A program made the translations under genes and the position numbers. The notes beneath the pieces were generated by a model that saw only the letters and a program-made list of their open reading frames with translations, ran no database searches and was not told where the DNA came from. DNA of 64,000 bases, taken from an uncultured Paracoccaceae bacterium. Its GTDB lineage: Bacteria > Pseudomonadota > Alphaproteobacteria > Rhodobacterales > Rhodobacteraceae. The stretch spans positions 62,001 to 126,000 of the forward strand of contig CANKYO010000007.1 in NCBI GenBank assembly GCA_947488175.1, in the 5' to 3' direction. This document shows, piece by piece, positions 1 through 64,000 of this stretch; the first letter of the stretch is position 1, and every line of letters begins with the position of its first letter.

Positions 1-1
1 G

Positions 2-112
2 CGGCTGACCGATCTTGCAAACCGGGCCGATCTTGACCCGGAATTTGCCAAGAAATTCCTGAACTTCATCATTCAGGAAGTGATCCAACACCACAAACAA
101 CACCAATCCTGA
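2..112 (+). CDS. Chorismate mutase, C-terminal end (5' part outside window)
   Basis: The 36 codons readable from base 2 to the TGA at 110-112 begin RLTDLANRADLDPEFAKKFL and end in a basic, His-rich tail. This matches the last helix of small AroQ-type chorismate mutases, which convert chorismate to prephenate for Phe/Tyr synthesis. Position also supports the call, since in Rhodobacterales a stand-alone chorismate mutase commonly sits just before rpsP. The active-site residues lie outside the window, so the name rests on the tail and the context. Confidence 0.7.
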   Translation, partial: RLTDLANRADLDPEFAKKFLNFIIQEVIQHHKQHQS

Positions 113-125
113 GGGGTATCCCCTC
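111..125. repeat. Small palindrome after chorismate mutase stop
   Basis: Arms GAGGGG and CCCCTC around a TAT loop start inside the stop codon of the upstream gene. They are followed at 127-136 by ACCCATCTTA, which is one arm of the dispersed palindrome seen complete at 63583-63609. There is no T-tract, so it is more likely an RNA stem in the rpsP leader than an intrinsic terminator. Confidence 0.45.
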
Positions 126-151
126 AAACCCATCTTAAAGGAGAAAACCAG

Positions 152-571
152 ATGGCAATGAAGATCAGACTGGCCCGTGGCGGCTCAAAGAAACGTCCGT
201 TTTATGCGATTGTCGCCGCCGACAGCCGTATGCCTCGCGACGGCCGTTTCATCGAGAAACTGGGCACATACAACCCGATGCTGCCAAAAGACAGCGAAGA
301 GCGCGTCAAGATGAACATGGAGCGCGTGAAGTACTGGCTGGGCGAAGGCGCACAGCCAACCGACCGTGTGTCGCGCATGCTGGAAGCTGCTGGCGAGTTG
401 CCCAAGAAAGACCGCAGCAACCCCAAGAAGGGCACACCTGGGAAAGCAGCACAGGCCCGCGCCGAAGAGAAGGCAGAAAAGGCCAAAGCCGCTGAAGAAG
501 CCGCCAACGCGCCTGCGGAAGAGGCCCCTGCACAGGACGCCCCGGCCGAAGAAGCCGCGGCTGAAGAGTAA
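152..571 (+). CDS. rpsP: 30S ribosomal protein S16
   Basis: This is a small-subunit protein that binds the 5' domain of 16S rRNA early in assembly. The N-terminal 80 residues carry the S16 fold ([20 protein letters not shown], then [19 protein letters not shown]). Residues 83-139 form an Ala/Glu/Lys-rich tail absent from the 82-residue E. coli protein but common in alphaproteobacteria. AAAGGAG at 137-143 lies 8 bases before the ATG and fixes the start. It heads the rpsP - small ORF - rimM group. Confidence 0.97.
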
Positions 572-636
572 GACCCCTTGCCTTGCCCCGAGCGTTGAAG
601 CTTGGGGCGGGCCCATCCTTGGCTTTATGAGGCCGC

Positions 637-789
637 ATGTTCCGCCTGCTGCGTTTGATCATCCTCACAGGTTTCGCTTTCGTTGCGGGCATCCTGTTTG
701 AACGAAACAATGCACAGGATACATGCACCAGGGGGGGTGGGCTTTGGATCGATGATATCTGTGTAGGAGTGGACCTGACCAATGACTGA
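637..789 (+). CDS. 50-residue membrane or exported small protein between rpsP and rimM
   Basis: An ATG at 637 opens 50 codons that overlap the start of rimM by 8 bases (TGA 787-789, rimM ATG 782). The product has a hydrophobic N-terminus ([18 protein letters not shown]), then [10 protein letters not shown] and a Cys-Gly-Gly-Trp-Cys region with two cysteines (30 and 42). This suggests a signal anchor followed by a short disulphide-bonded periplasmic segment. Similar short ORFs occur in the same slot in related roseobacters as I recall. Overlap with rimM suggests translational coupling. Function is unknown. Confidence 0.65.
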
Positions 790-1291
790 CCGCGTAATCG
801 TTGGGGCCATCGGTGGCGCATTTGGCGTCAAGGGCGAGGTCCGCCTGAAATCCTATTGCGCCGATCCTGCCGCCATCGCCGACTACACCCCGCTTTATAC
901 CGAAGACGGGCGCGCCTTTGCCCAGATCGTGCTGACCGGCCAGATGAAAAACGGCTTTGCCGCCCGGCTGGACGGCGTGATCACCAAGGAGGACGCAGAC
1001 GCGCTCCGCAACGTCAGCCTTTATGCCAACCGGGCGCAGATGCCGTCCCTGCCGGATGACGAATACTACTATGCCGACCTGATCGGCCTGACGGTATTGG
1101 ACGCAGGCGGCGCCACGCTGGGCACCGTCAAGAACGTGATGGACCACGGCGCCGGTGATCTGCTTGAAATCGCCGTACCGGGCCAGGCGGAAACCGTGCT
1201 GCTGCCCTTTACCCAGGCCAACGTGCCCACCGTTGATCTGAGCGCCGCCAAGATTATCGCCGATCCGCCCGAAGGACTGTTCACTGCCTAA
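782..1291 (+). CDS. rimM: 16S rRNA processing protein RimM
   Basis: RimM binds ribosomal protein S19 and helps mature the head of the 30S subunit. The N-terminal domain starts [20 protein letters not shown], the typical RimM opening. The C-terminal half is the PRC-barrel ([13 protein letters not shown] near residue 98, then the [14 protein letters not shown] strand). The length of 169 residues is normal. It follows the small ORF by overlap and is closed by a bidirectional terminator, so rpsP and rimM form a short unit separated here from trmD. Confidence 0.95.
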
Positions 1292-1299
1292 CCAAAAAA

Positions 1300-1330
1300 G
1301 GCGGTCCTGCTCGGACCGCCTATTTCAGTT
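1300..1330. terminator. Bidirectional terminator, rimM / phosphate-binding-OmpA gene
   Basis: The stem GGCGGTCC (1300-1307) pairs with GGACCGCC (1313-1320) around TGCTC. It is flanked by six As on the left (a T-run for the minus strand) and a weaker T-rich stretch on the right. It separates two convergent genes. Confidence 0.85.
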
Positions 1331-1347
1331 TGTTTTACTTGGGCGCT

Positions 1348-3150
1348 TTACTTGCGCACCCACAGTTCCACGCGGCGGTTGATCGTCCGGCCGTTTGCTT
1401 CCGTGTTGCAGACCGATGGTGCCAATTCGCCATAGGCCCGCCGTTCAAAGCTGATCCCCGACAAGCGGTCGCCGCCAATACTGCTAATCGTCTGCGCCAC
1501 AGAAAGGGCACGCCGTCCAGACAGGCGAACGTTGTTTTCAAAGCCACCCACACTGTCAGCAAAACCCACGATAGCCACCCGCGTACCGTTTGGCAGATCT
1601 TCCAGATAGGCAATCAGGCGATCGATATCGTTCAGTTCCTTCTTGCCCAGCGCAGATGAGCCGGTGGGAAAACGGATCGTCGTGGACAGGCGATCCCAGT
1701 CGCGCAGGTCGTCACGCAACTGGCTGGCCAGACGGAACTCCGACTGATCCACCAAATCGCGAAACAGGTTGTCAAAACGCGATCGTGGTTGCACCGTCCG
1801 TTCAACCGCGAAATTCACAAAGCTGGATTGTGCAATGGCATCATCGGCTTCGGGTGACAGTGCATATTGCAGGAACCGCTGGGCGTCCGATGGCAGGTTG
1901 TCGGGCCGGTTATAAAGATAAAGACGACGACCCAGCGGGTATTCCTCTGTCTTCACTGCGAACGATGTGGCCGTTGATGTAATGCCGCATTCGCTGGTCA
2001 GGTCCAGCCGGTTCAGGCCCTCGGAATAGGCAAAACCGACATAGCCAATGGCGTAGGGATCGTTGCGCACTGCTGCGGCCATTTCGGGATTGTCCCCGCC
2101 AGGATAGGTGACGCGTGCGGCCAGCGGTGGCTCTTCGCCCGAAAACACAGCTTTTTCAAAGACGCCACGGGTGCTGGACCCGTCTTCGCGTGACAGGACG
2201 GTGATCGGGGCATTCGGCCCGCCAACCTGCGACCAATTGGTGATCTGGCCCAGATAGATCGCACCAATCTCGCCCATGCTCAGGTCCCGCACCGGGTTGC
2301 TGGGGTGGGTGATCACGGCAAGGCTGTCCACTGCGATGACAGTTTCATTTTCGGTGTTGCGCACTTCGCCAGCACCGGCGGCGATCAGGCGTGCAGCCTC
2401 GCTGTCTTTTGCTGGTCGTGATGCCATGCCAAATTCGGCGCCACGTACTTCAAGCGCGTCAAACGCGTCGCCAGACCCGGTAGAATTGGCAAACAGGCTT
2501 GTGACCTCAACGCCCGATGCGTTGACATAACGCATGTAGGTTTCAGTTTCCGAAAGATCGGTTTTCTGCGCTGTCGCGCCCAGAAAATCGGCATAATCCT
2601 CCATCAGATAGGGCAGCAGACCCAAACCCACCGTATCGGAACCCGCGAAACGGACCCGCGCGCTGGCCGGATTGACACGTGGCGCTCCAGGCGAAGGTGC
2701 CGTCGCCGACGCTTTCAATATCAAGCCGCTTGGACATCCCGGACCACTGCACGTGACCCCTTCTGTCCTAATCTGCATCATGCCCAGGCCTTCAGTCTGA
2801 ATGATATAGTGGTCGCCTTCCATTGCATCTATTTTGCCCGCGATGTTCATCGAACTGTCAGGCGCTGTCAGCATGACCGCTCCACCGCGCTGAAAGACAG
2901 GTTCAACCGTCGGACAGGCATTGCCGAAACAGGTCACACCGTCGGGGGAAATTGTCATTTCCCCGGCAGCTGTGCTGAGATGATAGCTGTTGTTATCGAT
3001 GCCCAACAACTCGCCTGAAATGGCCATCCCGCCATCTGAGGCCTGAAGGATCACTGTCCTGTCAGACTGCGCGGCGGCCATGGTGGCCAACACACCGAAT
3101 GACGTCGTTGCCAGCAGGACACGGATTCCGGTTGCTCGCTTTGTAACCAT
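1348..3150 (-). CDS. Phosphate-binding-like / OmpA fusion protein (paralogue 1)
   Basis: A 600-residue envelope protein. The start chosen is the ATG at 3150 because TTGGAG lies 9 bases upstream. Residues 1-28 are a signal peptide ending MAAAQ. Two ~45-residue repeats follow (about 32-80 and 90-140), each ending GVTC-x4-CP. A PstS-type periplasmic binding domain starts near 165 (VRFAGSDTVGLGLLPYLMED). The last ~110 residues are an OmpA peptidoglycan-binding domain ending NRRVELWVRK. Known members of this fold combination are thought to hold the solute-binding part at the cell wall. No pst transport genes are nearby, so ligand and partner are unknown. A paralogue with one repeat lies at 45633-47267. 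Confidence 0.88.
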   Translation of the reverse strand: MVTKRATGIRVLLATTSFGVLATMAAAQSDRTVILQASDGGMAISGELLGIDNNSYHLSTAAGEMTISPDGVTCFGNACPTVEPVFQRGGAVMLTAPDSSMNIAGKIDAMEGDHYIIQTEGLGMMQIRTEGVTCSGPGCPSGLILKASATAPSPGAPRVNPASARVRFAGSDTVGLGLLPYLMEDYADFLGATAQKTDLSETETYMRYVNASGVEVTSLFANSTGSGDAFDALEVRGAEFGMASRPAKDSEAARLIAAGAGEVRNTENETVIAVDSLAVITHPSNPVRDLSMGEIGAIYLGQITNWSQVGGPNAPITVLSREDGSSTRGVFEKAVFSGEEPPLAARVTYPGGDNPEMAAAVRNDPYAIGYVGFAYSEGLNRLDLTSECGITSTATSFAVKTEEYPLGRRLYLYNRPDNLPSDAQRFLQYALSPEADDAIAQSSFVNFAVERTVQPRSRFDNLFRDLVDQSEFRLASQLRDDLRDWDRLSTTIRFPTGSSALGKKELNDIDRLIAYLEDLPNGTRVAIVGFADSVGGFENNVRLSGRRALSVAQTISSIGGDRLSGISFERRAYGELAPSVCNTEANGRTINRRVELWVRK

Positions 3151-3545
3151 TTCAAAAAACTCCAACTCGCTAATTAACAAGCCTGCAAGTCATTGCATGC
3201 TTATGCAAATGGTTGCCTATAATTTAGGCAAACCTATGACGAGCCGCCAGTTTGTTAAAGGAACGTTTAAGTTGGTGGCGGTGGTAGGTTTCCCGGCAGC
3301 CCGCCAGCCTGATTCGCGCAACAATATCTTGTGGTTGCCGCAGACATTCAGGACCGACCACAGACCGCTGATAGGTGTGGAGCGCCACGTCGTGCCGTTG
3401 GTGATGTGGTCGAATTATGGCGAGTATCGAAGGCTATCTATCGCATAACGCTACCTCAGCGAGGGCGAACTCATTGTATGGATGACAAAGATACCCGGCC
3501 CGGCAGGTCATTTCCTTGGCCCGCGGAATCCCCTAAGACAGCGCC
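3151..3545. other. Intergenic region between divergent fusion gene and trmD
   Basis: No convincing gene is visible. It should contain promoters for both flanking genes. About 45 bases upstream of the minus-strand start there is an inverted repeat TTGCAT-N4-ATGCAA (3193-3208), and at 3255-3270 a weaker TTAAA/TTTAA pair. Both are candidate regulatory sites only. Confidence 0.4.
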
Positions 3546-4349
3546 ATGACAGACAAGACCCCGAAATCCGCTGGCCGCATCAAGGTCCGCCCTACCCTGC
3601 AGCCGCGTGAGCTGATGACCGACACCCCGGCTCTTGCCGGTGCATGGACTGCGCAGATCATCACGCTGTTTCCGCAGGCCTTTCCCGGCGTGCTCGGCGA
3701 AAGCCTGACGGGCAAGGCGCTGCAGGACGGGTTGTGGCAGTTGGAGACATTCGATTTGCGCCAATACGGGATTGGCAAGCACCGCAATGTCGATGACACG
3801 CCTGCCGGTGGCGGGGCCGGTATGGTGCTGCGCGCCGATGTGTTGGAGGCCGCGATCACCGATGCCCGCGCCGGGGCGTGCGGGATCATGCCGCTGGTCT
3901 ATCTGTCGCCACGCGGACGCCGATTTGATCAGGCGATGGCGCGGGATTGGGCGCGGCGTGACGGGGTGACCATGCTGTGCGGCCGCTTTGAAGGGGTGGA
4001 CGAACGGGTCCTGACACATTTCGGTATTCAGGAGGTTAGCCTTGGTGATTTTGTCCTGACAGGCGGAGAGATCGCAGCACAGGCGATGATCGACGCCACC
4101 GTGCGCCTGTTGCCCGGCGTGCTGGGCAATGCCGACAGCGCGGTCGAGGAAAGCTTTGCCACCGGCCTTCTGGAGCATCCGCAATACACCAAACCTGCCG
4201 AATGGCAGGGCCACGCGATCCCGGACGTGCTGCTGTCAGGCAATCACGCCAAGATCGCAGCATGGCGCAAGGCCATGGCCGAAGAGATCACAAAGGACCG
4301 GCGGCCAGACTTGTGGGCCGCCTATAAGGCGCGCAAGGGCAATAACTGA
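3546..4349 (+). CDS. trmD: tRNA (guanine-N1)-methyltransferase TrmD
   Basis: TrmD methylates G37 of tRNAs with S-adenosylmethionine, preventing frameshifts. The SPOUT domain begins near residue 36 (AQIITLFPQAFPGVLGESLTGKA). The knot motifs are visible: LRQYGIGKHRNVDDTPAGGG, LSPRGRRFDQ, LCGRFEGVDERV and SLGDFVLTGGE. The first ~35 residues are an extension that I have seen in other Rhodobacteraceae TrmDs. No strong ribosome site precedes the ATG; the start is the first in frame. The 3' end overlaps the convergent VPLPA gene by 28 bases. Confidence 0.96.
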   Translation: MTDKTPKSAGRIKVRPTLQPRELMTDTPALAGAWTAQIITLFPQAFPGVLGESLTGKALQDGLWQLETFDLRQYGIGKHRNVDDTPAGGGAGMVLRADVLEAAITDARAGACGIMPLVYLSPRGRRFDQAMARDWARRDGVTMLCGRFEGVDERVLTHFGIQEVSLGDFVLTGGEIAAQAMIDATVRLLPGVLGNADSAVEESFATGLLEHPQYTKPAEWQGHAIPDVLLSGNHAKIAAWRKAMAEEITKDRRPDLWAAYKARKGNN

Positions 4350-4963
4350 CGGCGGCGCATCAGCCCCAGCGCACCAAGGCCAGACAACAGCAGAACCATC
4401 CCTGCAGGCAGCGGGATCGGCGCGGTGGAGCCTTCGAAACTGACGGTCTGGTTGAAGCCGATATTGTCGTCGGCCAGTGACACGAACGCCCCACTGAAAA
4501 AGCCCGACATGCTGGCCCCGGACAGGAACATGGTCAGATCGGCGGCTGAAGTGATCGGCAGGAACCCGGGCGTGCTGGTATAGACGAACTCATACGCCCC
4601 GGCAGAGATGAAATAACCCGGAAAAATGCCTGTCAGCCCGCCCAACTGGCCGCTGATTGTCACCGTTCCGGTGCTGCTGTCCTGCGCAAAGGTCTTTTGA
4701 AAGAACGATCCGGCGGTGCCGCCGCCGATCTGGGCGCTGAAAAACGCGTCCTGCAGGGCAAAGTTGAAATCGGTCTCTGTTTCGTCCACGCGAGCACCGC
4801 CGGTGCCCATTTCACCCACCGTGGCAGAGCCGAAAAAGCCGACCCCTTGCGGGCCGCCATCGCCTGTCACCGATGTCAGGATCAGGTCATAACTGAAGGT
4901 GGCAGCGCTGGCAGAAGCAGTGAATGTAAACAGCGCACAAAAAATGCAGATGATCTTATGCAT
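4322..4963 (-). CDS. VPLPA-CTERM exported protein (first copy)
   Basis: A 213-residue secreted protein of unknown function. It starts with a signal peptide (MHKIICIFCALFTFTASASA), has a beta-rich middle of low similarity to anything I know, and ends in a sorting tail: IPLPAGMVLLLSGLGALGL then MRRRQ. That is the VPLPA-CTERM pattern, a rhodobacterial version of PEP-CTERM which exosortase enzymes are believed to cleave. No exosortase is in the window. AAGGAAAGGA lies 8 bases before the ATG at 4963. Its last codons overlap trmD tail-to-tail. Confidence 0.8.
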   Translation of the reverse strand: MHKIICIFCALFTFTASASAATFSYDLILTSVTGDGGPQGVGFFGSATVGEMGTGGARVDETETDFNFALQDAFFSAQIGGGTAGSFFQKTFAQDSSTGTVTISGQLGGLTGIFPGYFISAGAYEFVYTSTPGFLPITSAADLTMFLSGASMSGFFSGAFVSLADDNIGFNQTVSFEGSTAPIPLPAGMVLLLSGLGALGLMRRRQLLPLRAL

Positions 4964-5163
4964 CACAAAATCCTTTCCTTAAATGCGGATAGCATAGTCG
5001 AAAACCGTGTTTTTGACAATTGTTGGCGCAAACCCGAACCGCGGCCGCAGTGGTTGCATGCCGTTCACAATCTCGCGCCCATGGGCTGAAATCCGATAGT
5101 GTATGCGCTAAGGCTGCGAGGGCAGGACGCACTGGACCTGCTTTTATCGAATGGAGCGACCTC

Positions 5164-5745
5164 ATGCTGACGATCTTCAAGACCGCCACACTTGCCCTTA
5201 CCCTGATGTCTACCGCCGCCTTGGCTGACACCTGGACGCTGGACAGCGACCGATCAGTTCTGGGTTTCGGATCGATCAAGAATGACGACACCGGCGAGGC
5301 GCATGTATTCCAGCGATTGTCGGGCAGCGTGAACGATGACGGACAGGCGGTGATCGACATCGACCTGACATCGGTCGAAACCAACATCGATATCCGCAAT
5401 GAACGCATGCAGGAACACGTCTTTGGCCCGGCAACCACGGCCACCCTGACGGCCACTGTCGACATGGACCAGATCGCAGCACTGCGTGTCGGCGACAGCA
5501 CCGTAACCGAGATCGAGGGAGATGTGGGTTTTCTGGGACAGGACATTCCGGTGTTTCTGGATGTGTTCATCATGCGCATGAGCGAAGATCAGGTGCTGGT
5601 GACAACCAACAGCATGCTTTTCGTCAGTACCGAAGAGGCCGGGATCAATGCCGGGATCGATACGCTGATGGAGATTGCGGGGCTGGACGGGATCACCCGG
5701 ACCTTCCCGGTGACATTGCGGCTGATCTTCGACGCGACAGCCTGA
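5164..5745 (+). CDS. YceI-family periplasmic protein
   Basis: The product has a signal peptide (MLTIFKTATLALTLMSTAALA) followed by the YceI lipocalin-like domain, starting WTLDSDRSVLGFGSIKNDD and containing DIDLTSVETNIDIRNERM. YceI proteins bind polyisoprenoid or other amphiphilic lipids in the periplasm. The 193-residue length is normal. The ATG at 5164 is supported by GGAG at 5153-5156; a longer reading frame upstream has no ribosome site and would hide the signal peptide. It is a single gene between the VPLPA gene and rplS. Confidence 0.85.
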   Translation: MLTIFKTATLALTLMSTAALADTWTLDSDRSVLGFGSIKNDDTGEAHVFQRLSGSVNDDGQAVIDIDLTSVETNIDIRNERMQEHVFGPATTATLTATVDMDQIAALRVGDSTVTEIEGDVGFLGQDIPVFLDVFIMRMSEDQVLVTTNSMLFVSTEEAGINAGIDTLMEIAGLDGITRTFPVTLRLIFDATA

Positions 5746-5775
5746 AAACAGGCACTTTTGAAGGTATGACCCCTT

Positions 5776-5818
5776 GATCCGATGCGCCCGGGCTCGTATA
5801 CGGGCGCATCTTCGGATC
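5776..5818 (+). promoter_or_regulatory. Long RNA hairpin between yceI-like gene and rplS
   Basis: GATGCGCCCG (5781-5790) pairs perfectly with CGGGCGCATC (5801-5810). The outer GATCC/GGATC arms extend the stem after a three-base bulge. No U-tract follows, so it may be a processing or leader element of the rplS-rpmE transcript rather than a terminator. It lies about 215 bases before rplS. Confidence 0.5.
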
Positions 5819-6033
5819 GGGTAACCGATTCCGGGGGTTGATCTATGGAACCGCTGGAGCGCTGGACGACCCTTCGTTGGGTCATGATCCACCAGACAGG
5901 CCGGACGATCACAAAAAACAAACGATGACGGCACCCTGCGGCGGGCGGCATGACCGGACCCGGAAACGACACGCAGCTCTGACGCCACGAAGACACGTCA
6001 CGGGACAACCCGTGCTAGATTTAGGAGCGGATC

Positions 6034-6417
6034 ATGGATTTGATCGCACAACTCGAAGCCGAGCAGATTGCTCAGCTGGGGAAAAAGATCCCCGATTTCA
6101 AAGCGGGTGATACCATCCGCGTCGGTTACAAAGTGACCGAAGGCACACGCACCCGTGTGCAGAACTATGAAGGCGTCTGCATTGCCCGCAAGAACGGCAA
6201 AGGCATCGCCGGGTCGTTCACCGTTCGCAAGATTTCCTTTGGTGAAGGTGTGGAACGTGTGTTCCCGCTCTATTCCACCAATATCGACAGCATCGAGGTC
6301 GTCCGCCGTGGTCGCGTGCGCCGCGCCAAGCTGTATTACCTGCGTTCGCGCCGTGGTAAATCCGCACGGATCGCAGAGGTCGCAAACTACAAGGCCCCCA
6401 AGGGCGCTGAAGCGTAA
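6034..6417 (+). CDS. rplS: 50S ribosomal protein L19
   Basis: L19 sits at the 30S-50S interface. The 127-residue product shows the family core: [55 protein letters not shown] and [19 protein letters not shown] at 6023-6027 precedes the ATG by 6 bases. rpmE follows after 11 bases, so the two are co-transcribed and end at the terminator at 6687-6720. Confidence 0.97.
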
Positions 6418-6428
6418 GGACGTCAGCT

Positions 6429-6650
6429 ATGAAAAAAGATATTCACCCCGATTATCACATCATCGACGTCAAGATGACCGATGGCACCGTGGTGCAGATG
6501 AAGTCCACCTGGGGCAAGGAAGGTGACACCATGTCGCTGGACATCGACCCCTCCGTTCACCCGGCCTGGACCGGTGGCGGCACCCGCCTGATGGATGCCG
6601 GCGGCCGCGTGTCGAAGTTCAAGAACAAATATGCCGGTCTGGGTTTCTAA
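6429..6650 (+). CDS. rpmE: 50S ribosomal protein L31, zinc-independent type
   Basis: L31 bridges the subunits. The 73-residue sequence starts [12 protein letters not shown] and ends [16 protein letters not shown], as expected. It contains no cysteine, whereas zinc-binding L31 has four, so this is the C-minus form. In many bacteria that form replaces the zinc form under zinc shortage, but in this lineage it appears to be the ordinary copy because it sits with rplS. Confidence 0.95.
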
Positions 6651-6656
6651 GACCGG

Positions 6657-6679
6657 GATGGGTCAAGACCCATCTTACG
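6657..6679. repeat. GTAAGATGGGT palindrome, copy A
   Basis: GATGGGTC and GACCCATCTTACG arms lie just after rpmE. The right arm ACCCATCTTAC is identical to the element at 63583-63609; the left arm is shortened. Related copies are at 55383 and 58843. Confidence 0.7.
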
Positions 6680-6686
6680 CTGTTGC

Positions 6687-6720
6687 AACGCCGCTCCGCT
6701 TTGGGGCGGCGTTTGTTTTT
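6687..6720 (+). terminator. Intrinsic terminator of rplS-rpmE
   Basis: An 11-bp stem, AACGCCGCTCC with GGGGCGGCGTT (one G-U pair), around GCTTT, is followed by TGTTTTT. It is a textbook Rho-independent terminator. Confidence 0.93.
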
Positions 6721-6732
6721 GAGCAGCAACGA

Positions 6733-7125
6733 TCAAAGGTTCTGCGCAGCCTTCCGGCAATCCGCCGCACATTCCCGGCACATGCGTGCGCAACGAACGC
6801 AATGCGCGTCGTCATGCATCTCGCACATCTCGGCGCAGGTGTCGCAGGCCTTGGCGCACATCTCCAGCATCGCCTTCAGGACCTCTTCATTCGCACCGGT
6901 CCGCCGGCTGGCCACCCGGAAGGTCGCGTTGCAGATATCGGCGCAATCCATACATTTGCGGATGCAGTCCCCGCGATCCGCGGCGTCTGGTTCTGCCGCG
7001 CAGGCGTCAGCGCAGGAATTGCAGATGGCGGCACAATACATGGCGTGCCGTACCGCTTCGGTCAGGATGTCGTTGTCATGACCCGCCACATTAGGGTGTT
7101 CGGCAATCATTTCTTTGATGGACAT
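6733..7125 (-). CDS. Cysteine-rich four-helix copper-binding protein (Csp / DUF326 type)
   Basis: The 130-residue product has 17 cysteines placed as CxxxC and CxxC steps along predicted helices (YCAAICNSCADAC, CIRKCMDCADIC, MCAKACDTCAEMC, HCVRCARMCRECAADC). This is the pattern of bacterial copper storage proteins, in which Cys thiolates line a four-helix core and hold many Cu(I) ions. There is no signal peptide, so it should act in the cytosol like Csp3. The start at 7125 (MSIKEMIAEHPNVAG) has AAGGAA upstream and fits the family; the frame is open further upstream without support. No copper exporter is adjacent. Confidence 0.85.
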   Translation of the reverse strand: MSIKEMIAEHPNVAGHDNDILTEAVRHAMYCAAICNSCADACAAEPDAADRGDCIRKCMDCADICNATFRVASRRTGANEEVLKAMLEMCAKACDTCAEMCEMHDDAHCVRCARMCRECAADCRKAAQNL

Positions 7126-7315
7126 GGAATTTCCTTTTTCTTTACAACAGGAAAACATCTTGGCCACAGATTGGTTCCGCGTGGCTGATGCGGGAATGCG
7201 ACAAGATGATCCGAAAACCACCCTTTCGGGATTACATTCAGACGCAGGTTGATAAGGTGACGTCAAAGCGCAGAAGAGTTTTCATGTTCCGATCAAACCA
7301 ACCCGAACGTCCCAA

Positions 7316-7990
7316 ATGCTAGCTTTCCTTGACGCGACCGTCGGCAAGTGGCTGCGGCATTTCTTTTTTGTTCTGGTCCGCACCTATTATGCGCTGTTCT
7401 ACAATGTCAGCTGTGCCAACAAGCACTTGTTACAGGACCAGCATGGCACGCTGATCCTGGCCACGCATGTCAGCCGCCACGACGGGCCGCTGATCTCGGC
7501 GCTGCTTTATTCGACGATGCGGATCAGGCCGACAGTGCATTACCACGAATATTACAACTGGGTTCAGTGGTTTCCCATGATGGTCGCGGGCGCCATCCCC
7601 ATGAGTTCGCCCAAAAGCTGGCCCGAAGAGAAGCGTAAGGCCCGCAAGACGCAGACGCTGCAGGCGATCCGTGACAGCCTGGCCCGCGGAGATTCCCTTC
7701 TGCTGTTTCCGGCAGGTCGTGTGCGTCGCCAGGAAAGGGAGATCGTTGAGCCCTACCTGTCAGGCGTACATGACATCATCAGGGCACAACCCGACACACC
7801 GCTGATGCTGCTCAAGATTGATGGGCTGGGGCAGTTTCAGTATGCAAAGCATGATCTTTTCTGGAGCTTTCTGGGCATCACCAAAGGGCGCAGGCATGTC
7901 AGCGTGACGATCACACCTATCGAAAAGCTTGATGCCTCAATGGAGCGTGAAGCGTTCAACGCCCATCTGGAAACACTTCTGAACGACTGA
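7316..7990 (+). CDS. PlsC-like lysophospholipid acyltransferase
   Basis: A 224-residue acyltransferase. The catalytic HX4D motif is seen as HVSRHD near residue 52, and the later acceptor-site motif as FPAGRVRR near 137. It probably transfers an acyl chain to a lysolipid at the inner membrane, and the hydrophobic N-terminus (HFFFVLVRTYYALFYNV) fits membrane attachment. The start is the first ATG; no clear ribosome site precedes it. It is monocistronic and convergent with the helicase gene. Confidence 0.72.
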   Translation: MLAFLDATVGKWLRHFFFVLVRTYYALFYNVSCANKHLLQDQHGTLILATHVSRHDGPLISALLYSTMRIRPTVHYHEYYNWVQWFPMMVAGAIPMSSPKSWPEEKRKARKTQTLQAIRDSLARGDSLLLFPAGRVRRQEREIVEPYLSGVHDIIRAQPDTPLMLLKIDGLGQFQYAKHDLFWSFLGITKGRRHVSVTITPIEKLDASMEREAFNAHLETLLND

Positions 7991-8011
7991 ATGGATCGCC
8001 GGCACCGGCGA

Positions 8012-8040
8012 GGTCCCGGATCAGCTCCGGGACCGGTTTT
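8012..8040. terminator. GGTCCCGGA hairpin between convergent genes
   Basis: GGTCCCGGA (8012-8020) pairs with TCCGGGACC (8026-8034), followed by GGTTTT. It works as a terminator for the acyltransferase gene and resembles the GTCCCGGG palindrome at 31495. Confidence 0.75.
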
Positions 8041-8046
8041 CCAATA

Positions 8047-9327
8047 TCAGGCCGCCGATTTTCCGCGTGACCGGTTGCCGCCACTGCGCCGCCGCTGTCC
8101 GGCGGGCTTGCCACCGGCCGGTTTACCCTGCCGCTGACCGCCACCGCCGCCACGCCGTCCGCCGCCGCCATTGGGCCGCTTTTTCTGACCTGGCTGAATT
8201 TCCCACCGGCGACCGGAGGCGACGGGGATCGTTTCCTTCATCGCTTTCTCAATGTCCTGCAACTCGATCATCTCGTCCGGAGCGACAAGCGCAATCGCGG
8301 CCCCGTCGGCCCCGGCCCTTGCGGTCCGCCCGATCCGGTGAACGTAGTTTTCCGCCACATTGGGCAGATCATAGTTATAGACATGGCGCACATCGGGAAT
8401 GTCGATGCCGCGGGCGGCCACATCCGTGGCCACCAGCACCCGCACCTTTCCTGCCTTGAAGGCGGCAAGCGCGCGTTCGCGCTGACCCTGGGATTTGTTG
8501 CCGTGGATGGATGCGGCGGCAAAGCCCTTTTTCTCAAGCACTTTATACAGCTTCTCGCAGCCATGTTTGGTACGGCCAAAGACCAGCGCCAATTCGTCCC
8601 GATGAGCGTCGAGCAATTCGACCAGCAGGTCCATCTTGGCGGCTTGCGCCACGAAATGCACCGACTGGTTGTTCTTCTTGACCGCCTGACCCGGCGGGTT
8701 CACCTGCACGCGCACCGCGTCCTTGAGGTAGGTATCGGCCAGTTCATTCATCAGTTTCGGCATGGTGGCCGAAAACATCATCGTCTGGCGATCCTTGGCC
8801 AGCAGGGGTGCGATCCGGCGCAGGGCATGGATGAACCCCATGTCGAGCATCTGGTCGGCCTCGTCCAGCACCAGATAGATCGTTTCGTCCAGCCGCACCG
8901 CACGGCGGTCCAGCAGGTCGATCAGACGGCCCGGGGTGGCGACCAGCAGGTCAACACCGTTTGCCAGCCGCTTGGTCTGGGCAACAATGCCGGCACCACC
9001 GACCACTAGCGCCACTTTCAGGTGGCTGCCCTTGGTATAGGCGGTCAGGTTGTCGGCGATCTGTCTGGCCAGTTCGCGAGTGGGCGCAAGCATCAGACCG
9101 CGCACCGTCTTGGGGTTCGGCTTGACCCCGGCCTTCATCAGGGCGTGGATCATCGGCAGGCCAAAGGCCGCCGTCTTGCCTGTGCCGGTCTGGGCCAGAC
9201 CCATCACGTCACGCCCGTTCATGGCGTGCGGAATAGCCTGTTTCTGGATCGGAGTGGGATCGGTGATCCCCTGTTCTTTCAGTATGTTAATCAATCGGGG
9301 CGCGAGGCCCAGCATGTCAAAATCCAT
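8047..9327 (-). CDS. DEAD-box ATP-dependent RNA helicase, RhlE type
   Basis: A 426-residue RNA helicase of the cold-shock and ribosome-assembly class. The motifs appear in order: Q-motif (GITDPTPIQKQAIP), Walker A AQTGTGKT near 45-52, PTRELA, DEAD in VLDEADQMLD, SAT in FSATMPK, and HRIGRTARAG (motif VI). The last ~50 residues are a Gly/Arg/Lys-rich RNA-binding tail. An inverted repeat GCGGGGC/GCCCCGC (9349-9364) lies in the 5' untranslated region and could be involved in autoregulation. Assignment to RhlE rather than another paralogue is by overall look. Confidence 0.92.
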   Translation of the reverse strand: MDFDMLGLAPRLINILKEQGITDPTPIQKQAIPHAMNGRDVMGLAQTGTGKTAAFGLPMIHALMKAGVKPNPKTVRGLMLAPTRELARQIADNLTAYTKGSHLKVALVVGGAGIVAQTKRLANGVDLLVATPGRLIDLLDRRAVRLDETIYLVLDEADQMLDMGFIHALRRIAPLLAKDRQTMMFSATMPKLMNELADTYLKDAVRVQVNPPGQAVKKNNQSVHFVAQAAKMDLLVELLDAHRDELALVFGRTKHGCEKLYKVLEKKGFAAASIHGNKSQGQRERALAAFKAGKVRVLVATDVAARGIDIPDVRHVYNYDLPNVAENYVHRIGRTARAGADGAAIALVAPDEMIELQDIEKAMKETIPVASGRRWEIQPGQKKRPNGGGGRRGGGGGQRQGKPAGGKPAGQRRRSGGNRSRGKSAA

Positions 9328-9701
9328 GGAATGGATATCCTATTGTCTGCGGGGCAAGCCCCGCGCATATATGTCGGCCCATGACCGGATGTCATGAACG
9401 CGTGCAAGGTTGCGCCATATGCTGACAGCCTGAACCGCATTGTCCGGGCGCCGATCTGGCGCGGGACCCCTGCGTGATGTGGGAACCGGGAGGTGTGGTC
9501 GATGCCTTGCGATGGACATTTGTCCCGCTCTGCTCACGCGGCAGCTTGCATCGGTTGACTGGCACATGAGGGTTTGCAGCGACGCTGTCAAGGTCACCGT
9601 TGATCCGGGATCCGGAAAACCCTGCGTCGTGGCGCGTGGTCCTCATTTCGCGATCGACCCAAATCCATTAGTGAGGGATCATAAAGATTGCGAGGTTGCC
9701 A
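9328..9701. other. Intergenic region, helicase / DUF4329 gene
   Basis: Apart from the GCGGGGC-AA-GCCCCGC stem (9349-9364) in the helicase leader, I see no credible gene or RNA. Open frames across it have atypical amino-acid composition and no ribosome site. Confidence 0.4.
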
Positions 9702-10217
9702 ATGATGAAATACCTGATCCCGCTGTTGCTTTTGCCTGTCGGCTTGCTCGCCCAACCTGCCGATGAACAAAGCCTTGTCATGAGTGTTTTTGCAGCGCTG
9801 CAACCCGTTTCGATCCGCGAAAATGTCGAATATTGCGGTTATGTCGGTTTTGATGCTGCAGGCGTGCTTATCGCCTCGCCACCAACGCGCGGGGATGAAG
9901 CGTCTTGCCTGTCCGATGATCCGCAGTACATCACGGTCATCACCGCCTCTTATCACACGCATGGTGCCTTCGCCCCCGACTACTTTAACGAAGTTCCCAG
10001 CGGCGACGATATGGAAGGTGATGAGGAGGAAGGGATCGACGGTTGGGTCGCCACCCCCGGCGGGCGTCTGTGGTATATCGACACCACGGATATGGTGACT
10101 TTTCAGGTCTGTGGGCCGGGCTGTTTGCCCAGCGATCCGGGTTTTGTCGCCGGTGACATGGGTACCATCGCCGACAGCTACACTTATGATGATCTGGTCA
10201 AGCTACTGGAAGAGTAG
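9702..10217 (+). CDS. Exported DUF4329-like protein
   Basis: The 171-residue product has a signal peptide (MMKYLIPLLLLPVGLLAQP). Its core contains ASYHTHGAF, EVPSGDDMEGD and GWVATPGGRLWYID, which match my memory of DUF4329. The HTH followed by S-x-x-D is reminiscent of JAMM metal ligands, but the spacing is longer than the classic motif, so enzymatic function is speculative. Four cysteines could form disulphides. The start at 9702 follows GCGAGG by 6 bases; a TTG two codons upstream is an alternative. Confidence 0.68.
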   Translation: MMKYLIPLLLLPVGLLAQPADEQSLVMSVFAALQPVSIRENVEYCGYVGFDAAGVLIASPPTRGDEASCLSDDPQYITVITASYHTHGAFAPDYFNEVPSGDDMEGDEEEGIDGWVATPGGRLWYIDTTDMVTFQVCGPGCLPSDPGFVAGDMGTIADSYTYDDLVKLLEE

Positions 10218-10327
10218 CCCACCTATCGCAACGACCAAAAAACTGGCCACTGACCTGATGTAGCGCTTTCCCTGCGCGCACCCCCATCATAATGTGCGTC
10301 AAATCACCAAAGACCGGGGCAGACTGC

Positions 10328-11137
10328 GTGGCGCATATCATCGTTGTGGGCAATGAAAAGGGTGGCGCAGGCAAGTCCACCGTGTCCATGCATGTGGCCA
10401 CCGCGCTTTCACGCATGGGCCACAAGGTTGGCACGCTGGACCTCGATCTGCGCCAGCAGACGCTGGGGCGCTACATCGCCAATAGGCAGGCGTTCCTGGC
10501 AAAGGAAGGGCTGGACCTGCCCACGCCGGACTATGCCGAACTGCCAGATATCGACCCCGCCAGTCTTCAACCGGGCCAGAATGCGCAGGACCAGGCCCTG
10601 TCACAGGCGGTCGAGGCGATGCATGATGTCTGCGATTTCATCCTGATCGACTGCCCCGGCTCGCATACAAGGCTCAGCCAGTTGGCGCATGCCATGTCAG
10701 ATACGTTGATCACACCGCTGAATGACAGTTTCGTGGATTTCGATCTGCTGGCCCATGTGGATGGCGAGGGGGAGGAGATTATCGGCCCGTCGGTCTATTC
10801 CGAAATGGTCTGGAACGCGCGCCAGATGCGGGCTCAGGCGGGTATGAACCCCATCGACTGGGTGGTGGTGCGCAACCGATTGGGGACCACAGCGATGATC
10901 AACAAGGAAAAGATGCAGCGCGCAATTGCCAAGCTTGCCAAGCGGATCGGATTTCGGGCGGCCCCCGGCTTTAGCGAGCGGGTAGTGTTTCGCGAACTCT
11001 TTCCCCGCGGTCTGACCCTACTGGATCTGCGCGATATCGGGGTGACCAGCCTGAGCATGTCCAACATCGCCGCACGGCAGGAACTGCGCGAGTTGATCAA
11101 GGCGCTTGATCTGCCGGGTGTCACACCGGATTTCTAG
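10328..11137 (+). CDS. mipZ: Division-plane positioning ATPase MipZ
   Basis: MipZ is a ParA/MinD-family ATPase that binds ParB at the poles and blocks FtsZ polymerisation, so the ring forms at midcell in alphaproteobacteria. The deviant Walker A NEKGGAGKST lies near residues 8-17, followed by LDLDLRQQTLGRY, the switch IDCPGSHT and RNRLGTT. A GTG at 10328 (AHIIVVGNEKGG) gives 269 residues, close to Caulobacter MipZ, and a G-rich site precedes it; the frame also opens at 10292. A MipZ-specific reading fits better than plasmid ParA because of the RQQTLGRY region and chromosomal setting. Confidence 0.88.
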   Translation: MAHIIVVGNEKGGAGKSTVSMHVATALSRMGHKVGTLDLDLRQQTLGRYIANRQAFLAKEGLDLPTPDYAELPDIDPASLQPGQNAQDQALSQAVEAMHDVCDFILIDCPGSHTRLSQLAHAMSDTLITPLNDSFVDFDLLAHVDGEGEEIIGPSVYSEMVWNARQMRAQAGMNPIDWVVVRNRLGTTAMINKEKMQRAIAKLAKRIGFRAAPGFSERVVFRELFPRGLTLLDLRDIGVTSLSMSNIAARQELRELIKALDLPGVTPDF

Positions 11138-11194
11138 CCTTCCGCTTCCCGTTGTGCCCACCTAACATCCAATCGAAATCTGGGAGGATCCATT

Positions 11195-12814
11195 TTGCGA
11201 AATCTGTGGGAATTGGAACGGTTTACGACGCTGGCATTGGTTTGTGCCCTGACAGTGATTTGCTTTGTTGTGGGTTTCTGGTTTCCGTGGGTGTTCATCC
11301 TGTGCCTTGGGTTTGGTGCCCTGTCGGTGCTGGGCTTTCGTGACCTGCAACAGCCGCGCCATTCGATCCTGCGCAACTATCCCGTGCTGGGCCATATGCG
11401 GTTTCTGTTCGAAGGGATCCGCCCCGAAATCCGCCAGTACCTGATCGAAAGCGATCAGGACGAACAGCCGTTCAGCCGCGAACAACGCTCACTGGTCTAT
11501 CAGCGCGCCAAGGGCGAAGAAGACAAACGCCCCTTTGGCACGCAGGAAGCGGTGTATGAGGCCGGATATTCCTGGCTCACCCATTCGGTGCAGCCCACCC
11601 ATTTCGACGACAATGATTTCCGGGTGATGATCGGCGGGCCGGATTGCAAACAACCCTACTCCGCCTCGCTCTATAACATCTCCGCGATGAGTTTCGGGTC
11701 GCTGTCGGCCAATGCCATTTTGGCGCTGAATACCGGGGCAAAAATGGGCGGGTTCGCCCATGACACCGGCGAAGGCGGGATCAGCCGCTATCACCGCGAA
11801 CCGGGCGGCGATCTGATCTATGAAATCGGGTCCGGTTATTTCGGTTGCCGCAATGATGATGGCAGCTTCAGCCCCGACAAATTTGCCGAACAGGCGGCCA
11901 GCGATCAGGTCAAGATGATCGAAGTTAAGCTTAGCCAAGGGGCCAAACCGGGCCATGGCGGGATGCTGCCCGCCTCCAAGATCACGCCGGAAATCGCAGA
12001 GGCGCGCGGCGTGCCGATGGGCGTTGATTGCGTGTCACCCGCAGCTCATGGCGCTTTTTCCAACCCGATTGAACTGATGGAGTTTCTGGGGCTCCTGCGC
12101 GAAAAATCAGGGGGCAAGCCGGTCGGTTTCAAGCTTTGCATCGGGCACCGGCGCGAATTCATGTGCATGGTCAAGGCGATGCTGGAAACCGGGATCGTGC
12201 CGGATTTCATTGTGGTGGACGGCACCGAAGGGGGCACAGGTGCGGCCCCGCTGGAATTCGCCAATCATGTCGGCATGCCCATGGTGGAAGGACTGACATT
12301 CGTGCATAACACATTGCGCGGCGCCGGCATCCGCGATCAGGTCAAGATCGGGGCGGCCGGCAAGCTTGTCAGCGCCTTTGACATCGCGCGCGCGCTGTCG
12401 CTTGGGGCGGATTGGTGCAACTCGGCCCGCGGTTACATGTTTGCCATCGGCTGCATTCAGGCGCAGGCCTGCCATACCAATCACTGCCCTGTGGGCGTGG
12501 CCACGCAGGACCCGCTGCGCGCACGTGCGCTGGATGTGGGCAATAAAAGCCAGCGGGTGGCACGGTTCCATGACAACACCCTGAAAGCGTTGGGTGAAAT
12601 GGCGGGGGCGGCAGGGCTGAAAAACCCGTGTGAATTCCTGCCCTATCATTTCATGGCACGGCGAAGCGATGGGCAGATGACCGAAGCGGCAGATGTTTAT
12701 ACCTACATGCCAGAAGGCTTTCTGCTGGACGACGGCCCGGATGAACACGGCTACAAGGAACGCTGGGCCCGGGCAAATGCCCATAGTTTTGCGCCACCTG
12801 AGGCCGTGCGCTGA
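11195..12814 (+). CDS. FMN-binding glutamate synthase-like protein
   Basis: A 539-residue membrane-anchored relative of the central domain of glutamate synthase. Two hydrophobic segments occupy residues ~12-48. The FMN/Fe-S domain is clear: YNISAMSFGSLSANAILALN, HDTGEGGISRYH, KLSQGAKPGHGGMLP, IVVDGTEGGTGAAPLEF and the cysteine cluster CIQAQACHTNHCPVGVATQ. No glutaminase domain is present, so it is not a full GltB, and its electron donor and substrate are unknown. It starts with TTG at 11195, supported by GGGAGG at 11182-11187. Confidence 0.88.
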   Translation: MRNLWELERFTTLALVCALTVICFVVGFWFPWVFILCLGFGALSVLGFRDLQQPRHSILRNYPVLGHMRFLFEGIRPEIRQYLIESDQDEQPFSREQRSLVYQRAKGEEDKRPFGTQEAVYEAGYSWLTHSVQPTHFDDNDFRVMIGGPDCKQPYSASLYNISAMSFGSLSANAILALNTGAKMGGFAHDTGEGGISRYHREPGGDLIYEIGSGYFGCRNDDGSFSPDKFAEQAASDQVKMIEVKLSQGAKPGHGGMLPASKITPEIAEARGVPMGVDCVSPAAHGAFSNPIELMEFLGLLREKSGGKPVGFKLCIGHRREFMCMVKAMLETGIVPDFIVVDGTEGGTGAAPLEFANHVGMPMVEGLTFVHNTLRGAGIRDQVKIGAAGKLVSAFDIARALSLGADWCNSARGYMFAIGCIQAQACHTNHCPVGVATQDPLRARALDVGNKSQRVARFHDNTLKALGEMAGAAGLKNPCEFLPYHFMARRSDGQMTEAADVYTYMPEGFLLDDGPDEHGYKERWARANAHSFAPPEAVR

Positions 12815-12860
12815 CAATTTCCTTACAAAGGAAATTGCCAAGAATTTTCTGAAAATTCTT
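12815..12860. terminator. Two tandem AT-rich hairpins
   Basis: CAATTTCCTT/AAGGAAATTG (12815-12837, loop ACA) is followed after two bases by AAGAATTTT/AAAATTCTT (12840-12860, loop CTG). Both are perfect. They fill the gap between convergent genes and probably end transcription from both sides. Confidence 0.7.
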
Positions 12861-12865
12861 GCGGC

Positions 12866-13831
12866 TCACTCCTGCCGGGGCGGTGTTTTACCAGCAAGGC
12901 GCATGACCATGCTGACACGCGGCGTCGTACCGGTCTCTGACCGCGACCGTGTGCGCAGGACCGGCGTATTCTCAGACGTACCGCTGCGGCTTTCGCGCAG
13001 GACGATATACAGACCACTGCAGATGATAATCCCTGCGCCGATCATGGTGGCCTGATCAACCACCTCGTCAAAGAACAGCAAACCAAACCCGGTCGCCCAG
13101 ATGATCTGGCTATATTGCATCGGGGCGATGATGGCCGCCTCGCCCACCTGATAGGCGGCGATGACAAAGCGGCTGGCGATCCAGGCAAAGACGGCAGTGA
13201 TCCCCAACATGCCCAGATGCTCAATCGGCATCGGCTGATAAACGAATGGCAGGGCGCAGGCCATGACCACAAAGTTCACCACCATGGGATAAAGCAGCAT
13301 GACCACAGGCCGTTCTTCTGACCCGATCTTGCGCACCACGATGGACGCCACAGACCCGCAGATCGCGGCGGACAAGGCCGCCAGATGGCCCAGCGACAAT
13401 TCGGTCTGTCCGGGCCGCAGCACCACTAGCACGCCCGCGAGCCCCACCAGTACCGCCAGCCAGCGGCGCAGGCGCACTTTTTCGCCCAGCACCGGAATGG
13501 CCAGCACCGTAATCAACAAAGGCGAGGCGAACAGGATCGCATAGGTCTGCGCCAGCGGCAGGACCGAAAACGCATAGAATGCCGACACACCCGTCACTAC
13601 CGCCGCCCCGGTCCGCAAGGCCAGCCACCAGGGATGCACCGGCACTAATGTGCCGGGTGTCGCATCGCGCATCAGCATCACAGTCGCCAGCGGAAAGCTG
13701 AGCAGCACACTGAAAAACACGATCTGAATGGGTGAATAGATGCCGCCCAGGAATTTGACGAACACATCATGGGTGGAAAACACGCCAAAGGCGATCAATG
13801 CGAACAAGGCACCTTTGACATTTGGGGACAT
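12866..13831 (-). CDS. EamA/DMT-family membrane transporter
   Basis: A 321-residue protein with ten predicted transmembrane helices arranged as two EamA repeats; the first begins GALFALIAFGVFSTHDVFVK and the second near residue 155. Members export amino acids, nucleobases or other small metabolites, and the substrate cannot be read from sequence. About 40 polar C-terminal residues rich in Arg/Ser/Thr follow the last helix. It is monocistronic and convergent with the glutamate-synthase-like gene. Confidence 0.87.
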   Translation of the reverse strand: MSPNVKGALFALIAFGVFSTHDVFVKFLGGIYSPIQIVFFSVLLSFPLATVMLMRDATPGTLVPVHPWWLALRTGAAVVTGVSAFYAFSVLPLAQTYAILFASPLLITVLAIPVLGEKVRLRRWLAVLVGLAGVLVVLRPGQTELSLGHLAALSAAICGSVASIVVRKIGSEERPVVMLLYPMVVNFVVMACALPFVYQPMPIEHLGMLGITAVFAWIASRFVIAAYQVGEAAIIAPMQYSQIIWATGFGLLFFDEVVDQATMIGAGIIICSGLYIVLRESRSGTSENTPVLRTRSRSETGTTPRVSMVMRLAGKTPPRQE

Positions 13832-13889
13832 GGGTCAATCCTTTGTGCAGTTACCGCTAACTGACAAAGGAATGACCATAGGTCAACGC

Positions 13890-13916
13890 AAAGGGGCGGC
13901 CCAATGGACCGCCCCA
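13890..13916 (-). terminator. Terminator of second VPLPA-CTERM gene
   Basis: Read on the minus strand, GGGGCGGTCC-ATTG-GGCCGCCCC is followed by TTTG. It lies 22 bases after the stop codon of the gene at 13939-14607. Confidence 0.75.
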
Positions 13917-13938
13917 GCATATTTCTATCAGACTGTGA

Positions 13939-14607
13939 TCAGGCTGCGCGGCGGCGCAGGAACCCAAGACCAAACAGACCAGTCAGCAAAAGAAGTGCAC
14001 CGGCAGGCAGCGGTATGGCCGCAGTATCAACGTCGATACGCCCAATCCGGAAGTTGTCAAACCGACCATCAGCACCAAAGCTGATCGACTGGCCAGAGGC
14101 CACGGTCAGCGATGCCAGGCTGAATGGATTGCTGTTTGAGATATTGATTTCCTCACGCACCAGCGCACCATCAACGAAAACGTCAAAGTCGTCGTTCCAG
14201 TCCACACCTGTGAACAGGATCGACGTGAAATCAACAACGCGGTCGAATGCAAAGGTGATCAGATCGTTGCCGTGGTTACCATCAATGGAGCTGCCGTCCC
14301 AGAAGCCGTCAATCCCAAGGCCCGCGCTTGTCTGGCGCACATAACGATGACCCCAGAAACCGCAACCGCCGTCGGAACAGTCGCTATCGATGATCGTATC
14401 GTTGGGCTGACCTGCGGGCGCACGATAGCGTCCTGCGGTCACATCAACGCTGAGCCCGTCAACTGTTGCAGAATAGCTGCCATAGCCCGAGGAACTGTTG
14501 GCTGGCCCGCCATTCATAAAGTCGAAACTGATGGTAGCTGCCATTGCTGGCATCGCGATCAGTGTAGCCGCTGCGGCTGCCGCGATTCTCTTAACGATAT
14601 AATTCAT
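13939..14607 (-). CDS. VPLPA-CTERM exported protein (second copy)
   Basis: A 222-residue secreted protein. It has an N-terminal signal peptide (RIAAAAAATLIAMPAMAA), a beta-sandwich-like body with several Asp/Gly turns and two close cysteines (DCSDGGC), and the sorting tail IPLPAGALLLLTGLFGLGFL followed by RRRAA. The tail shows it is an exosortase-type substrate like the gene at 4322; the two bodies are not obviously alike. An AT-rich region upstream (14608-14690) probably holds its promoter. Role unknown, perhaps surface or matrix. Confidence 0.82.
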   Translation of the reverse strand: MNYIVKRIAAAAAATLIAMPAMAATISFDFMNGGPANSSSGYGSYSATVDGLSVDVTAGRYRAPAGQPNDTIIDSDCSDGGCGFWGHRYVRQTSAGLGIDGFWDGSSIDGNHGNDLITFAFDRVVDFTSILFTGVDWNDDFDVFVDGALVREEINISNSNPFSLASLTVASGQSISFGADGRFDNFRIGRIDVDTAAIPLPAGALLLLTGLFGLGFLRRRAA

Positions 14608-14795
14608 TGTTTTTCCAATAATTTTTATAACCGATTATCGAACTCGTGTTTACCTTCTGTTAACACTACCTTTTTTTGGCCTCAATTGCCAGCGTTACAC
14701 CCGAAAAACACCACATTCCGGACACTTTCAACCGGGCCGTGCAGCGCGCTCTGCCAGTCGCCCAAGGCGAGCACGGCCCTTGGTTGATTCGGATA

Positions 14796-15902
14796 CTATA
14801 GACTCGCGTTCAGTGCAGCGATGATCACATCACCCATCTGTGTGGTGGACAGTGGCGTTCCACCATCCGGTCCCATCAGATCACCTGTGCGCGCGCCATC
14901 CGCCAGAACCTTTTCGATTGCGGCCTCCAGCCTGTCAGCCTCGGCCCCTTCGTCAAAGGAATAGCGCAGCGCCATCGCAAAGCTCAGGATACAGGCAATC
15001 GGGTTGGCTTTGCCCTGCCCGGCAATATCCGGTGCTGAACCGTGGACAGGTTCATACATCGCCTTAGGCCGACCATTGGCCATCGGCAGACCCAGTGACG
15101 CGGACGGCAGCATACCCAGTGACCCGGTCAGCATCGCCGCGCAATCCGACAGGATATCGCCAAACAGGTTGTCGGTCAGGATCACGTCAAACTGCTTGGG
15201 CGCGCGGACCAGCTGCATCGCACCGTTGTCGGCATACATATGGCTCAGCTCAACATCGGCATAATCGGCCTGATGGACCTCAATGACCACATCGCGCCAC
15301 AGGATGCCGCTCTCCATCACATTGGCTTTTTCCATCGAACAGACCTTGTTCGACCGTTTGCGCGCCAGATCAAAGGCGGCGCGGGCAACCCGTTCAATCT
15401 CGGCCTCGGTATAACGCTGGGTGTTGATACCCACGCGCATGTTGTCTTCGGTATGAATGCCGCGCGGCTCACCGAAATAGACACCCGAGGTCAGTTCGCG
15501 CACGATCATGATATCAAGGCCTGCAACCACATCCTTTTTCAGGGATGAAAAATCGGCCAGCGCGTCGAAACACTGAGCCGGGCGCAGATTGGCAAACAGG
15601 TCCATTTCCTTGCGCAGGCGCAACAGCCCGCGCTCGGGCTTCAGGCTGAAATCCAGATTGTCATATTGCGGGCCGCCCACAGCACCCAACAGCACCGCGT
15701 CAACCTCTTGTGCCTTGGCCATCGTTGCGTCCGCCAAAGGCACGCCATGGGCATCATAGGCGCAGCCCCCCACCAGATCCTCTGACACATCAAAGGTCAG
15801 GTCACGCTTGTCGCCAAACCAATCAATGATCCGCTTCACCTCTGCCATGACTTCGGGGCCGATGCCGTCACCGGCGAGGATCAAGAGGGATGGGTTTGGC
15901 AT
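14796..15902 (-). CDS. leuB: 3-isopropylmalate dehydrogenase
   Basis: LeuB oxidises and decarboxylates 3-isopropylmalate with NAD+ in leucine synthesis. The product opens [20 protein letters not shown] and includes [11 protein letters not shown], the arginine-rich substrate loop [47 protein letters not shown] and the NAD-binding [20 protein letters not shown]. The 368-residue length is normal. leuD and leuC lie upstream on the same strand, but several unrelated genes separate them. Confidence 0.97.
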
Positions 15903-16026
15903 GAGGCACCTTTTGTCACAATTATGGTTCGCCTCGACCTAGCGTGACCGCTGCAAAGGTGCAAGCAAACGGCGACATATGGCTGCCCCGAAAGGGGGAC
16001 GCGCGGCATCATTACCGACGGGCATG

Positions 16027-16051
16027 GCAGGTCGCAGCGAATACGACCTGC
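16027..16051. repeat. Hairpin downstream of LysM-like gene
   Basis: GCAGGTCG (16027-16034) pairs with CGACCTGC (16044-16051) around nine bases. It lies 3' of the minus-strand gene at 16107-16451 and could end its transcript, but no T-run follows on the minus strand. Confidence 0.4.
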
Positions 16052-16106
16052 TCAAATGAACGCAATCAAATGCGCGCTGGTGTCGTAAGATGAACAGGGC
16101 CTGACC

Positions 16107-16451
16107 CTAGTTGGTTTCATCACCGCTGGCAGGCTCCGCCGTTTCATCGGCCGCCGACGTCTCGCCTTCCGCATTTGCCGTCACTGGTTCATCAAGACAG
16201 GGTATGAACAGCTCCATCCCAACGGCAAGGCTGCCCGGATCAGGGCCGATAATCAGCCTGTTGCGCTGGTGGAGGTTTTCAACCTCCTGTGTTGTGCCAT
16301 AAGCCCAGGCAGAGATATTCGACAGGCTGTCAGCCTTTTCGACCACATAGGTTGTGTCACATTTGATTTCGTCAGAATGGGCATGGGCGGTCACCGCAAG
16401 GTTCGCGCAAATCAGCGACAGTGCGGATACTGAGATACCGGGCAATTTCAT
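16107..16451 (-). CDS. Exported LysM-like small protein
   Basis: The 114-residue product has a signal peptide ending AHAHS and one LysM-like segment (TTYVVEKADSLSNISAWAYG, then LAVGMELFIPC). Two cysteines bracket the segment and may form a disulphide. The tail is acidic, Ala/Glu/Thr-rich and probably disordered. LysM domains usually bind peptidoglycan, so a periplasmic or cell-wall role is likely. It is monocistronic. Confidence 0.68.
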   Translation of the reverse strand: MKLPGISVSALSLICANLAVTAHAHSDEIKCDTTYVVEKADSLSNISAWAYGTTQEVENLHQRNRLIIGPDPGSLAVGMELFIPCLDEPVTANAEGETSAADETAEPASGDETN

Positions 16452-16544
16452 GTCTCTCTTTCCCTAAATAACTTACAAACGATGCCATCATTAAATACCA
16501 TGCTGGCAAAACTAAGGCGACGGGCGTGCCGCGGTCAGATCTGG

Positions 16545-17441
16545 TCAGACAACCAGCGGCTTCAACCCCTCTGCCAGCAGGTCCCACACGCGCCTGATCC
16601 GCGGGGTCTGGCGCATCGCTTCGTGCGCAGTCAGCCACACCGGCAAGGTAGGTAGGGGAATGCCGATGTCGATCTCTTCAATCAACGGATCGTTTCGCCC
16701 GATATCGGCTTGGGCAAACCCGATCCCGCAGCCCGCGCGCACCAGTTCCCAATAGGCGATATTGTCATCGCAGCGGGTCTTGAAGAACTCCCGTTCGACC
16801 GGAATGCCAAATTCGGCAAACCCGTTGATGATGTCGGGGTTCGTGTCATAGCCGACAAAATCATGCGCGGGCAGATCAGCCAGGGATTGCGGCTTGCTCC
16901 GCTCGGCTAGGTACGACTTGGCAGCAAAGACCCCCAGCGGGATATCCCCGATATGCTGGGTGACCAGGTCCAATTGGGTCGGGCGGTACATGCGCACGGC
17001 GATATCCGCCTCGCGATAAAGCAGGTTGCGGCTATCATCGCTGGGAACAAGCTCAATTGCGATTTCGGGCTCCAGCCTGCGGATACGCGCGATGACCGTT
17101 GGCAGATGCATGGCCGAGGTGGCCACGCTGGCGGTGATCCGCACGGTCCCTTCCAGCCGCGCCTGCTGGCCCGCGGCGGTCAGCGCGATCTGCTGGACGG
17201 CGGCGCGCATCGCCTGCGCCGGGGCGACGAGATCGGCGCCGGTCTTGGTCAGGGCAAAGCCACGCGGCTGCCTGCGAAACAGCTCGGCTCCCAATTGCGC
17301 CTCGATCGCCTTGATCTGGCGACCCAGCGTCGGCTGGCTGGTGCCAAGTTCGCGGGCCGCCCCTGAAAGGCTGCCGGTTTCGGCCACCGCCAGAAAGGTT
17401 TGTACCAGTGACCAGTCCAATGATGAGAGCGGCTTATCCAT
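16545..17441 (-). CDS. LysR-family transcriptional regulator
   Basis: A 298-residue LTTR. The winged helix-turn-helix fills residues 8-66, with TGSLSGAARELGTSQPTLGR as the recognition region and LFRRQPRGFALTKTG after it. The effector-binding domain follows (VRITASVATSAMHLPTVIAR onward). It is transcribed divergently from the NAD(P)-binding gene at 17538 and probably controls it and itself from the shared 96-base region. Confidence 0.92.
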   Translation of the reverse strand: MDKPLSSLDWSLVQTFLAVAETGSLSGAARELGTSQPTLGRQIKAIEAQLGAELFRRQPRGFALTKTGADLVAPAQAMRAAVQQIALTAAGQQARLEGTVRITASVATSAMHLPTVIARIRRLEPEIAIELVPSDDSRNLLYREADIAVRMYRPTQLDLVTQHIGDIPLGVFAAKSYLAERSKPQSLADLPAHDFVGYDTNPDIINGFAEFGIPVEREFFKTRCDDNIAYWELVRAGCGIGFAQADIGRNDPLIEEIDIGIPLPTLPVWLTAHEAMRQTPRIRRVWDLLAEGLKPLVV

Positions 17442-17443
17442 TC

Positions 17444-17460
17444 ATTCATGAATACATGAT
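17444..17460. promoter_or_regulatory. Putative LysR operator in divergent promoter
   Basis: Overlapping dyads ATTCATGAAT (17444-17453) and TCATG-N4-CATGA (17446-17459) sit just upstream of the LysR start, and a further CATGAATA lies at 17490. This T/A-flanked dyad is the sort of site LysR proteins use; binding is inferred. Confidence 0.45.
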
Positions 17461-17537
17461 CTGCGATTTTCGGCAATTTATTTGACGACATGAATAGATC
17501 ATCTTGGCTGCAACTGCCCATCAACAGGAGCGATCCC

Positions 17538-18446
17538 ATGCAGCAGACAGTTCTCATTCTTGGTGCCAACGGCAAGATCGGCAGCCATGCCGCCGACGCG
17601 TTCTGGAACGCAGGCTGGGCCGTGCGTCACTTTGAACGCGGCACCGATATGGTCGCGGCGGCCAAGGGTGCCGATGTCATCATCAATGGCCTGAACCCGC
17701 CCGCCTATCACAACTGGGCCGAAACGATCCCGGCGATCACCGATCAGGTGATTGCCGCCGCACATGCCAGCGGGGCGACCGTGATCATCCCCGGGAACAT
17801 CTACAATTTCGGTGATCAACCCGGTGTTCTGGATGAAAACACCCCGCAAACCGCCCAAACGCGCAAAGGCCAGATCCGGGTCGCGATGGAGGACGCCTAT
17901 AAAGCCTCTGGCGTGCAGACGATCATTCTGCGGGCAGGCAATTTCATCGACCCCAAAGGCAATGGCGATTACATGAGCCTGCTGGCCTTGCGCGACATTG
18001 GCAAAGGCAGGGTAACGGCGGCTGGCGATCCGGATGCGCTGCAGGCCTATGCCTATGTGCCCGACTGGGCGCAAGCGGCGCTGACACTCGCCGAAAAGCG
18101 GCACGATCTGGCACAGTTCGAAGACGTGCCCTTCCCCGGTCACGCCTTTACCACCAACCAGCTTCTGGCCGAATTGCAGGCCGTATCGCCCCGTAGGCTG
18201 CGGCTGGCGCGCTTTCCCTGGTGGCTGATGACCGCGCTAGCCCCGTTCTGGGAACTGGCCCGCGAAATGCGTGAAATGCGCTATCTCTACAGCATGCCGC
18301 ATCAGATCGGATCGGCCAAATTCAATCGGCTGCTGCCGGGCTTTCGCCCGACCGGTCTAACCGAAGTCATGCGCACTGGCCTACCGGCTGATATCCACCC
18401 AGACCAGATAATGCGGTCCGGCGGCAAGACCATCGCTGCCGAGTAA
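17538..18446 (+). CDS. NAD(P)-binding epimerase/NmrA-like protein
   Basis: A 302-residue atypical short-chain dehydrogenase. The Rossmann glycine motif appears at the N-terminus (VLILGANGKIGSHAADAF), followed by GADVIINGLNPPAY and VIIPGNIYNFGDQPG. It lacks a clear YxxxK pair at the usual place, so it may be a redox sensor or an isomerase rather than a sugar epimerase. AACAGGAG at 17523-17530 fixes the ATG. It is divergent from its probable LysR regulator. Its last 66 bases overlap the convergent EEP-like gene. Confidence 0.8.
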   Translation: MQQTVLILGANGKIGSHAADAFWNAGWAVRHFERGTDMVAAAKGADVIINGLNPPAYHNWAETIPAITDQVIAAAHASGATVIIPGNIYNFGDQPGVLDENTPQTAQTRKGQIRVAMEDAYKASGVQTIILRAGNFIDPKGNGDYMSLLALRDIGKGRVTAAGDPDALQAYAYVPDWAQAALTLAEKRHDLAQFEDVPFPGHAFTTNQLLAELQAVSPRRLRLARFPWWLMTALAPFWELAREMREMRYLYSMPHQIGSAKFNRLLPGFRPTGLTEVMRTGLPADIHPDQIMRSGGKTIAAE

Positions 18447-19487
18447 TCCGGTTCCCGGCGCGGGCCAATAGACACCCGCGTCGGCAACACGCCAATCGGC
18501 AGATGGCAGCACATAGCTGACCCGCAAATTGCCTGGCCCGCCCTCTTCGGGCCAGTCTGCGGTATCAAGACCCGGCAACGGATCGTGCAACCGGGGGTCC
18601 GCGAGGAAATCTGCCATGGCGTCTGAAAACCCGTCGCCATCCACCGGGTCAAGATTGGCATTTCCTGCAATGACGAAACTGTCTGGCGCAGGACCAAATC
18701 CGCCATCCAGCACCACCTGCCACAGCCGCAACTCATCCCGGTTGCGCAATCCGTTGCGGTCCTCTGGCCCGTCGAACACTGGCGGGGTCGCGGTAAATGC
18801 CATCAGCGACAGCGGCCCATCGGGCAAGTCTAGGGGCACGATCCAATGGCCGGAAGTGGACAGGCGCTGCACCTCCAGCACCTCTGGCGGGTAGAACCCT
18901 TCGGGCAGGGTCGCACCTGGCAAATCCCGCCACAGCAAGTCCGAAAGATCCGTCGCCTCGCCCAGCGCGAAACGCGACAGGATCGCCATGCCGCCAGCAC
19001 CGGCAAAGCGGCCATAGCCGACAGCATCGCGCGGCTCACCCAGTCGCCCATTGCGATCCAGATCCAGACCGGTGGCAAGACCTGTGTTCGGACGCAAGGC
19101 AAAGCGATGCGGGTACAAATCACCAAGCGTATCGGCAAAAGTGTTCAAAGCAACGCCATCAAGATCATAATCGAAATCAGTCAGAACCAGAACATCCGGG
19201 GCGATATGGGCGATGACCGCTTGACTGGCCGCTATCTGGCTGTCGTCGGCCTTCAGAATATCGCGCAGCAGCAGGCCCGGACCATCACGGCTGAGCGGGG
19301 TGGCATAGGTGGCAATCCGATAGGTGTCAGCGGCTGCCACCGCCGGCAGGCCGGCCAGGATCAGGCAGGCAATAATCGATCGGCTGCCGCCTTTTTTGAG
19401 GCCTTTTGGCGCTGCTGATGGATCATGCGGGCCACACGGGTCAGCGCAATCCCCCGCATCAGAATACCTGCAGGCAAAAATGCCCAT
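18381..19487 (-). CDS. Exported endonuclease/exonuclease/phosphatase-like protein
   Basis: The body resembles the EEP fold: YRIATYATPLSRDGPGLLL, DVLVLTDFDYD, a central NRNGLRNRDELRLWQ and FVIAGNANLDPVDG, which replaces the usual GDFN metal site. A hydrophobic signal-like segment (IIACLILAGLPAVAAAD) precedes the domain. The start is uncertain. The only ATG keeping that segment is at 19487, inside the upstream membrane-protein gene (126-base overlap); otherwise an ATT or CTG codon near 19376 would have to serve. Target unknown; a periplasmic nuclease or phosphodiesterase is plausible. Confidence 0.72.
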   Translation of the reverse strand: MGIFACRYSDAGDCADPCGPHDPSAAPKGLKKGGSRSIIACLILAGLPAVAAADTYRIATYATPLSRDGPGLLLRDILKADDSQIAASQAVIAHIAPDVLVLTDFDYDLDGVALNTFADTLGDLYPHRFALRPNTGLATGLDLDRNGRLGEPRDAVGYGRFAGAGGMAILSRFALGEATDLSDLLWRDLPGATLPEGFYPPEVLEVQRLSTSGHWIVPLDLPDGPLSLMAFTATPPVFDGPEDRNGLRNRDELRLWQVVLDGGFGPAPDSFVIAGNANLDPVDGDGFSDAMADFLADPRLHDPLPGLDTADWPEEGGPGNLRVSYVLPSADWRVADAGVYWPAPGTGLLGSDGLAAGPHYLVWVDISR

Positions 19488-20218
19488 GCTGTCACCGTCC
19501 AGATCATGGTGTGCGGATCGTCAAGGCGAATGGGTGCCCCCAGATAGCCCGAAAACTTCACCATCGCCGGCACCAAGAAGGGCAGCAGAAACCCTAAGAT
19601 AATGTTAATCCAGCCATCCCGGCGCAGGCGTTTGACCACATCGCCACCTGATGTCGGGTCGAATGTCGGCAGGTTGATCCAGACGTTGAACGATCCGCCC
19701 CGGGGGGGCCATTGCTGTAGACGCAGCAGAATCATAAACCAGATGATCGACAACAGCGAAAGCAGATAACTGAACCCGGCTGCATCGCGCATCGTTTCGA
19801 TATATTGTGGGGTGGTAGATGGCGGCATGATCGACACCATCAACCGGACCGGCGAATAGGGAAAATCAATCATCCGCCCGATCTGGGCCCCACTCATCTG
19901 AAAGAATTCAGTCAGCGTGGATGGCGCTACAAAACCCCGAAAGATAATCGACAGCGACAACACAGTGGCGAACAAGGCACAGAACCGGACCCGGTTAAAC
20001 GGCGGTGCGTCGCGAAATTCGACAAGGCTTGGGCTACTGGCGCTATATTCCACCAGAGTGAAAAGGGCCGCAAAGATCGCGATGAGGACGATAACCTGCG
20101 TCCCGTCACTTGACCGCCCGGGGACAAGCGCCGCAGGAAGCCCGATCAATATCACGACGAGCACTGCGCGAACCAAAGCTCCTGGCAGTCGAAATAACAA
20201 TTTATCCCGTACCCTCAT
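19361..20218 (-). CDS. Conserved multi-pass membrane protein
   Basis: A 285-residue inner-membrane protein of unknown function with about six hydrophobic segments (for example AVLVVILIGLPAALVPG, VIVLIAIFAALFTLVEY and FSYLLSLLSIIWFMILLRL). Conserved-looking polar stretches include SLVEFRDAPPFNRVRF and FNVWINLPTFDPTSGGDVV. The start at 20218 (MRVRDKLLFRLPGAL) is preferred because it begins the basic n-region; an ATG 15 codons upstream is possible. It precedes and overlaps the EEP-like gene, so the two are probably co-expressed. Confidence 0.72.
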   Translation of the reverse strand: MRVRDKLLFRLPGALVRAVLVVILIGLPAALVPGRSSDGTQVIVLIAIFAALFTLVEYSASSPSLVEFRDAPPFNRVRFCALFATVLSLSIIFRGFVAPSTLTEFFQMSGAQIGRMIDFPYSPVRLMVSIMPPSTTPQYIETMRDAAGFSYLLSLLSIIWFMILLRLQQWPPRGGSFNVWINLPTFDPTSGGDVVKRLRRDGWINIILGFLLPFLVPAMVKFSGYLGAPIRLDDPHTMIWTVTAWAFLPAGILMRGIALTRVARMIHQQRQKASKKAAADRLLPA

Positions 20219-20532
20219 ATGATCTACGCCGCACGGCGGCGTGACCGATGTCCCGATTAGCATGCCGTCCCGACATGCGTCTTTCCTAAGGTGTAACCGT
20301 CACTAATTCTTTATGTCCCGACTATATTTTAAAACCCGCAATGCATTTGTCCAATGCTTTGCGTGTAACCTGTGGGGACAATGCAACTGATAAATGATAG
20401 ATCAGCGATCCATCAGCAATGATCAGACCTTTAAGATACACGGATAAATGGCGAAAAGTGAAGGGTTATTTGCGCGACGTCACGCATCCGGCGCGTCGGC
20501 GCGCAAGACCAGGCGGCCTTGCGCGGATCGTA
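20219..20532. other. Intergenic region with hairpin after leuD
   Basis: No gene is visible. CGCGCAAG (20500-20507) pairs with CTTGCGCG (20518-20525) immediately 3' of the leuD stop on the minus strand; it may end the leuD transcript, although there is no T-run. The left half should hold the promoter of the membrane protein gene. Confidence 0.45.
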
Positions 20533-21138
20533 TTACACCCAAGGACGGGCGGCGGCGGCCTGAGCCTCAAAGCTGTCGATGGCTGCAGCTTTTTCCATTG
20601 TCAGACCGATGTCGTCCAGACCGTTCAGCAGACAGTGCTTTTTGAAAGGATCCACATCAAACGCAAACACATCCCCATCGGATGACGTGATCGTTTGCGC
20701 CTCAAGATCAACCTCGATCCGGGCGTTCGACCCTTTTTCGGCGTCTTTCATCAGCACATCGACCTGTTCCTGCGGCAGGGCGATCGGCAGGATGCCGTTC
20801 TTGAAGCAGTTATTGTAGAAAATATCGGCATAGCTGGGCGCGATAACACAGGTGATCCCGAAATCGGCGATGGCCCATGGCGCATGTTCGCGCGACGACC
20901 CGCAACCGAAATTGTCACCGGCGACAAGGATCTGCGCATCGCGATATTGCGGCTTGTTCAACACGAACTCGGGGATCTCGTTGCCATCATCATCGTAGCG
21001 CATTTCGTCGAACAGGTTCACCCCAAGGCCCGACCGCTTGATCGTCTTCAGGAACTGCTTGGGGATGATCATATCGGTGTCGATATTGACCAGCGGCAAG
21101 GGGGCGGCGATCCCGCTCAACTTGGTGAACTTCTTCAT
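20533..21138 (-). CDS. leuD: 3-isopropylmalate dehydratase, small subunit
   Basis: LeuD pairs with LeuC to isomerise 2- to 3-isopropylmalate. The 201-residue product shows the swivel-domain motifs: [50 protein letters not shown] and the C-terminal [16 protein letters not shown]. The start at 21138 (MKKFTKLSG) has GGAG 8 bases upstream; a longer frame exists but is unsupported. The patatin gene lies 44 bases upstream and may share its transcript. Confidence 0.97.
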
Positions 21139-21182
21139 TTGCGTCTCCGTTGAACCGGCCCTGTTTGGGGGGCGTGGCTGTT

Positions 21183-22217
21183 TCACCAGTCCTTAATCAA
21201 CTTGATTGCATCTTTCCAGCCCTGCCCCTTCTTTGCATCGGCAATCGCTGCGTCCATGATGGCGTAATCGGCCTTTTCATATGCATCCAGCGGCACAGGT
21301 TTGCCCAGCACCGGATTGATCCGCGCCATCCGGTGGCCCAACAGGCGGTCGGCGATGGACCCGGCATTCTGCGCCGACAGATCCATCGTCATGCTCAACA
21401 ATGCTGTCGCGGGAACGCCTTTGCGCGTCTTGCGCGGCCACAACCACGATGTCACGCCCCAATCCAGCGGCTTGCCTATCGCCTTGGGCGAAATCCCCTG
21501 CGGGGTCAGACCCGTACCGAACGAGATGACCTCGATATCAGCCAGCGCTGACGCTTTGCCCGTGCTCAGCGCCACTTCAATGGCATTCATCACCGGGTTG
21601 TTGGCAAATGTACCTCCATCGGCAAAATAGCCGCGCTTTCCGATCTGATGCGGCGGGAAATAGGTCGGCGCGGCAGAAGTTGCCAGTGCGGCATCCGCAA
21701 GCAGGATATCACCATAATCATCGCCGGCCTTCAGGTTATTCAGGGTGACAGGCATCCAACCCGGTGGTTTGGACGCATCGTCAAGCAGTTGCGCCGTATT
21801 GACGGCAATCATCTTGCCCTTGGTGCCACCCAAGGTGGCTGTCTTGTCCGGCAGCAACTCGTCGATGACTTGGCGCAGACCCGTCGCCACATATTCACAT
21901 TCGAAAATCCCTGGCCCGGCCCGCAGACCCTCTGCCTCAACCGCCTGACGCATCGCCATATCGGTGGCATCGGCGCTGAAGAATGTGTTTTCCTTGAAAA
22001 TCGTCGCCGCCTTGGTGGCATAGACCGACACGATATCATCAATCGGCACGCCCGCGCCCAGCGCAATCGAAATCAACCCCCCGGTCGATGTGCCAGCAAA
22101 CCCGCGCACCCCGTCCAGCAGCTTGCCATCGGTTTCGGTGTTCAGCGCCTTGATCAGCGAACTGGAAAGATAGCCGCGAATGCCGCCGCCATCGCAGGAC
22201 AGAATACGAAAGGTCAT
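21183..22217 (-). CDS. Patatin-like phospholipase
   Basis: A 344-residue lipid acyl hydrolase. The oxyanion loop DGGGIRG is at residues 9-15, the nucleophile serine is in GTSTGG (Ser44), and the catalytic aspartate is in [11 protein letters not shown] near residue 195. It has no signal peptide, so it is cytoplasmic or delivered by another route. The start at 22217 is chosen because it places DGGGIRG at the usual distance from the N-terminus and is preceded by GGGG. It lies between leuC and leuD with no evident link to leucine synthesis. Confidence 0.9.
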
Positions 22218-22396
22218 TGGAAAATCCCCATCTGAATGCATCAGGGTGCAGTCTAGCAGCCGCATCCCGGCTTTGCCGGTGTCCAAGGACACACACTGCA
22301 GCGCATCTTTGCCAATGCCACATTCAGGTCATGCTTTGATCACGAATCCGCGTTCTAGATAGCTACCACCACAGATTGACAACCGGACCAGATTTC

Positions 22397-22921
22397 ATGC
22401 CCATCCTCATTGCAATCATCGGGGCCGCCACGGCCTTTTACTTTCTCGTCATCCGCGCCCGGAACGCGGCCAATATCGCAACCGACATGATGGATATGGC
22501 CAATGATGTGCGGCTGGCCGCCCGCCGGTTCGGGTTCAAACGGAAAACCAACCTGCACCCGGTCGAAAGCATCGAAGACCCCAACCTTGCCATCACCGCC
22601 ATCGCGCTCAGCTTCCTGGAACTCAACGACCTGCCCACGCAGGACCAGCGCAACGCGATGATCGTGCAGGCGCAATCGACACTTGGCATCAGCAAGACCG
22701 ACGCCGAGGAAATGATGGTGCTGGGCCGCTGGCTGATGAACGAATGCCACGGGGCCGACGGGGCAATCAGCCGGATCAGCCGCAAGCTCTACAAACTGGA
22801 TGGCGCAAACGGTTTTGATCCGCTGATGACGCTGGTCAAATCAGTCCTGCCCGAGGACGGGCTAAACGACAAACAGCGCGATGCGCTGGACGACATCAAA
22901 CGGGCGTTCAAGATCAGGTAG
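22397..22921 (+). CDS. Membrane-anchored helical protein of unknown function
   Basis: The 174-residue product begins with one transmembrane helix (MPILIAIIGAATAFYFLVIR), followed by an all-helical cytosolic domain (DPNLAITAIALSFLELNDL, then QAQSTLGISKTDAEEMMVLGRWL and VKSVLPEDGLNDKQRDALDDI). The helical part vaguely resembles a TerB fold but lacks the acidic metal motif I would look for, so I leave it unnamed. The frame also opens at a TTG 21 bases upstream. Confidence 0.62.
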   Translation: MPILIAIIGAATAFYFLVIRARNAANIATDMMDMANDVRLAARRFGFKRKTNLHPVESIEDPNLAITAIALSFLELNDLPTQDQRNAMIVQAQSTLGISKTDAEEMMVLGRWLMNECHGADGAISRISRKLYKLDGANGFDPLMTLVKSVLPEDGLNDKQRDALDDIKRAFKIR

Positions 22922-22925
22922 GGCC

Positions 22926-23324
22926 CTACAAAAGCGGAAGGCCGTGCTGACCTAAGACCTTGTTCTGGCATTGCACGCGACCAGCCAACCTCTCCGCTTC
23001 GGTCGGGCCATTCTCAACCCAGCGCGGAGTTTCGTAGTAAATGCAAACATCCAGCGCCTTCGCCCTGATGCTACGGATCGCACAGGCCTCGTCATCCAGA
23101 TCTTCCCGAGATTCAGGCGACCGGTCTGCGCATCGTCCGCGGTAGTAAGCCAAACGTTCGTCTGCTGTTGTTGACAGAAACCATGTCTCGCCGCCAATGC
23201 GATCCGGATCAGGCACGTTATCTCCACAATACCCCGTCGGATTGTGACAACCCAACACTGTAGAGCATGAGACTACGCCGAAACCCAGCAGAACAAATGA
23301 GAAGCTGATCCAGACCCATTTCAT
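22926..23324 (-). CDS. Small putative lipoprotein
   Basis: The 132-residue product has a short hydrophobic N-terminus ending GVVSCST, which fits a lipobox with Cys20 as the lipidated residue. The remaining domain contains several cysteines (GCHNPTGYC, RGRC, EACAIR, DVCIYY, RVQC), suggesting disulphides in the periplasm. No known family was recognised. Its stop lies four bases from the stop of the convergent gene, with no hairpin between. Confidence 0.55.
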   Translation of the reverse strand: MKWVWISFSFVLLGFGVVSCSTVLGCHNPTGYCGDNVPDPDRIGGETWFLSTTADERLAYYRGRCADRSPESREDLDDEACAIRSIRAKALDVCIYYETPRWVENGPTEAERLAGRVQCQNKVLGQHGLPLL

Positions 23325-23355
23325 CGAATATCACCAAATGTGAGCGGCGCGTCGG

Positions 23356-24762
23356 TCACATCATCTCCCGCACATCCGTCAGCCGCCCAGTGATCGCCGC
23401 AGCCGCCGCCATCTGTGGCGACATCAGGTGGGTGCGTCCGCCCCGGCCTTGCCGTCCCTCGAAGTTGCGGTTGGATGTCGCCGCACAGCGCTCGCCGGGT
23501 GCCAATTGGTCAGGGTTCATCGCAAGGCACATCGAACAGCCCGCAAGGCGCCACTCAAACCCGGCCTCCTTGAAGATATCCGCCAGCCCTTCTTCTTCCG
23601 CCTGCGCGCGGACAAGGCCCGATCCGGGCACAACCATCGCCCGCAACCCGTCCTTCTTCTTCTTGCCCTTCAGGATCGCGGCAGCGGCGCGCAGATCCTC
23701 GATCCGGCCATTGGTGCAGGATCCGATAAAGACCGTGTCGATCTCGATCTCGGACAAGGGCGTGCCGGGTTTCAGGTCCATGTAATCAAGCGAGCGTTGC
23801 GCTGCCCCCACCTTGCCACCTTCAAAATCATCGGCCACAGGCACAACGGCGGTAATCGGCAGCACATCCTCTGGCGATGTGCCCCATGTCACCACGGGCG
23901 CGATATCCTCGCCCTTCAGCGTCACCACCTTGTCGAAATGGGCACCCTCATCAGTATAAAGCGTGCGCCAATACGCCTCGGCCGCTTCCCATGCAGCACC
24001 CTTGGGTGCATGCGGACGGCCCTTGCAGTATTCGAACGTCTTTTCGTCCGGGGCGATGAGACCCGCACGCGCGCCGCCTTCGATGGCCATGTTACAGACG
24101 GTCATGCGGCCTTCCATGGACAGATCGCGGATCGCCTCACCACAATATTCGATGACATAACCCGTGCCGCCAGCCGTTCCAGTGGCCCCGATCACGGACA
24201 GGGTGATATCCTTGGCGGTGACACCTGGGCGCAGCTTGCCCGTGATCTCGACCTTCATGTTCTTGGATTTCTTCTGGATCAGGGTCTGGGTGGCCAGCAC
24301 ATGTTCCACCTCTGACGTACCAATCCCGTGGGCCAGCGCGCCGAACGCGCCGTGGGTCGCCGTATGGCTGTCACCACACACCACGGTCATGCCGGGCAGC
24401 GTCCAGCCTTGTTCCGGCCCAACGATATGCACGATCCCCTGACGGACATCGGAAACGGGGTAGTAATGGATCCCAAATTCCTTGGCATTGGTATCCAGCG
24501 CGGCCACCTGAATGGCGCTATCCTCTGTCATGTTCTTGGGATCATCCCGCCCCGGCGTTGTCGGCACATTGTGGTCCGGCACGGCGATGGTCTTTTCCGG
24601 CGCGCGCACCTTGCGGCCCGCCATGCGCAGCCCTTCAAAGGCTTGCGGGCTTGTCACCTCGTGCACCAGATGGCGGTCGATATAAAGCAGGCATGTACCG
24701 TCTTCGGCTTCGTGGGCGACATGCGCGTCCCAGATTTTATCATAGAGCGTTTTGGGGGACAT
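23356..24762 (-). CDS. leuC: 3-isopropylmalate dehydratase, large subunit
   Basis: LeuC is the [4Fe-4S] aconitase-type subunit of isopropylmalate isomerase. Motifs visible are [42 protein letters not shown], the first cluster cysteine in [14 protein letters not shown], the second and third in [13 protein letters not shown], and [20 protein letters not shown]. The start at 24762 is set by GGGAGAGG upstream and gives 468 residues, the usual size. leuD follows on the same strand 2.2 kb downstream. Confidence 0.97.
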
Positions 24763-24818
24763 GGGTCCTCTCCCGTATCTGGTGTCAGTAAAAGGCAGGC
24801 GTGCGGAAACGGGGGCGG

Positions 24819-24905
24819 TCAGCCCCGGGCAAGGATTGTGCAGTTGGCACCGTAAAACCGCCATGGCAGGCGGGCGCGGTCATCCATGTCAAAAACCTGT
24901 TTCAT
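24819..24905 (-). CDS. Possible 28-codon leader ORF upstream of leuC
   Basis: An ATG at 24905 opens 28 codons ([20 protein letters not shown], then NCTILARG) ending 56 bases before leuC. It has only two leucines and no Leu run, so it is not a classic leucine attenuator peptide. No ribosome site is visible before the ATG. I list it because the [16 protein letters not shown] stretch looks protein-like, not random. Confidence 0.3.
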
Positions 24906-24991
24906 AAGGGGTCAGATACATCGGCATCGCCTGTCCCGCAAGAGTGATCGGAAACGCAACATCATCCGTATCAATGAAAAGAGAGGATGCC

Positions 24992-25612
24992 ATGATACGA
25001 ACAGCAGCAGCGCTGACAGCCATGATTGCCGCGACCCCCGCCGTGGCCCAGGACAGCTATGACGGCTATGAAACGCCAGCATACACGGTGGTGGCGCAGG
25101 ACGGACCCTATGAAATCCGCGAATACAGCTCCACAATTCTGGCCGAAGTGACAGTGAAATCCGAACGGTCACAGGCCTTGCGTCAGGGTTTCCGCGTGCT
25201 GGCGGGATATATCTTTGGCGGCAATACCAGCGCCGACAAAGTGGCGATGACTACGCCCGTGGCCCAGACGGCCGCGGAAAACATCGCCATGACAACACCT
25301 GTGACCCAAACCGGTGAGGCGGGGTTGTGGACGGTCAGCTTCATGATGCCGCGGGAATACACGCTTGATAGCCTGCCGACCCCCGACAGCGACGCGATCC
25401 GGTTCACGCAAACACCGCCTGACACCCAGGTGGTCCTGCGGTTTTCCGGTTGGGCGACACAATCCAGACTGACGCAGCACGAGGCCGATTTGCGCCGCTA
25501 CGCGATACAGGCTGGCCTGTCAGTAAAGGAGCCCGTTCGCCACTATTACTACGACGACCCCATGACGCTGCCATGGAAACGGCGGAACGAAGTGGCGTTC
25601 AGTATCGAGTGA
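24992..25612 (+). CDS. SOUL-family heme-binding protein
   Basis: The 206-residue product has a signal peptide (MIRTAAALTAMIAATPAVAQ) followed by a SOUL/HBP domain: YTVVAQDGPYEIREYSSTIL, GFRVLAGYIFGGNTSADKVA, the duplicated MTTPV motifs, and VSFMMPREYTLDSLPTPD. Family members bind heme or tetrapyrroles; a periplasmic role is inferred. AGAGAGGA before the ATG at 24992 fixes the start. It converges on the RTX gene with a gap of six bases. Confidence 0.87.
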   Translation: MIRTAAALTAMIAATPAVAQDSYDGYETPAYTVVAQDGPYEIREYSSTILAEVTVKSERSQALRQGFRVLAGYIFGGNTSADKVAMTTPVAQTAAENIAMTTPVTQTGEAGLWTVSFMMPREYTLDSLPTPDSDAIRFTQTPPDTQVVLRFSGWATQSRLTQHEADLRRYAIQAGLSVKEPVRHYYYDDPMTLPWKRRNEVAFSIE

Positions 25613-25618
25613 TTTTGA

Positions 25619-26725
25619 TCAGGCGGGCGGGCTGGTGTTGAGGAACCCAGGTAATGCGTTCTTTACGGTCTCTAACGTCGCTTCAGGATTGAACAAGGTG
25701 AAATCAGCCTCGGTCAGCACATCATCCGGCCCCGGCTCGGGGATATCGTTGTCAGTCAGCACAACCGCAAAATCGCTTTCGTCCAAACTCGCAATAGTGG
25801 CACCACGCAGAAACGCCCGGGACACTTCATAGTCAAAATCCGGATCGGTCGGATCGCCCATCGCATCCTCGAACCGGGCCTCAACCAGAACACCGTCTTC
25901 ACCGTCCAAACTGGTTTCTGTCAGTACAAAATCCACAGCGGGCGCTGTCGCCCCGTCCAGATCAGCGTCAATGGTCAGGACCAGTTTGTGCTGCGCAGGA
26001 TTGAATTCGACAATCGTCGCCAGCGTATCCTGATCATCTTCCAGATTGGCGAAGGCGAAAAAGTTGGTGGGGCCTTCGTCGTCCTGCAGATCGGACTCAC
26101 CGGTCACCAGGATCAACTCATCCAGTTCAGGGGGGCCCACTTCACCCGGCGGTGCACTGTTCACCCCGCCTACAGCCAGGCTCAGGCCCTTGGGATTATC
26201 TGGCGTGCTGTTATCGCTGTCATCACCCCACATGAACAGCGTATCCTCGCCCCCCTGACCGCGAATGATGTCAAGCGTCTCAGTCGCATTCACCAGTTCA
26301 TTGTCGATCAGGCGCGCATTAAAACCGCTTTTGATGACATCGGTGCCACGGCCGCCCAGAATGGTGTCGGAACCATAACCGCCATTGATCGTATCATCAC
26401 CCGCGCCGCCCTCTATCCGGTCATTGCCATTATCACCATTGATAATATCGTTGCCTGCGCGACCTTGGATGACATCGCGACCGTCGCCACCATTCACCGT
26501 ATCATTGCCCAGCCCGGCATTGACGAAATCATTACCGCCACGGGCATTGATAATATCGTCACCCGCCAAGGCAAAAATGCTATCCGCACCCTCTGTCCCG
26601 TTGATCGGTTCGCCTTCGGGGCTGCCATCAATCCGGTTGGCCTCGTCGTCATCATCGTCCCCACCCAGAAATGGCACGGCCAGGGCCAAACCGAGGCCGA
26701 GAAGCAAAAGAATGGAAAGATCCAT
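25619..26725 (-). CDS. Membrane-anchored RTX-repeat (hemolysin-type calcium-binding) protein
   Basis: The 368-residue product begins with a hydrophobic anchor (MDLSILLLLGLGLALAVPFL) and an acidic spacer (GGDDDDDE). About nine GGxGxD-type nonapeptides occupy residues ~45-130 (for example AGDDIINARGGNDFVNAG), forming a calcium-binding beta-roll. A larger C-terminal domain (from ~150) has many Asp/Glu residues and no recognised enzyme motif. RTX proteins are usually secreted by type I systems, but here the N-terminal segment looks like an anchor, and no exporter is nearby. Similar anchored RTX proteins are frequent in roseobacters as I recall. Confidence 0.85.
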   Translation of the reverse strand: MDLSILLLLGLGLALAVPFLGGDDDDDEANRIDGSPEGEPINGTEGADSIFALAGDDIINARGGNDFVNAGLGNDTVNGGDGRDVIQGRAGNDIINGDNGNDRIEGGAGDDTINGGYGSDTILGGRGTDVIKSGFNARLIDNELVNATETLDIIRGQGGEDTLFMWGDDSDNSTPDNPKGLSLAVGGVNSAPPGEVGPPELDELILVTGESDLQDDEGPTNFFAFANLEDDQDTLATIVEFNPAQHKLVLTIDADLDGATAPAVDFVLTETSLDGEDGVLVEARFEDAMGDPTDPDFDYEVSRAFLRGATIASLDESDFAVVLTDNDIPEPGPDDVLTEADFTLFNPEATLETVKNALPGFLNTSPPA

Positions 26726-26807
26726 GATGGCTGATCCAGTACAAATATCCGTTAAGAGTTTGTAAACCTTTCATCGCAGCCGCGACAAGGCTTGCAAAAG
26801 GACAGCG

Positions 26808-27278
26808 TTAATTGCGCATCTCAACTGTGCGTTCGGTGCCATCCCAATGGTCGCGAACGGAAACAAAGCCCAGCCTTTCGTAGAATGGTATCCCAGCGAT
26901 GGACGACCGGACGGTAAATCGGCTGATCCCGCTTGCGGCAGCCTTGGCGACCACATGCGCATAAAGCCGCGCACCAATGCCAATGCGCTGCATGCGCGCA
27001 TCCACAAAGAAGGTTTTGACCGCCGCCGTCTGACCATCCTCATCCAGATCAAGACTGGCCGTCCCCACAATCCTGTCGCCTTGTAACGCCACAAAGGTTG
27101 CATGCCGGTTAGCAAGCATGGTTTTCACACCCTCCACACCGAAATGGCCTGCAACACGGGCGACATTCTCGGCCCCATAATCGACAAGGTTAGAGGCATA
27201 GAGCACCGCAATGACAAGTTCTGACAGGGCGGGCGCATCCGCCATGACCGCAGGGCGCACTACAATTTCCTCAGCCAT
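26808..27278 (-). CDS. GNAT-family N-acetyltransferase
   Basis: The 156-residue product has the GNAT core: VRPAVMADAPALSEL, ALQGDRIVGTASLDLDEDG, the acetyl-CoA loop FFVDARMQRIGIGARLYAHV (Q/RxxGxG/A), and FYERLGFVSV near the end. It is a single-domain acetyltransferase of unknown substrate, divergent from the MscS gene. Confidence 0.85.
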   Translation of the reverse strand: MAEEIVVRPAVMADAPALSELVIAVLYASNLVDYGAENVARVAGHFGVEGVKTMLANRHATFVALQGDRIVGTASLDLDEDGQTAAVKTFFVDARMQRIGIGARLYAHVVAKAAASGISRFTVRSSIAGIPFYERLGFVSVRDHWDGTERTVEMRN

Positions 27279-27365
27279 TTCAGCACCTCACCTGTTTGCG
27301 GCAACTTGCTTGCCCGGTCCGGCCCGTGCAACACTTGTTCAAACAGCCACCAATGCAGGACCCCC

Positions 27366-28775
27366 ATGTCGCGTCACGTCAATATGAAAGGCCCCGATGA
27401 CGCGATCACCGAAATGGTGCCGGAAGAGGCGCTTGAACAGGCGCTGACCATTGGCACCGATCTTTACGATCAGGCCCAGGTCTTTATCAGCAGCATGTTC
27501 CGGACCTGGAACCTTTATCAGATCCTGATTGCCATTGGCCTGTTCATTCTGGCCCATTTGATGCGCAAGGTTCTGGGCCCGCGTATTCGCGCCTGGATGG
27601 GCGCACGGCATGACTGGCCCAAATGGCGGATGCGCATCCTTGTGGTGGTTCACCAACGACTAAGGGCGATCTTCTTTGTCGGGCTGATCTGGGCCACGAT
27701 CTACATCATGCGCGAGGTCACATGGCCCAGCCGCAGCTACCTGCTCAGTATCATCGGTACACTGGCCTTTGCCTGGCTGGTCATCGCCTTCCTGACGCGC
27801 TTGATCAAAAGCCCGTTTTTGCGAAAAATGGTGCGCTACGGGGCGTGGACTTATGCCACGCTGGTGATCCTGGGCCTGCTGGATCAGGCGGAACAACTAC
27901 TCGACGCGGCCGGTTTCCAGATCGGGGAAATCCGGTTTTCCCTGCTGCTACTGGCGCAGGCGCTTGTGGTTCTCGGGGCCACGATCACGCTGGCCCGGTT
28001 CCTGACGACAACCACAGCCGGGCGGGTGCGCACCAACGAAGATATCAGCCCGTCCATGCAGGTGCTGATTATCAAAGGTGTGCAGATCGCCTTTTATGGC
28101 GCCGCCTTCTTTGTCGGGGTCCGGGCGCTTGGGATCGACCTGACCGGGCTTGCCGTACTGTCCGGTGCCATCGGTGTGGGCCTTGGTTTTGGTCTGCAAA
28201 AGGTGGTGTCAAACCTCGTCTCAGGCGTCATCATCCTGCTCGACAAATCGATCAAGCCGGGCGACGTCATCAGCCTCGGCGACACGTTCGGCTGGATCAA
28301 TTCGCTGGGCGCGCGTTACGTTTCCGTCGTCACCCGTGACGGGCGCGAATACCTGATCCCGAACGAAGACCTGATCACCGGTCAGGTCGTCAACTGGTCC
28401 CATTCCAACGATTTCGTCCGGCTCGATATCCATTTCGGTACATCCTACGCGGACAACCCGCATCAGGTGCGCCGGATCGCAATCGAGGCCGCGCAAAGCG
28501 TCGACCGGGTCTTGAAAAACCGACCCACCGTCTGCCATATCGTGGGCTTCGGGGACAGTTCGGTCGATTACATCCTGCGGTTCTGGATCAGCGACCCCAC
28601 CGGCGGGCTGACCAACATTCGGGGGAATGTGTTTCTGGCGCTCTGGGATGCGTTCGCCGAAAACGATATCTCGATCCCCTTTCCCCAGCGCGAGGTCAAG
28701 CTGCTGGACAGCGAAACGGTAAATATCGCTATGGATGGCAGCAGGCCCAATCTGCAAAAGGGTGCTGCGGAATAA
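27366..28775 (+). CDS. MscS-family mechanosensitive ion channel
   Basis: A 469-residue inner-membrane channel releasing solutes on hypo-osmotic shock. Four or five N-terminal helices precede the MscS pore helix and beta domain (LSGAIGVGLGFGLQKVVSNL, VSGVIILLDKSIKPGDVISL, IPNEDLITGQVVNWS), then the alpha/beta vestibule ending IPFPQREVKLL. This is larger than E. coli MscS (286 residues) because of extra membrane helices. The start at 27366 (MSRHVNMKG) is preceded by CAGGA. Confidence 0.93.
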   Translation: MSRHVNMKGPDDAITEMVPEEALEQALTIGTDLYDQAQVFISSMFRTWNLYQILIAIGLFILAHLMRKVLGPRIRAWMGARHDWPKWRMRILVVVHQRLRAIFFVGLIWATIYIMREVTWPSRSYLLSIIGTLAFAWLVIAFLTRLIKSPFLRKMVRYGAWTYATLVILGLLDQAEQLLDAAGFQIGEIRFSLLLLAQALVVLGATITLARFLTTTTAGRVRTNEDISPSMQVLIIKGVQIAFYGAAFFVGVRALGIDLTGLAVLSGAIGVGLGFGLQKVVSNLVSGVIILLDKSIKPGDVISLGDTFGWINSLGARYVSVVTRDGREYLIPNEDLITGQVVNWSHSNDFVRLDIHFGTSYADNPHQVRRIAIEAAQSVDRVLKNRPTVCHIVGFGDSSVDYILRFWISDPTGGLTNIRGNVFLALWDAFAENDISIPFPQREVKLLDSETVNIAMDGSRPNLQKGAAE

Positions 28776-28933
28776 ACCGGCACTTGCGTGCAGGACGGGC
28801 CCGCAGGCTCCAGAAACCACGATGCAGGACCGTGCATCAAATCAAAAAGCGGGAAACATCTGCTCTTTCCTGACAGGAACTGGCAGCAGCCCCTGCTACT
28901 TCGCTGCAAGACACCATCAACAGGAGAACCCCG

Positions 28934-29575
28934 ATGATCACCCTCTACTACTCACCACAATCCCGTTCGACCAGCGTTCTCAGCCTGTTGCGCCTCATGG
29001 GAAAGGAAACGGAGGTAAAGATCGAAACCGTCCATATCCAGCGTCAGAGCGGCGCCGGAAAAATAGACCCGCGCAACCCACACCCCGATGGCAAGGTCCC
29101 TGTACTTGAGTTTGATGGTCAAGTGATCAGAGAACGGGCCGCCATCATGCTGTGGCTGACCGACCATTTTGACAGCGATCTGGGGCGCGGTATCTCGTCA
29201 CCGGGCCGTGGCGCTTATCTGTCCTGGCTCTTCTACTACGGCAATGTCATGGAACCGCTGCTGTATCTGGGCTTTCTCGAAATGGCCGATAATCCACTGG
29301 TCAAAAGCTGGTGCCGCGACAGTGCCACCATGTATTCAACAATCGAAGCCGCCCTCGCCCGCCATGACTTTTTGATTGATGATCAATTTTCGGCAGCCGA
29401 TCTGCTGATGGTATCACCATTCTCCTGGCTGCCTGATGCCATTCCAGACAGCAAACCGATCCGTGACTGGATCGCCCGCTGTGAGGCCGCACAGGATATG
29501 GCATTCATCGCCGAGACGGAAAATGCCGCCATGAAAGAGCTTGGGCTACCAACCGGCGACGAACCGGCAACTTAG
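28934..29575 (+). CDS. Glutathione S-transferase family protein
   Basis: A 213-residue GST. The thioredoxin-like N-domain starts LYYSPQSRSTSVLSLLRLMG and contains HPDGKVPVLEFDGQVIRERA, the cis-Pro and glutathione Glu/Arg region. The helical C-domain follows (HDFLIDDQFSAADLLMVSP). It probably acts on an electrophilic or peroxide substrate in the cytosol. CAACAGGAG precedes the ATG. Confidence 0.9.
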   Translation: MITLYYSPQSRSTSVLSLLRLMGKETEVKIETVHIQRQSGAGKIDPRNPHPDGKVPVLEFDGQVIRERAAIMLWLTDHFDSDLGRGISSPGRGAYLSWLFYYGNVMEPLLYLGFLEMADNPLVKSWCRDSATMYSTIEAALARHDFLIDDQFSAADLLMVSPFSWLPDAIPDSKPIRDWIARCEAAQDMAFIAETENAAMKELGLPTGDEPAT

Positions 29576-29603
29576 GGGCAGAACCCTGGATCATGACCAA
29601 CGT

Positions 29604-29632
29604 CGCATAGGGCGAATCCCTTCGCCCGTGCG
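29604..29632. terminator. Hairpin between GST and FMO genes
   Basis: GGGCGAA (29610-29616) pairs with TTCGCCC (29621-29627), extended by outer CGCA/TGCG. There is no strong T-run, so it could be a partial terminator or a leader element of the monooxygenase transcript. Confidence 0.45.
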
Positions 29633-29665
29633 AAACTATCCTCTCAATGAGTGGGAGGAACGACT

Positions 29666-31468
29666 TTGCTTGATACGACAACAAACGATCACGTCACCAC
29701 ATTCCTGAACGATTTCGGCGGTGCGCTGGAGGCTGGCGATATCGACGCCGCCACAGCCATGTTCGTGGATGACTGTTACTGGCGCGATCTGGTCAGCTTC
29801 ACCTGGAACATCAAAACCATGGAAGGACCCGATCAGGTCCGCGACATGCTGAACACCCAACTGGCCAGCACCAAACCATCCAACTGGCAAATCGCCGAAG
29901 GTGAAACCGCGACCGAGGATGGGGGCGTCACCACCGCCTGGATCACGTTCGAAACCGGCGTCGCCCGCGGCTATGGCCTGCTGCGCCTGCGCGACGGGAA
30001 AATCTGGACCCTGCTCACCACGATGTCCGAATTGAAAGGGCACGAGGAACCGCTGGGCCACGAACGCCCGCTGGGGGCCAAGCACGGCGCTGGCAAGCAC
30101 CGGCTGACCTGGGCGGAAGAGATCGCAAAAGAACGCGCCGAACTCGGCTACAAAACCCAACCCTACACCGTCATCATCGGCGGCGGGCAGGGCGGCATCG
30201 CCTTGGGTGCCCGGCTGCGGCAACTGGGCGTGCCCACGATCATCGTGGAAAAGAACGACAAACCCGGCGACAGCTGGCGCAAGCGCTACAAATCGCTCTG
30301 CCTGCATGACCCGGTCTGGTACGACCACCTGCCCTACCTGCCCTTCCCGCCCAACTGGCCGGTTTTCGCGCCCAAGGACAAGATCGGCGACTGGCTGGAA
30401 ATGTACACCAAGATCATGGAGCTGAATTACTGGACCCGCTCCACCGTCACCAACGCCAAGTATGACAAGGCGGCAAAGGAATGGACCGTCACCGTGGACC
30501 GGGACGGCGAAACCGTGACGCTGAAACCGAAACAACTGGTCTTTGCCACCGGCATGTCGGGCAAGGCGAACGTGCCGGACTTCCCCGGCATGGACACGTT
30601 CAAGGGTGATCAGCACCATTCCAGCGCTCACCCCGGCCCGGACAAATACAAAGGCAAGAAAGCGGTTGTCATCGGCTCCAACAACTCCGCCCACGACATC
30701 TGCGCGGCGCTCTGGGAAAACGATGTGGACGTGACCATGGTGCAGCGGTCCACCACACATATCGTGCGGTCCGAGCCGCTGATGGAGATCGGGCTGGGCG
30801 ATCTTTACTCCGAACGCGCAGTCGCTGCCGGAGTCACCACACAAAAGGCCGACCTGATCTTTGCGTCCCTTCCGTACGCGATCCTGCACGACTTCCAGAT
30901 CCCCGTGTATGACAAGATCAAGGAGGTCGATGCCGATTTCTACGCCGCCTTGGAAAAGGCCGGGTTCCAGCTGGATTGGGGGGCCGATGGCTCCGGCCTC
31001 TTCATGAAATACCTGCGCCGCGGGTCGGGCTATTACATCGACGTCGGCGCCAGCCAGTTGATCATCGACGGCAAGATCAAACTGAAGGCAGGGCAAGTCA
31101 CCGAAATCGTGCCTGATGGCGTGATCCTCGATGACGGGACCAAGCTTGAGGCCGACCTGATCGTCTACGCCACCGGCTACGGCTCCATGAACGGCTGGGT
31201 CGCTGACATCATCGATCAGGACACGGCAGACAAGGTCGGCAAGGTCTGGGGGCTCGGCTCAGACACGCCCAAGGACCCCGGCCCATGGGAAGGCGAACAG
31301 CGCAACATGTGGAAACCCACCCAGGTCGAAAACCTCTGGTTCCACGGCGGCAACCTGCACCAGTCACGGCACTATTCGCAGTTCCTGTCGCTGCAACTCA
31401 AGGCCCGGATGGAAGGGATCGACACACCCGTCTACGGCCTGCAAGAGGTGCATCACGACGGGCGGTAA
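29666..31468 (+). CDS. Flavin-containing monooxygenase with N-terminal NTF2-like domain
   Basis: A 600-residue fusion. Residues 1-~130 form an NTF2/SnoaL-like cone (TTTNDHVTTFLNDFGGALEA, FVDDCYWRDLVSFTW). The rest is a class B flavin monooxygenase: FAD Rossmann VIIGGGQGGIALGARL near 158, a variant FMO fingerprint FKGDQHHSSAHPG, the NADPH motif AVVIGSNNSAHDICAALW, and VYATGYGS. The substrate is unknown; it is longer than Tmm-type amine monooxygenases. The start is TTG at 29666 with GGGAGGA at 29653-29659; a GTG at 29651 lies within that site and is unlikely. Confidence 0.88.
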   Translation: MLDTTTNDHVTTFLNDFGGALEAGDIDAATAMFVDDCYWRDLVSFTWNIKTMEGPDQVRDMLNTQLASTKPSNWQIAEGETATEDGGVTTAWITFETGVARGYGLLRLRDGKIWTLLTTMSELKGHEEPLGHERPLGAKHGAGKHRLTWAEEIAKERAELGYKTQPYTVIIGGGQGGIALGARLRQLGVPTIIVEKNDKPGDSWRKRYKSLCLHDPVWYDHLPYLPFPPNWPVFAPKDKIGDWLEMYTKIMELNYWTRSTVTNAKYDKAAKEWTVTVDRDGETVTLKPKQLVFATGMSGKANVPDFPGMDTFKGDQHHSSAHPGPDKYKGKKAVVIGSNNSAHDICAALWENDVDVTMVQRSTTHIVRSEPLMEIGLGDLYSERAVAAGVTTQKADLIFASLPYAILHDFQIPVYDKIKEVDADFYAALEKAGFQLDWGADGSGLFMKYLRRGSGYYIDVGASQLIIDGKIKLKAGQVTEIVPDGVILDDGTKLEADLIVYATGYGSMNGWVADIIDQDTADKVGKVWGLGSDTPKDPGPWEGEQRNMWKPTQVENLWFHGGNLHQSRHYSQFLSLQLKARMEGIDTPVYGLQEVHHDGR

Positions 31469-31494
31469 ACGCCGCCGCCACACATGAACGACGC

Positions 31495-31515
31495 GTCCCG
31501 GGCTTGACCCGGGAC
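31495..31515. repeat. GTCCCGGG palindrome
   Basis: GTCCCGGG (31495-31502) and CCCGGGAC (31508-31515) around CTTGA lie between convergent genes. It belongs to the same loose family as 8012-8034 and is a type of intergenic palindrome common in alphaproteobacteria. It could end transcription with the help of Rho. Confidence 0.6.
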
Positions 31516-31522
31516 CTCACCC

Positions 31523-32077
31523 TCACGGGATCAGAATACCACTGCGTTGAAACGTCGCCACATCCGTGGTCCCGTCATCGTAATCAATCTCGACCGTGAC
31601 ACTTTGCACGGTTTCAGGCGCGAACGTCACCCAGATCTGAAACCCCGCCGGGTCGGTCAGCGCGGCGGGTTGGGCCGTATCTTCATAACATGGCTCCATC
31701 TCCAGCACCTGATCGGCGGGCGCGCCGTTGACGCCATAGCGGATTTCCCAAAGACCACAGCGCCAGGACAAAAGACTGGTGAAGTACAGCAAGTCCTGCC
31801 CTTCATACAACCGGACCGCGACCCAACTGCCCTTGGTGGCGTCCAGAATGGGCCGGACCTCGGTGGCATTCAGAAACTTGCCGGTTGGTTCCTGCGGCTC
31901 TGGCGCGCGTGTGTCGGTGGCAGGCTCCGGCTGCGGGTCTTCGATTGCCTCTTGAGCGGCCTCCGCCGCAGGTGCGTCAACGACAGGAGCCATGGGCGTT
32001 GCGCGGGCAACAGGGTCCGATCCGCCCGGTGTTCCACCAACCAGCACAATGAAAAAGATGACAACAAGTTCCAGCAT
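31523..32077 (-). CDS. Membrane-anchored protein with Pro/Ala/Glu linker
   Basis: The 184-residue product has an N-terminal transmembrane helix (MLELVVIFFIVLVGGTPGG), then a low-complexity linker rich in Pro, Ala and Glu (residues ~20-65). A compact C-terminal domain follows, with LNATEVRPILDATKGSWVAV, LYFTSLLSWRCGLWEIRYG and a second Cys in EPCYED. The domain presumably lies in the periplasm with a disulphide; no family was recognised. GGAAAGG precedes the ATG. Its upstream region contains the unusual phased repeats at 32175-32239. Confidence 0.65.
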   Translation of the reverse strand: MLELVVIFFIVLVGGTPGGSDPVARATPMAPVVDAPAAEAAQEAIEDPQPEPATDTRAPEPQEPTGKFLNATEVRPILDATKGSWVAVRLYEGQDLLYFTSLLSWRCGLWEIRYGVNGAPADQVLEMEPCYEDTAQPAALTDPAGFQIWVTFAPETVQSVTVEIDYDDGTTDVATFQRSGILIP

Positions 32078-32174
32078 GATATCGCCTTTCCAAATCGGCG
32101 GTCGGGGTCAGCCAACCATATCAAAACGTTAATGGCGTCTTCATACATCCACCGCGCGCTGCCTTAAACCGGCA

Positions 32175-32239
32175 ATTTTGGCAAAAGGGGTCCGACGCAA
32201 GTCCGACGTTTTGCCGACGCGATGCCGACAGGCCAAAAT
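32175..32239. promoter_or_regulatory. Four CCGAC(G/A) direct repeats at exact 11-bp period inside an inverted repeat
   Basis: CCGACG starts at 32192, 32203 and 32214, and CCGACA at 32225, each exactly 11 bases apart. The array is flanked by ATTTTGGC (32175-32182) and its exact complement GCCAAAAT (32232-32239). It lies downstream of the acs terminator and about 115 bases upstream of the gene at 31523-32077. Helical phasing suggests a protein-binding array; the regulator is unknown. Confidence 0.7.
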
Positions 32240-32271
32240 CGCGAAAACCCCTGTATTAACCGGTGATTCGC

Positions 32272-32302
32272 AAAAAAGGCCGCACAAGGGTGTTGCGCGG
32301 CC
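32272..32302 (-). terminator. Intrinsic terminator of acs
   Basis: On the minus strand GGCCGC pairs with GCGGCC around 13 bases and is followed by TTTTTT. It lies 25 bases after the acs stop codon. Confidence 0.8.
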
Positions 32303-32326
32303 CCGAACACAGCACCGAACGTTGCG

Positions 32327-34285
32327 TCAGCCCCGGTTCATCCGGTTCTCGATCAGATCATCGACCACCGACGGATCAGCCAGAGTCGATATATCACCCA
32401 GCGCCCCGTAATCATCCTCTGCGATCTTGCGCAAAATCCGCCGCATGATCTTGCCCGATCGTGTTTTCGGCAGTCCCGGCGCCCACTGGATCAGATCCGG
32501 CTTGGCAATCGGCCCAATCTCGGCCCGGACCCACGTCTCCAACTCCTTGCGCAGTTCTTCCGACGGCTCCTGCCCGGTCATCAGGGTCACATAGGCATAG
32601 ATCCCCTGCCCCTTGACTGGATGCGGATAGCCGACCACAGCCGCCTCAGCGACCTTGGAATGCGCCACCAGCGCGCTTTCCACCTCTGCTGTGCCCATGC
32701 GATGCCCCGAGACGTTGATCACATCGTCCACACGGCCCGTGATCCAGTAATAGCCATCGGCGTCACGTTTGCAGCCGTCACCGGTGAAATAGTAATTCTT
32801 GTAGTCGGCGAAATAGGTCTTTTCGAACCGCTCATGATCACCCCAGACCGTGCGCATCTGGGCGGGCCAGCTATCCTTGATGCACAGCACTCCCTCGGCG
32901 GCCGTGTCGTTAATCTCTTCGCCAGAGGTTGGCTCTAGGATCACAGGCTGCACACCAAAGAACGGTAGCGTGGCCGACCCCGGCTTGGTCGCCGTCGCCC
33001 CCGGCAGCGGGGTCAGCAGATGCCCACCCGTTTCGGTCTGCCACCACGTATCGACGATGGGTACTTTGCCCTTGCCGACGACGTTATTGTACCAGTTCCA
33101 CGCTTCGGGGTTGATCGGCTCACCCACCGTGCCAAGAACTTTCAGATCCGAAAGGTCATATTTTTCAACAAAATCATTACCTTGCCCCATCAGCGCACGA
33201 ATGGCGGTCGGTGCGGTATAGAACTGGTTAACCTTATGCTTTTCGCAAACCTGCCAGAACCGGCCCGCATCGGGATAGGTCGGCACTCCTTCGAACATCA
33301 GCGTCGTGGCCCCGTTCGCCAGCGGACCATAGACGATATAGGAATGCCCCGTGACCCAGCCCACATCAGCCGTACACCAGAAGACATCACCATCATGATA
33401 GTCGAATGTGTACTGGTGGGTCATCGACGCATAGACGATGTAACCCCCGGTGCTATGCACCACACCCTTGGGCATGCCGGTCGAGCCTGACGTATAAAGA
33501 ATGAACAGCGGGTCCTCGGCGTTCATCTCTTCCGGCGGGCAATCGGCGCTGACCTGCTCTTCCATCTCGTGCAGCCAGTAATCGCCTTCGGACCGCCACG
33601 CGATCTGCTGCCCGGTGCGACGGACGCACAGGCATTTGACGTCATGCATCACGTTGATCAGCGCCTGATTGACACTGTCCTTGAGGTTCGTCACCCGCCC
33701 CCCGCGCGGCGCGCCATCGGCGGTGATCACCACCTTGGCGTTGGATCCGCTGATCCGCGCGGCCAGCGCGTCAGCAGAAAAACCCGCAAAAACAATGGAA
33801 TGGATGGCGCCGATCCGGGCGCAGGCCAGCATGGCATAGGCGGCCTCCGGGATCATTGGCATGTATAGGACGACGCGATCACCCTTTTTTACGCCCAGTT
33901 CCTTCAGGCCGTTGGCCATGCGGCAGGTCCTGTCATGCAACATCTTGTAAGTGATATGCTGGGCGTCATCATCGGCGCTGTCGGGTTCCCAAATAATCGC
34001 GGTCTGATCGCCGCGATCCGCGAGATGCCGGTCAATGCAGTTGGCACTGACATTCAGCATGCCATCCTCGAACCATTTGATGTCGATATTGCCCGGGGCG
34101 AAGCTGGTGTTCTTAACCTTGGTAAACGGTTTGATCCAGTCGACGCGCTTGCCATGTTCGGCCCAGAACGCCTCAGGATCATTGATCGAGGCCGCGTACA
34201 TCGCTTCATACTTCGCCTTATCCGCATGGGCGCCAGCGGCCATTTCGGCGGATGGCGGATAGGTTCCGGCTGGTTGATCGGTCAT
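32327..34285 (-). CDS. acs: Acetyl-CoA synthetase (AMP-forming)
   Basis: Acs activates acetate to acetyl-CoA through acetyl-AMP. The 652-residue length equals that of E. coli Acs. Motifs are [20 protein letters not shown], the P-loop [55 protein letters not shown] and [15 protein letters not shown]. The C-terminal [15 protein letters not shown] carries the acetylatable lysine known to control the enzyme. GGGGGAGA upstream fixes the start at 34285 (MTDQPAG). It is monocistronic. Confidence 0.97.
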
Positions 34286-34490
34286 AGCGGTCTCCCCCTC
34301 ATTCATGTCGTTCGGGCCGCGCAAGTGCGTCGGCCTCCTCCATCGCTTATCATGGGCAGATTGCAGCGGAATCCAAGTCGGCTAAAAGTGTCAGGCCAGA
34401 GTTTGTCAATCCTGGCGCGTCAGGGTCGGTGGTCCCGTCAACGAATTGACACCCCTTTCCTTTCGGTTTGCGGCCCGCTTAGATCGCCAG

Positions 34491-34955
34491 ATGGACGCAA
34501 TCCTGATCCTCGGTGCTGCTGTCTGGCAGGACGGCCCGTCACCCACATTGCGGCGGCGCACGGCCCATGCTGCGCGCCTGTGGCATGCAGGCCGCGCGCT
34601 GTTGATCATCCCCTGTGGTGGATTGGGCCGGCATCCGCCCAGCGAAGCGGCCGTGATGCAACAGCTTTTGATCGACGCCGATATACCCGCATCGGCAATC
34701 CGGCCCGAGGACCAATCGACGACAACGCTGGAAAACATACGCAACGCCAAACAGCTTCTGCCCGGTCCGCGGATCATCATCGTCACCGATCACTATCACG
34801 GCCGGCGCGCCCTGATGGTGGCGCGGCACCTGCAATTGCAGGCCGAACTTTCCGCACCAAAGACGCCCCATATCCCCCTGAAACAACATCTACGCGAGGC
34901 GCTGGCCCGCCCCGCCTACGCCCTGAAACTGCGCCGCCTGCCGCGCGACGGTTAA
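34491..34955 (+). CDS. YdcF/DUF218-family protein
   Basis: The 154-residue product matches the DUF218 (YdcF/SanA) fold: ILILGAAVWQDGPSPTLRRR, the GRALLIIPCGG strand-loop, EDQSTTTLENI and VTDHYHGRRALMVARH. Family members act in envelope maintenance; YdcF binds S-adenosylmethionine in vitro. There is no membrane helix, so it is a stand-alone domain. The start at 34491 is preceded by a weak ribosome site. Confidence 0.8.
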   Translation: MDAILILGAAVWQDGPSPTLRRRTAHAARLWHAGRALLIIPCGGLGRHPPSEAAVMQQLLIDADIPASAIRPEDQSTTTLENIRNAKQLLPGPRIIIVTDHYHGRRALMVARHLQLQAELSAPKTPHIPLKQHLREALARPAYALKLRRLPRDG

Positions 34956-35019
34956 CACATCTTAACCTGTAATTAACTCATCCAGCAGAAAGATGGTCCC
35001 CGTTCAAACGGATGAGTTC

Positions 35020-35685
35020 ATGCGGGTTTTTCTGGTTTCAGTGTGGCTGATGATGGTGGCAAACATGGCCCATTCCGGGGCGTGGGCCCGCGAAGAAGGG
35101 CAGTTTTTCATCGCCTCTGCCAGCAATGTCACCCTGTTCGAAGACATCGATGACCCGATGTATTACGATCCCACGTTCTATGCCGAATATGGGCTGACAC
35201 CGCTTGTCACGCTGGGTGCGGAATACTTCACAACCGAACGGGACACGGTCCAGACCGGGTTCGTTTTTGCCCGCATCCCGCTGGGGGATACAACGGGGAC
35301 GGACCGCTTTGCCGCCAGCCTGGCCTTTGGGGCGGAAATCCTGCCGTTCGAAGATCCCACACCGCTGGTGCGCGGCGGCCTGTCCTGGGGCCGTGGTCTG
35401 GACAGTGGCTGGCTGGCCGTCGACACCAGCGCCACATACAACCGCACGACGGAGTTGTTCATTCCCAAGGCTGATTTCACCTGGGGGCATAACCTGACGG
35501 ATCGCTGGACGGTCATGTTCCAACTCCAGACCGGCAGGACCAAGGATGATGCGGACTACAGAAAGATCGAAACCGCTGTGGTTTTCAGTGTCATGGATGG
35601 CATGCGCATCACATTTGGCGCGATCCAGCCGCTGAACGGGGATGATCCGGGTGCCTTGCGTGTCGGGCTATGGCAGACGTTCTAA
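35020..35685 (+). CDS. Predicted outer-membrane beta-barrel-like protein
   Basis: The 221-residue product has a signal peptide ([20 protein letters not shown], then AWA) and alternating hydrophobic/polar strands typical of a small barrel ([47 protein letters not shown], ending in an aromatic residue, LWQTF). It is probably in the outer membrane; ligand unknown. GGATGAG before the ATG at 35020 supports this start, and an ATG at 34993 would hide the signal peptide. The stop overlaps the ureG stop by three to four bases. Confidence 0.68.
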
Positions 35686-36290
35686 AGCCCGCCAACCTCG
35701 CGCAAAAGGCGGATGACCTCATCCACCCCGTCGCCATGGCGCAGACTGGCGAATACGACCGGCAGGTCACCACGCATCCGCGCCGCATCCCGCGCCATCA
35801 CATCCAATGACGCGCCAACATGGGGGGCCAGATCGGTTTTGTTGATCACCAGAATATCCGACCGGGTGATCGCCGGGCCGCCTTTGCGCGGGATCTCTTC
35901 GCCCGCAGCCACGTCGATGACATAGACGGTGACATCGGCCAGTTCCGGGCTGAACGTGGCCGACAGATTGTCGCCCCCGCTTTCGATCAGCACCAATTCC
36001 AGATCGTCATGCCGCCCACGCATCTCGGCCACAGCGGCCAGATTGATCGACGCATCCTCGCGGATTGCCGTATGCGGGCAACCGCCCGTTTCGACCCCCA
36101 TCACCCGGTCAGCTGGCAGGATCTGCATGCGCATCAGCGCCTCTGCATCCTCTTGCGTGTAGATATCGTTGGTAATGACCCCAAGGCTGACCTGTTCCTT
36201 CAGCGCGCGTGCAAGGGCAGCGGTCAGCGTGGTCTTCCCGGCCCCGACAGGGCCGCCAATTCCAACACGCAATGGTCCGTTCGGTGACAT
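35682..36290 (-). CDS. ureG: Urease accessory GTPase UreG
   Basis: UreG is the GTP-driven nickel carrier that, with UreD and UreF, loads the urease active site. The P-loop [19 protein letters not shown] is at residues 11-30, the metal-binding CPH motif is in [17 protein letters not shown], and NKTD supplies the guanine contact. The 202-residue length is standard. The gene starts three bases after the DUF3995-like gene and is the last of the cluster. Confidence 0.97.
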
Positions 36291-36293
36291 TGA

Positions 36294-36701
36294 TCAGCGT
36301 CCCAGATTAAGAATGATGAACGCGATGCCAAGGGCCAGGCAGAGCGGGCCATAGATGCGGCGGTCCAACGTGGCAAAGGGTTCTTCCGGAGTCATCAGGC
36401 GCCATTTCTTCAGATAGGCCAGCGCGCCTCGGGCCAGAAATACCACCGTTGCCCCCATGAACAAGACGGTACGCAGGCTGCCCTGCGGCAGGAACAGAAC
36501 CCCCGCTGCCAGCAGGCTCAGCCCGCCCGCCACCAGAAAACATGGGATCGGCCCCGGCATCCGCGTGACACCGCGCGCGCCGACCACCGCCTTGGCCAGC
36601 GCCTCTTCATTCCGGATCGGCACCCAGACGCCAAAGCCCCACAGCGCATGAACCAAGGCCACGCCAAGCACCACGATCACAATGAAGCTGGACAGGATCA
36701 T
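36294..36701 (-). CDS. DUF3995-like membrane protein in urease operon
   Basis: A 135-residue protein with four transmembrane helices (ILSSFIVIVVLGVALVHALW, PCFLVAGGLSLLAAGVLFL, LFMGATVVFLARGALAYL, PLCLALGIAFIILNLG). The opening HALWGFGVWVPIRNEEAL resembles DUF3995. Its ATG overlaps the ureF stop (ATGA) and its stop is three bases from ureG, so it is translated as part of the urease accessory block. A part in nickel or urea/ammonia movement is possible but unproven. Confidence 0.8.
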   Translation of the reverse strand: MILSSFIVIVVLGVALVHALWGFGVWVPIRNEEALAKAVVGARGVTRMPGPIPCFLVAGGLSLLAAGVLFLPQGSLRTVLFMGATVVFLARGALAYLKKWRLMTPEEPFATLDRRIYGPLCLALGIAFIILNLGR

Positions 36702-37333
36702 GACCTGAAAATCCGCGGATAATGTGTTTCATGCTGCATTGAAGCGATATCGACAGCAAAGGCCGCACTGCCAATATCGTCAAGAGCCGCGGTCAATGCC
36801 TCTGCCCCCGTTTCAATGCACACCGGTGACAGACCCGCCAGAATGCGCTGCCCCTCGGTCTGGCCCAGCGGCATCAGACGGGTCGCGGCCTGTACGAGAT
36901 TGCTGACAAAGGCCTGAAGCCAGAGTTGCACAACAGGCCGCGCATCGAGCCCGATCAGACCAGCGGCCCGGCCAACCGCAACCGGGTAAGCCATATCCGG
37001 CAGATCAAGGCCCCAGACCGCACGGGTCGTGGCCGCAAACGCCGCGCCTTGCTGCAAGGTTTCTTCCCGCCGTTCGCGCGATGGGGCAAGGGCGGCAGCA
37101 AGCTCTGCGATTTCCGCCACATCCTCTGCCCCATGTGCGACGCATAGCAGGATGGCATCAGACCGGCCTGCACCATGAGTTATTACGGCACTTAGCCAGT
37201 CGGCTAAGCTTGCGGAATCTGTGACATCCCCGCGACTTACGGCGCGTTCCAAACCATGTGACCATGCAAAGGCGCCGACCGGATAGGATGGCGACAACCA
37301 TTGCGTCAGGGTCAGAAGATGATCGTCACGCAT
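36698..37333 (-). CDS. ureF: Urease accessory protein UreF
   Basis: UreF bridges UreD and UreG in the activation complex and gates UreG's GTP hydrolysis. The 211-residue product has the family opening LTLTQWLSPSYPVGAFAWSH, then GLERAVSRGDV and the helical core LQAFVSNLVQAATRLMPLGQ. The start at 37333 overlaps ureE by eight bases; the upstream extension of the frame lies inside ureE and is unlikely to be translated. Confidence 0.95.
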   Translation of the reverse strand: MRDDHLLTLTQWLSPSYPVGAFAWSHGLERAVSRGDVTDSASLADWLSAVITHGAGRSDAILLCVAHGAEDVAEIAELAAALAPSRERREETLQQGAAFAATTRAVWGLDLPDMAYPVAVGRAAGLIGLDARPVVQLWLQAFVSNLVQAATRLMPLGQTEGQRILAGLSPVCIETGAEALTAALDDIGSAAFAVDIASMQHETHYPRIFRS

Positions 37334-37781
37334 GGGAATGGCTGTGATCATGGCCCATGGTGCGGCCATGGCCATAGGCCCCGCCTTCGGGGGTGAAGGG
37401 ACCGTCGAAATCACTAACCGTGGCACCCAATTGTTCCAGCATGGCGCGCATGACCTTTTCACGCTGCACGACAAGCGCATCAGGCTCAATGGCACATGGC
37501 GCGTGCCGATTGCCGACATGCCAGGCCAACCGCACCAGATCACCAGTGACGCGCATCAGCGGCTCGTCCGCTGCGGCCACGCTGATGAATCGGCCATCCT
37601 CCAGTGCAAACGCATCCCCGGCATTCACGGATGTGGTTTGCGGCAGGTCCACCAGAAACCCCTCGCCCTCTGCCGTCTGCAGCCGTTTGCGACGAAGCAT
37701 GCGGGCATCATAGGTCAGCCGCACCGTGGCCGATGTTTCAACATCGGTCCCGCTGACAATCTGATGAGCAATCGCGGTCAT
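37326..37781 (-). CDS. ureE: Urease accessory nickel-binding protein UreE
   Basis: UreE is the metallochaperone that delivers Ni2+. The 151-residue protein shows the two domains, LTYDARMLRRKRLQTAEGEG and the C-terminal LAWHVGNRHAPCAIE with the conserved metal histidine. A short His tail (GHDHSHSHA) ends the protein. AGGA lies 9 bases before the ATG at 37781. It overlaps ureF by eight bases, so the two are translationally coupled. Confidence 0.95.
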   Translation of the reverse strand: MTAIAHQIVSGTDVETSATVRLTYDARMLRRKRLQTAEGEGFLVDLPQTTSVNAGDAFALEDGRFISVAAADEPLMRVTGDLVRLAWHVGNRHAPCAIEPDALVVQREKVMRAMLEQLGATVSDFDGPFTPEGGAYGHGRTMGHDHSHSHA

Positions 37782-37785
37782 CCGG

Positions 37786-38379
37786 TCAGTTCCTGATGGT
37801 CTTGATGTCGGCAACCGGATAAATATCAGCTTCCGTCATTTCATCGTCGAAATAGGAATGCAGCACGCTGATCCCCAGTTCGGGCAGATAATGCACGACC
37901 TCCTGATGGTCATAGTCGTCACTGGTATGCGAGAACGTGCCTGGGATCATCGCATAGCTGCATTTGCCATATGTGACAGCGGCGCGATCGCCCCAATCAA
38001 TCACGATGTTCTCGGGATATAACCCGCCACCATCGCGAACGGTGGTGCCAAACTTCATCTGCGTGTTGGGGTCAGGAAGTGGCATGTCACTGGCGGCCAT
38101 CCTAAAGGCAAAGACCGCCTGAGTGTAAGGATCAACCGATCCATCGACGACATCCGCAACCTCAAGCACATAAATCCCCTGCCCAAGCAAAGTGCGCGCG
38201 ACATAGCCATCTGTGTAGGTGCTGATCGTCTCGACCACGCCGGGACGCAGGGCGCGGTAGTCATCCGTTGTGCCGTCCGCCTGCACCAGACGGATGCCGC
38301 TGGCCAGATCCGCACCCACCGGGCAGGACGCCATGGCCGGTGTCGCAATAACGCAAGCCAAAAAAAGTCTGATCATCAT
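37786..38379 (-). CDS. Exported protein of unknown function in urease cluster
   Basis: The 197-residue product has a signal peptide (MMIRLFLACVIATPAMASCP) and a beta-rich body (VETISTYTDGYVARTLLGQG, FAFRMAASDMPLPDPNTQ, YPENIVIDWGDRAAVTYGKC). No family was recognised. Its stop lies only four bases before the ureE ATG, so it is probably co-translated with the accessory genes, although its start is separated from the DUF1127 gene by 135 bases containing large inverted repeats. Confidence 0.68.
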   Translation of the reverse strand: MMIRLFLACVIATPAMASCPVGADLASGIRLVQADGTTDDYRALRPGVVETISTYTDGYVARTLLGQGIYVLEVADVVDGSVDPYTQAVFAFRMAASDMPLPDPNTQMKFGTTVRDGGGLYPENIVIDWGDRAAVTYGKCSYAMIPGTFSHTSDDYDHQEVVHYLPELGISVLHSYFDDEMTEADIYPVADIKTIRN

Positions 38380-38433
38380 GCTGGGGCCCCTGCACTTCTG
38401 CACCGGTCCTCAGATTACGCCACCATGCGCCTG

Positions 38434-38478
38434 TTGCAATGACTTATCAGTGACTTGATCGGTCACATGTCATTGCAA
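38434..38478. repeat. Nested inverted repeats inside the urease cluster
   Basis: TTGCAATGAC (38434-38443) is matched exactly by GTCATTGCAA (38469-38478). Inside them GTGAC (38450-38454) is matched by GTCAC (38462-38466). The region lies between the DUF1127 gene and the exported-protein gene on the minus strand. It may be a terminator or processing site in RNA, or an operator for the downstream genes. Confidence 0.6.
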
Positions 38479-38514
38479 TTGGCGAAGGTCCATTTTTTCA
38501 GCGCTTCACGACGC

Positions 38515-38739
38515 TCAGGCGTCGTGACGGAACATCATGTTGACGGCCTCCGCACGGGTCAGACCGCGGGCAGCCAGATCGGCATCTGTCATGTTGTTGA
38601 TCTGACGGAGCGCTTGGGTGCGCGAATTGTTCTCGGCCAAGGAAATGAACCAGCGACCGATGGCCCGGAACGGTGTCAGCACCAGTTCGATCATCATTTC
38701 GCGGTTGGAAATCAGTGTGTTGTCGGTTTGGAAAGCCAT
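38515..38739 (-). CDS. DUF1127 small protein
   Basis: A 74-residue protein with the short Arg-rich DUF1127 domain at its C-terminus (ALRQINNMTDADLAARGLTR). Such proteins in Rhodobacter and Agrobacterium bind RNA and affect phosphate, stress or RNA turnover pathways. The N-terminal 40 residues form an extra helix (LVLTPFRAIGRWFISLAENN). It sits between ureC and ureE. Its stop codon lies inside a perfect hairpin (TCACGACGC/GCGTCGTGA, 38506-38527), but no T-run follows. Confidence 0.82.
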   Translation of the reverse strand: MAFQTDNTLISNREMMIELVLTPFRAIGRWFISLAENNSRTQALRQINNMTDADLAARGLTRAEAVNMMFRHDA

Positions 38740-38859
38740 GTTGTGCCTCTTTTCAGCGAATATCTTTCCTCCCTGCGACAGATGTAGTCTGGCACATGAG
38801 GTCCAACAATCGCCGAAGACGCATTCCGACTATGCGCCCAGCGCATTGATAACGTAGGG

Positions 38860-40620
38860 TCAGAAAAGGAAATAGCGCTGCGCCATGGGCAGACTTTCCG
38901 CAGGCTGACAGGTCAGCAGTTCACCATCGGCCCGCACCTCGTAGGTTTCGGGGTTCACTTCGACCTGCGGCATTGCATCGTTCAGCTTGAGATCCGTTTT
39001 GCCGATGCCCCGAGTGTTGACCACCTGCAGCGTCTGCTTGGCCAGTCCAAGGCTGTCGGCGATGCCCATGTCCTGCGCGGCTGCACTCACGAACGTGACC
39101 GCAGAGTGTTCGACAGACCGCCCGTAAGACCCGAACATCGGGCGGGTATAGACCGGCTGCGGCGTCGGGATCGATGCATTGGGGTCACCCATCTGTGCGG
39201 CCACAATCGTGCCGCCCATCAGGATCATCTCCGGCTTCACCCCGAAAAACGCAGGATTCCACAGCACCAGATCGGCCCGCTTGCCGATCTCGACCGAACC
39301 GACATGTGTCGAAATCCCATGTGCAATGGCCGGGTTGATCGTGTATTTCGCGATATAGCGACGGACACGCAGATTGTCGTTGTCGCCCGTCTCCTCGCTC
39401 AACTGCCCGCGCTGTACCTTCATCTTGTGCGCGGTTTGCCAGGTCCGGATGATCACCTCGCCCACGCGGCCCATGGCCTGACTGTCCGACGCGATGATCG
39501 AAAAAGCGCCCATGTCGTGCAGAATATCTTCTGCCGCGATGGTCTCACGCCGGATGCGGCTTTCGGCAAAGGCCACATCCTCGGGGATCGATTTGTCGAG
39601 GTGATGGCAGACCATCAGCATATCCAGATGCTCATCCACCGTATTGACAGTGAAGGGCCGCGTCGGGTTGGTCGACGATGGGATGACGTTCGGCTGACCA
39701 CAAATCTTGATGATATCCGGGGCATGGCCGCCGCCCGCCCCTTCGGTATGGAAGGCGTGGATCGTGCGGCCCTTCATCGCCGCCACCGTATTTTCCACGA
39801 ACCCGCTTTCATTCAGCGTATCGGTGTGGATCATCACCTGCACATCCATCGCGTCCGCCACGTTCAGGCAATTGTCGATGGCCGCCGGGGTCGTCCCCCA
39901 ATCTTCGTGCAGTTTCAGGCAGGCCGCCCCGGCCAATACCTGCTCTTCCAGCGCGGCGGGCAGTGACGCATTCCCCTTGCCCGCAAAACACAGGTTCATC
40001 GCAAAAGCATCCGCCGCCTGCAGCATCCGCCCGATATGCCAAGGGCCAGGTGTGCAGGTCGTGGCCAGGGTTCCGTGGGCCGGGCCGGTGCCGCCGCCGA
40101 TCATCGTGGTTAGGCCTGAATGCAGCGCATCCTCGATCTGTTGTGGGCAGATAAAATGGATATGGCTGTCGATGCCGCCTGCGGTCAGGATGCGTCCCTC
40201 GCCCGCAATCGCCTCTGTCCCCGGCCCGACGATGATATCGACGCCGGGCTGTGTATCGGGGTTGCCCGCCTTGCCGATTCCGACGATCTGACCATCCTTC
40301 AGCCCGACATCCGCTTTGATGATACCTGTCCAGTCGACGATCAGCGCGTTGGTGATGACGGTATCAACGGCACCCTCGGCGCGGGTGATCTGACTTTGAC
40401 CCATGCCATCGCGGATCACCTTGCCGCCGCCGAACTTGACCTCTTCACCGTAAAGCAACGCGTTGCTGCCAGACCCGCCGGTCGCTGCTGCCCCCGCCCG
40501 TTCAGCGGTCAGATCCCGCTCAACTTCGATGATCAGATCCGTATCAGCGAGCCTGACGCGGTCCCCCACCGTGGGGCCAAACATGGCGGCATAATCAGCG
40601 CGGGGGATCGTTGCAGGCAT
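38860..40620 (-). CDS. ureC: Urease alpha subunit (catalytic)
   Basis: UreC hydrolyses urea to ammonia and carbamate at a dinuclear nickel centre. Residues seen are the metal ligands in [14 protein letters not shown], the lysine to be carbamylated in [15 protein letters not shown] and [15 protein letters not shown], the flap with the reactive cysteine in MLMVCHHLD, and the ligand aspartate in [11 protein letters not shown]. Residues 39-56 form an extra Ala/Gly-rich stretch not present in Klebsiella UreC, giving 586 residues instead of 567. The H1-like gene separates it from ureB. Confidence 0.98.
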
Positions 40621-40632
40621 ATGGGTCTCCGG

Positions 40633-41430
40633 TCAGGTTTTCGCTGGGGCCTTTTCAGCGCTCCAAGGGGCGTCAGGCACAGTGATCTTCTTTGATTTTG
40701 GTGCGGGCTTGGCGGGCTTCGCCGGGGCTGCGACAGTTTCCGCGACGGGCTTCGACGGCTTTGTCGTGGCCTTTTTGGCCGGTGCTGGCTTTGCGCTTGT
40801 TGTCTTTTTCGGCGCTGCCGTTTTCGCCGTCTTTTTCTTTGGCGCTTCAACCTTGGCTGTGGTCTTTGCGACAGCTGGCTTTGGCGCGGCGACCTTGGCA
40901 ACAGGTTTTGGGGCAGGCTTGGCCTTTGCTGGTTTCGCAGCAGCCGCTTTCGGCACAACTGCTTCAGTTGTCAACTTGGTCGGGTCAGGCTTCACGGCTA
41001 CCTTTGCAGCAGGTGCCGTTTCAACGGGTTTGGCAGCGATGGTCGGCTTGGGTGCCGCGACCTTCGGGGTCGGTTTCGGTGCGGGCGCTTTTGTCACTGC
41101 CTTCTGTGCGACCGGGGCTACTGTTGCGGGCTTGGTGACAACCTCTGCCAATACCGGTTTGGGCGCGGGGGACTTGGCTGCAGATTTTGATGGCTTTGCC
41201 ACCGCGGATTTCTTTGCCGAGGCTGCCTTTTTGGCGACCGGCTTGGCCTTGGCCGCCTTTTTCGGGGAAGCCGCTGGCGCAGCCTCATTCCAGAACGGCA
41301 GCATCATGGCTTTCTGGGCGGCATAGGTCTGGTCCAGAACGGTCTGCGTCAGGCGCATCTGCTGGCCAATTACCGCGCTGGAGGCGCGCAGGATTTCGGC
41401 AGAAACGGTCAGTGTGAATGCTGGGGTCAT
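40633..41430 (-). CDS. Phasin-like head with Ala/Lys/Pro-rich histone H1-like tail
   Basis: The 265-residue product has a 45-residue helical head (SAEILRASSAVIGQQMRLTQ, ending MMLPFW) followed by ~215 residues dominated by Ala, Lys and Pro (AAPKP, AKKA, KPAPK). The tail is disordered, strongly basic and similar to AlgP/H1-type DNA- or polymer-binding tails; the head is vaguely phasin-like. It separates ureB from ureC. A consensus TATAAT lies 40 bases upstream, so it may be expressed apart from urease. It is not required by any known urease mechanism. Confidence 0.7.
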   Translation of the reverse strand: MTPAFTLTVSAEILRASSAVIGQQMRLTQTVLDQTYAAQKAMMLPFWNEAAPAASPKKAAKAKPVAKKAASAKKSAVAKPSKSAAKSPAPKPVLAEVVTKPATVAPVAQKAVTKAPAPKPTPKVAAPKPTIAAKPVETAPAAKVAVKPDPTKLTTEAVVPKAAAAKPAKAKPAPKPVAKVAAPKPAVAKTTAKVEAPKKKTAKTAAPKKTTSAKPAPAKKATTKPSKPVAETVAAPAKPAKPAPKSKKITVPDAPWSAEKAPAKT

Positions 41431-41468
41431 CTTTCGTCCTTCAGGTTAAGGGAAAATCTCGTGCCGCG

Positions 41469-41497
41469 ATTATATCCTACATACTTTGCGGTCGCAG
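41469..41497 (-). promoter_or_regulatory. Promoter-like -10 and hairpin before H1-like gene
   Basis: On the minus strand TATAAT (41469-41474) lies 38 bases before the ATG, with a weak -35 (CTGCGA) 17 bases upstream. The -35 region is part of a nine-pair hairpin (41488-41513), GCGGTCGCAG/CTGCGCCGC around CATTTTT, that follows the ureB stop. Confidence 0.5.
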
Positions 41498-41529
41498 CAT
41501 TTTTCTGCGCCGCAGCAAACTGAATACCC

Positions 41530-41835
41530 CTATAAATCGCCCATGACCTTGCCATTGAAGCCAAACACGCGGCGCCCGCCCGCAATCGGGATCAACGCCA
41601 CCTCCCGTCGCTGACCCGGTTCGAATCGCACTGCCGTCCCGGCGGCAATATCCAAACGCATCCCGTGCGCAGCGTCGCGGTCAAAATCCAACGCCGCATT
41701 CGTCTCGGCAAAATGAAAATGCGAACCAACCTGCACCGGCCGATCCCCGGTATTTGCAACCTCAATCACAGTCACCTCAGAGCCCGCATTCAAGGTAATA
41801 TCCCCTTCTGCGGCCATCACTTCACCCGGTTTCAT
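41530..41835 (-). CDS. ureB: Urease beta subunit
   Basis: UreB is a structural subunit of the (alpha beta gamma)3 enzyme. The 101-residue product begins [18 protein letters not shown] and carries the signature [40 protein letters not shown] and the [12 protein letters not shown] end. It follows ureA by 18 bases. Confidence 0.97.
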
Positions 41836-41853
41836 GTGGTGCCCCCTCTTGTT

Positions 41854-42156
41854 TCAACGGATCGGATCATGGACCGTCACCAGCTTTGTGCCGTCGGGAA
41901 ATGTGGCTTCGACCTGCACCTCGTGGATCATCTCTGCGATGCCATCCATTACCTGATCGCGGGTGATGACATGCGCCCCGGCCTCCATCATATCGGCCAC
42001 GGACCGACCATCTCGGGCCCCTTCGACCACCGCGTCAGTGATCAGGGCAATCGCCTCGGGATAGTTCAGTTTCACACCACGGGCGAGCCGCTTGCGGGCA
42101 ACCTCGGCGGCCATGGCGATCAGCAGTTTGTCCTTTTCGCGCGGGGTCAGTTGCAT
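41854..42156 (-). CDS. ureA: Urease gamma subunit
   Basis: The 100-residue gamma subunit starts [20 protein letters not shown] and has the conserved [20 protein letters not shown] and the tail [21 protein letters not shown]. It is a structural part of the urease holoenzyme. It is separated by three bases from ureD and by 18 from ureB. Confidence 0.97.
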
Positions 42157-42159
42157 ATC

Positions 42160-42999
42160 TCAAAGTCTCCAGACACGGGGCATCGGGGCCGATGTCAGCG
42201 CCTCGATCACGGGGATCAGATCGCGGCGCAGGGCAAAGCTGTCAGGCGCCAGAAAGCGTATCAGCAGAACATCATCAGCGATCAGGCTGGCACCGGCGGT
42301 TTCGGGCAAGGGCAAGGACCGCGCCGCATCGGGGGCCGCAAACAGAACCGTAGCCATGGCAGCGGCACCAGCGCCAATTGCCCTGCGTTGCAACGCTGCA
42401 TGCGCGTCACCGATCAGACGGACCGCATCGGCAAAGACAAGCCGCCCATCGCGATGAACTCGCCACTGATCGGTGAACCGCAGATCGTGCAACGCCTCGC
42501 CCATGGCCATCCGGCCAAACACCACCGGCTCCACAATCAGCGCGGTTGCATCCTGTGCCAGATCGACATGCAGACGACGATCCAGTGCTGCACCTTCAAA
42601 CAGGATGGTTTCCTGCGGAATCCAGTCGATGCGGCCACCCGGGCCAGCCTTCAGGCGTGTTTCAACCCGCGCCACCTGCCCCGGCTGCGCGCGATAGCCC
42701 CGCTCGGCCGCCTGCGATGACAGAACCAGATGCCCGCCGTCCGTCGCCGCAGCCTCGATCACCATCCGGTCGCCGCCGGTCAGTCCACCGGCAGTATTCA
42801 GAAACACCGCCTGCAGGGCCTGCTGTGCGTTGCGGGGAAACAGGGCCTTTAACGACCCACTCTGACGCAAGGTGTCGATCACCGTGTCAGGACCGCGCCG
42901 TTTCGCGACAAGCCGCAAGGCCCCACGGGCGCGCGGTGCGGCCTCAACAGTCTGAATCTGCGCAGCGTAGGTGATGGTAACAGCCCAACATTCAATCAA
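42160..42999 (-). CDS. ureD: Urease accessory protein UreD
   Basis: UreD is the scaffold that binds apourease and, with UreF and UreG, forms a tunnel for nickel. Motifs are LFPRNAQQALQAVFLNTAGG, the LTGGDRMVIEAAATDGGHLV block, PQETILFEGAALDRRLHVDL and EPVVFGRMAMGE. The start is ambiguous. A TTG at 42999 with AAAGG upstream gives 279 residues, near the family length, and a GTG at 43056 would add 19. It is the first gene of the cluster. Confidence 0.93.
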   Translation of the reverse strand: MIECWAVTITYAAQIQTVEAAPRARGALRLVAKRRGPDTVIDTLRQSGSLKALFPRNAQQALQAVFLNTAGGLTGGDRMVIEAAATDGGHLVLSSQAAERGYRAQPGQVARVETRLKAGPGGRIDWIPQETILFEGAALDRRLHVDLAQDATALIVEPVVFGRMAMGEALHDLRFTDQWRVHRDGRLVFADAVRLIGDAHAALQRRAIGAGAAAMATVLFAAPDAARSLPLPETAGASLIADDVLLIRFLAPDSFALRRDLIPVIEALTSAPMPRVWRL

Positions 43000-43108
43000 T
43001 TGGGCCTTTGCTGCCAAAGAATGCAGCGTCTTGGCCAGAACAAGGGGAGCGAGCACACTTCAAAAAGCGTCCCAGCACAAACAAGCCGCACAAAAAACGA
43101 GCACCGCA

Positions 43109-43136
43109 CAAAAAAAGGGCGCCAATAGGCGCCCTT
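43109..43136 (-). terminator. Intrinsic terminator of beta-helix gene
   Basis: GGGCGCC (43116-43122) pairs with GGCGCCC (43127-43133) around AATA. On the minus strand it is followed by TTTTTTT. It stops transcription from 45447 before ureD. Confidence 0.93.
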
Positions 43137-43155
43137 TGCAAAACCCCGAACCGGA

Positions 43156-45447
43156 TCAAATCTCGGGCTGATCCATCCGAACCTGAAACCGGACCCGCCC
43201 CTTGACCGGTCGCGACCAGTTGACCTGCACGCTGCGCAGATCGGATCCCTTTTCACCCTCGGCCCACGGAAAATCATGCACCCGGTTGTTAGCGGTGTCC
43301 GTGATTGACCCGATCGGGGCTATACTTTCAACCGTTTTCGCGCGCCCACCAAAGGGCAGGACCGTCCCGGTGCTCATCGTCCATGTGCTCGCCTCGGTCG
43401 CCTGGGTATGCGTCAGGAACACGGGGTTCTGGGCAGGCTGGTTGACGTTGTGATAAGTGTTGCCACTGAATTCCAGACCACGGGTGCGGTTGAAATCCAG
43501 ATCGGCAAAAGTCGTATCCACATTATCAACTCTGTCAATCCGGCCATTCAGCGAACGGAATACATTGCTGACCACCGAAAAACCGTTGATGTAATGACCC
43601 GGGCCATATGGTTTGATCACGATGAAGTTGAACCAGGTCGCCACATCATTGGTGGTAAAAATGTTGCCGGTGATTGTCAGCCCGCCAAAGGAAAACTGAT
43701 TGCCCAACGCGGGTGAGCTGAAATGCTCATTCGTCCACTCGATGAAGTTGTTGTCGCAGTAATTGCCAGTGAATACGCTTTTAGGGTTCAATTCGGTAAG
43801 GATGATACCACCCTTGCGCGGGCCGTTGATCTCATCATCGCCATGGAACCAATGGTTTGCCGTGATCAGATTGCCGCTTCCCGCCAGCACACAGAAATGC
43901 TTGAACTTGCTCACCCGGTTGTCGCGGATCTTGACGTCATTTGCGTTGGCGTTGAACCCGATGCTGACGCGATCAGAAACCGGCACGGCCTGCTCGTCCG
44001 AAATCAACTGACAACGATCGATCATCATCCCCTGACAACCAACCCCGGGCGAGGTGATGCCCCGATCCTTCGGCCGGTTGATGAAACTGTCACGCACGTG
44101 AAAGGTAAAGCCATCCGCAGACATCATGATCCCGCTGGCCACGCCCCTGCACTGAAACTCGATATCGTCCAGAACAAACTGGCTCAGCTTATTGAAGCCT
44201 GAAAAATCCAGCATGTATTTGAAACGGGTAAAGGTAAATTCCTGGGTGCCTTCCGCGTCATAAAGCGGCTGGCTCAACTCAATGGTCTGACTGCCAACAT
44301 TGACGCCGCGAACGTAAACCTCGCGACCCACACCATTTCCTTCAACCAAGGCTCCGACCGGAATATTGGCAATGTCGACGACGTTGGTCAGCCGCCGGTC
44401 GTCAGATACCGCATAAGTCGCCTGAGAGGTGACAATAGTACTGTCCCAAGCCGCGCCACTGACCGGTTCAAACTGGCCATTGCGAATAACACGCCGGGTT
44501 TCAAACCGGGTTTTCGACGGATCTGTCGCCTGCATATCGACCGGCTCCGTCAGCGAGATACGCCGCCCGTTCAGATCAAGCGACTCATGATCCGAAAAAT
44601 TTATGAGCGCCTGAAATGCCTTCTTAAAGGCAACCTCTTCGTCCTCGAATGCTTCAACATAAGTCTCGTAATTATAATCGCGCTGCAGAATGAACCGGTG
44701 TTCCGGCGCCTGTACGATCCGCCCCTCAAACCGCACCCGGCTTTCCAGTGTCACGCTGTTTTCCAGCAGATAAACCCCGGCAGGTACCGTGATTGTCCGA
44801 CCATTCGCCGCCGCATCCGCCGCATCAAAGGCCGCTGAATCGTCGGTCGTGCCATCTCCCTTGGCACCGAAATCGCGGACATCGACAAGGGCCACCAGGT
44901 CGCGGGTGAAGACCGCACTGACATCCTCAATCTCGATATCATCAACCCGGACCAGACCACCATTGGGACCAGTGAGGTCAATGCCGAAGTGACCGTAATT
45001 GGCACCGGTCCAGACCAGATCAACACCGTTACGATCTGCGGTCGCAATGATTGCGCTCACCTCAACAACCTCACCATAGGTGGTCAACTGCACTGATGGC
45101 CCTGCCTCAGGCAAACCTGTGGCTTGCGCACCGCCGGCGAGCCCGGACCAACCCGATATGCGCACCGCGGGCAATGGTCCGGCCACGGCTTTGACGCGGG
45201 CCGTCACCCGCAGATAGCAACCGGGCAGGATGGGCGTTTCGCCCATGTAACGGACGCGGGTCACAGGTTCTGTCTTGAGAACCTCCAGACATCCGGCAAA
45301 ATCCTGATCGGCGGCTACGAACACGCCCGACGCGCTGACCGCATAAGTGTTAGACCCCGGCGTGCCGTCCCCGCTCGACCACACCCCCAGACCCGCCGCA
45401 AAGGGCAGTGGGTTAAATACAATCCCGTCAGTAATCGCCTTGTTCAT
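43156..45447 (-). CDS. Right-handed beta-helix protein (pectate-lyase-3 type)
   Basis: A 763-residue protein without a classical signal peptide. Residues ~35-185 form a carbohydrate-binding-like jelly roll. The pectate lyase 3 motif ALVDVRDFGAKGDGTTDDSA lies near 190, followed by ITVPAGVYLLENSVTLESRV. The remaining ~500 residues are helix turns with many Asn/Gly steps (VKIRDNRVSKFKHFC, GLTITGNIFTTND). Catalytic carboxylates cannot be placed, so it may be a lyase, a hydrolase or a surface adhesin/tailspike-like protein. AGAGGGA precedes the ATG at 45447. It is separated from neighbours by terminators. Confidence 0.78.
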   Translation of the reverse strand: MNKAITDGIVFNPLPFAAGLGVWSSGDGTPGSNTYAVSASGVFVAADQDFAGCLEVLKTEPVTRVRYMGETPILPGCYLRVTARVKAVAGPLPAVRISGWSGLAGGAQATGLPEAGPSVQLTTYGEVVEVSAIIATADRNGVDLVWTGANYGHFGIDLTGPNGGLVRVDDIEIEDVSAVFTRDLVALVDVRDFGAKGDGTTDDSAAFDAADAAANGRTITVPAGVYLLENSVTLESRVRFEGRIVQAPEHRFILQRDYNYETYVEAFEDEEVAFKKAFQALINFSDHESLDLNGRRISLTEPVDMQATDPSKTRFETRRVIRNGQFEPVSGAAWDSTIVTSQATYAVSDDRRLTNVVDIANIPVGALVEGNGVGREVYVRGVNVGSQTIELSQPLYDAEGTQEFTFTRFKYMLDFSGFNKLSQFVLDDIEFQCRGVASGIMMSADGFTFHVRDSFINRPKDRGITSPGVGCQGMMIDRCQLISDEQAVPVSDRVSIGFNANANDVKIRDNRVSKFKHFCVLAGSGNLITANHWFHGDDEINGPRKGGIILTELNPKSVFTGNYCDNNFIEWTNEHFSSPALGNQFSFGGLTITGNIFTTNDVATWFNFIVIKPYGPGHYINGFSVVSNVFRSLNGRIDRVDNVDTTFADLDFNRTRGLEFSGNTYHNVNQPAQNPVFLTHTQATEASTWTMSTGTVLPFGGRAKTVESIAPIGSITDTANNRVHDFPWAEGEKGSDLRSVQVNWSRPVKGRVRFQVRMDQPEI

Positions 45448-45572
45448 CGGTGGTCCCTCTTTGGCAGCCAGATCAAACAGGTCCCGCAGATCGCAGGACC
45501 GTCGCCCAAGAGTTATCGCGCAGGTCTGAATTGCATCTGACAGCACCGTGACGGTGGTGGATGCAACACAAC

Positions 45573-45606
45573 AAAAAAAGGGGCGCCGACCATCGTCCGC
45601 ACCCCT
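45573..45606 (-). terminator. Terminator of second phosphate-binding/OmpA gene
   Basis: On the minus strand AGGGGTGCGGAC pairs with GTCGGCGCCCCT (one mismatch, one wobble) around GATG and is followed by eight Ts. Confidence 0.85.
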
Positions 45607-45632
45607 CATCTTATTCATTTGTGCCAGGTAAT

Positions 45633-47267
45633 CTAGCGCAGGTTGGACCGGCTGTTTGGCAAACGCAGCCACACCTCGACCCGGCGATTGCGGGCGCGGC
45701 CGACCTCGCCATCGTTGCATGACAATGGCAGCAATTCACCGTAGCTCAACGGCAACAAGCCCAAGCGCCGTCTCGTCTCCGGGGCCAACGCGCGAGCCAG
45801 GATTTCGCGAACGGCTTCGGCACGCGCTTGTGCCAATGCCGTGTTGCGCGTCCGCTCACCGATCGAGTCAGCGAAACCAACCAGCAAAACCTCAAGCCCA
45901 TCAAACTCGCCAGCTTCCATTCGGGCGGCCAGTTCCTCGATGTTGCGGATTGATTCAACGTCAAGCACACTTGATCCGGTGTTGAACCGGAAAGAAATGC
46001 TCAGGCGATCCGCACCGCGCAACTGCTGCATCATGTTGGAATACTGTGCGCCATCGAAATCCGGTTCGACCGCGGCGGTGTGAACCAGCATCATGCCCAT
46101 ATCTTCCAGACGCATGCGCTCCAATTCGCGATCAACGAAATAGCTTTCCTTTATATAGGGTTGCGCTTCGCTCGTCAGTGTCCAGTCAAGGAACGCCTGC
46201 GCTTCGGGATGGATCCGGCCCGGTGTTGTATAGGCATACAGGCGGCGCGACAGGGCATAGCCTTCGATCTTCATCCGGAAATCGGTCGGCGGCGATAGCA
46301 GCCCACATTCCTCGCGGATATCCAGCAGGTTCACGTCATTCGTCCGTGCCAGCCAACGGCCGACAAAACCGATACCCCCACGGTCAGTCATCACGGCATC
46401 GACCAGATCCTGATACGCGCTCCAGCGGGTGACCTGCGCCGTTTCATCACGGCCATTGGGGCGAACCAGCGCATCCATCATGACGGCGCGATCACCGGAA
46501 CCCTCGCCAAAGGAATTGACGGTGATCGGATAGTTCCCGCCACCCAACTCAAGCCAGTTGGTGATCTCACCCGACCAAATGCGCGCGATATCAAACGAAC
46601 TGAGATTGCGCACCGGATTGTCAGGATGGGTGATCATGACGATGCCATCAACACCCAGAACCGTTTCGTTTGCGGTATCTCGCAGGTCGGGAATGCCAGC
46701 AACCGCGATCTTTTCAACATCGCTGTCCTTCATGCGGCGGTCAGCAACGCCAATTGCCGCAACACCATCAGCAAGCGCAGGAAAAGCGCTGCCAGACCCA
46801 CGGGTCTGTAGATCAATTTCGGCACGCAGACTACCGTCGGCATTTGTCAGGCGGACAATACGTTCAGCAGGCTCGTCCGTCGGTATGATTTCGTAAGTTG
46901 CCCCGACCGAACTGGCATAGCCTCGCAACAGGTTCGGTATCAGAGTCGTGCCAACAGTCCGCGATCCATAGATGCCAAACTCGGGGCCAAACTCTTCAGG
47001 CGCCGGGCATACCAGGCCCGTGCAGGTCACACTTTCCGCTTTGATCCGCAAAACACCCAACTCAACCGTTTCGACCACATAGATGTCATTGTCGAAACTC
47101 AGCAGGTTCCCGGTGATCGACATCGATCCGTCGGTAGCTTCCAACTGAACCGGAGCGGTTTGTTGTGCTTGCACCGCCGTCGCACCAAAAACACCCATCA
47201 CACACAAAAAAGCGCCCGTCAGGGAAATCCCACGACGCGCGCCGACTGCAAAATTCTTTATAACCAT
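45633..47267 (-). CDS. Phosphate-binding-like / OmpA fusion protein (paralogue 2)
   Basis: A 544-residue relative of the protein at 1348-3150 with the same order: signal peptide (ending TAVQAQ), one ~48-residue repeat ending SVTCTGLVCP (residues 40-88), a PstS-like domain starting GIYGSRTVGTTLIPNLLRGY, and an OmpA domain (ISFRFNTGSSVLDVESIRNI, ending NRRVEVWLRLP). Paralogue 1 has this repeat twice. No transport permease is adjacent. The ATG at 47267 is preferred; a GTG two codons upstream is possible. Confidence 0.87.
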   Translation of the reverse strand: MVIKNFAVGARRGISLTGAFLCVMGVFGATAVQAQQTAPVQLEATDGSMSITGNLLSFDNDIYVVETVELGVLRIKAESVTCTGLVCPAPEEFGPEFGIYGSRTVGTTLIPNLLRGYASSVGATYEIIPTDEPAERIVRLTNADGSLRAEIDLQTRGSGSAFPALADGVAAIGVADRRMKDSDVEKIAVAGIPDLRDTANETVLGVDGIVMITHPDNPVRNLSSFDIARIWSGEITNWLELGGGNYPITVNSFGEGSGDRAVMMDALVRPNGRDETAQVTRWSAYQDLVDAVMTDRGGIGFVGRWLARTNDVNLLDIREECGLLSPPTDFRMKIEGYALSRRLYAYTTPGRIHPEAQAFLDWTLTSEAQPYIKESYFVDRELERMRLEDMGMMLVHTAAVEPDFDGAQYSNMMQQLRGADRLSISFRFNTGSSVLDVESIRNIEELAARMEAGEFDGLEVLLVGFADSIGERTRNTALAQARAEAVREILARALAPETRRRLGLLPLSYGELLPLSCNDGEVGRARNRRVEVWLRLPNSRSNLR

Positions 47268-47450
47268 TATCACTCACTAACTGTTCAAACCGCCCAGCAA
47301 GCGATTCAATGTCGCCGAACTGCGTCAGAAACATGTCAAGATTGCGTCATATTTTTCTGCGACTGACACATTTGCGCCAACTCCTTGAATTCCCGACAAA
47401 ATCTCAGCCAAGCTCTACGGGCAGCACTATCACTTTAGTTAGGTTGTCGG

Positions 47451-47855
47451 TCATGCACCCAGCTGCGCACCGGGCAAGAGCTGCACACCGTTTATCTGCC
47501 AGCCGCGTGGCGTTTCGATCATCTGGTACAGCAATGTGTGCAGGGTGCCGTTGGCGTCTCGGATCATCACCTTCTGTATCTGCCCGCCATTCACCTCAAG
47601 CAATTCCAGAAACTGTACATCCTTGTTGTCCCAGACCATAGGATAGCCGCGCTCGACCATCACGCCAAAGTTGTCAGGCGTCCCAAACAGGCTCTTGATA
47701 TTCGGGCTGGCATAGCTCCAGGCCTCCTGCAGATCGCGGTCATTAAAGGCCTGCAGCTGATTGCCGATGACCGTCTCGATCGCATCGCCATCCTGCGCGA
47801 GTAACGCCGTCACCGACATCCAAATCCCAAAAAACCCTGCAAAAATCCGGCGCAT
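47451..47855 (-). CDS. Exported DUF4864 protein
   Basis: The 134-residue product has a signal peptide (RRIFAGFFGIWMSVTALLAQ) and a cystatin/NTF2-like domain (AIETVIGNQLQAFNDRDLQE, AWSYASPNIKSLFGTPDNFG, LYQMIETPRGWQINGVQLLP) matching DUF4864. Function is unknown; these are usually stand-alone periplasmic proteins. GGAGG five bases upstream fixes the ATG at 47855. Confidence 0.83.
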   Translation of the reverse strand: MRRIFAGFFGIWMSVTALLAQDGDAIETVIGNQLQAFNDRDLQEAWSYASPNIKSLFGTPDNFGVMVERGYPMVWDNKDVQFLELLEVNGGQIQKVMIRDANGTLHTLLYQMIETPRGWQINGVQLLPGAQLGA

Positions 47856-47907
47856 CCCTGCCTCCAATCAAATCCATACACACTATGAATACGCGCCAAA
47901 CCGTCGA

Positions 47908-48252
47908 TCAGTTCTTTTTCTTTGTCGGTTTAGGTTTCAGGGTACAGGCAAAAGCAACAGATTTGCCAAACCAATCAGCCAACACCGGCTCGTTTTGCAA
48001 CAACGCCTCCGGCACCGCGACATACCCGTTCATCACGCTGTTGTAGCGGATGACCGGATCATTCGGATAGTCAGCGCCATAGGTCGCGATGTCGTCTTTC
48101 GACAGCCGGATACACATCTCGCCGTCCGGGCCAACAAAGCTGAACATATTGCCATTCACCGCCGTGTAAGCGCTGGCCTTGCCCTTTCGGGCAAGACCCT
48201 CATGCCCGGCGATCAGGCGATCGTAGATGGCAATAACGGTATCGCGGTCCAT
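47908..48252 (-). CDS. TfoX-N-like small protein
   Basis: The 114-residue product contains a segment similar to the TfoX/Sxy N-terminal domain (YTAVNGNMFSFVGPDGEMCI, then RLSKDD) and ends in a basic tail (KPKPTKKKN). TfoX proteins affect competence genes in other bacteria, but these stand-alone forms in alphaproteobacteria are uncharacterised. It begins 22 bases after the lysS stop and is probably co-transcribed with it. The ATG at 48252 is used; a TTG three codons upstream is possible. Confidence 0.65.
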   Translation of the reverse strand: MDRDTVIAIYDRLIAGHEGLARKGKASAYTAVNGNMFSFVGPDGEMCIRLSKDDIATYGADYPNDPVIRYNSVMNGYVAVPEALLQNEPVLADWFGKSVAFACTLKPKPTKKKN

Positions 48253-48274
48253 GCCCGACAATACCGTAGCCCGG

Positions 48275-49843
48275 CTATTCCGCCAACCGCGCTTCGATCA
48301 GGGCAACCGTTTCATCCACGCCATAAAGCGCGATGAACCCGCCAAACCGTGGCCCCTGACTGGCCCCAAGCAACACCTCATAAAGTGCCGTGAACCAGGC
48401 TCGCAACGGCTCAAATCCGTGATCCTTACCGACGGAAAACACCATGGTCTGCAACTCCTCGGCGTCCAGCCCGCCATCCCAGGCCTTCAGACGCGTGACC
48501 AGATCCTCCATCGCCGCTCGCTCCTGATCGGTCGGAGCGCGATACACTTTCGTGGGCTTCACGAAGTCATTGTAATAGCGCACGGCAAAGCCCGCTGCCT
48601 GATCCATCTGCGGGTTCTTCTCCGCCGACGCCTCTGGCGCATAACGCTGGATGAAACCCCACAGAGTCTCTTTATTCTCGGCCCCGGAAACTGACGCCAA
48701 ATTCAGAAGCATCGCAAAGGGCACCACCATGTCCGACGCGGGTACATTGTGGCCGTGGATATGGAACACCGGGTTGTTCATCCGGGCTGTCGCATCCTGA
48801 TCGGCATAGGCGCGCAACTGCTGGTGATATTCATCCACCGCCTTGGGGATCACATCGAAATGCATCCGCTTGGCCGTCTTCGGCTTGAGATACATGAAGT
48901 AGCTCAGGCTCTCCGTCGCCGCATAGGACAGCCATTCATCAATCGAAATGCCATTGCCGGATGATTTCGAAATCTTCTGGCCTTTTTCATCCAGAAACAG
49001 CTCGTAAGAGAAATGATTAGGCTTGCGGCCCCCCAAAATCTCGCAAATGCGGTCATAAATGGCGGTGTTGGTGGCATGTTCCTTGCCATACATCTCAAAA
49101 TCGACATCCAGCGCAGCCCAGCGGGCACCGAAATCGGGCTTCCACTGCAGTTTCACATTGCCACCCGTCACCGGCAGAGTCCATTCGCGACCATCTTCAT
49201 CGTCAAACGTGACCTCGCCCTTCTCGGCATCCACATGCTTCATCGGCACATACAGAACACGGCCCGTTTCAGGATGGATGGGCAGGAAAATAGAATAGGT
49301 CTCGCGACGCTCCTCGCGCAGCGATTTCAGCATGACCGCCATGACGTCATCGTAACGGGCAGCGGCGCGCAGAAGCACCTCATCAAACTGGCCAGATTTG
49401 TAGAACTCGCGGGCCGAATAGAACTCGTACTCAAATCCGAACGTATCCAGAAACCGGCGCAGCATGGCATTGTTGTGATCGCCAAAGCTGTCATGCGTCC
49501 CGAACGGATCAGGCACCGATGTCAGCGGCTTTTGCATATGCGCGGCCAACGCCTCCGGGTTTGGCACATTGCCCGGCACCTTGCGCATCCCGTCCAGATC
49601 GTCGGAAAAACAGATCAGCTTGGTCGGGATATCGGAAATCACTTCGAACGCACGGCGGATCATCGTAGTGCGCAGCACCTCACCAAAGGTCCCGATATGG
49701 GGCAGGCCGGACGGGCCATAGCCTGTCTCGAACAGCACATACCCCTTTTCCGGGTCCTTCTTTTCATACCGTTTCAGCAATGCGCGCGCCTCTTCAAAGG
49801 GCCAGGCCTTCGACGTCATCGCCGCGTCACGCAGATTGCTCAT
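48275..49843 (-). CDS. lysS: Lysyl-tRNA synthetase, class I
   Basis: A class I LysRS of archaeal type, used by many alphaproteobacteria in place of the class II enzyme. The HIGH motif is seen in [16 protein letters not shown] near residue 50 and the KMSKS motif in [15 protein letters not shown] near 290. The 522-residue length is typical. The start at 49843 ([20 protein letters not shown]) is preceded by GAGAG, with a GTG four codons upstream as an alternative. It is the only LysRS seen in the window. Confidence 0.96.
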
Positions 49844-49951
49844 GATATCTCTCACTTCAAATCGTCACCCCAATGGCGACAACACCGCGCACTCCCTATT
49901 GCGGCAACGGTCCAGCGTCAATAAATGGGACGTACAACCAAAGGATACAGC

Positions 49952-50371
49952 ATGATCGAAGACGCCCCGATGACGGCCCAGGATTCACTCGCCGCCCTGA
50001 TGATTGCGGTTTCTGCCTCTGACGAAAACATCAGCACGTCAGAATTGGTCAAGATGAGCAATGCCATCAACAACCTGCCTGTCTTCGCGGGATATGATTC
50101 CGAACGGCTGCCGCGGATATCACAAATGGTATTTGATCTTCTGGAACAGGAAGACGGGCTTGAGGCCCTTTTTGGCCTGATCCGCGATGCACTGCCTGAA
50201 AAACTGTATGAAACCGCCTATGCCCTCTCCTGCGATGTGGCGGCAGCTGATGGCAAGATCGTCGGTCCTGAATCGCGCATGCTCGAAGAAATCCGTGATG
50301 AGCTTGAACTGGACAGGCTGCATGCCGCCGCAATCGAACGTGGCGCCAGAGCACGACATATGACACTCTGA
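49952..50371 (+). CDS. TerB-like helical protein
   Basis: A 139-residue all-helical protein in the TerB/DjlA-like family: SLAALMIAVSASDENISTSE and YALSCDVAAADGKIVGPESR show the repeated acidic helices that bind metal in tellurite-resistance proteins. No ter genes accompany it, so tellurite resistance should not be assumed. AAAGGA precedes the ATG by 7 bases. Divergent from lysS. Confidence 0.78.
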   Translation: MIEDAPMTAQDSLAALMIAVSASDENISTSELVKMSNAINNLPVFAGYDSERLPRISQMVFDLLEQEDGLEALFGLIRDALPEKLYETAYALSCDVAAADGKIVGPESRMLEEIRDELELDRLHAAAIERGARARHMTL

Positions 50372-50461
50372 CAGCACCACACCTGTATTCGCCAAAATTT
50401 GAACATAGTTCAGATGTAGCCTAAACACTAATACTCACAAAAGCCGAGAGAAGAGAGAATT

Positions 50462-50644
50462 ATGCCAGTCACCATTATCAGCATCATCGCCCTTGCCTGT
50501 GCCGCCTATGCCATTTTGCAGGTTGTTACTTCGGCAGAAACCACAGTGAACAAAACTGTCTGGACGCTCCTGATCCTGGTTTTGCCAGTCATTGGATTTA
50601 TCATTTGGGTGGTCGCGGGCCCGCGGACAAAAAAGGCCGCCTAA
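50462..50644 (+). CDS. PLDc_N-like small membrane protein
   Basis: A 60-residue protein with two transmembrane helices (VTIISIIALACAAYAILQVV and TLLILVLPVIGFIIWVVAG) and the PLDc_N-type turn KTVWTLLILVLPVIGFIIW. Such domains occur at the N-terminus of cardiolipin synthases but also alone; the stand-alone form has no known activity. GAAGAGAGAA precedes the ATG. Confidence 0.8.
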   Translation: MPVTIISIIALACAAYAILQVVTSAETTVNKTVWTLLILVLPVIGFIIWVVAGPRTKKAA

Positions 50645-50710
50645 TCACCGCCAGCCCTTGACCCGGCCGTGAAACCTGCAACCCTTGGATGATATTCAAG
50701 GGAGGCATTC

Positions 50711-51985
50711 ATGCTCAGGTCATTCATCTTCAGTCTCGCCCTCTGTGGGGCCACCCAGGCCGCAGCCTTCTGCGGCTTCTACGTGGCACAGGATGACGGC
50801 GAACTCTACAACACCGCCTCCAAGGTCGTGTTTGTCCGCGATGGCTATCGGTCTCGCATCACCATGGCCTCGGACTACACCGGGCCGACCTCCGAATTCG
50901 CGATGATCGTGCCGACACCCAATGTGCTGGAAGAAAAGAACATCCGCACCGTCGATCCAGCAGCAGTGGCGCATCTGGAAAACTACACCGCCCCGCGTCT
51001 TGTGGAATACTTTGATTACGATCCTTGCGCCCCGCAGATGGTGTTCGAATCTCCCGCCGTAATGGCAGCGCCAGTAGAAAATGCGGCACCGTCCACACCC
51101 CGCCGTGGCCGTGCAGCACTTGGCGTCCGGGTCGAGGCTGAATACAGCGTTGGCGAATACGACATCGTGATCCTTTCGGCACAGCAATCTGACGGGCTGA
51201 TCACGTATCTGCGGCAGGAAAGCTACACCATCCCTGACGGGGCCGAAGACACGCTGGCGGGCTATATCGCCATGGACATGAAATTCTTCGTCGCCCGCGT
51301 GAACCTCGAACGCCATGCACAGGGCCAATCGCAAGATTTACGCCCTTTGCAGATTTCGTTCCGGTCACCGCATTTCATGTTGCCGCTGCAACTGGGCAAG
51401 ATCAATTCGACCGGCACTCAGGATTTGCTGATGCTGATGCTGACACGCGAAGGCCGGGTCGAGGCTGAGAATTACCCGAACGCACGGATTCCCAGCGACA
51501 TCACCGTCCCAACCTTCGTTGAGGATATGTTCGGCCAGTTCTACCGCGACATGTTCGCCAAGAATGCGGCAACCAACACGGTGATGACCGAATAAGCCTG
51601 GGACATGGGCTGGTGCGATCCCTGCGCCGCTGATCCGCTCAACATCCATGAATTGCGCGATCTTGGCGCGGTATGGGTCAAAAGCGCCAAATCCAACCCC
51701 AGCGAGGACGTTTTCGTCACACGTCTGCACATCCAGTATGACCGCGACGAATTTCCAAACGACCTGATGTTCCGCGTCACCGATGACAACAGCAACTTCC
51801 AAGGGCGCTACATCATGAACCAACCGTTCGAAGGCGAACTGACCTGCGAGGCCGGGCAGGCCTACCTGGCACGCAAGCGGGATGAAATCCGCGCCGATGC
51901 GCTGGCCCTGCGCGAACTCACCAACTGGCGGCAATCAGATATCGACCAGCTGATCAGCGAGAGCGTCCCGGCCCGGTTCCGCTAG
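50711..51985 (+). pseudogene. DUF2330 protein gene interrupted by an in-frame TAA
   Basis: The first part (50711-51595, 294 codons) has a signal peptide (MLRSFIFSLALCGATQAAAF), Cys21 and the DUF2330 body (FAMIVPTPNVLEEKNIRTVD and others). It stops at TAA 51593-51595. Reading on in the same frame gives AWDMGWCDPCAADPL and ~125 further residues ending SVPARFR at 51985. In DUF2330 proteins as I recall, a tyrosine precedes AWDMGWCDPCAADPL, so one base change (TAT or TAC to TAA) explains the stop. It could be a mutation, a base-calling error or, less likely, read-through. The downstream ATG at 51605 has no ribosome site. Confidence 0.85.
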
Positions 51986-51990
51986 CGAAA

Positions 51991-52015
51991 AAGGCCCCCG
52001 TAAAAAGGGGGCCTT
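51991..52015. terminator. Terminator between DUF2330 gene and acidic-protein gene
   Basis: AAGGCCCCC (51991-51999) pairs with GGGGGCCTT (52007-52015) around GTAAAAA. The minus-strand side has TTTTT, so it best serves the gene at 52038-52337. Confidence 0.85.
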
Positions 52016-52037
52016 CAGCAATTCAAAATGGTCGGTA

Positions 52038-52337
52038 TCAGCCGTTTTCGTCAGCCGGATTGTCGTCGGCCGGTGGCGTCACCGACAGCGTGGGGACCGA
52101 CACCGTTTCGGTAGTGGTGGTCACCTCAACCTGTGGCACCTCGACTTCCACTTCGGTTTCACCCATCTGGATGCTGCCCACATCGGCATCAAATTCAGGC
52201 ATCTGGCCGCCCTCGACGGTCACGTCCACGTCTGGCAGGCGCGCCTCTTCGGTTTGATCAATATCGACCATGTAGAATGCAAAAAGACCTGCAGCAGCAA
52301 CAGCAACAACACCCGCAATTGTAAGTCCGGTTTTCAT
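52038..52337 (-). CDS. Membrane-anchored acidic protein
   Basis: The 99-residue product has one N-terminal transmembrane helix (TIAGVVAVAAAGLFAFYMVD) and an acidic, low-complexity periplasmic part with Val/Glu and Thr runs (EVEVEVPQVEVTTTTETVSV). No family or catalytic motif is seen. AAAGGAG precedes the ATG and a strong terminator follows, so it is a genuine small gene. Confidence 0.68.
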   Translation of the reverse strand: MKTGLTIAGVVAVAAAGLFAFYMVDIDQTEEARLPDVDVTVEGGQMPEFDADVGSIQMGETEVEVEVPQVEVTTTTETVSVPTLSVTPPADDNPADENG

Positions 52338-52432
52338 AACGTTCTCCTTTGGTTGGTGCTACGGCGTTGCCATAGCTTTACCTTGCAGACACAACGGCCA
52401 ACCCCAAAGAAAGTTCCCGAAAAATTCCAAAG

Positions 52433-53896
52433 CTAACCCGACCCGGCGCGGATCCAATGCCGCAGGATACGCTGCTGCAACGCCTTCGCCTGCCGGTTCC
52501 AGCGTGACGCGCCAGCGGGTGCCTCGCCACCCGCGCTCTTACCGCGTTCACGAGCCTCCAGATCAGCACCAAAGAACGCAAACGCCAGATCCTGCCCGTC
52601 TGCCGTCCGGATATAACCCGCAAGGCTGGAGACGAAATTCAGCGTGCCGGTTTTGGCAACGACCTGCCAGGCCGCGTCACGGATGATCTGGCGGTTCTGA
52701 TCGACCAAATCGACCCGCTTCATCAACGGGCGCAAGGTCGGGGCGACACGCTCAGCAGTCAAAAACCGCACCATATCCGCCGCTGTCACGCGCGAGGCAT
52801 CGCCAAGCCCGGAATGATCGACAAAATAGGGGGCAATGCCCGCACGGCCATCCGCCCAACGCGCCATGCCCAGCGCCGATGTGCGCAATCCCCGCTGCTG
52901 GCCGGTCAATGCAGCCGTCGCCGACAACCCAGCCGCTTCGGCCGTGATATTGGTCGAAAACCGCATCATCCCGTGCATCATTTGCTGCAAGGGATCACTG
53001 TGAAAGGTGGCCAGCACCTGACCATCCGGAAGCGCCGCAACCTCCTCTGGCCGTTTCAGCACGATCCCATGCGACCGGGCAAAGGTCGCAAACACCTCAC
53101 CGGCATAAAGGGCCGGGTTGCGCACTGGCAACCAGCGCGACCCGCCATTGTTCAACGCCCGCCGGGCCACCGTCCATTCATCCACACCCTCGGCCGCACG
53201 GTAGGTGAACACTGGCGAGGTGCGGTCGACCACCTGCACCCGGGCCACCGTCACCGCCGGGCGGTAATTCTGACTGCGGGCGTCCACCGCGGTGGTGTAT
53301 TCCCCATCCGCCCGCTTCCATTCGAAATGCACGCGGTTGTAATTCAGGTTCAGCCCCGTAATCGTCGGATTGTATCCCAGATGATCCAACTGGGCGCTGT
53401 CGATCTCATCGAGATTAACCAGCGCGTTGTCCCATACCTGAAAACCACCCTTCACCTCGCGCAGACCGGCATCTTTCAAACGCTTTGCCAGTTCTGCCAG
53501 ATGATCGGTGACGAGGTTGGGATCACCCCCACCGACCAGCACAAGATTGCCATCCAGAACACCGTCTCTGACCGGACCGTCCGCAAAGATGCGGGTTTCA
53601 AATCGGTGCGCGGGGCCAAGAGCCTCAATTGCGTAAAGACTGGTGAAGGCTTTTGCGACGCTCGCCGGGGGCTGCGGCAGATCCGGGGCGAACGCCTCCA
53701 AAACCTCTCCAGTAGCTGTATTGGCCAAAACGCATCCTACGGTTCCCGATAAACCGGACTGCCTGATGATCTGCGCGGCGGCATACTCAGTCAGGCGTGC
53801 GCGCGGCCGCATCGATGTCAGCGGTGCCTCGGCCAAGGCCGCAGTCGCCATCGACGACAACGCGCCGCCCAACATCACTCTGCGTGTCACCCGCAT
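52433..53896 (-). CDS. dacB: D-alanyl-D-alanine carboxypeptidase/endopeptidase (PBP4, S13)
   Basis: The 487-residue product is a periplasmic penicillin-binding protein trimming peptidoglycan. A twin-Arg-like signal region (RVTRRVMLGGALSSMATAAL) is followed by the active serine in PPASVAKAF (Ser79), the SxN motif in RFSTNITAE and KTG in VAKTGTLN. The S13 insertion separates motif one and two, as expected. The ATG shares a base with the nadD stop (TGATG), and GAGGTGAG precedes it, so the pair is translationally coupled. Confidence 0.95.
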   Translation of the reverse strand: MRVTRRVMLGGALSSMATAALAEAPLTSMRPRARLTEYAAAQIIRQSGLSGTVGCVLANTATGEVLEAFAPDLPQPPASVAKAFTSLYAIEALGPAHRFETRIFADGPVRDGVLDGNLVLVGGGDPNLVTDHLAELAKRLKDAGLREVKGGFQVWDNALVNLDEIDSAQLDHLGYNPTITGLNLNYNRVHFEWKRADGEYTTAVDARSQNYRPAVTVARVQVVDRTSPVFTYRAAEGVDEWTVARRALNNGGSRWLPVRNPALYAGEVFATFARSHGIVLKRPEEVAALPDGQVLATFHSDPLQQMMHGMMRFSTNITAEAAGLSATAALTGQQRGLRTSALGMARWADGRAGIAPYFVDHSGLGDASRVTAADMVRFLTAERVAPTLRPLMKRVDLVDQNRQIIRDAAWQVVAKTGTLNFVSSLAGYIRTADGQDLAFAFFGADLEARERGKSAGGEAPAGASRWNRQAKALQQRILRHWIRAGSG

Positions 53897-54489
53897 CACC
53901 ACTCACCTCGCGCACGGATCGCCGTTGATGATTGATCGGACAACGGCAGGTTCACGAACGACCACGCCGGTGCCGCCTTCCGCCCCAAGACATGCGCCGC
54001 CTGTTTGGGCAGTTTCGCCCGCGCATAAACTCGGGCTGCCTTGGATACTCGGGCCGAGATGCGGTCACCCGGACGCGCCAACACGCCAATTGGCACGGTT
54101 TCCATGATCCAGCGCCAGTCCTGCCATCTGTGAAACTGCGCCAGATTATCCGCCCCCATCAGCCAGACAAAGCGCACGCCGGGATAGCGGATGCGCAATG
54201 CCGCCAAGGTCTGCGCGGTGTATCGCGTGCCCAGACGGGCCTCCAGATCGGTGACGCGCACCCGTGGATGACGCATCATCGCACGTGCCGCCTGCATCCG
54301 CTGCACCAGCGGCGCAGGGCCGTCAGCCTTCAGCGGATTGCCGGGGCTGACCAGCCACCAGACATGATCCAGCCCAAACCGCTTCAACGCTGCTTTGGTG
54401 ATATGCACATGGCCCGCATGTGGCGGATCAAACGATCCACCCAACAGGCCAATGACCTGTCCTGCCTTTGCCACCGGAAATCCGCGCAC
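53896..54489 (-). CDS. nadD: Nicotinate-mononucleotide adenylyltransferase
   Basis: NadD makes deamido-NAD from nicotinate mononucleotide. The nucleotidyltransferase motif [20 protein letters not shown] is near the N-terminus; [26 protein letters not shown] and the late [14 protein letters not shown] (ISSTxIR) are also present. The start is GTG at 54489, preceded by AAGGAG. It is coupled to dacB downstream. Confidence 0.95.
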
Positions 54490-54550
54490 ACCATCTCCTT
54501 CAGCCCCCTAAGGGCAAAAAGCAGATTGCAGCGCAAAAAGTAAACCCCTG

Positions 54551-55369
54551 TCAGGGCACAAAGCGCATGAAAGCAAAGCGGCGACTGTCCGGTGACCAAC
54601 AGGGCACGTTGATGGTCCCTTGCCCGCCATGCAGGTGGATCAACTCTCTTGCCGCGCCGCCACCAGCAGGCATCAGGCGCAACGACACATCCAATCCGTG
54701 GGGATGCCCGACAGTCGCTTCTGGATAAGCCAGATACAACACATGTGCCCCATCCGGCGATGGATGCGGAAACCAATTGACCAGCATATCCTCTGTCATC
54801 CGCTGCAAATCGGTCCCGTCAGGGCGAATACGCCACAGATCAACCGCGCCTTCTCGCTCCCCGTTAAACCAGATCCACTCGCCGTCCGGCGTGTAGTCCG
54901 GCCCGTCAACATGATCAAACCCATCCGTCACGACGGTCTCCGCCCCACCGGACACCGGGCATGTCAGCAAGACAAACCGCTCGTCGCGACGCCCCACATA
55001 GGCCAGCATCGTGCCATCCGGTGACCAGCCATGCCAGTAAGACGGAATCGCATCCGTCACCCGCTCAGGTTCGCCGCCACCTACCGGCAAGGTATAAATG
55101 CAACTACCCTCAGTCCGGCTGCGATCACTGATCACCAGCCGCTGTCCGTCGGGCGAAATACCATGATCATTGTTGCACTGCACGGCAAACCCGGTGTCGA
55201 TAGGCTGCAGTTCCGGCGCATCCAGCGGCACGGAAAACAGCCGCCCTCGCCCGTTCACAATCAGATAGCCATCCGGATGCCAGTTCGGCGCTTCGATATG
55301 ACCATCGTGATCCAGCAGCACCTCCGCCGCGCCGCGCTCCAAATCAAAGATGCATAACTGACTGCGCAT
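54551..55369 (-). CDS. TolB-like beta-propeller protein
   Basis: A 272-residue cytosolic protein built from six or so PD40/WD40-like blades (IEAPNWHPDGYLIVNGRG, GISPDGQRLVISDRS, YWHGWSPDGTMLAYVGRR, GPDYTPDGEWIWFNG). It has no signal peptide, unlike TolB. It lies just downstream of the GH43 glycosidase on the same strand, so a role in sugar metabolism or sensing is plausible. Some propellers of this look are lyases acting on sugar acids, but the catalytic histidines of oligogalacturonate lyase could not be assigned. Confidence 0.72.
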   Translation of the reverse strand: MRSQLCIFDLERGAAEVLLDHDGHIEAPNWHPDGYLIVNGRGRLFSVPLDAPELQPIDTGFAVQCNNDHGISPDGQRLVISDRSRTEGSCIYTLPVGGGEPERVTDAIPSYWHGWSPDGTMLAYVGRRDERFVLLTCPVSGGAETVVTDGFDHVDGPDYTPDGEWIWFNGEREGAVDLWRIRPDGTDLQRMTEDMLVNWFPHPSPDGAHVLYLAYPEATVGHPHGLDVSLRLMPAGGGAARELIHLHGGQGTINVPCWSPDSRRFAFMRFVP

Positions 55370-55382
55370 AACGGACCCTCAC

Positions 55383-55404
55383 CGTAAGATGGGTTTCAAC
55401 CCAT
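55383..55404. repeat. GTAAGATGGGT palindrome, copy B
   Basis: CGTAAGATGGGT and ACCCAT arms; the GH43 stop codon lies within its loop (55396-55398). The left arm is identical to the element at 63583. Confidence 0.7.
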
Positions 55405-56982
55405 GGCCCCCGGCAAATAGTCAAAGCGGGAAAACCGCGCCTCGCGCCCTTGCCCGGTCAGATCAAACGCCACCATCCCGACAAAGGCGCCGGTGAATGA
55501 AGCATGCTCGCCACGCCCACCCTCGTCAGAGATGACACTTGCATCCAACTCCGGCCCAATCGCCACCCAATCACCCGATTGGCGATACCAGAATTGCTGC
55601 CGCGCCCGATCAACGGTGACGCGCAATTCGACCGGCCCATCATCCAACGCCACGGGATCAGCGGGAAAGGTCAGCGCGCCCTCTGGCCAGTCACCGGGGC
55701 ATGACATCAGGGTTAGGACACGCCCCGTGCCAACCTCATGACTCACCAAAACCGCATGAAACTTGTGCCGGTTGTAGTAGGTCGTCAGCCCCGCCGCCTG
55801 CTGATAGGTCTCCGGCGCAGAACTCACCGCAGTCTCGGCGGCATAGGTGAAGTGCTCCTGCCTGCGCGCCACCAAAGCCTGCTCAAACCAGCTGCCGATA
55901 CTCTCACGACCGATCAGCACCAGCGCATCGGCATCCTCCCGAAAAATCCGGTCAGGCTGCGGCGTGCGTAACCACTGAAACTCTGGCGGTAGTGCTCCAC
56001 CCAATGATCGGCGCACTGGCTGCGAGGCGACAGGCTCCACATCAATCGGCGCCGGTACGACCTCCCGCGCGACCATCCCGCCGGCTTTCAGATATAGCCA
56101 GTCGTCGCGCCATTCGACTTCCTCGATCCCGGTCTCGCGACCCATCGGACAAAACGGGCCAGGCAAAGGACGCCCCATCAGAAACGTATGATAATGGGCA
56201 CCCCAATGAGTCTCGACATATTGACCATGCCCCGTCCGTTGCACCGGTCCATCCGACCCGGCGGCACAGATCACATGCAAGTCAGGATGATCCTCATAAG
56301 GTCCACAGATATCCCGCGACCGGGCCAGCGACACAGCGTGCTCATACCCCGTGCCCCCTTCGGCCGTAGTCAGATAGTAATACCCGTTCCGCTTGAACAA
56401 ATGCGGCGCCTCAGTCAGTCCGCGCTTCGTGCCAGAATAGATATTCCTGACCGGGCCAAACAACCCGCGCTCCGGCGACCATTCCTGCACTAGAATGCCA
56501 TCAAACGCATCATGGGTCGGGTTACATCCGGTTCCCGGCCCACGATGGTTCCAGCGCATATTCACAAACCACTTGCGGCCGTCATCATCATGAAACAGCG
56601 ACGGATCAAAACCTGAGCTGTTCACATACCACGGGTCCGACCACTCTCCGTCAATCGTCTCGCAAGTCGTGATGTAATTCGGCGCATCCTTGAACGCACC
56701 ATCCAGCCGCTTCACATTCGTATACACCAGCCAAAACAAACCATCGGCATAGGACAGGCACGGTGCCCAAATACCGCAACTGTCAGGATTACCGCGCATA
56801 TCCAGCAGCGCGGCACGGTTCAGCGGTCGGGCGACCAGGTCCCAATTCACCAGATCACGGGAATGATGAATTTGAACCCCCGGATACCATTCAAATGTCG
56901 AGGTCGCGATGTAGTAATCCTCGCCCACCCGGCAAATCGACGGATCAGGGTTGAACCCCGGCAGGATCGGATTGCGGATCAT
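55396..56982 (-). CDS. Glycoside hydrolase family 43 (beta-xylosidase type)
   Basis: A 528-residue five-bladed propeller glycosidase with a C-terminal beta-sandwich, typical of GH43 xylosidases or arabinofuranosidases. The catalytic base Asp13 is in ILPGFNPDPSICRVGEDYYI, the middle Asp in GFDPSLFHDDDGRKW, and the acid Glu in LTEAPHLFKRNGYYYLTTAE. It has no signal peptide, so it should act on imported oligosaccharides. Its ATG overlaps the stop of the aldo/keto reductase (ATGA). No transporter genes are in the window. Confidence 0.93.
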   Translation of the reverse strand: MIRNPILPGFNPDPSICRVGEDYYIATSTFEWYPGVQIHHSRDLVNWDLVARPLNRAALLDMRGNPDSCGIWAPCLSYADGLFWLVYTNVKRLDGAFKDAPNYITTCETIDGEWSDPWYVNSSGFDPSLFHDDDGRKWFVNMRWNHRGPGTGCNPTHDAFDGILVQEWSPERGLFGPVRNIYSGTKRGLTEAPHLFKRNGYYYLTTAEGGTGYEHAVSLARSRDICGPYEDHPDLHVICAAGSDGPVQRTGHGQYVETHWGAHYHTFLMGRPLPGPFCPMGRETGIEEVEWRDDWLYLKAGGMVAREVVPAPIDVEPVASQPVRRSLGGALPPEFQWLRTPQPDRIFREDADALVLIGRESIGSWFEQALVARRQEHFTYAAETAVSSAPETYQQAAGLTTYYNRHKFHAVLVSHEVGTGRVLTLMSCPGDWPEGALTFPADPVALDDGPVELRVTVDRARQQFWYRQSGDWVAIGPELDASVISDEGGRGEHASFTGAFVGMVAFDLTGQGREARFSRFDYLPGAMG

Positions 56983-58034
56983 TTCTTGCGATCCGCCCCG
57001 CCCTTATCCTGCTCCGCCGATTGCGCCCATAAATTGATCTGTTCTTCATCGGCATATTGATCAATCAGCGCCAGCTCCTCCGCGCTGAACTCAAGATTTT
57101 CTACGGCACCCGCACAATCAACCACCTGAGAAGGTTTCGATGCGCCAATCAGCGCCGTTGTGATCCCGCCATCGCGCAAAACCCAGGCAATCGCCATCTG
57201 CGCCAAGGTTTGCCCGCGTGCATCAGCAATCTCATTCAGTTTGCGGATATTCTCGATCGCCCGCTCCGTCAGCATCGACGGAAACAGGGACTTATCCTGG
57301 CTTGCCCGGCTCCCTTCCGGAATACCACCCAGATATTTCTTGGTCAGCATCCCCTGCGCCAGTGGCGTAAAGGCAATCGAGCCCACACCCAGCTCCGTCA
57401 AAGTCTCCTTCAATCCGTCGCGCTCCACCCATCGGTTCAGCATATTGTAAGACGGCTGATGGATCAGACAGGGCGTGCCCAGATCCTTCAAGATCGCCAC
57501 TGCCTCCCGCGTACGCTCCGAGTTGTAGGACGAAATACCAGCATAAAGCGCACGCCCCGACCGCACGATGTAATCCAGCGCGCCCATTGTTTCCTCCAGC
57601 GGCGTATCCGGATCGAACCGATGCGAATAGAAAATATCGACGTAATCCAGCCCCATCCGCTTGAGCGACTGATCGCAAGACGCGACCAGATATTTACGGC
57701 TGCCCCACTCACCATAGGGACCCGGCCACATGTCATACCCCGCTTTGGAACTGATGATCAGCTCATCGCGATACCCCGCAAAATCCTCGGTCAGAATCGA
57801 ACCAAATGCATGTTCCGCTGATCCGGGCGGCGGGCCATAATTGTTGGCCAGATCAAAATGGGTGATGCCATGATCAAACGCTGTTCGGCAGATAGCGCGT
57901 TTGGTCTCGTGTGGGGTGTCGTGGCCAAAGTTGTGCCACAGCCCCAATGATACCGCAGGTAGCCTGACACCAGACGTACCACACCGGCGGTAGACCATAC
58001 GGTCATAGCGATTTTCGGCAGGAACGTAGGTCAT
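56979..58034 (-). CDS. mgrA: Aldo/keto reductase, L-glyceraldehyde-3-phosphate reductase type
   Basis: The 351-residue product closely resembles YghZ/MgrA: MTYVPAENRYDRMVYRRCGT, then SLGLWHNFG. The catalytic set is Asp61 and Tyr66 (FDLANNYGPPPG), Lys near 98 (SSKAGYDMW) and His near 135 (FYSHRFD). Such enzymes reduce aldehydes with NADPH; the physiological substrate here, beside a GH43 enzyme, may be a sugar aldehyde. AGGAGAG precedes the ATG at 58034. It forms an operon with GH43. Confidence 0.88.
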   Translation of the reverse strand: MTYVPAENRYDRMVYRRCGTSGVRLPAVSLGLWHNFGHDTPHETKRAICRTAFDHGITHFDLANNYGPPPGSAEHAFGSILTEDFAGYRDELIISSKAGYDMWPGPYGEWGSRKYLVASCDQSLKRMGLDYVDIFYSHRFDPDTPLEETMGALDYIVRSGRALYAGISSYNSERTREAVAILKDLGTPCLIHQPSYNMLNRWVERDGLKETLTELGVGSIAFTPLAQGMLTKKYLGGIPEGSRASQDKSLFPSMLTERAIENIRKLNEIADARGQTLAQMAIAWVLRDGGITTALIGASKPSQVVDCAGAVENLEFSAEELALIDQYADEEQINLWAQSAEQDKGGADRKK

Positions 58035-58200
58035 GGCAGGCTCTCCTATAACGTTTACGGAATACGGCACCATGGAGCAACGAGGATGTCAACCGGATGG
58101 TGCGGAAATCCAGACCCAGACAAATCCCAAATCATGTGCTATGCTGCTCCTGTCGCATTGTATTTTCAGCGACCAACGACATTTTGAAAGGAGGTGCCTT

Positions 58201-58398
58201 ATGGCACATATTTCCGTTGAAACCGGCGCGCTGCCGGCGTTCGAAAAGACCTATAACCCTCAGCCGACCAAATCTGAAAAACGGACCACTGTCGCATCAA
58301 TACAAGCGTGGCGTCGCGCGACGTTGGACCCGCGTTTTGACCGGATCCGGCGGCAAGAAGCGATCTGGAGCCAAAGCCTGGACGGACGCCGGACATGA
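58201..58398 (+). CDS. Small basic protein coupled to ten-cysteine protein
   Basis: A 65-residue protein (MAHISVETGALPAFEKTYNP, then QPTKSEKRTTVASIQAWRRA and so on) with no cysteine and no hydrophobic helix. The ribosome site AAAGGAGGTG is very strong. Its stop overlaps the ATG of the next gene (ATGA), so the two are translated together. No family was recognised. It could be a regulator, a partner, or a substrate of the cysteine-rich protein. Confidence 0.72.
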   Translation: MAHISVETGALPAFEKTYNPQPTKSEKRTTVASIQAWRRATLDPRFDRIRRQEAIWSQSLDGRRT

Positions 58399-58835
58399 CA
58401 CAGATCCAGCCAACCGACCCCACCACCACGCTGGCGGTGCCCACCTGCCCCAATGCGGCTTGCGAACCCGGCGCGATCCTTCTGGGTTTCAAGGCCCCCA
58501 ACGGGCGTATTAAAAATCTGCGGACGGCGATGGCGGTCGATGACGCCTTTGTCACACAAGCGCGCGAAGTCGGGCCACCGGAACAACGGATGCGATTTGC
58601 CGCACCCTGCCCGACCAAAGATTGCGACAACTGGCAGGATGGCGGCTGCGCGACAATCACCCGCGTCCTTGAACAGCTTGAAAACACGATGACCCATATC
58701 GCTGAAATCCTGCCACCCTGCCCAATCCGCAAGACCTGCCAATGGTATAGCCAATGCGGGGCCAGCGCCTGTGTGGCCTGTGATGTCATCACAAATGACC
58801 ACGCCCCGGTGCAGCCCGGGCAAGGTGCAAAATAA
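58395..58835 (+). CDS. Ten-cysteine protein, probable metal- or Fe-S-binding
   Basis: The 146-residue product has cysteines at 18, 23, 72, 77, 85, 109, 115, 121, 126 and 129. They form C-x4-C, C-x4-C-x7-C and a dense C-x5-C-x5-C-x4-C-x2-C block (PPCPIRKTCQWYSQCGASAC). No signal peptide is present, so the thiols should be reduced and bind zinc or an iron-sulphur cluster. I recall similar uncharacterised proteins (CPNxxCEPGAILLG opening) but no function. It starts in overlap with the 65-residue gene. Confidence 0.75.
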   Translation: MTQIQPTDPTTTLAVPTCPNAACEPGAILLGFKAPNGRIKNLRTAMAVDDAFVTQAREVGPPEQRMRFAAPCPTKDCDNWQDGGCATITRVLEQLENTMTHIAEILPPCPIRKTCQWYSQCGASACVACDVITNDHAPVQPGQGAK

Positions 58836-58842
58836 ACGGCAT

Positions 58843-58865
58843 CGTAAGATGGGTCTTGACCCATC
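58843..58865. repeat. GTAAGATGGGT palindrome, copy C
   Basis: CGTAAGATGGGT and ACCCATC around CTTG, eight bases after the stop of the ten-cysteine gene. It resembles 6657, 55383 and 63583 and may serve as its transcription end. Confidence 0.7.
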
Positions 58866-58905
58866 CACCGGTTGAGATCGTAGGGCGTAACCCTATTCTC
58901 TGGTC

Positions 58906-59574
58906 ATGCAAACCCGCAATTGGCCCAGCATCGCCCAGACAACAGCGCTCCTGCTAGTGGCGCTGCTGGCACTGCCCTTCGGGCTGTATTCACTTGATTT
59001 CGCGCAAGGCGGGCTGCGCAATGCACTGCCAGAGCCGCACTATATCCACTCCGACAATCTCAGCGCCAATCTCGCCATATTCACTCATATGGGCACCGGG
59101 GCGCTGATCACCGTGCTGGCTCCGTTCCAGTTAATCGCACCGCTGCGTCGCCGGTTCCCGCGCCTGCACCGCTGGTCAGGGCGGATCATCACCGCCGCCG
59201 CCGTGATCACGGCAATCGGCGGGCTGATTTACATCGGCCTGCGGGGCACGATCGGTGGAACACCGATGGATATCGGCTTCACGCTTTACGGCGCGCTCAC
59301 GCTGCTGGCGGCAATGCAGACATATCGATATGCGCGGGCAAGGCGGATCGATCAACACAATGCTTGGGCGCTGCGGCTTTTCTGGCTGGCCATCGCATCA
59401 TGGCTTTATCGGGTGCATTACGGGCTGTGGTATCTGGCCACTGGCGGGCTGTGGTCCAACCCTGAATTCAGCGGTGCCTTCGATCTGGCGCAGAATTTCG
59501 CTTTCTACCTGCCCTATCTGATTGCAGTCGAAATCTATTTGTCGCGCAGACGATACCGGGTGGCCGTCAACTGA
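58906..59574 (+). CDS. DUF2306-like membrane protein
   Basis: The 222-residue product has about six transmembrane helices. Its conserved features are HSDNLSANLAIFTHMGTGAL and LIAPLRRRFPRLHRWSGRI with histidines, and HNAWALRLFWLAIASWLYRV, which match DUF2306 and suggest a heme- or metal-dependent membrane protein. Function unknown. Its last 40 bases overlap the convergent gene 59535-60164. Confidence 0.78.
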   Translation: MQTRNWPSIAQTTALLLVALLALPFGLYSLDFAQGGLRNALPEPHYIHSDNLSANLAIFTHMGTGALITVLAPFQLIAPLRRRFPRLHRWSGRIITAAAVITAIGGLIYIGLRGTIGGTPMDIGFTLYGALTLLAAMQTYRYARARRIDQHNAWALRLFWLAIASWLYRVHYGLWYLATGGLWSNPEFSGAFDLAQNFAFYLPYLIAVEIYLSRRRYRVAVN

Positions 59575-60164
59575 TCGGACACGGCACAGGATTTGCTATC
59601 GACAAAGCCCAGACCACGCATCTGCGTCCGCACGGCTGTATCCCCGACAACGGCAGCCTTGCCCTTGCGATAGACCATCCAGATATGTTTACCCGGATGG
59701 GCGAGCGCCAGTTCCGAGGCCGCGACCAGGTCAGCATCCACCAAAATCACCGCCAATAGCAGTGCTGCCTGCGCAACATCAACCACAACAGCCCCGGCCA
59801 AGGCTTCTGCCAACGCCGGATCATCCAACTGGCTCAGCACAAAAACCGGGGCCTCCGGTGACACGCCCAGCTTCTGCGCCAATGTCGGCGGCGTCTTCAA
59901 CAACGCCTTTTGCCAGCGCGCCGCCTCGACCTGCGCAAACTCCATCAACAGGTCGCCCGCATCCGTGCGAACCCTCACGCCTTCATCACAAAGTGCCACC
60001 TCGTGCAATTCTTCACGGGCAATTGTCGCCCGAATATCGCCGCGCAGGGTCAGTTCCTTGCTGTCCAGATGCAGCCGCACCTCAGCCACATCACCTTGCC
60101 AATGGCAAACCGCCACATCTTCACGCCCCACAATCAGCCCTCCTTCAGCGACAGAACAGCGCAT
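59535..60164 (-). CDS. Conserved protein of unknown function
   Basis: A 209-residue soluble protein. The N-half looks like beta strands (VAVCHWQGDVAEVRLHLDSK). The C-half contains VFVLSQLDDPALAEALAGAV and AHPGKHIWMVYRKGKAAVVG, then RTQMRGLGFVDSKSCAVSDQ, which resembles the DUF3052 domain found in some actinobacterial and proteobacterial proteins. It has no membrane segment or signal peptide. Divergent from the aldo/keto reductase with 36 bases between starts. Confidence 0.65.
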   Translation of the reverse strand: MRCSVAEGGLIVGREDVAVCHWQGDVAEVRLHLDSKELTLRGDIRATIAREELHEVALCDEGVRVRTDAGDLLMEFAQVEAARWQKALLKTPPTLAQKLGVSPEAPVFVLSQLDDPALAEALAGAVVVDVAQAALLLAVILVDADLVAASELALAHPGKHIWMVYRKGKAAVVGDTAVRTQMRGLGFVDSKSCAVSDQLTATRYRLRDK

Positions 60165-60200
60165 CTTTCCATTACCACACTGCCATGCCAGATTGCGCCC

Positions 60201-61133
60201 ATGTCAACACTTTACACCCGCAACGGCGCGCCCGTGTCCCGCCTCACCTTCGGGACAATGCAATTCGGCGGCACCGCTGATGCATCGGCCAGTCAGGCCA
60301 TGTTCGACGCTGCACGCGCGGCAGGGATCAACCATTTTGACACTGCCGTCGGCTACACCGGCGGGGCATCAGAAACCCTGCTCGGCGGCATGATCAAAGC
60401 CAACCGTGAAGATCTCTATATCGCCACCAAGGTTGGGTATCAGGGTGGTGCCAGCCAGGCGAACATCACCAGACATTTCGACACCTGCCGCAAGCAGCTC
60501 AACGAAGATGCAGTCGATCTACTCTACATGCACCGCTACGACCCCGACACCGAGTTGGAAGAAACCTTCAGCACCCTGGCCGAACTGCAATCAACCGGCG
60601 CAATCCGGCATATCGGTGTGTCCAACTATGCCGCATGGCAGGTGATGAAAGCCCAGGAAGTCGCCCGGTCTCTGGGCACGAAAATCGATGCGATCCAGCC
60701 CATGTACAACCTCGTCAAACGCCAGGCAGAGGTCGAGATCTTCCCTATGGCGCAGGATCAGGACATCGCCATCATCCCCTATTCCCCACTCGGGGGCGGA
60801 TTGCTCACTGGCAAATACGCAAGCGGCGAAACCGGCCGCCTGACCGATGATGAACGATACAAGGCCCGCTATGGCCTCGACTGGATGCACAATGCGGCGG
60901 CAGGCCTGAAATCGCTGGCGGACGACATGAATATGGACCCAGCGACGCTCGCAGTCGCATGGGTCGCAGCCCACCCGACAAGGCCGCTGCCCATCATTTC
61001 GGCCCGTTCGACGGCGCAACTGGCCCCCTCACTGGCCGCCGAAGGTTTTGAAATGACACCTGATCTTTATGCGCAAATCACCGCACTCAGCCCTACACCA
61101 GCGCCAGCGACCGACAGACTGGAAGAAGCGTGA
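60201..61133 (+). CDS. Aldo/keto reductase
   Basis: A 310-residue NADPH-dependent oxidoreductase. The tetrad is Asp47 and Tyr52 (HFDTAVGYTGGASE), Lys near 77 (IATKVGYQGG) and His near 110 (LYMHRYDPD). Its stop overlaps the GTG of the FAD oxidoreductase (GTGA), and the acetyltransferase follows by ATGA, so three enzymes form one unit. The substrate may be an aldehyde produced by that unit. The ATG at 60201 begins MSTLYTRNGAPV. Confidence 0.9.
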   Translation: MSTLYTRNGAPVSRLTFGTMQFGGTADASASQAMFDAARAAGINHFDTAVGYTGGASETLLGGMIKANREDLYIATKVGYQGGASQANITRHFDTCRKQLNEDAVDLLYMHRYDPDTELEETFSTLAELQSTGAIRHIGVSNYAAWQVMKAQEVARSLGTKIDAIQPMYNLVKRQAEVEIFPMAQDQDIAIIPYSPLGGGLLTGKYASGETGRLTDDERYKARYGLDWMHNAAAGLKSLADDMNMDPATLAVAWVAAHPTRPLPIISARSTAQLAPSLAAEGFEMTPDLYAQITALSPTPAPATDRLEEA

Positions 61134-62200
61134 TTGATTTTCTGATTATCGGGGGCGGGATCGCGGGTATCTCCGCTGCGGCTCGGCTGTCAGACTTGGG
61201 CCAGGTCACCGTGCTCGAGGCCGAGGATGCCCTCGCCTACCACGCCTCCGGACGGTCCGCTGCCATGTTCGAAGAAAGCTACGGCAAACCGGCCACGATC
61301 GCGCTCAACGCCGCCAGCCGGGATTATCACGCCAGCGCCTTGGTACTCAGTCCACGCGGGCTGCTTATGATCGGTAACGGGGAAAACGCGGACGCCTTCG
61401 CTGGCGACTGCAAGAACATGAAACTGGACGAAATCGACGTCGCCGCCGCACTCAATTTCATCCCTATCCTGAACAAGGATAAGTTCGACCGCGCCGCCTA
61501 TCACAGTGATGCATGGGACATCGATACCGACAAGCTGATCCAGACCTTCGCCCGGGATGCCCGAAAAAAGGGGGCACAGATAAACACAAAGTCCAAGGTG
61601 ACGCAGATCACGCGCATCCAGACCGGGTGGGAGGTCGTGAGCGAAGGGGCCAGCTATTTTGCCAAGAACCTCGTCAACGCGAGCGGTGCCTGGGTCGATG
61701 TGGTCGCCGACATGGCCGGAATCACGCCCTTGGGTTTCACGCCGTTCCGCAGGTCCATGGCGCGACTGCCAGCCCCCGGCGGGCACGACGTCAAATCCTG
61801 GCCCATGCTCTTTGGTCCGGGGGAAACCTGGTATGCCAAACCTGATGCCGGTGCGCTGATCGTCTCCCCCGCCGACGAAGACCCGGTAGAACCGCACGAC
61901 GCATTCACCGATGACATGACACTGGCCGAAGGGCTAATGCGTTACGAGGACACGGTGACCGAACCCGTCGTGCGGCTGCTGGCCTCATGGGCGGGGCTGC
62001 GCACCTTTGCACCTGACCGCAATCTGGTGCTTGGTCCCGATGCGAACGATGAAAACTTCATCTGGTGCGCCGGGCAAGGCGGCTATGGGATGCAATCGGC
62101 CCCGGGCGCCAGCCAGTTGCTCGCCGATATCATCGGCGGCAGACAGCCCAGCATCGACGCGGCCACAGTCGCGGCATTGTCGCCGGCCCGGTTTGCATGA
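61130..62200 (+). CDS. FAD-dependent amino-acid oxidoreductase, D-arginine dehydrogenase-like
   Basis: The 356-residue DAO-family flavoprotein begins with the dinucleotide motif FLIIGGGIAGISAAARLSDL, then HASGRSAAMFEESYG, a loop typical of D-arginine dehydrogenases (DauA) that deaminate D-amino acids. The C-terminal FIWCAGQGGYGMQSAPGASQ contacts the flavin. It has no signal sequence. The start is GTG at 61130, overlapping the stop of the reductase. Exact amino acid is unknown. Confidence 0.87.
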   Translation: MIDFLIIGGGIAGISAAARLSDLGQVTVLEAEDALAYHASGRSAAMFEESYGKPATIALNAASRDYHASALVLSPRGLLMIGNGENADAFAGDCKNMKLDEIDVAAALNFIPILNKDKFDRAAYHSDAWDIDTDKLIQTFARDARKKGAQINTKSKVTQITRIQTGWEVVSEGASYFAKNLVNASGAWVDVVADMAGITPLGFTPFRRSMARLPAPGGHDVKSWPMLFGPGETWYAKPDAGALIVSPADEDPVEPHDAFTDDMTLAEGLMRYEDTVTEPVVRLLASWAGLRTFAPDRNLVLGPDANDENFIWCAGQGGYGMQSAPGASQLLADIIGGRQPSIDAATVAALSPARFA

Positions 62201-62916
62201 CCGACCGACGGAACGATCACGGCCAACCCATTGGCCCGGACGTGCCCGGCTGGACCGGTTGCGCCCCGATCCCCCGCACCGCGATGCAGGGGCAATACTG
62301 CGACGTGGTGCCACTCGAAACCAGCCATTCGGCAGACCTGCACACCGCCTACAGCGCCGATAAAACCGGCGCGCTCTGGACCTACATGCCAACCGGCCCT
62401 TTTGGCTCGCTGGCGGAGGTCACTGATTGGGTCAAAGCATGCAGCCAATCCACCGACCCGCTCTTCTTTGCCATTATCGACAAACGAAACAGCAAGGCCA
62501 TCGGAGTCGCCAGCTTCCTGCGTATGGACCCCGCCAACGGCGTGGCAGAAGTCGGCTACATCGCCTTTTCCCCAGCCCTTCAGAAAACACCCATGGCAAC
62601 CGAAGCGATGTATCTGATGATGCGCCGGGTGCTCGGTGAACTGGGCTACCGGCGCTATGAATGGAAATGTGATGCGCTCAATGCCGCTTCACAGGCGGCG
62701 GCAAAACGACTGGGTTTCAGCTACGAAGGCACCTTCCGGCAGGCAATCGTCTACAAAGGGCGGAACCGGGACACAGCGTGGTTTTCGATCATCGACAAGG
62801 ACTGGCCACGCATCCAAACGGCCTTCGAAAACTGGCTGGCGCCCGACAATTTCGACGATAATGGCTTACAGCGCCAACGCCTGAACGCGCTGATGCCTGA
62901 CGACCTGCAGGCCTAG
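62197..62916 (+). CDS. GNAT-family acetyltransferase, RimJ/RimL type
   Basis: The 239-residue product is a larger GNAT: YCDVVPLETSHSADLHTAYS, VASFLRMDPANGVAEVGYIA, then FSPALQKTPMATEAMYLMMR and KRLGFSYEGTFRQAIVYKGR, resembling acetyltransferases that modify ribosomal proteins or antibiotics. The ATG at 62197 overlaps the stop of the flavoprotein (ATGA). It is the third gene of the cassette, suggesting that the same metabolite is acetylated. Confidence 0.85.
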   Translation: MTDRRNDHGQPIGPDVPGWTGCAPIPRTAMQGQYCDVVPLETSHSADLHTAYSADKTGALWTYMPTGPFGSLAEVTDWVKACSQSTDPLFFAIIDKRNSKAIGVASFLRMDPANGVAEVGYIAFSPALQKTPMATEAMYLMMRRVLGELGYRRYEWKCDALNAASQAAAKRLGFSYEGTFRQAIVYKGRNRDTAWFSIIDKDWPRIQTAFENWLAPDNFDDNGLQRQRLNALMPDDLQA

Positions 62917-62968
62917 GCAACATCACTGGCCACTTCACAAGCGGCGCACATGATACCATGTTCTCCAT

Positions 62969-63277
62969 ATGACACAGGACAGCGAGAAACGCACACGCCG
63001 ACGTTTTGACCGCCAGTTTCACCAACTGGCCCGCTTCGCGCCGTGGATCGAGAAACTGCGCAGCCCCGGCTGGGCACTCGCGCGGGCGGCTGTCGGCTTG
63101 CTTTTCATCATCGCCGGCTTTTTGGGTTTTCTGCCGATTCTTGGCTTTTGGATGATCCCGTTGGGGCTTGTTCTGCTCGCAATCGACATCCCCGCGCTGC
63201 AGGCCCCCGTTTCGTCCGCAATCATTCGCGGGCGCCGCCGGCTCAGCACGCTGCGACGAAACCGGAACGGTCGCTAA
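62969..63277 (+). CDS. Small two-helix membrane protein
   Basis: The 102-residue product has a basic N-terminus, two transmembrane helices (ALARAAVGLLFIIAGFLGFL and LGFWMIPLGLVLLAIDIP) and a basic tail (RGRRRLSTLRRNRNGR). The PLGLVLLA turn resembles the PGPGW group of small membrane proteins. Role unknown. The ribosome site is weak. Confidence 0.65.
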   Translation: MTQDSEKRTRRRFDRQFHQLARFAPWIEKLRSPGWALARAAVGLLFIIAGFLGFLPILGFWMIPLGLVLLAIDIPALQAPVSSAIIRGRRRLSTLRRNRNGR

Positions 63278-63280
63278 AAT

Positions 63281-63571
63281 CTAAACCTGATGAAACCGCA
63301 ACGGCTTGCTGTCTTCACGGATCACCACACCCTTGGCCTCCAGATCAAGCTGCACACATTTCTGCCACCAACCCGACGTGGCCCCGCCCGGAAACAGATG
63401 CTCCGGCAAATGCGCTTGTGCGGCCCCTTTCGATTCCTTTGCCGTCATACCGGGCGCGGCTCGAGGCAAAGTGGCCAACATGGCCGCCTTCATCGCCTCG
63501 TATTTTGCCCGATCCACCCGACTGACCCGCCCGGGTGTGTTGATATTCTCAACCTCGATTTTGTCGTCCAT
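63281..63571 (-). CDS. DUF6958-like small protein
   Basis: The 96-residue soluble protein is rich in conserved-looking blocks: KIEVENINTPGRVSRVDRAK, HLPEHLFPGGATSGWWQKCV and QLDLEAKGVVIREDSKPLRF. These match what I recall of the DUF6958 family (winged-helix-like). No function is known. GGAG precedes the ATG. Its stop is close to the stop of the two-helix protein gene with no hairpin between. Confidence 0.72.
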   Translation of the reverse strand: MDDKIEVENINTPGRVSRVDRAKYEAMKAAMLATLPRAAPGMTAKESKGAAQAHLPEHLFPGGATSGWWQKCVQLDLEAKGVVIREDSKPLRFHQV

Positions 63572-63582
63572 CAGAGTCTCCG

Positions 63583-63609
63583 GTAAGATGGGTTTAAACC
63601 CATCTTACG
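63583..63609. repeat. GTAAGATGGGT palindrome, complete copy D
   Basis: A perfect palindrome: GTAAGATGGGT and ACCCATCTTAC arms around TTAA. It lies between the DUF6958-like gene start and the stop of the GcvT-domain gene. It is the reference copy for the shorter ones at 6657, 55383 and 58843. Confidence 0.8.
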
Positions 63610-63621
63610 TTGTGGCCGCTG

Positions 63622-63999
63622 TCAACCATCAGCCCTGATCGTGGCGTTCTTGGGGTCGTAGGGGCTGTCCTCGACAATCTCAGCATTCCACAACTGATCC
63701 AGCATCTTGACCTGCAACTTGGTTCCCACCTCGGCGAGCGCAGGTTTAACATAGCCCATGCCAATCGACTTTTCGAACGCCACCGAATACCCGCCGGATG
63801 TCAGACGCCCTACCCGATTGCCGTCCATATCATAAAGCGCCTCGCGGCCCCACGGGTCCGCGTCATCTGGTCCGTCAATCAGCAGTGTGACGCATTTCGA
63901 CCGGATCCCCTTGGCCTCCATCGCGGCCTTGCCATGGAAATCCTTGGACAGATCGACGAACCTTGGCAAATCCGCCTCCAGCGGCGTCGCATCCCGGCC
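63622..63999 (-). CDS. GcvT-domain FAD dehydrogenase (dimethylglycine dehydrogenase-like), C-terminal end
   Basis: The 3' part of a gene that continues beyond base 64000. The visible ~125 residues read PLEADLPRFVDLSKDFHGKA, VTLLIDGPDDADPWGREALY, GRLTSGGYSVAFEKSIGMGY and end DPKNATIRADG. This is the C-terminal barrel of the aminomethyltransferase (GcvT) module at the end of dimethylglycine or sarcosine dehydrogenases, which oxidise methylated glycines with folate as acceptor. Dimethylglycine dehydrogenase is the likeliest in roseobacters; the FAD domain is outside the window. Confidence 0.82.
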   Translation of the reverse strand, partial: GRDATPLEADLPRFVDLSKDFHGKAAMEAKGIRSKCVTLLIDGPDDADPWGREALYDMDGNRVGRLTSGGYSVAFEKSIGMGYVKPALAEVGTKLQVKMLDQLWNAEIVEDSPYDPKNATIRADG

Positions 64000-64000
64000 C

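What the first reader, a model, noticed from the sequence alone, without database searches (positions are those of the whole stretch)
32175..32239. Four CCGAC(G/A) repeats at exact 11-bp period, framed by an inverted repeat
Repeats start at 32192, 32203, 32214 and 32225, and ATTTTGGC/GCCAAAAT flank the array. The period is one helical turn, so a protein could bind one DNA face cooperatively. It sits between the acs terminator and the start of an uncharacterised membrane-anchored protein gene, where no coding function is seen.
Basis: seen in the sequence. Interest (0 to 1): 0.6.

Follow-up and report, generated by a model that had tools for sequence, protein, structure and literature searches.

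The report
Genome-wide helically phased repeat arrays
The four short repeats are one of at least 80 look-alike arrays spread evenly along this marine bacterium's chromosome. Related genera keep arrays at some of the same places, even inside a tRNA-synthetase gene, but spell them with a different repeat word, which points to a chromosome-wide DNA-binding system not found in the papers searched.

Summary
In detail: CCGAC at 32192/32203/32214/32225, exactly 11 bp apart. It is not a local curiosity. The same genome (probably Yoonia, Rhodobacteraceae) has 81 exact 4x matches (80 elements); the backwards-pattern control gives none. About half, including this one, sit in a conserved ~200-bp frame: CACCGCRCGC..TTAA..[array]..TTAAC..GANTCGC. 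Arrays are intergenic (79/80), about one per 45 kb, more evenly spaced than chance, independent of neighbouring gene direction, and oriented with replication-type GC skew (67/80). About ten sites are shared with a sister species, where flanks are inherited but the core follows each genome's own consensus. Other genera carry the frame with other words (GTGCA; CAGCC with the TTAAC part only). Inside valS, nine genera have an 11-bp array at one position with four different words. A word first seen in valS of one genome (TAACTC) was then found in another intergenic array of that genome. No exact 4x CCGAC array was found outside the family in the sample. The flanking inverted repeat is incidental, no RNA structure was found, and FtsK-gamma is invariant, so this is not KOPS. 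Best reading: docking sites for an unidentified, fast-evolving DNA-binding protein with a chromosome-level role. The binding platform is well supported; the function is inferred.

The parts
32192..32229 (+). phased array: four CCGAC at 32192, 32203, 32214, 32225 with spacers GCAAGT, GTTTTG, GCGATG
   Evidence: the same 38-bp core recurs at many other places in this genome
32187..32191 (+). GGGGT abutting the array
   Evidence: consensus GGGT/GGGGT before the array in most copies
32150..32159 (+). left frame box CACCGCGCGC (about 45 bp before the array)
   Evidence: same position in G023 and in another genus, G350
32164..32167 (+). left frame TTAA (about 30 bp before the array)
   Evidence: near invariant in G000, also in G023 and G350
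32256..32260 (+). right frame TTAAC (about 25 bp after the array)
   Evidence: TTAA in 40 of 49 left-frame elements
32265..32271 (+). right frame GANTCGC (GATTCGC); GANTC is the CcrM methylation target in alphaproteobacteria (own knowledge)
   Evidence: GANTC present in 42/49 G000 elements chosen by the left frame only, 10/10 in G350, 10/13 in G023, against 2.2% of background windows
32124..32146 (+). left outer box (AAACGTTAATGGCGTCTTCATAC; family consensus AAACCTTAACGCCGCGTTCACAC)
   Evidence: left profile matches window 32066-32191 with 59 bits
32313..32325 (+). right outer box CACCGAACGTTGC, one base from the acs stop codon
   Evidence: right profile matches 32231-32347 with 74 bits
32272..32302 (-). 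acs intrinsic terminator (hairpin plus T-run on the minus strand) lying inside the element
   Evidence: sequence, (by eye; the loop is longer than the scan allows); the region is also seen at the acs end in L101-L105
32175..32239 (.). ATTTTGGC...GCCAAAAT inverted repeat: real but incidental
   Evidence: not conserved between copies; no covarying pairs
32327..34324 (-). neighbour: acs (acetyl-CoA synthetase)
   Evidence: Pfam AMP-binding, ACAS_N
31523..32077 (-). neighbour: uncharacterised 184-aa protein with N-terminal hydrophobic stretch
   Evidence: no Pfam or NCBIfam hit

Best explanation
The feature is one copy of a genome-wide family of DNA docking sites. Each site presents four copies of a short word on one face of the helix (11-bp phase) so that an oligomeric or multi-domain DNA-binding protein can bind cooperatively and in a defined direction. 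In about half the copies, this one included, the array is framed by TTAAC on both sides and a GANTC methylation site, which could couple binding to passage of the replication fork or the cell-cycle state. The sites act at chromosome level (replication, segregation or nucleoid organisation) rather than by regulating the neighbouring gene. The binding protein's specificity changes between lineages and the word in all arrays changes with it, while part of the site positions is kept. Shown by sequence: phasing, copy number, frame, orthologous positions, genome-specific core, word replacement inside the frame and at valS, independence from gene direction, link to GC skew. Inferred: that a protein binds, that methylation matters, and the chromosome-level role. 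The protein is not identified.
For: 80 elements in G000, control 0. Only period 11 stands out de novo in 1.59 Mb of 80 named relatives, with different words. The frame is shared between genera: G000, G023, G350, and it encloses a GTGCA array in G262 (L293) and, less completely, in G304 (L311). Cores are genome-specific (ortholog spacer identity 0.50 against 0.62/0.74 within genomes) while flanks are vertical (0.55 against 0.41). Sites shared across genera keep orientation in 16 of 17, including CCGAC against CAGCC, and CCGAC against GTGCA upstream of lpdA. Nine genera carry an array at the same place inside valS with four words, and the valS word of G060 recurs in another intergenic array there. 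Orientation follows GC skew in G000 (67/80, independent of gene direction), G089 (18/20) and G246 (14/17). Spacing is more even than random (p=0.0016). The one contig with repC carries no 4x array. Neighbours have mixed functions.
Against: No binding data and no candidate protein. Skew orientation is weak in G350 (12/20) and G023 (14/20), and the two-arc polarity test is not significant in G089 (p=0.26) or G350 (p=0.06). Many relatives lack CCGAC arrays altogether (32 of 36 of the genus have 0-5), so the system is dispensable or uses words not searched for. The GANTC frame is not present in all flavours (G089 and G246 lack it). Plasmid absence rests on one contig (about 3 arrays expected).
Confidence: 0.5

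Rival explanations
1. A selfish or semi-domesticated dispersed repeat (REP/MITE-like): the ~200-bp element spread by copying, with strand-biased insertion (for example into lagging-strand single-stranded DNA) giving the skew bias, and copying between sites giving the genome-specific core.
For: High copy number, mostly intergenic, coherent ~200-bp unit whose flanks never occur without an array in 464 kb, genome-specific cores, patchy species distribution, skew-biased orientation.
Against: No terminal inverted repeats seen and no palindrome; about half of the arrays lack the frame but have the same core; positions and orientation kept across genera while the word is replaced, which copying alone does not predict; fixed 11-bp phase and fixed four copies with degenerate spacers indicate selection on binding geometry; even spacing.
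Confidence: 0.2
2. Operator arrays of a conventional transcription factor (for example an OmpR/PhoB-type response regulator reading half-sites at one-turn spacing) that controls genes next to each array, here the 184-aa membrane protein gene.
For: 11-bp tandem half-sites are typical of that regulator class (own knowledge). Several frame-less arrays lie 16-31 bp before start codons. The lpdA site is upstream of the gene in three genera.
Against: No correlation with gene orientation (mean 0.06, t=1.1); 20 arrays lie between convergent genes; arrays lie 7-25 bp after stop codons or inside valS; neighbours share no function.
Confidence: 0.18
3. KOPS-type polar sequences that steer the FtsK translocase.
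For: Orientation follows GC skew in three of the five genomes tested; chromosome rather than plasmid.
Against: The FtsK gamma recognition region is invariant in 18 genomes with CCGAC, GTGCA, CAGCC or no arrays, so it cannot read all the words; one site per ~45 kb is too sparse; 38-bp arrays against 8-bp KOPS.
Confidence: 0.04
4. An RNA-level element (leader, terminator or structured 3' UTR).
For: The acs terminator lies inside this copy.
Against: Orientation independent of transcription; consensus fold -1.9 kcal/mol with no compensatory changes; no significant Rfam match.
Confidence: 0.04

Closest known systems
KOPS / SRS / AIMS (polar chromosome sequences; E. coli KOPS in PMC2680272, AIMS in PMC5993296)
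   Same: Many copies, oriented with the replication-type strand skew, apparently chromosomal
   Different: These are 8-bp words; here a 4x phased 38-bp array, about one per 45 kb, with a lineage-specific word, and FtsK gamma invariant
REP / BIME and other extragenic repeat families (PMC2817692)
   Same: Dozens to a hundred intergenic copies, shared positions between relatives, genome-specific sequence
   Different: Not palindromic, no alternating orientation, fixed one-turn phase, word replaced inside a conserved frame, tolerated inside valS
Iteron and centromere arrays such as parC of ParMRC plasmids (11-bp direct repeats bound by ParR; own knowledge)
   Same: Direct repeats one helical turn apart, expected to be bound by an oligomer
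   Different: Dispersed over the chromosome instead of a single locus; only 3-5 copies per site; no par genes alongside in this window
CtrA / GcrA / CcrM cell-cycle control (TTAA half-sites, GANTC)
   Same: TTAAC and GANTC at fixed positions in the frame
   Different: The array words are unrelated to CtrA sites, and the sites are not at promoters

Membership tests
KOPS | read by the FtsK gamma winged helix | tested here: not met
   gamma recognition region identical across genomes with different words or none
KOPS | polar with respect to replication | tested here: inconclusive
   67/80, 18/20, 14/17 in three genomes but 12/20 and 14/20 in two
REP/BIME | short palindrome able to form a stem-loop | tested here: not met
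   no conserved inverted repeat, no covarying pairs
MITE | terminal inverted repeats and target-site duplication | tested here: inconclusive
   no inverted termini seen in the aligned type I elements; no clean empty site compared for a duplication; transposase relation not tested
Tandem response-regulator operator (OmpR/PhoB type) | located upstream of the regulated gene in fixed orientation | tested here: not met
   no relation to gene direction, 20 of 80 between convergent genes
Tandem response-regulator operator (OmpR/PhoB type) | direct repeats at one-turn spacing | tested here: met
Iteron / parC centromere | array at one locus next to rep or par genes | tested here: not met
   80 dispersed sites beside unrelated genes
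CcrM/CtrA cell-cycle site | GANTC and TTAA at fixed position, above background | tested here: met
   42/49 against 2.2%, for framed elements only
CcrM/CtrA cell-cycle site | methylated by CcrM and bound by CtrA or GcrA in vivo | not testable with these tools
   needs methylome and ChIP
Structured RNA families | Rfam match | tested here: not met
   only sub-threshold chance hits beside the array

The most novel reading that the evidence does not exclude
Rhodobacteraceae carry a previously undescribed chromosome-maintenance system: a DNA-binding protein with fast-evolving specificity reads helically phased arrays at some 50-100 conserved, roughly evenly spaced and replication-polar sites, with a GANTC mark, and the whole set of arrays changes its word in concert when the protein's specificity changes (a bacterial analogue of centromere or PRDM9-type cis-trans turnover).
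Probability: 0.4. Interest if true: 0.93.

Novelty: categorically new. Interest (0 to 1): 0.84.

Why it matters
Concerted turnover of a DNA-binding specificity across dozens of conserved chromosomal sites is, to my knowledge, not described for bacteria, and nine full-text searches turned up no paper on such arrays. If confirmed, it would reveal a new layer of chromosome organisation in an abundant marine family, and the word replacements (CCGAC, GTGCA, CAGCC, TAACTC) give ready-made comparisons for finding the protein and for studying how a global regulator can change its recognition code without losing its sites.

Tried and rejected
Chance: rejected. Inverted repeat as frame: rejected. RNA element: rejected. 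Local regulation of acs or the 184-aa gene: weakened, since other copies lie beside unrelated genes in all orientations. FtsK/KOPS: rejected by invariant FtsK gamma. Simple two-replichore polarity in two genomes with long contigs: not significant; in contig C5 the orientation flips together with local skew blocks, consistent with inversions. My first skew test in other genomes used poor gene calls and gave no signal; it was replaced by raw skew and retrained calls. A search for frames with other cores in the 80 acs loci found only CCGAC copies. Plasmid database: no match to the framed element. Viral contigs: most of the 80 retrieved hits are plain tandem repeats. Literature: no description found.

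Full report
OBSERVATION. In the window such pairs are far above chance.

GENOME-WIDE FAMILY. The window lies in a 4.74-Mb draft genome, G000. The 3x pattern occurs 177 times and the 4x pattern 81 times (80 elements); the same patterns read backwards occur 0 times. In 464 kb, CCGAC-to-CCGAC distances peak at 11, 22 and 33. The acs gene is 87-94% identical to those of Yoonia/Loktanella species and unnamed relatives, so the genus is most likely Yoonia.

ANATOMY. About half of the copies (type I), this one included, share a frame: outer box, CACCGCRCGC, TTAA, GGGGT, array, TTAAC, GANTCGC, then a second outer box (CACCGAACGTTGC) that in this copy ends one base from the acs stop codon. Left and right flank profiles searched independently in 464 kb hit only at arrays (one weak left hit, E=0.19, aside), so the unit is coherent. 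The other copies (type II) have the same core but a shorter context. GANTC occurs in 42 of 49 elements chosen by the left frame only, against 2.2% of background windows, with N varying.

DISTRIBUTION ON THE CHROMOSOME. 79 of 80 arrays are outside called genes, about one per 45 kb, more evenly spaced than random (CV 0.69 against 0.93, p=0.0016). Orientation is unrelated to neighbouring gene direction but follows GC skew: 67/80 in G000 (regression t about -10 after correction for gene direction), 18/20 in G089, 14/17 in the CAGCC genome G246; weak in G350 (12/20) and G023 (14/20). Orientation flips with locally flipped skew blocks in contig C5. The only repC gene is on contig C10, which has no 4x array. 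Neighbouring genes have mixed housekeeping functions.

RELATIVES. In the genus, 4 of 36 genomes have 42-81 4x matches and the rest 0-5. In the family, 31 of 395 good genomes have 4x CCGAC arrays, several with 30-66 matches and different spacers; none of about 284 sampled genomes of other families in the class has one. One genome (G246) instead has 33 matches to CAGCC arrays at the same phase, and 18 of 395 have GTGCA arrays (each palindromic GTGCAC array can count on both strands). A de novo scan of 1.59 Mb around acs from 80 named Rhodobacteraceae records finds nine exact 4x word arrays at period 11 and 0-1 at other periods, with the words GTCGG/CCGAC, TGCAT, GTGCA and CAGAC.

SAME PLACES, DIFFERENT WORD. 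The array after acs is present in L101, L102, L103 and L105, and in degenerate form in L113 and L115. About ten of twenty G023 sites are orthologous to G000 sites. There the flanks are inherited (identity 0.55 against 0.41 between copies) but the spacers follow each genome's own consensus (0.50 between orthologs, 0.62 and 0.74 within genomes). Across genera, shared sites keep array orientation in 16 of 17 pairs, including CCGAC against CAGCC (L049/L284) and CCGAC against GTGCA upstream of lpdA (L083/L291/L305). Two GTGCA arrays (L293, and L311 in part) sit in the type I frame. Four CAGCC arrays have TTAAC on both sides, without GANTC.

valS. One G000 array lies inside the valyl-tRNA synthetase gene, in frame, in the loop between KLWNACRFAEMN and NKWI. 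At the same place 9 of 29 genomes, each from a different genus, carry an 11-bp array: CCGAC (G000), GTCCGAC (G118), ACCGAC (G194, G408), GTGCA (G319; a degenerate one in G352), TGTGCAT (G087, G262), AACTC (G060). The three sister species with many arrays (G014, G023, G026) gave no array there in these scans, so this site is patchy. G060 had no CCGAC or GTGCA arrays; its valS word predicted TAACTC arrays elsewhere, and a 400-kb sample contained one more intergenic TAACTC 3x array, with AACTC pair distances 11 (6), 22 (5) and 33 (2) against at most 1 at others.

MECHANISM. Fixed phase, fixed copy number, conserved positions and a replaceable word argue for a sequence-specific protein that binds several in-phase half-sites (inferred). 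Independence from genes, even spacing and skew-linked orientation argue for a chromosome-level role (inferred, probability about 0.5). TTAAC and GANTC in the frame suggest cell-cycle coupling (inferred). The reader protein is unknown.

LIMITS. The literature check covers only the open library and found no description.

Noticed in passing
L062 / G000:C5:56445 (L337); L339, L360, L362, L363, L340, L338, L347: Phased arrays sit inside the valS coding sequence at one loop in nine genera, with four different words; the loop is a quick read-out of each genome's word.
   Followed up: yes
L261-L284 (G246): 33 matches to CAGCC x4 arrays at 11-bp phase; a third word, partly with the TTAAC frame but without GANTC.
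   Followed up: partly
L179:2243: Tropicimonas has a CAGAC/AGACC array at 11-bp phase, possibly a further word.
   Followed up: no
G089 and G423 (same genus g55): Two members of one genus use CCGAC with different preceding bases and spacers (GCCCGAC with ACTTGC spacers against ATACCGAC), so the core shifts within a genus.
   Followed up: no
L401, L433, L461, L445, L398 (viral contigs): A few viral contigs carry non-tandem CCGAC arrays like those of Rhodobacteraceae; phage or prophage use of the sites is possible.
   Followed up: no
G000:C10:37288-37803 (L336): The only repC of the genome is on contig C10 (a RepABC plasmid), which has no 4x array.
   Followed up: partly
29651-31468: A 605-aa protein with SnoaL-like and flavin monooxygenase-like domains in the window.
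   Followed up: no
31523-32077: 184-aa membrane-anchored protein without Pfam or NCBIfam match.
   Followed up: no
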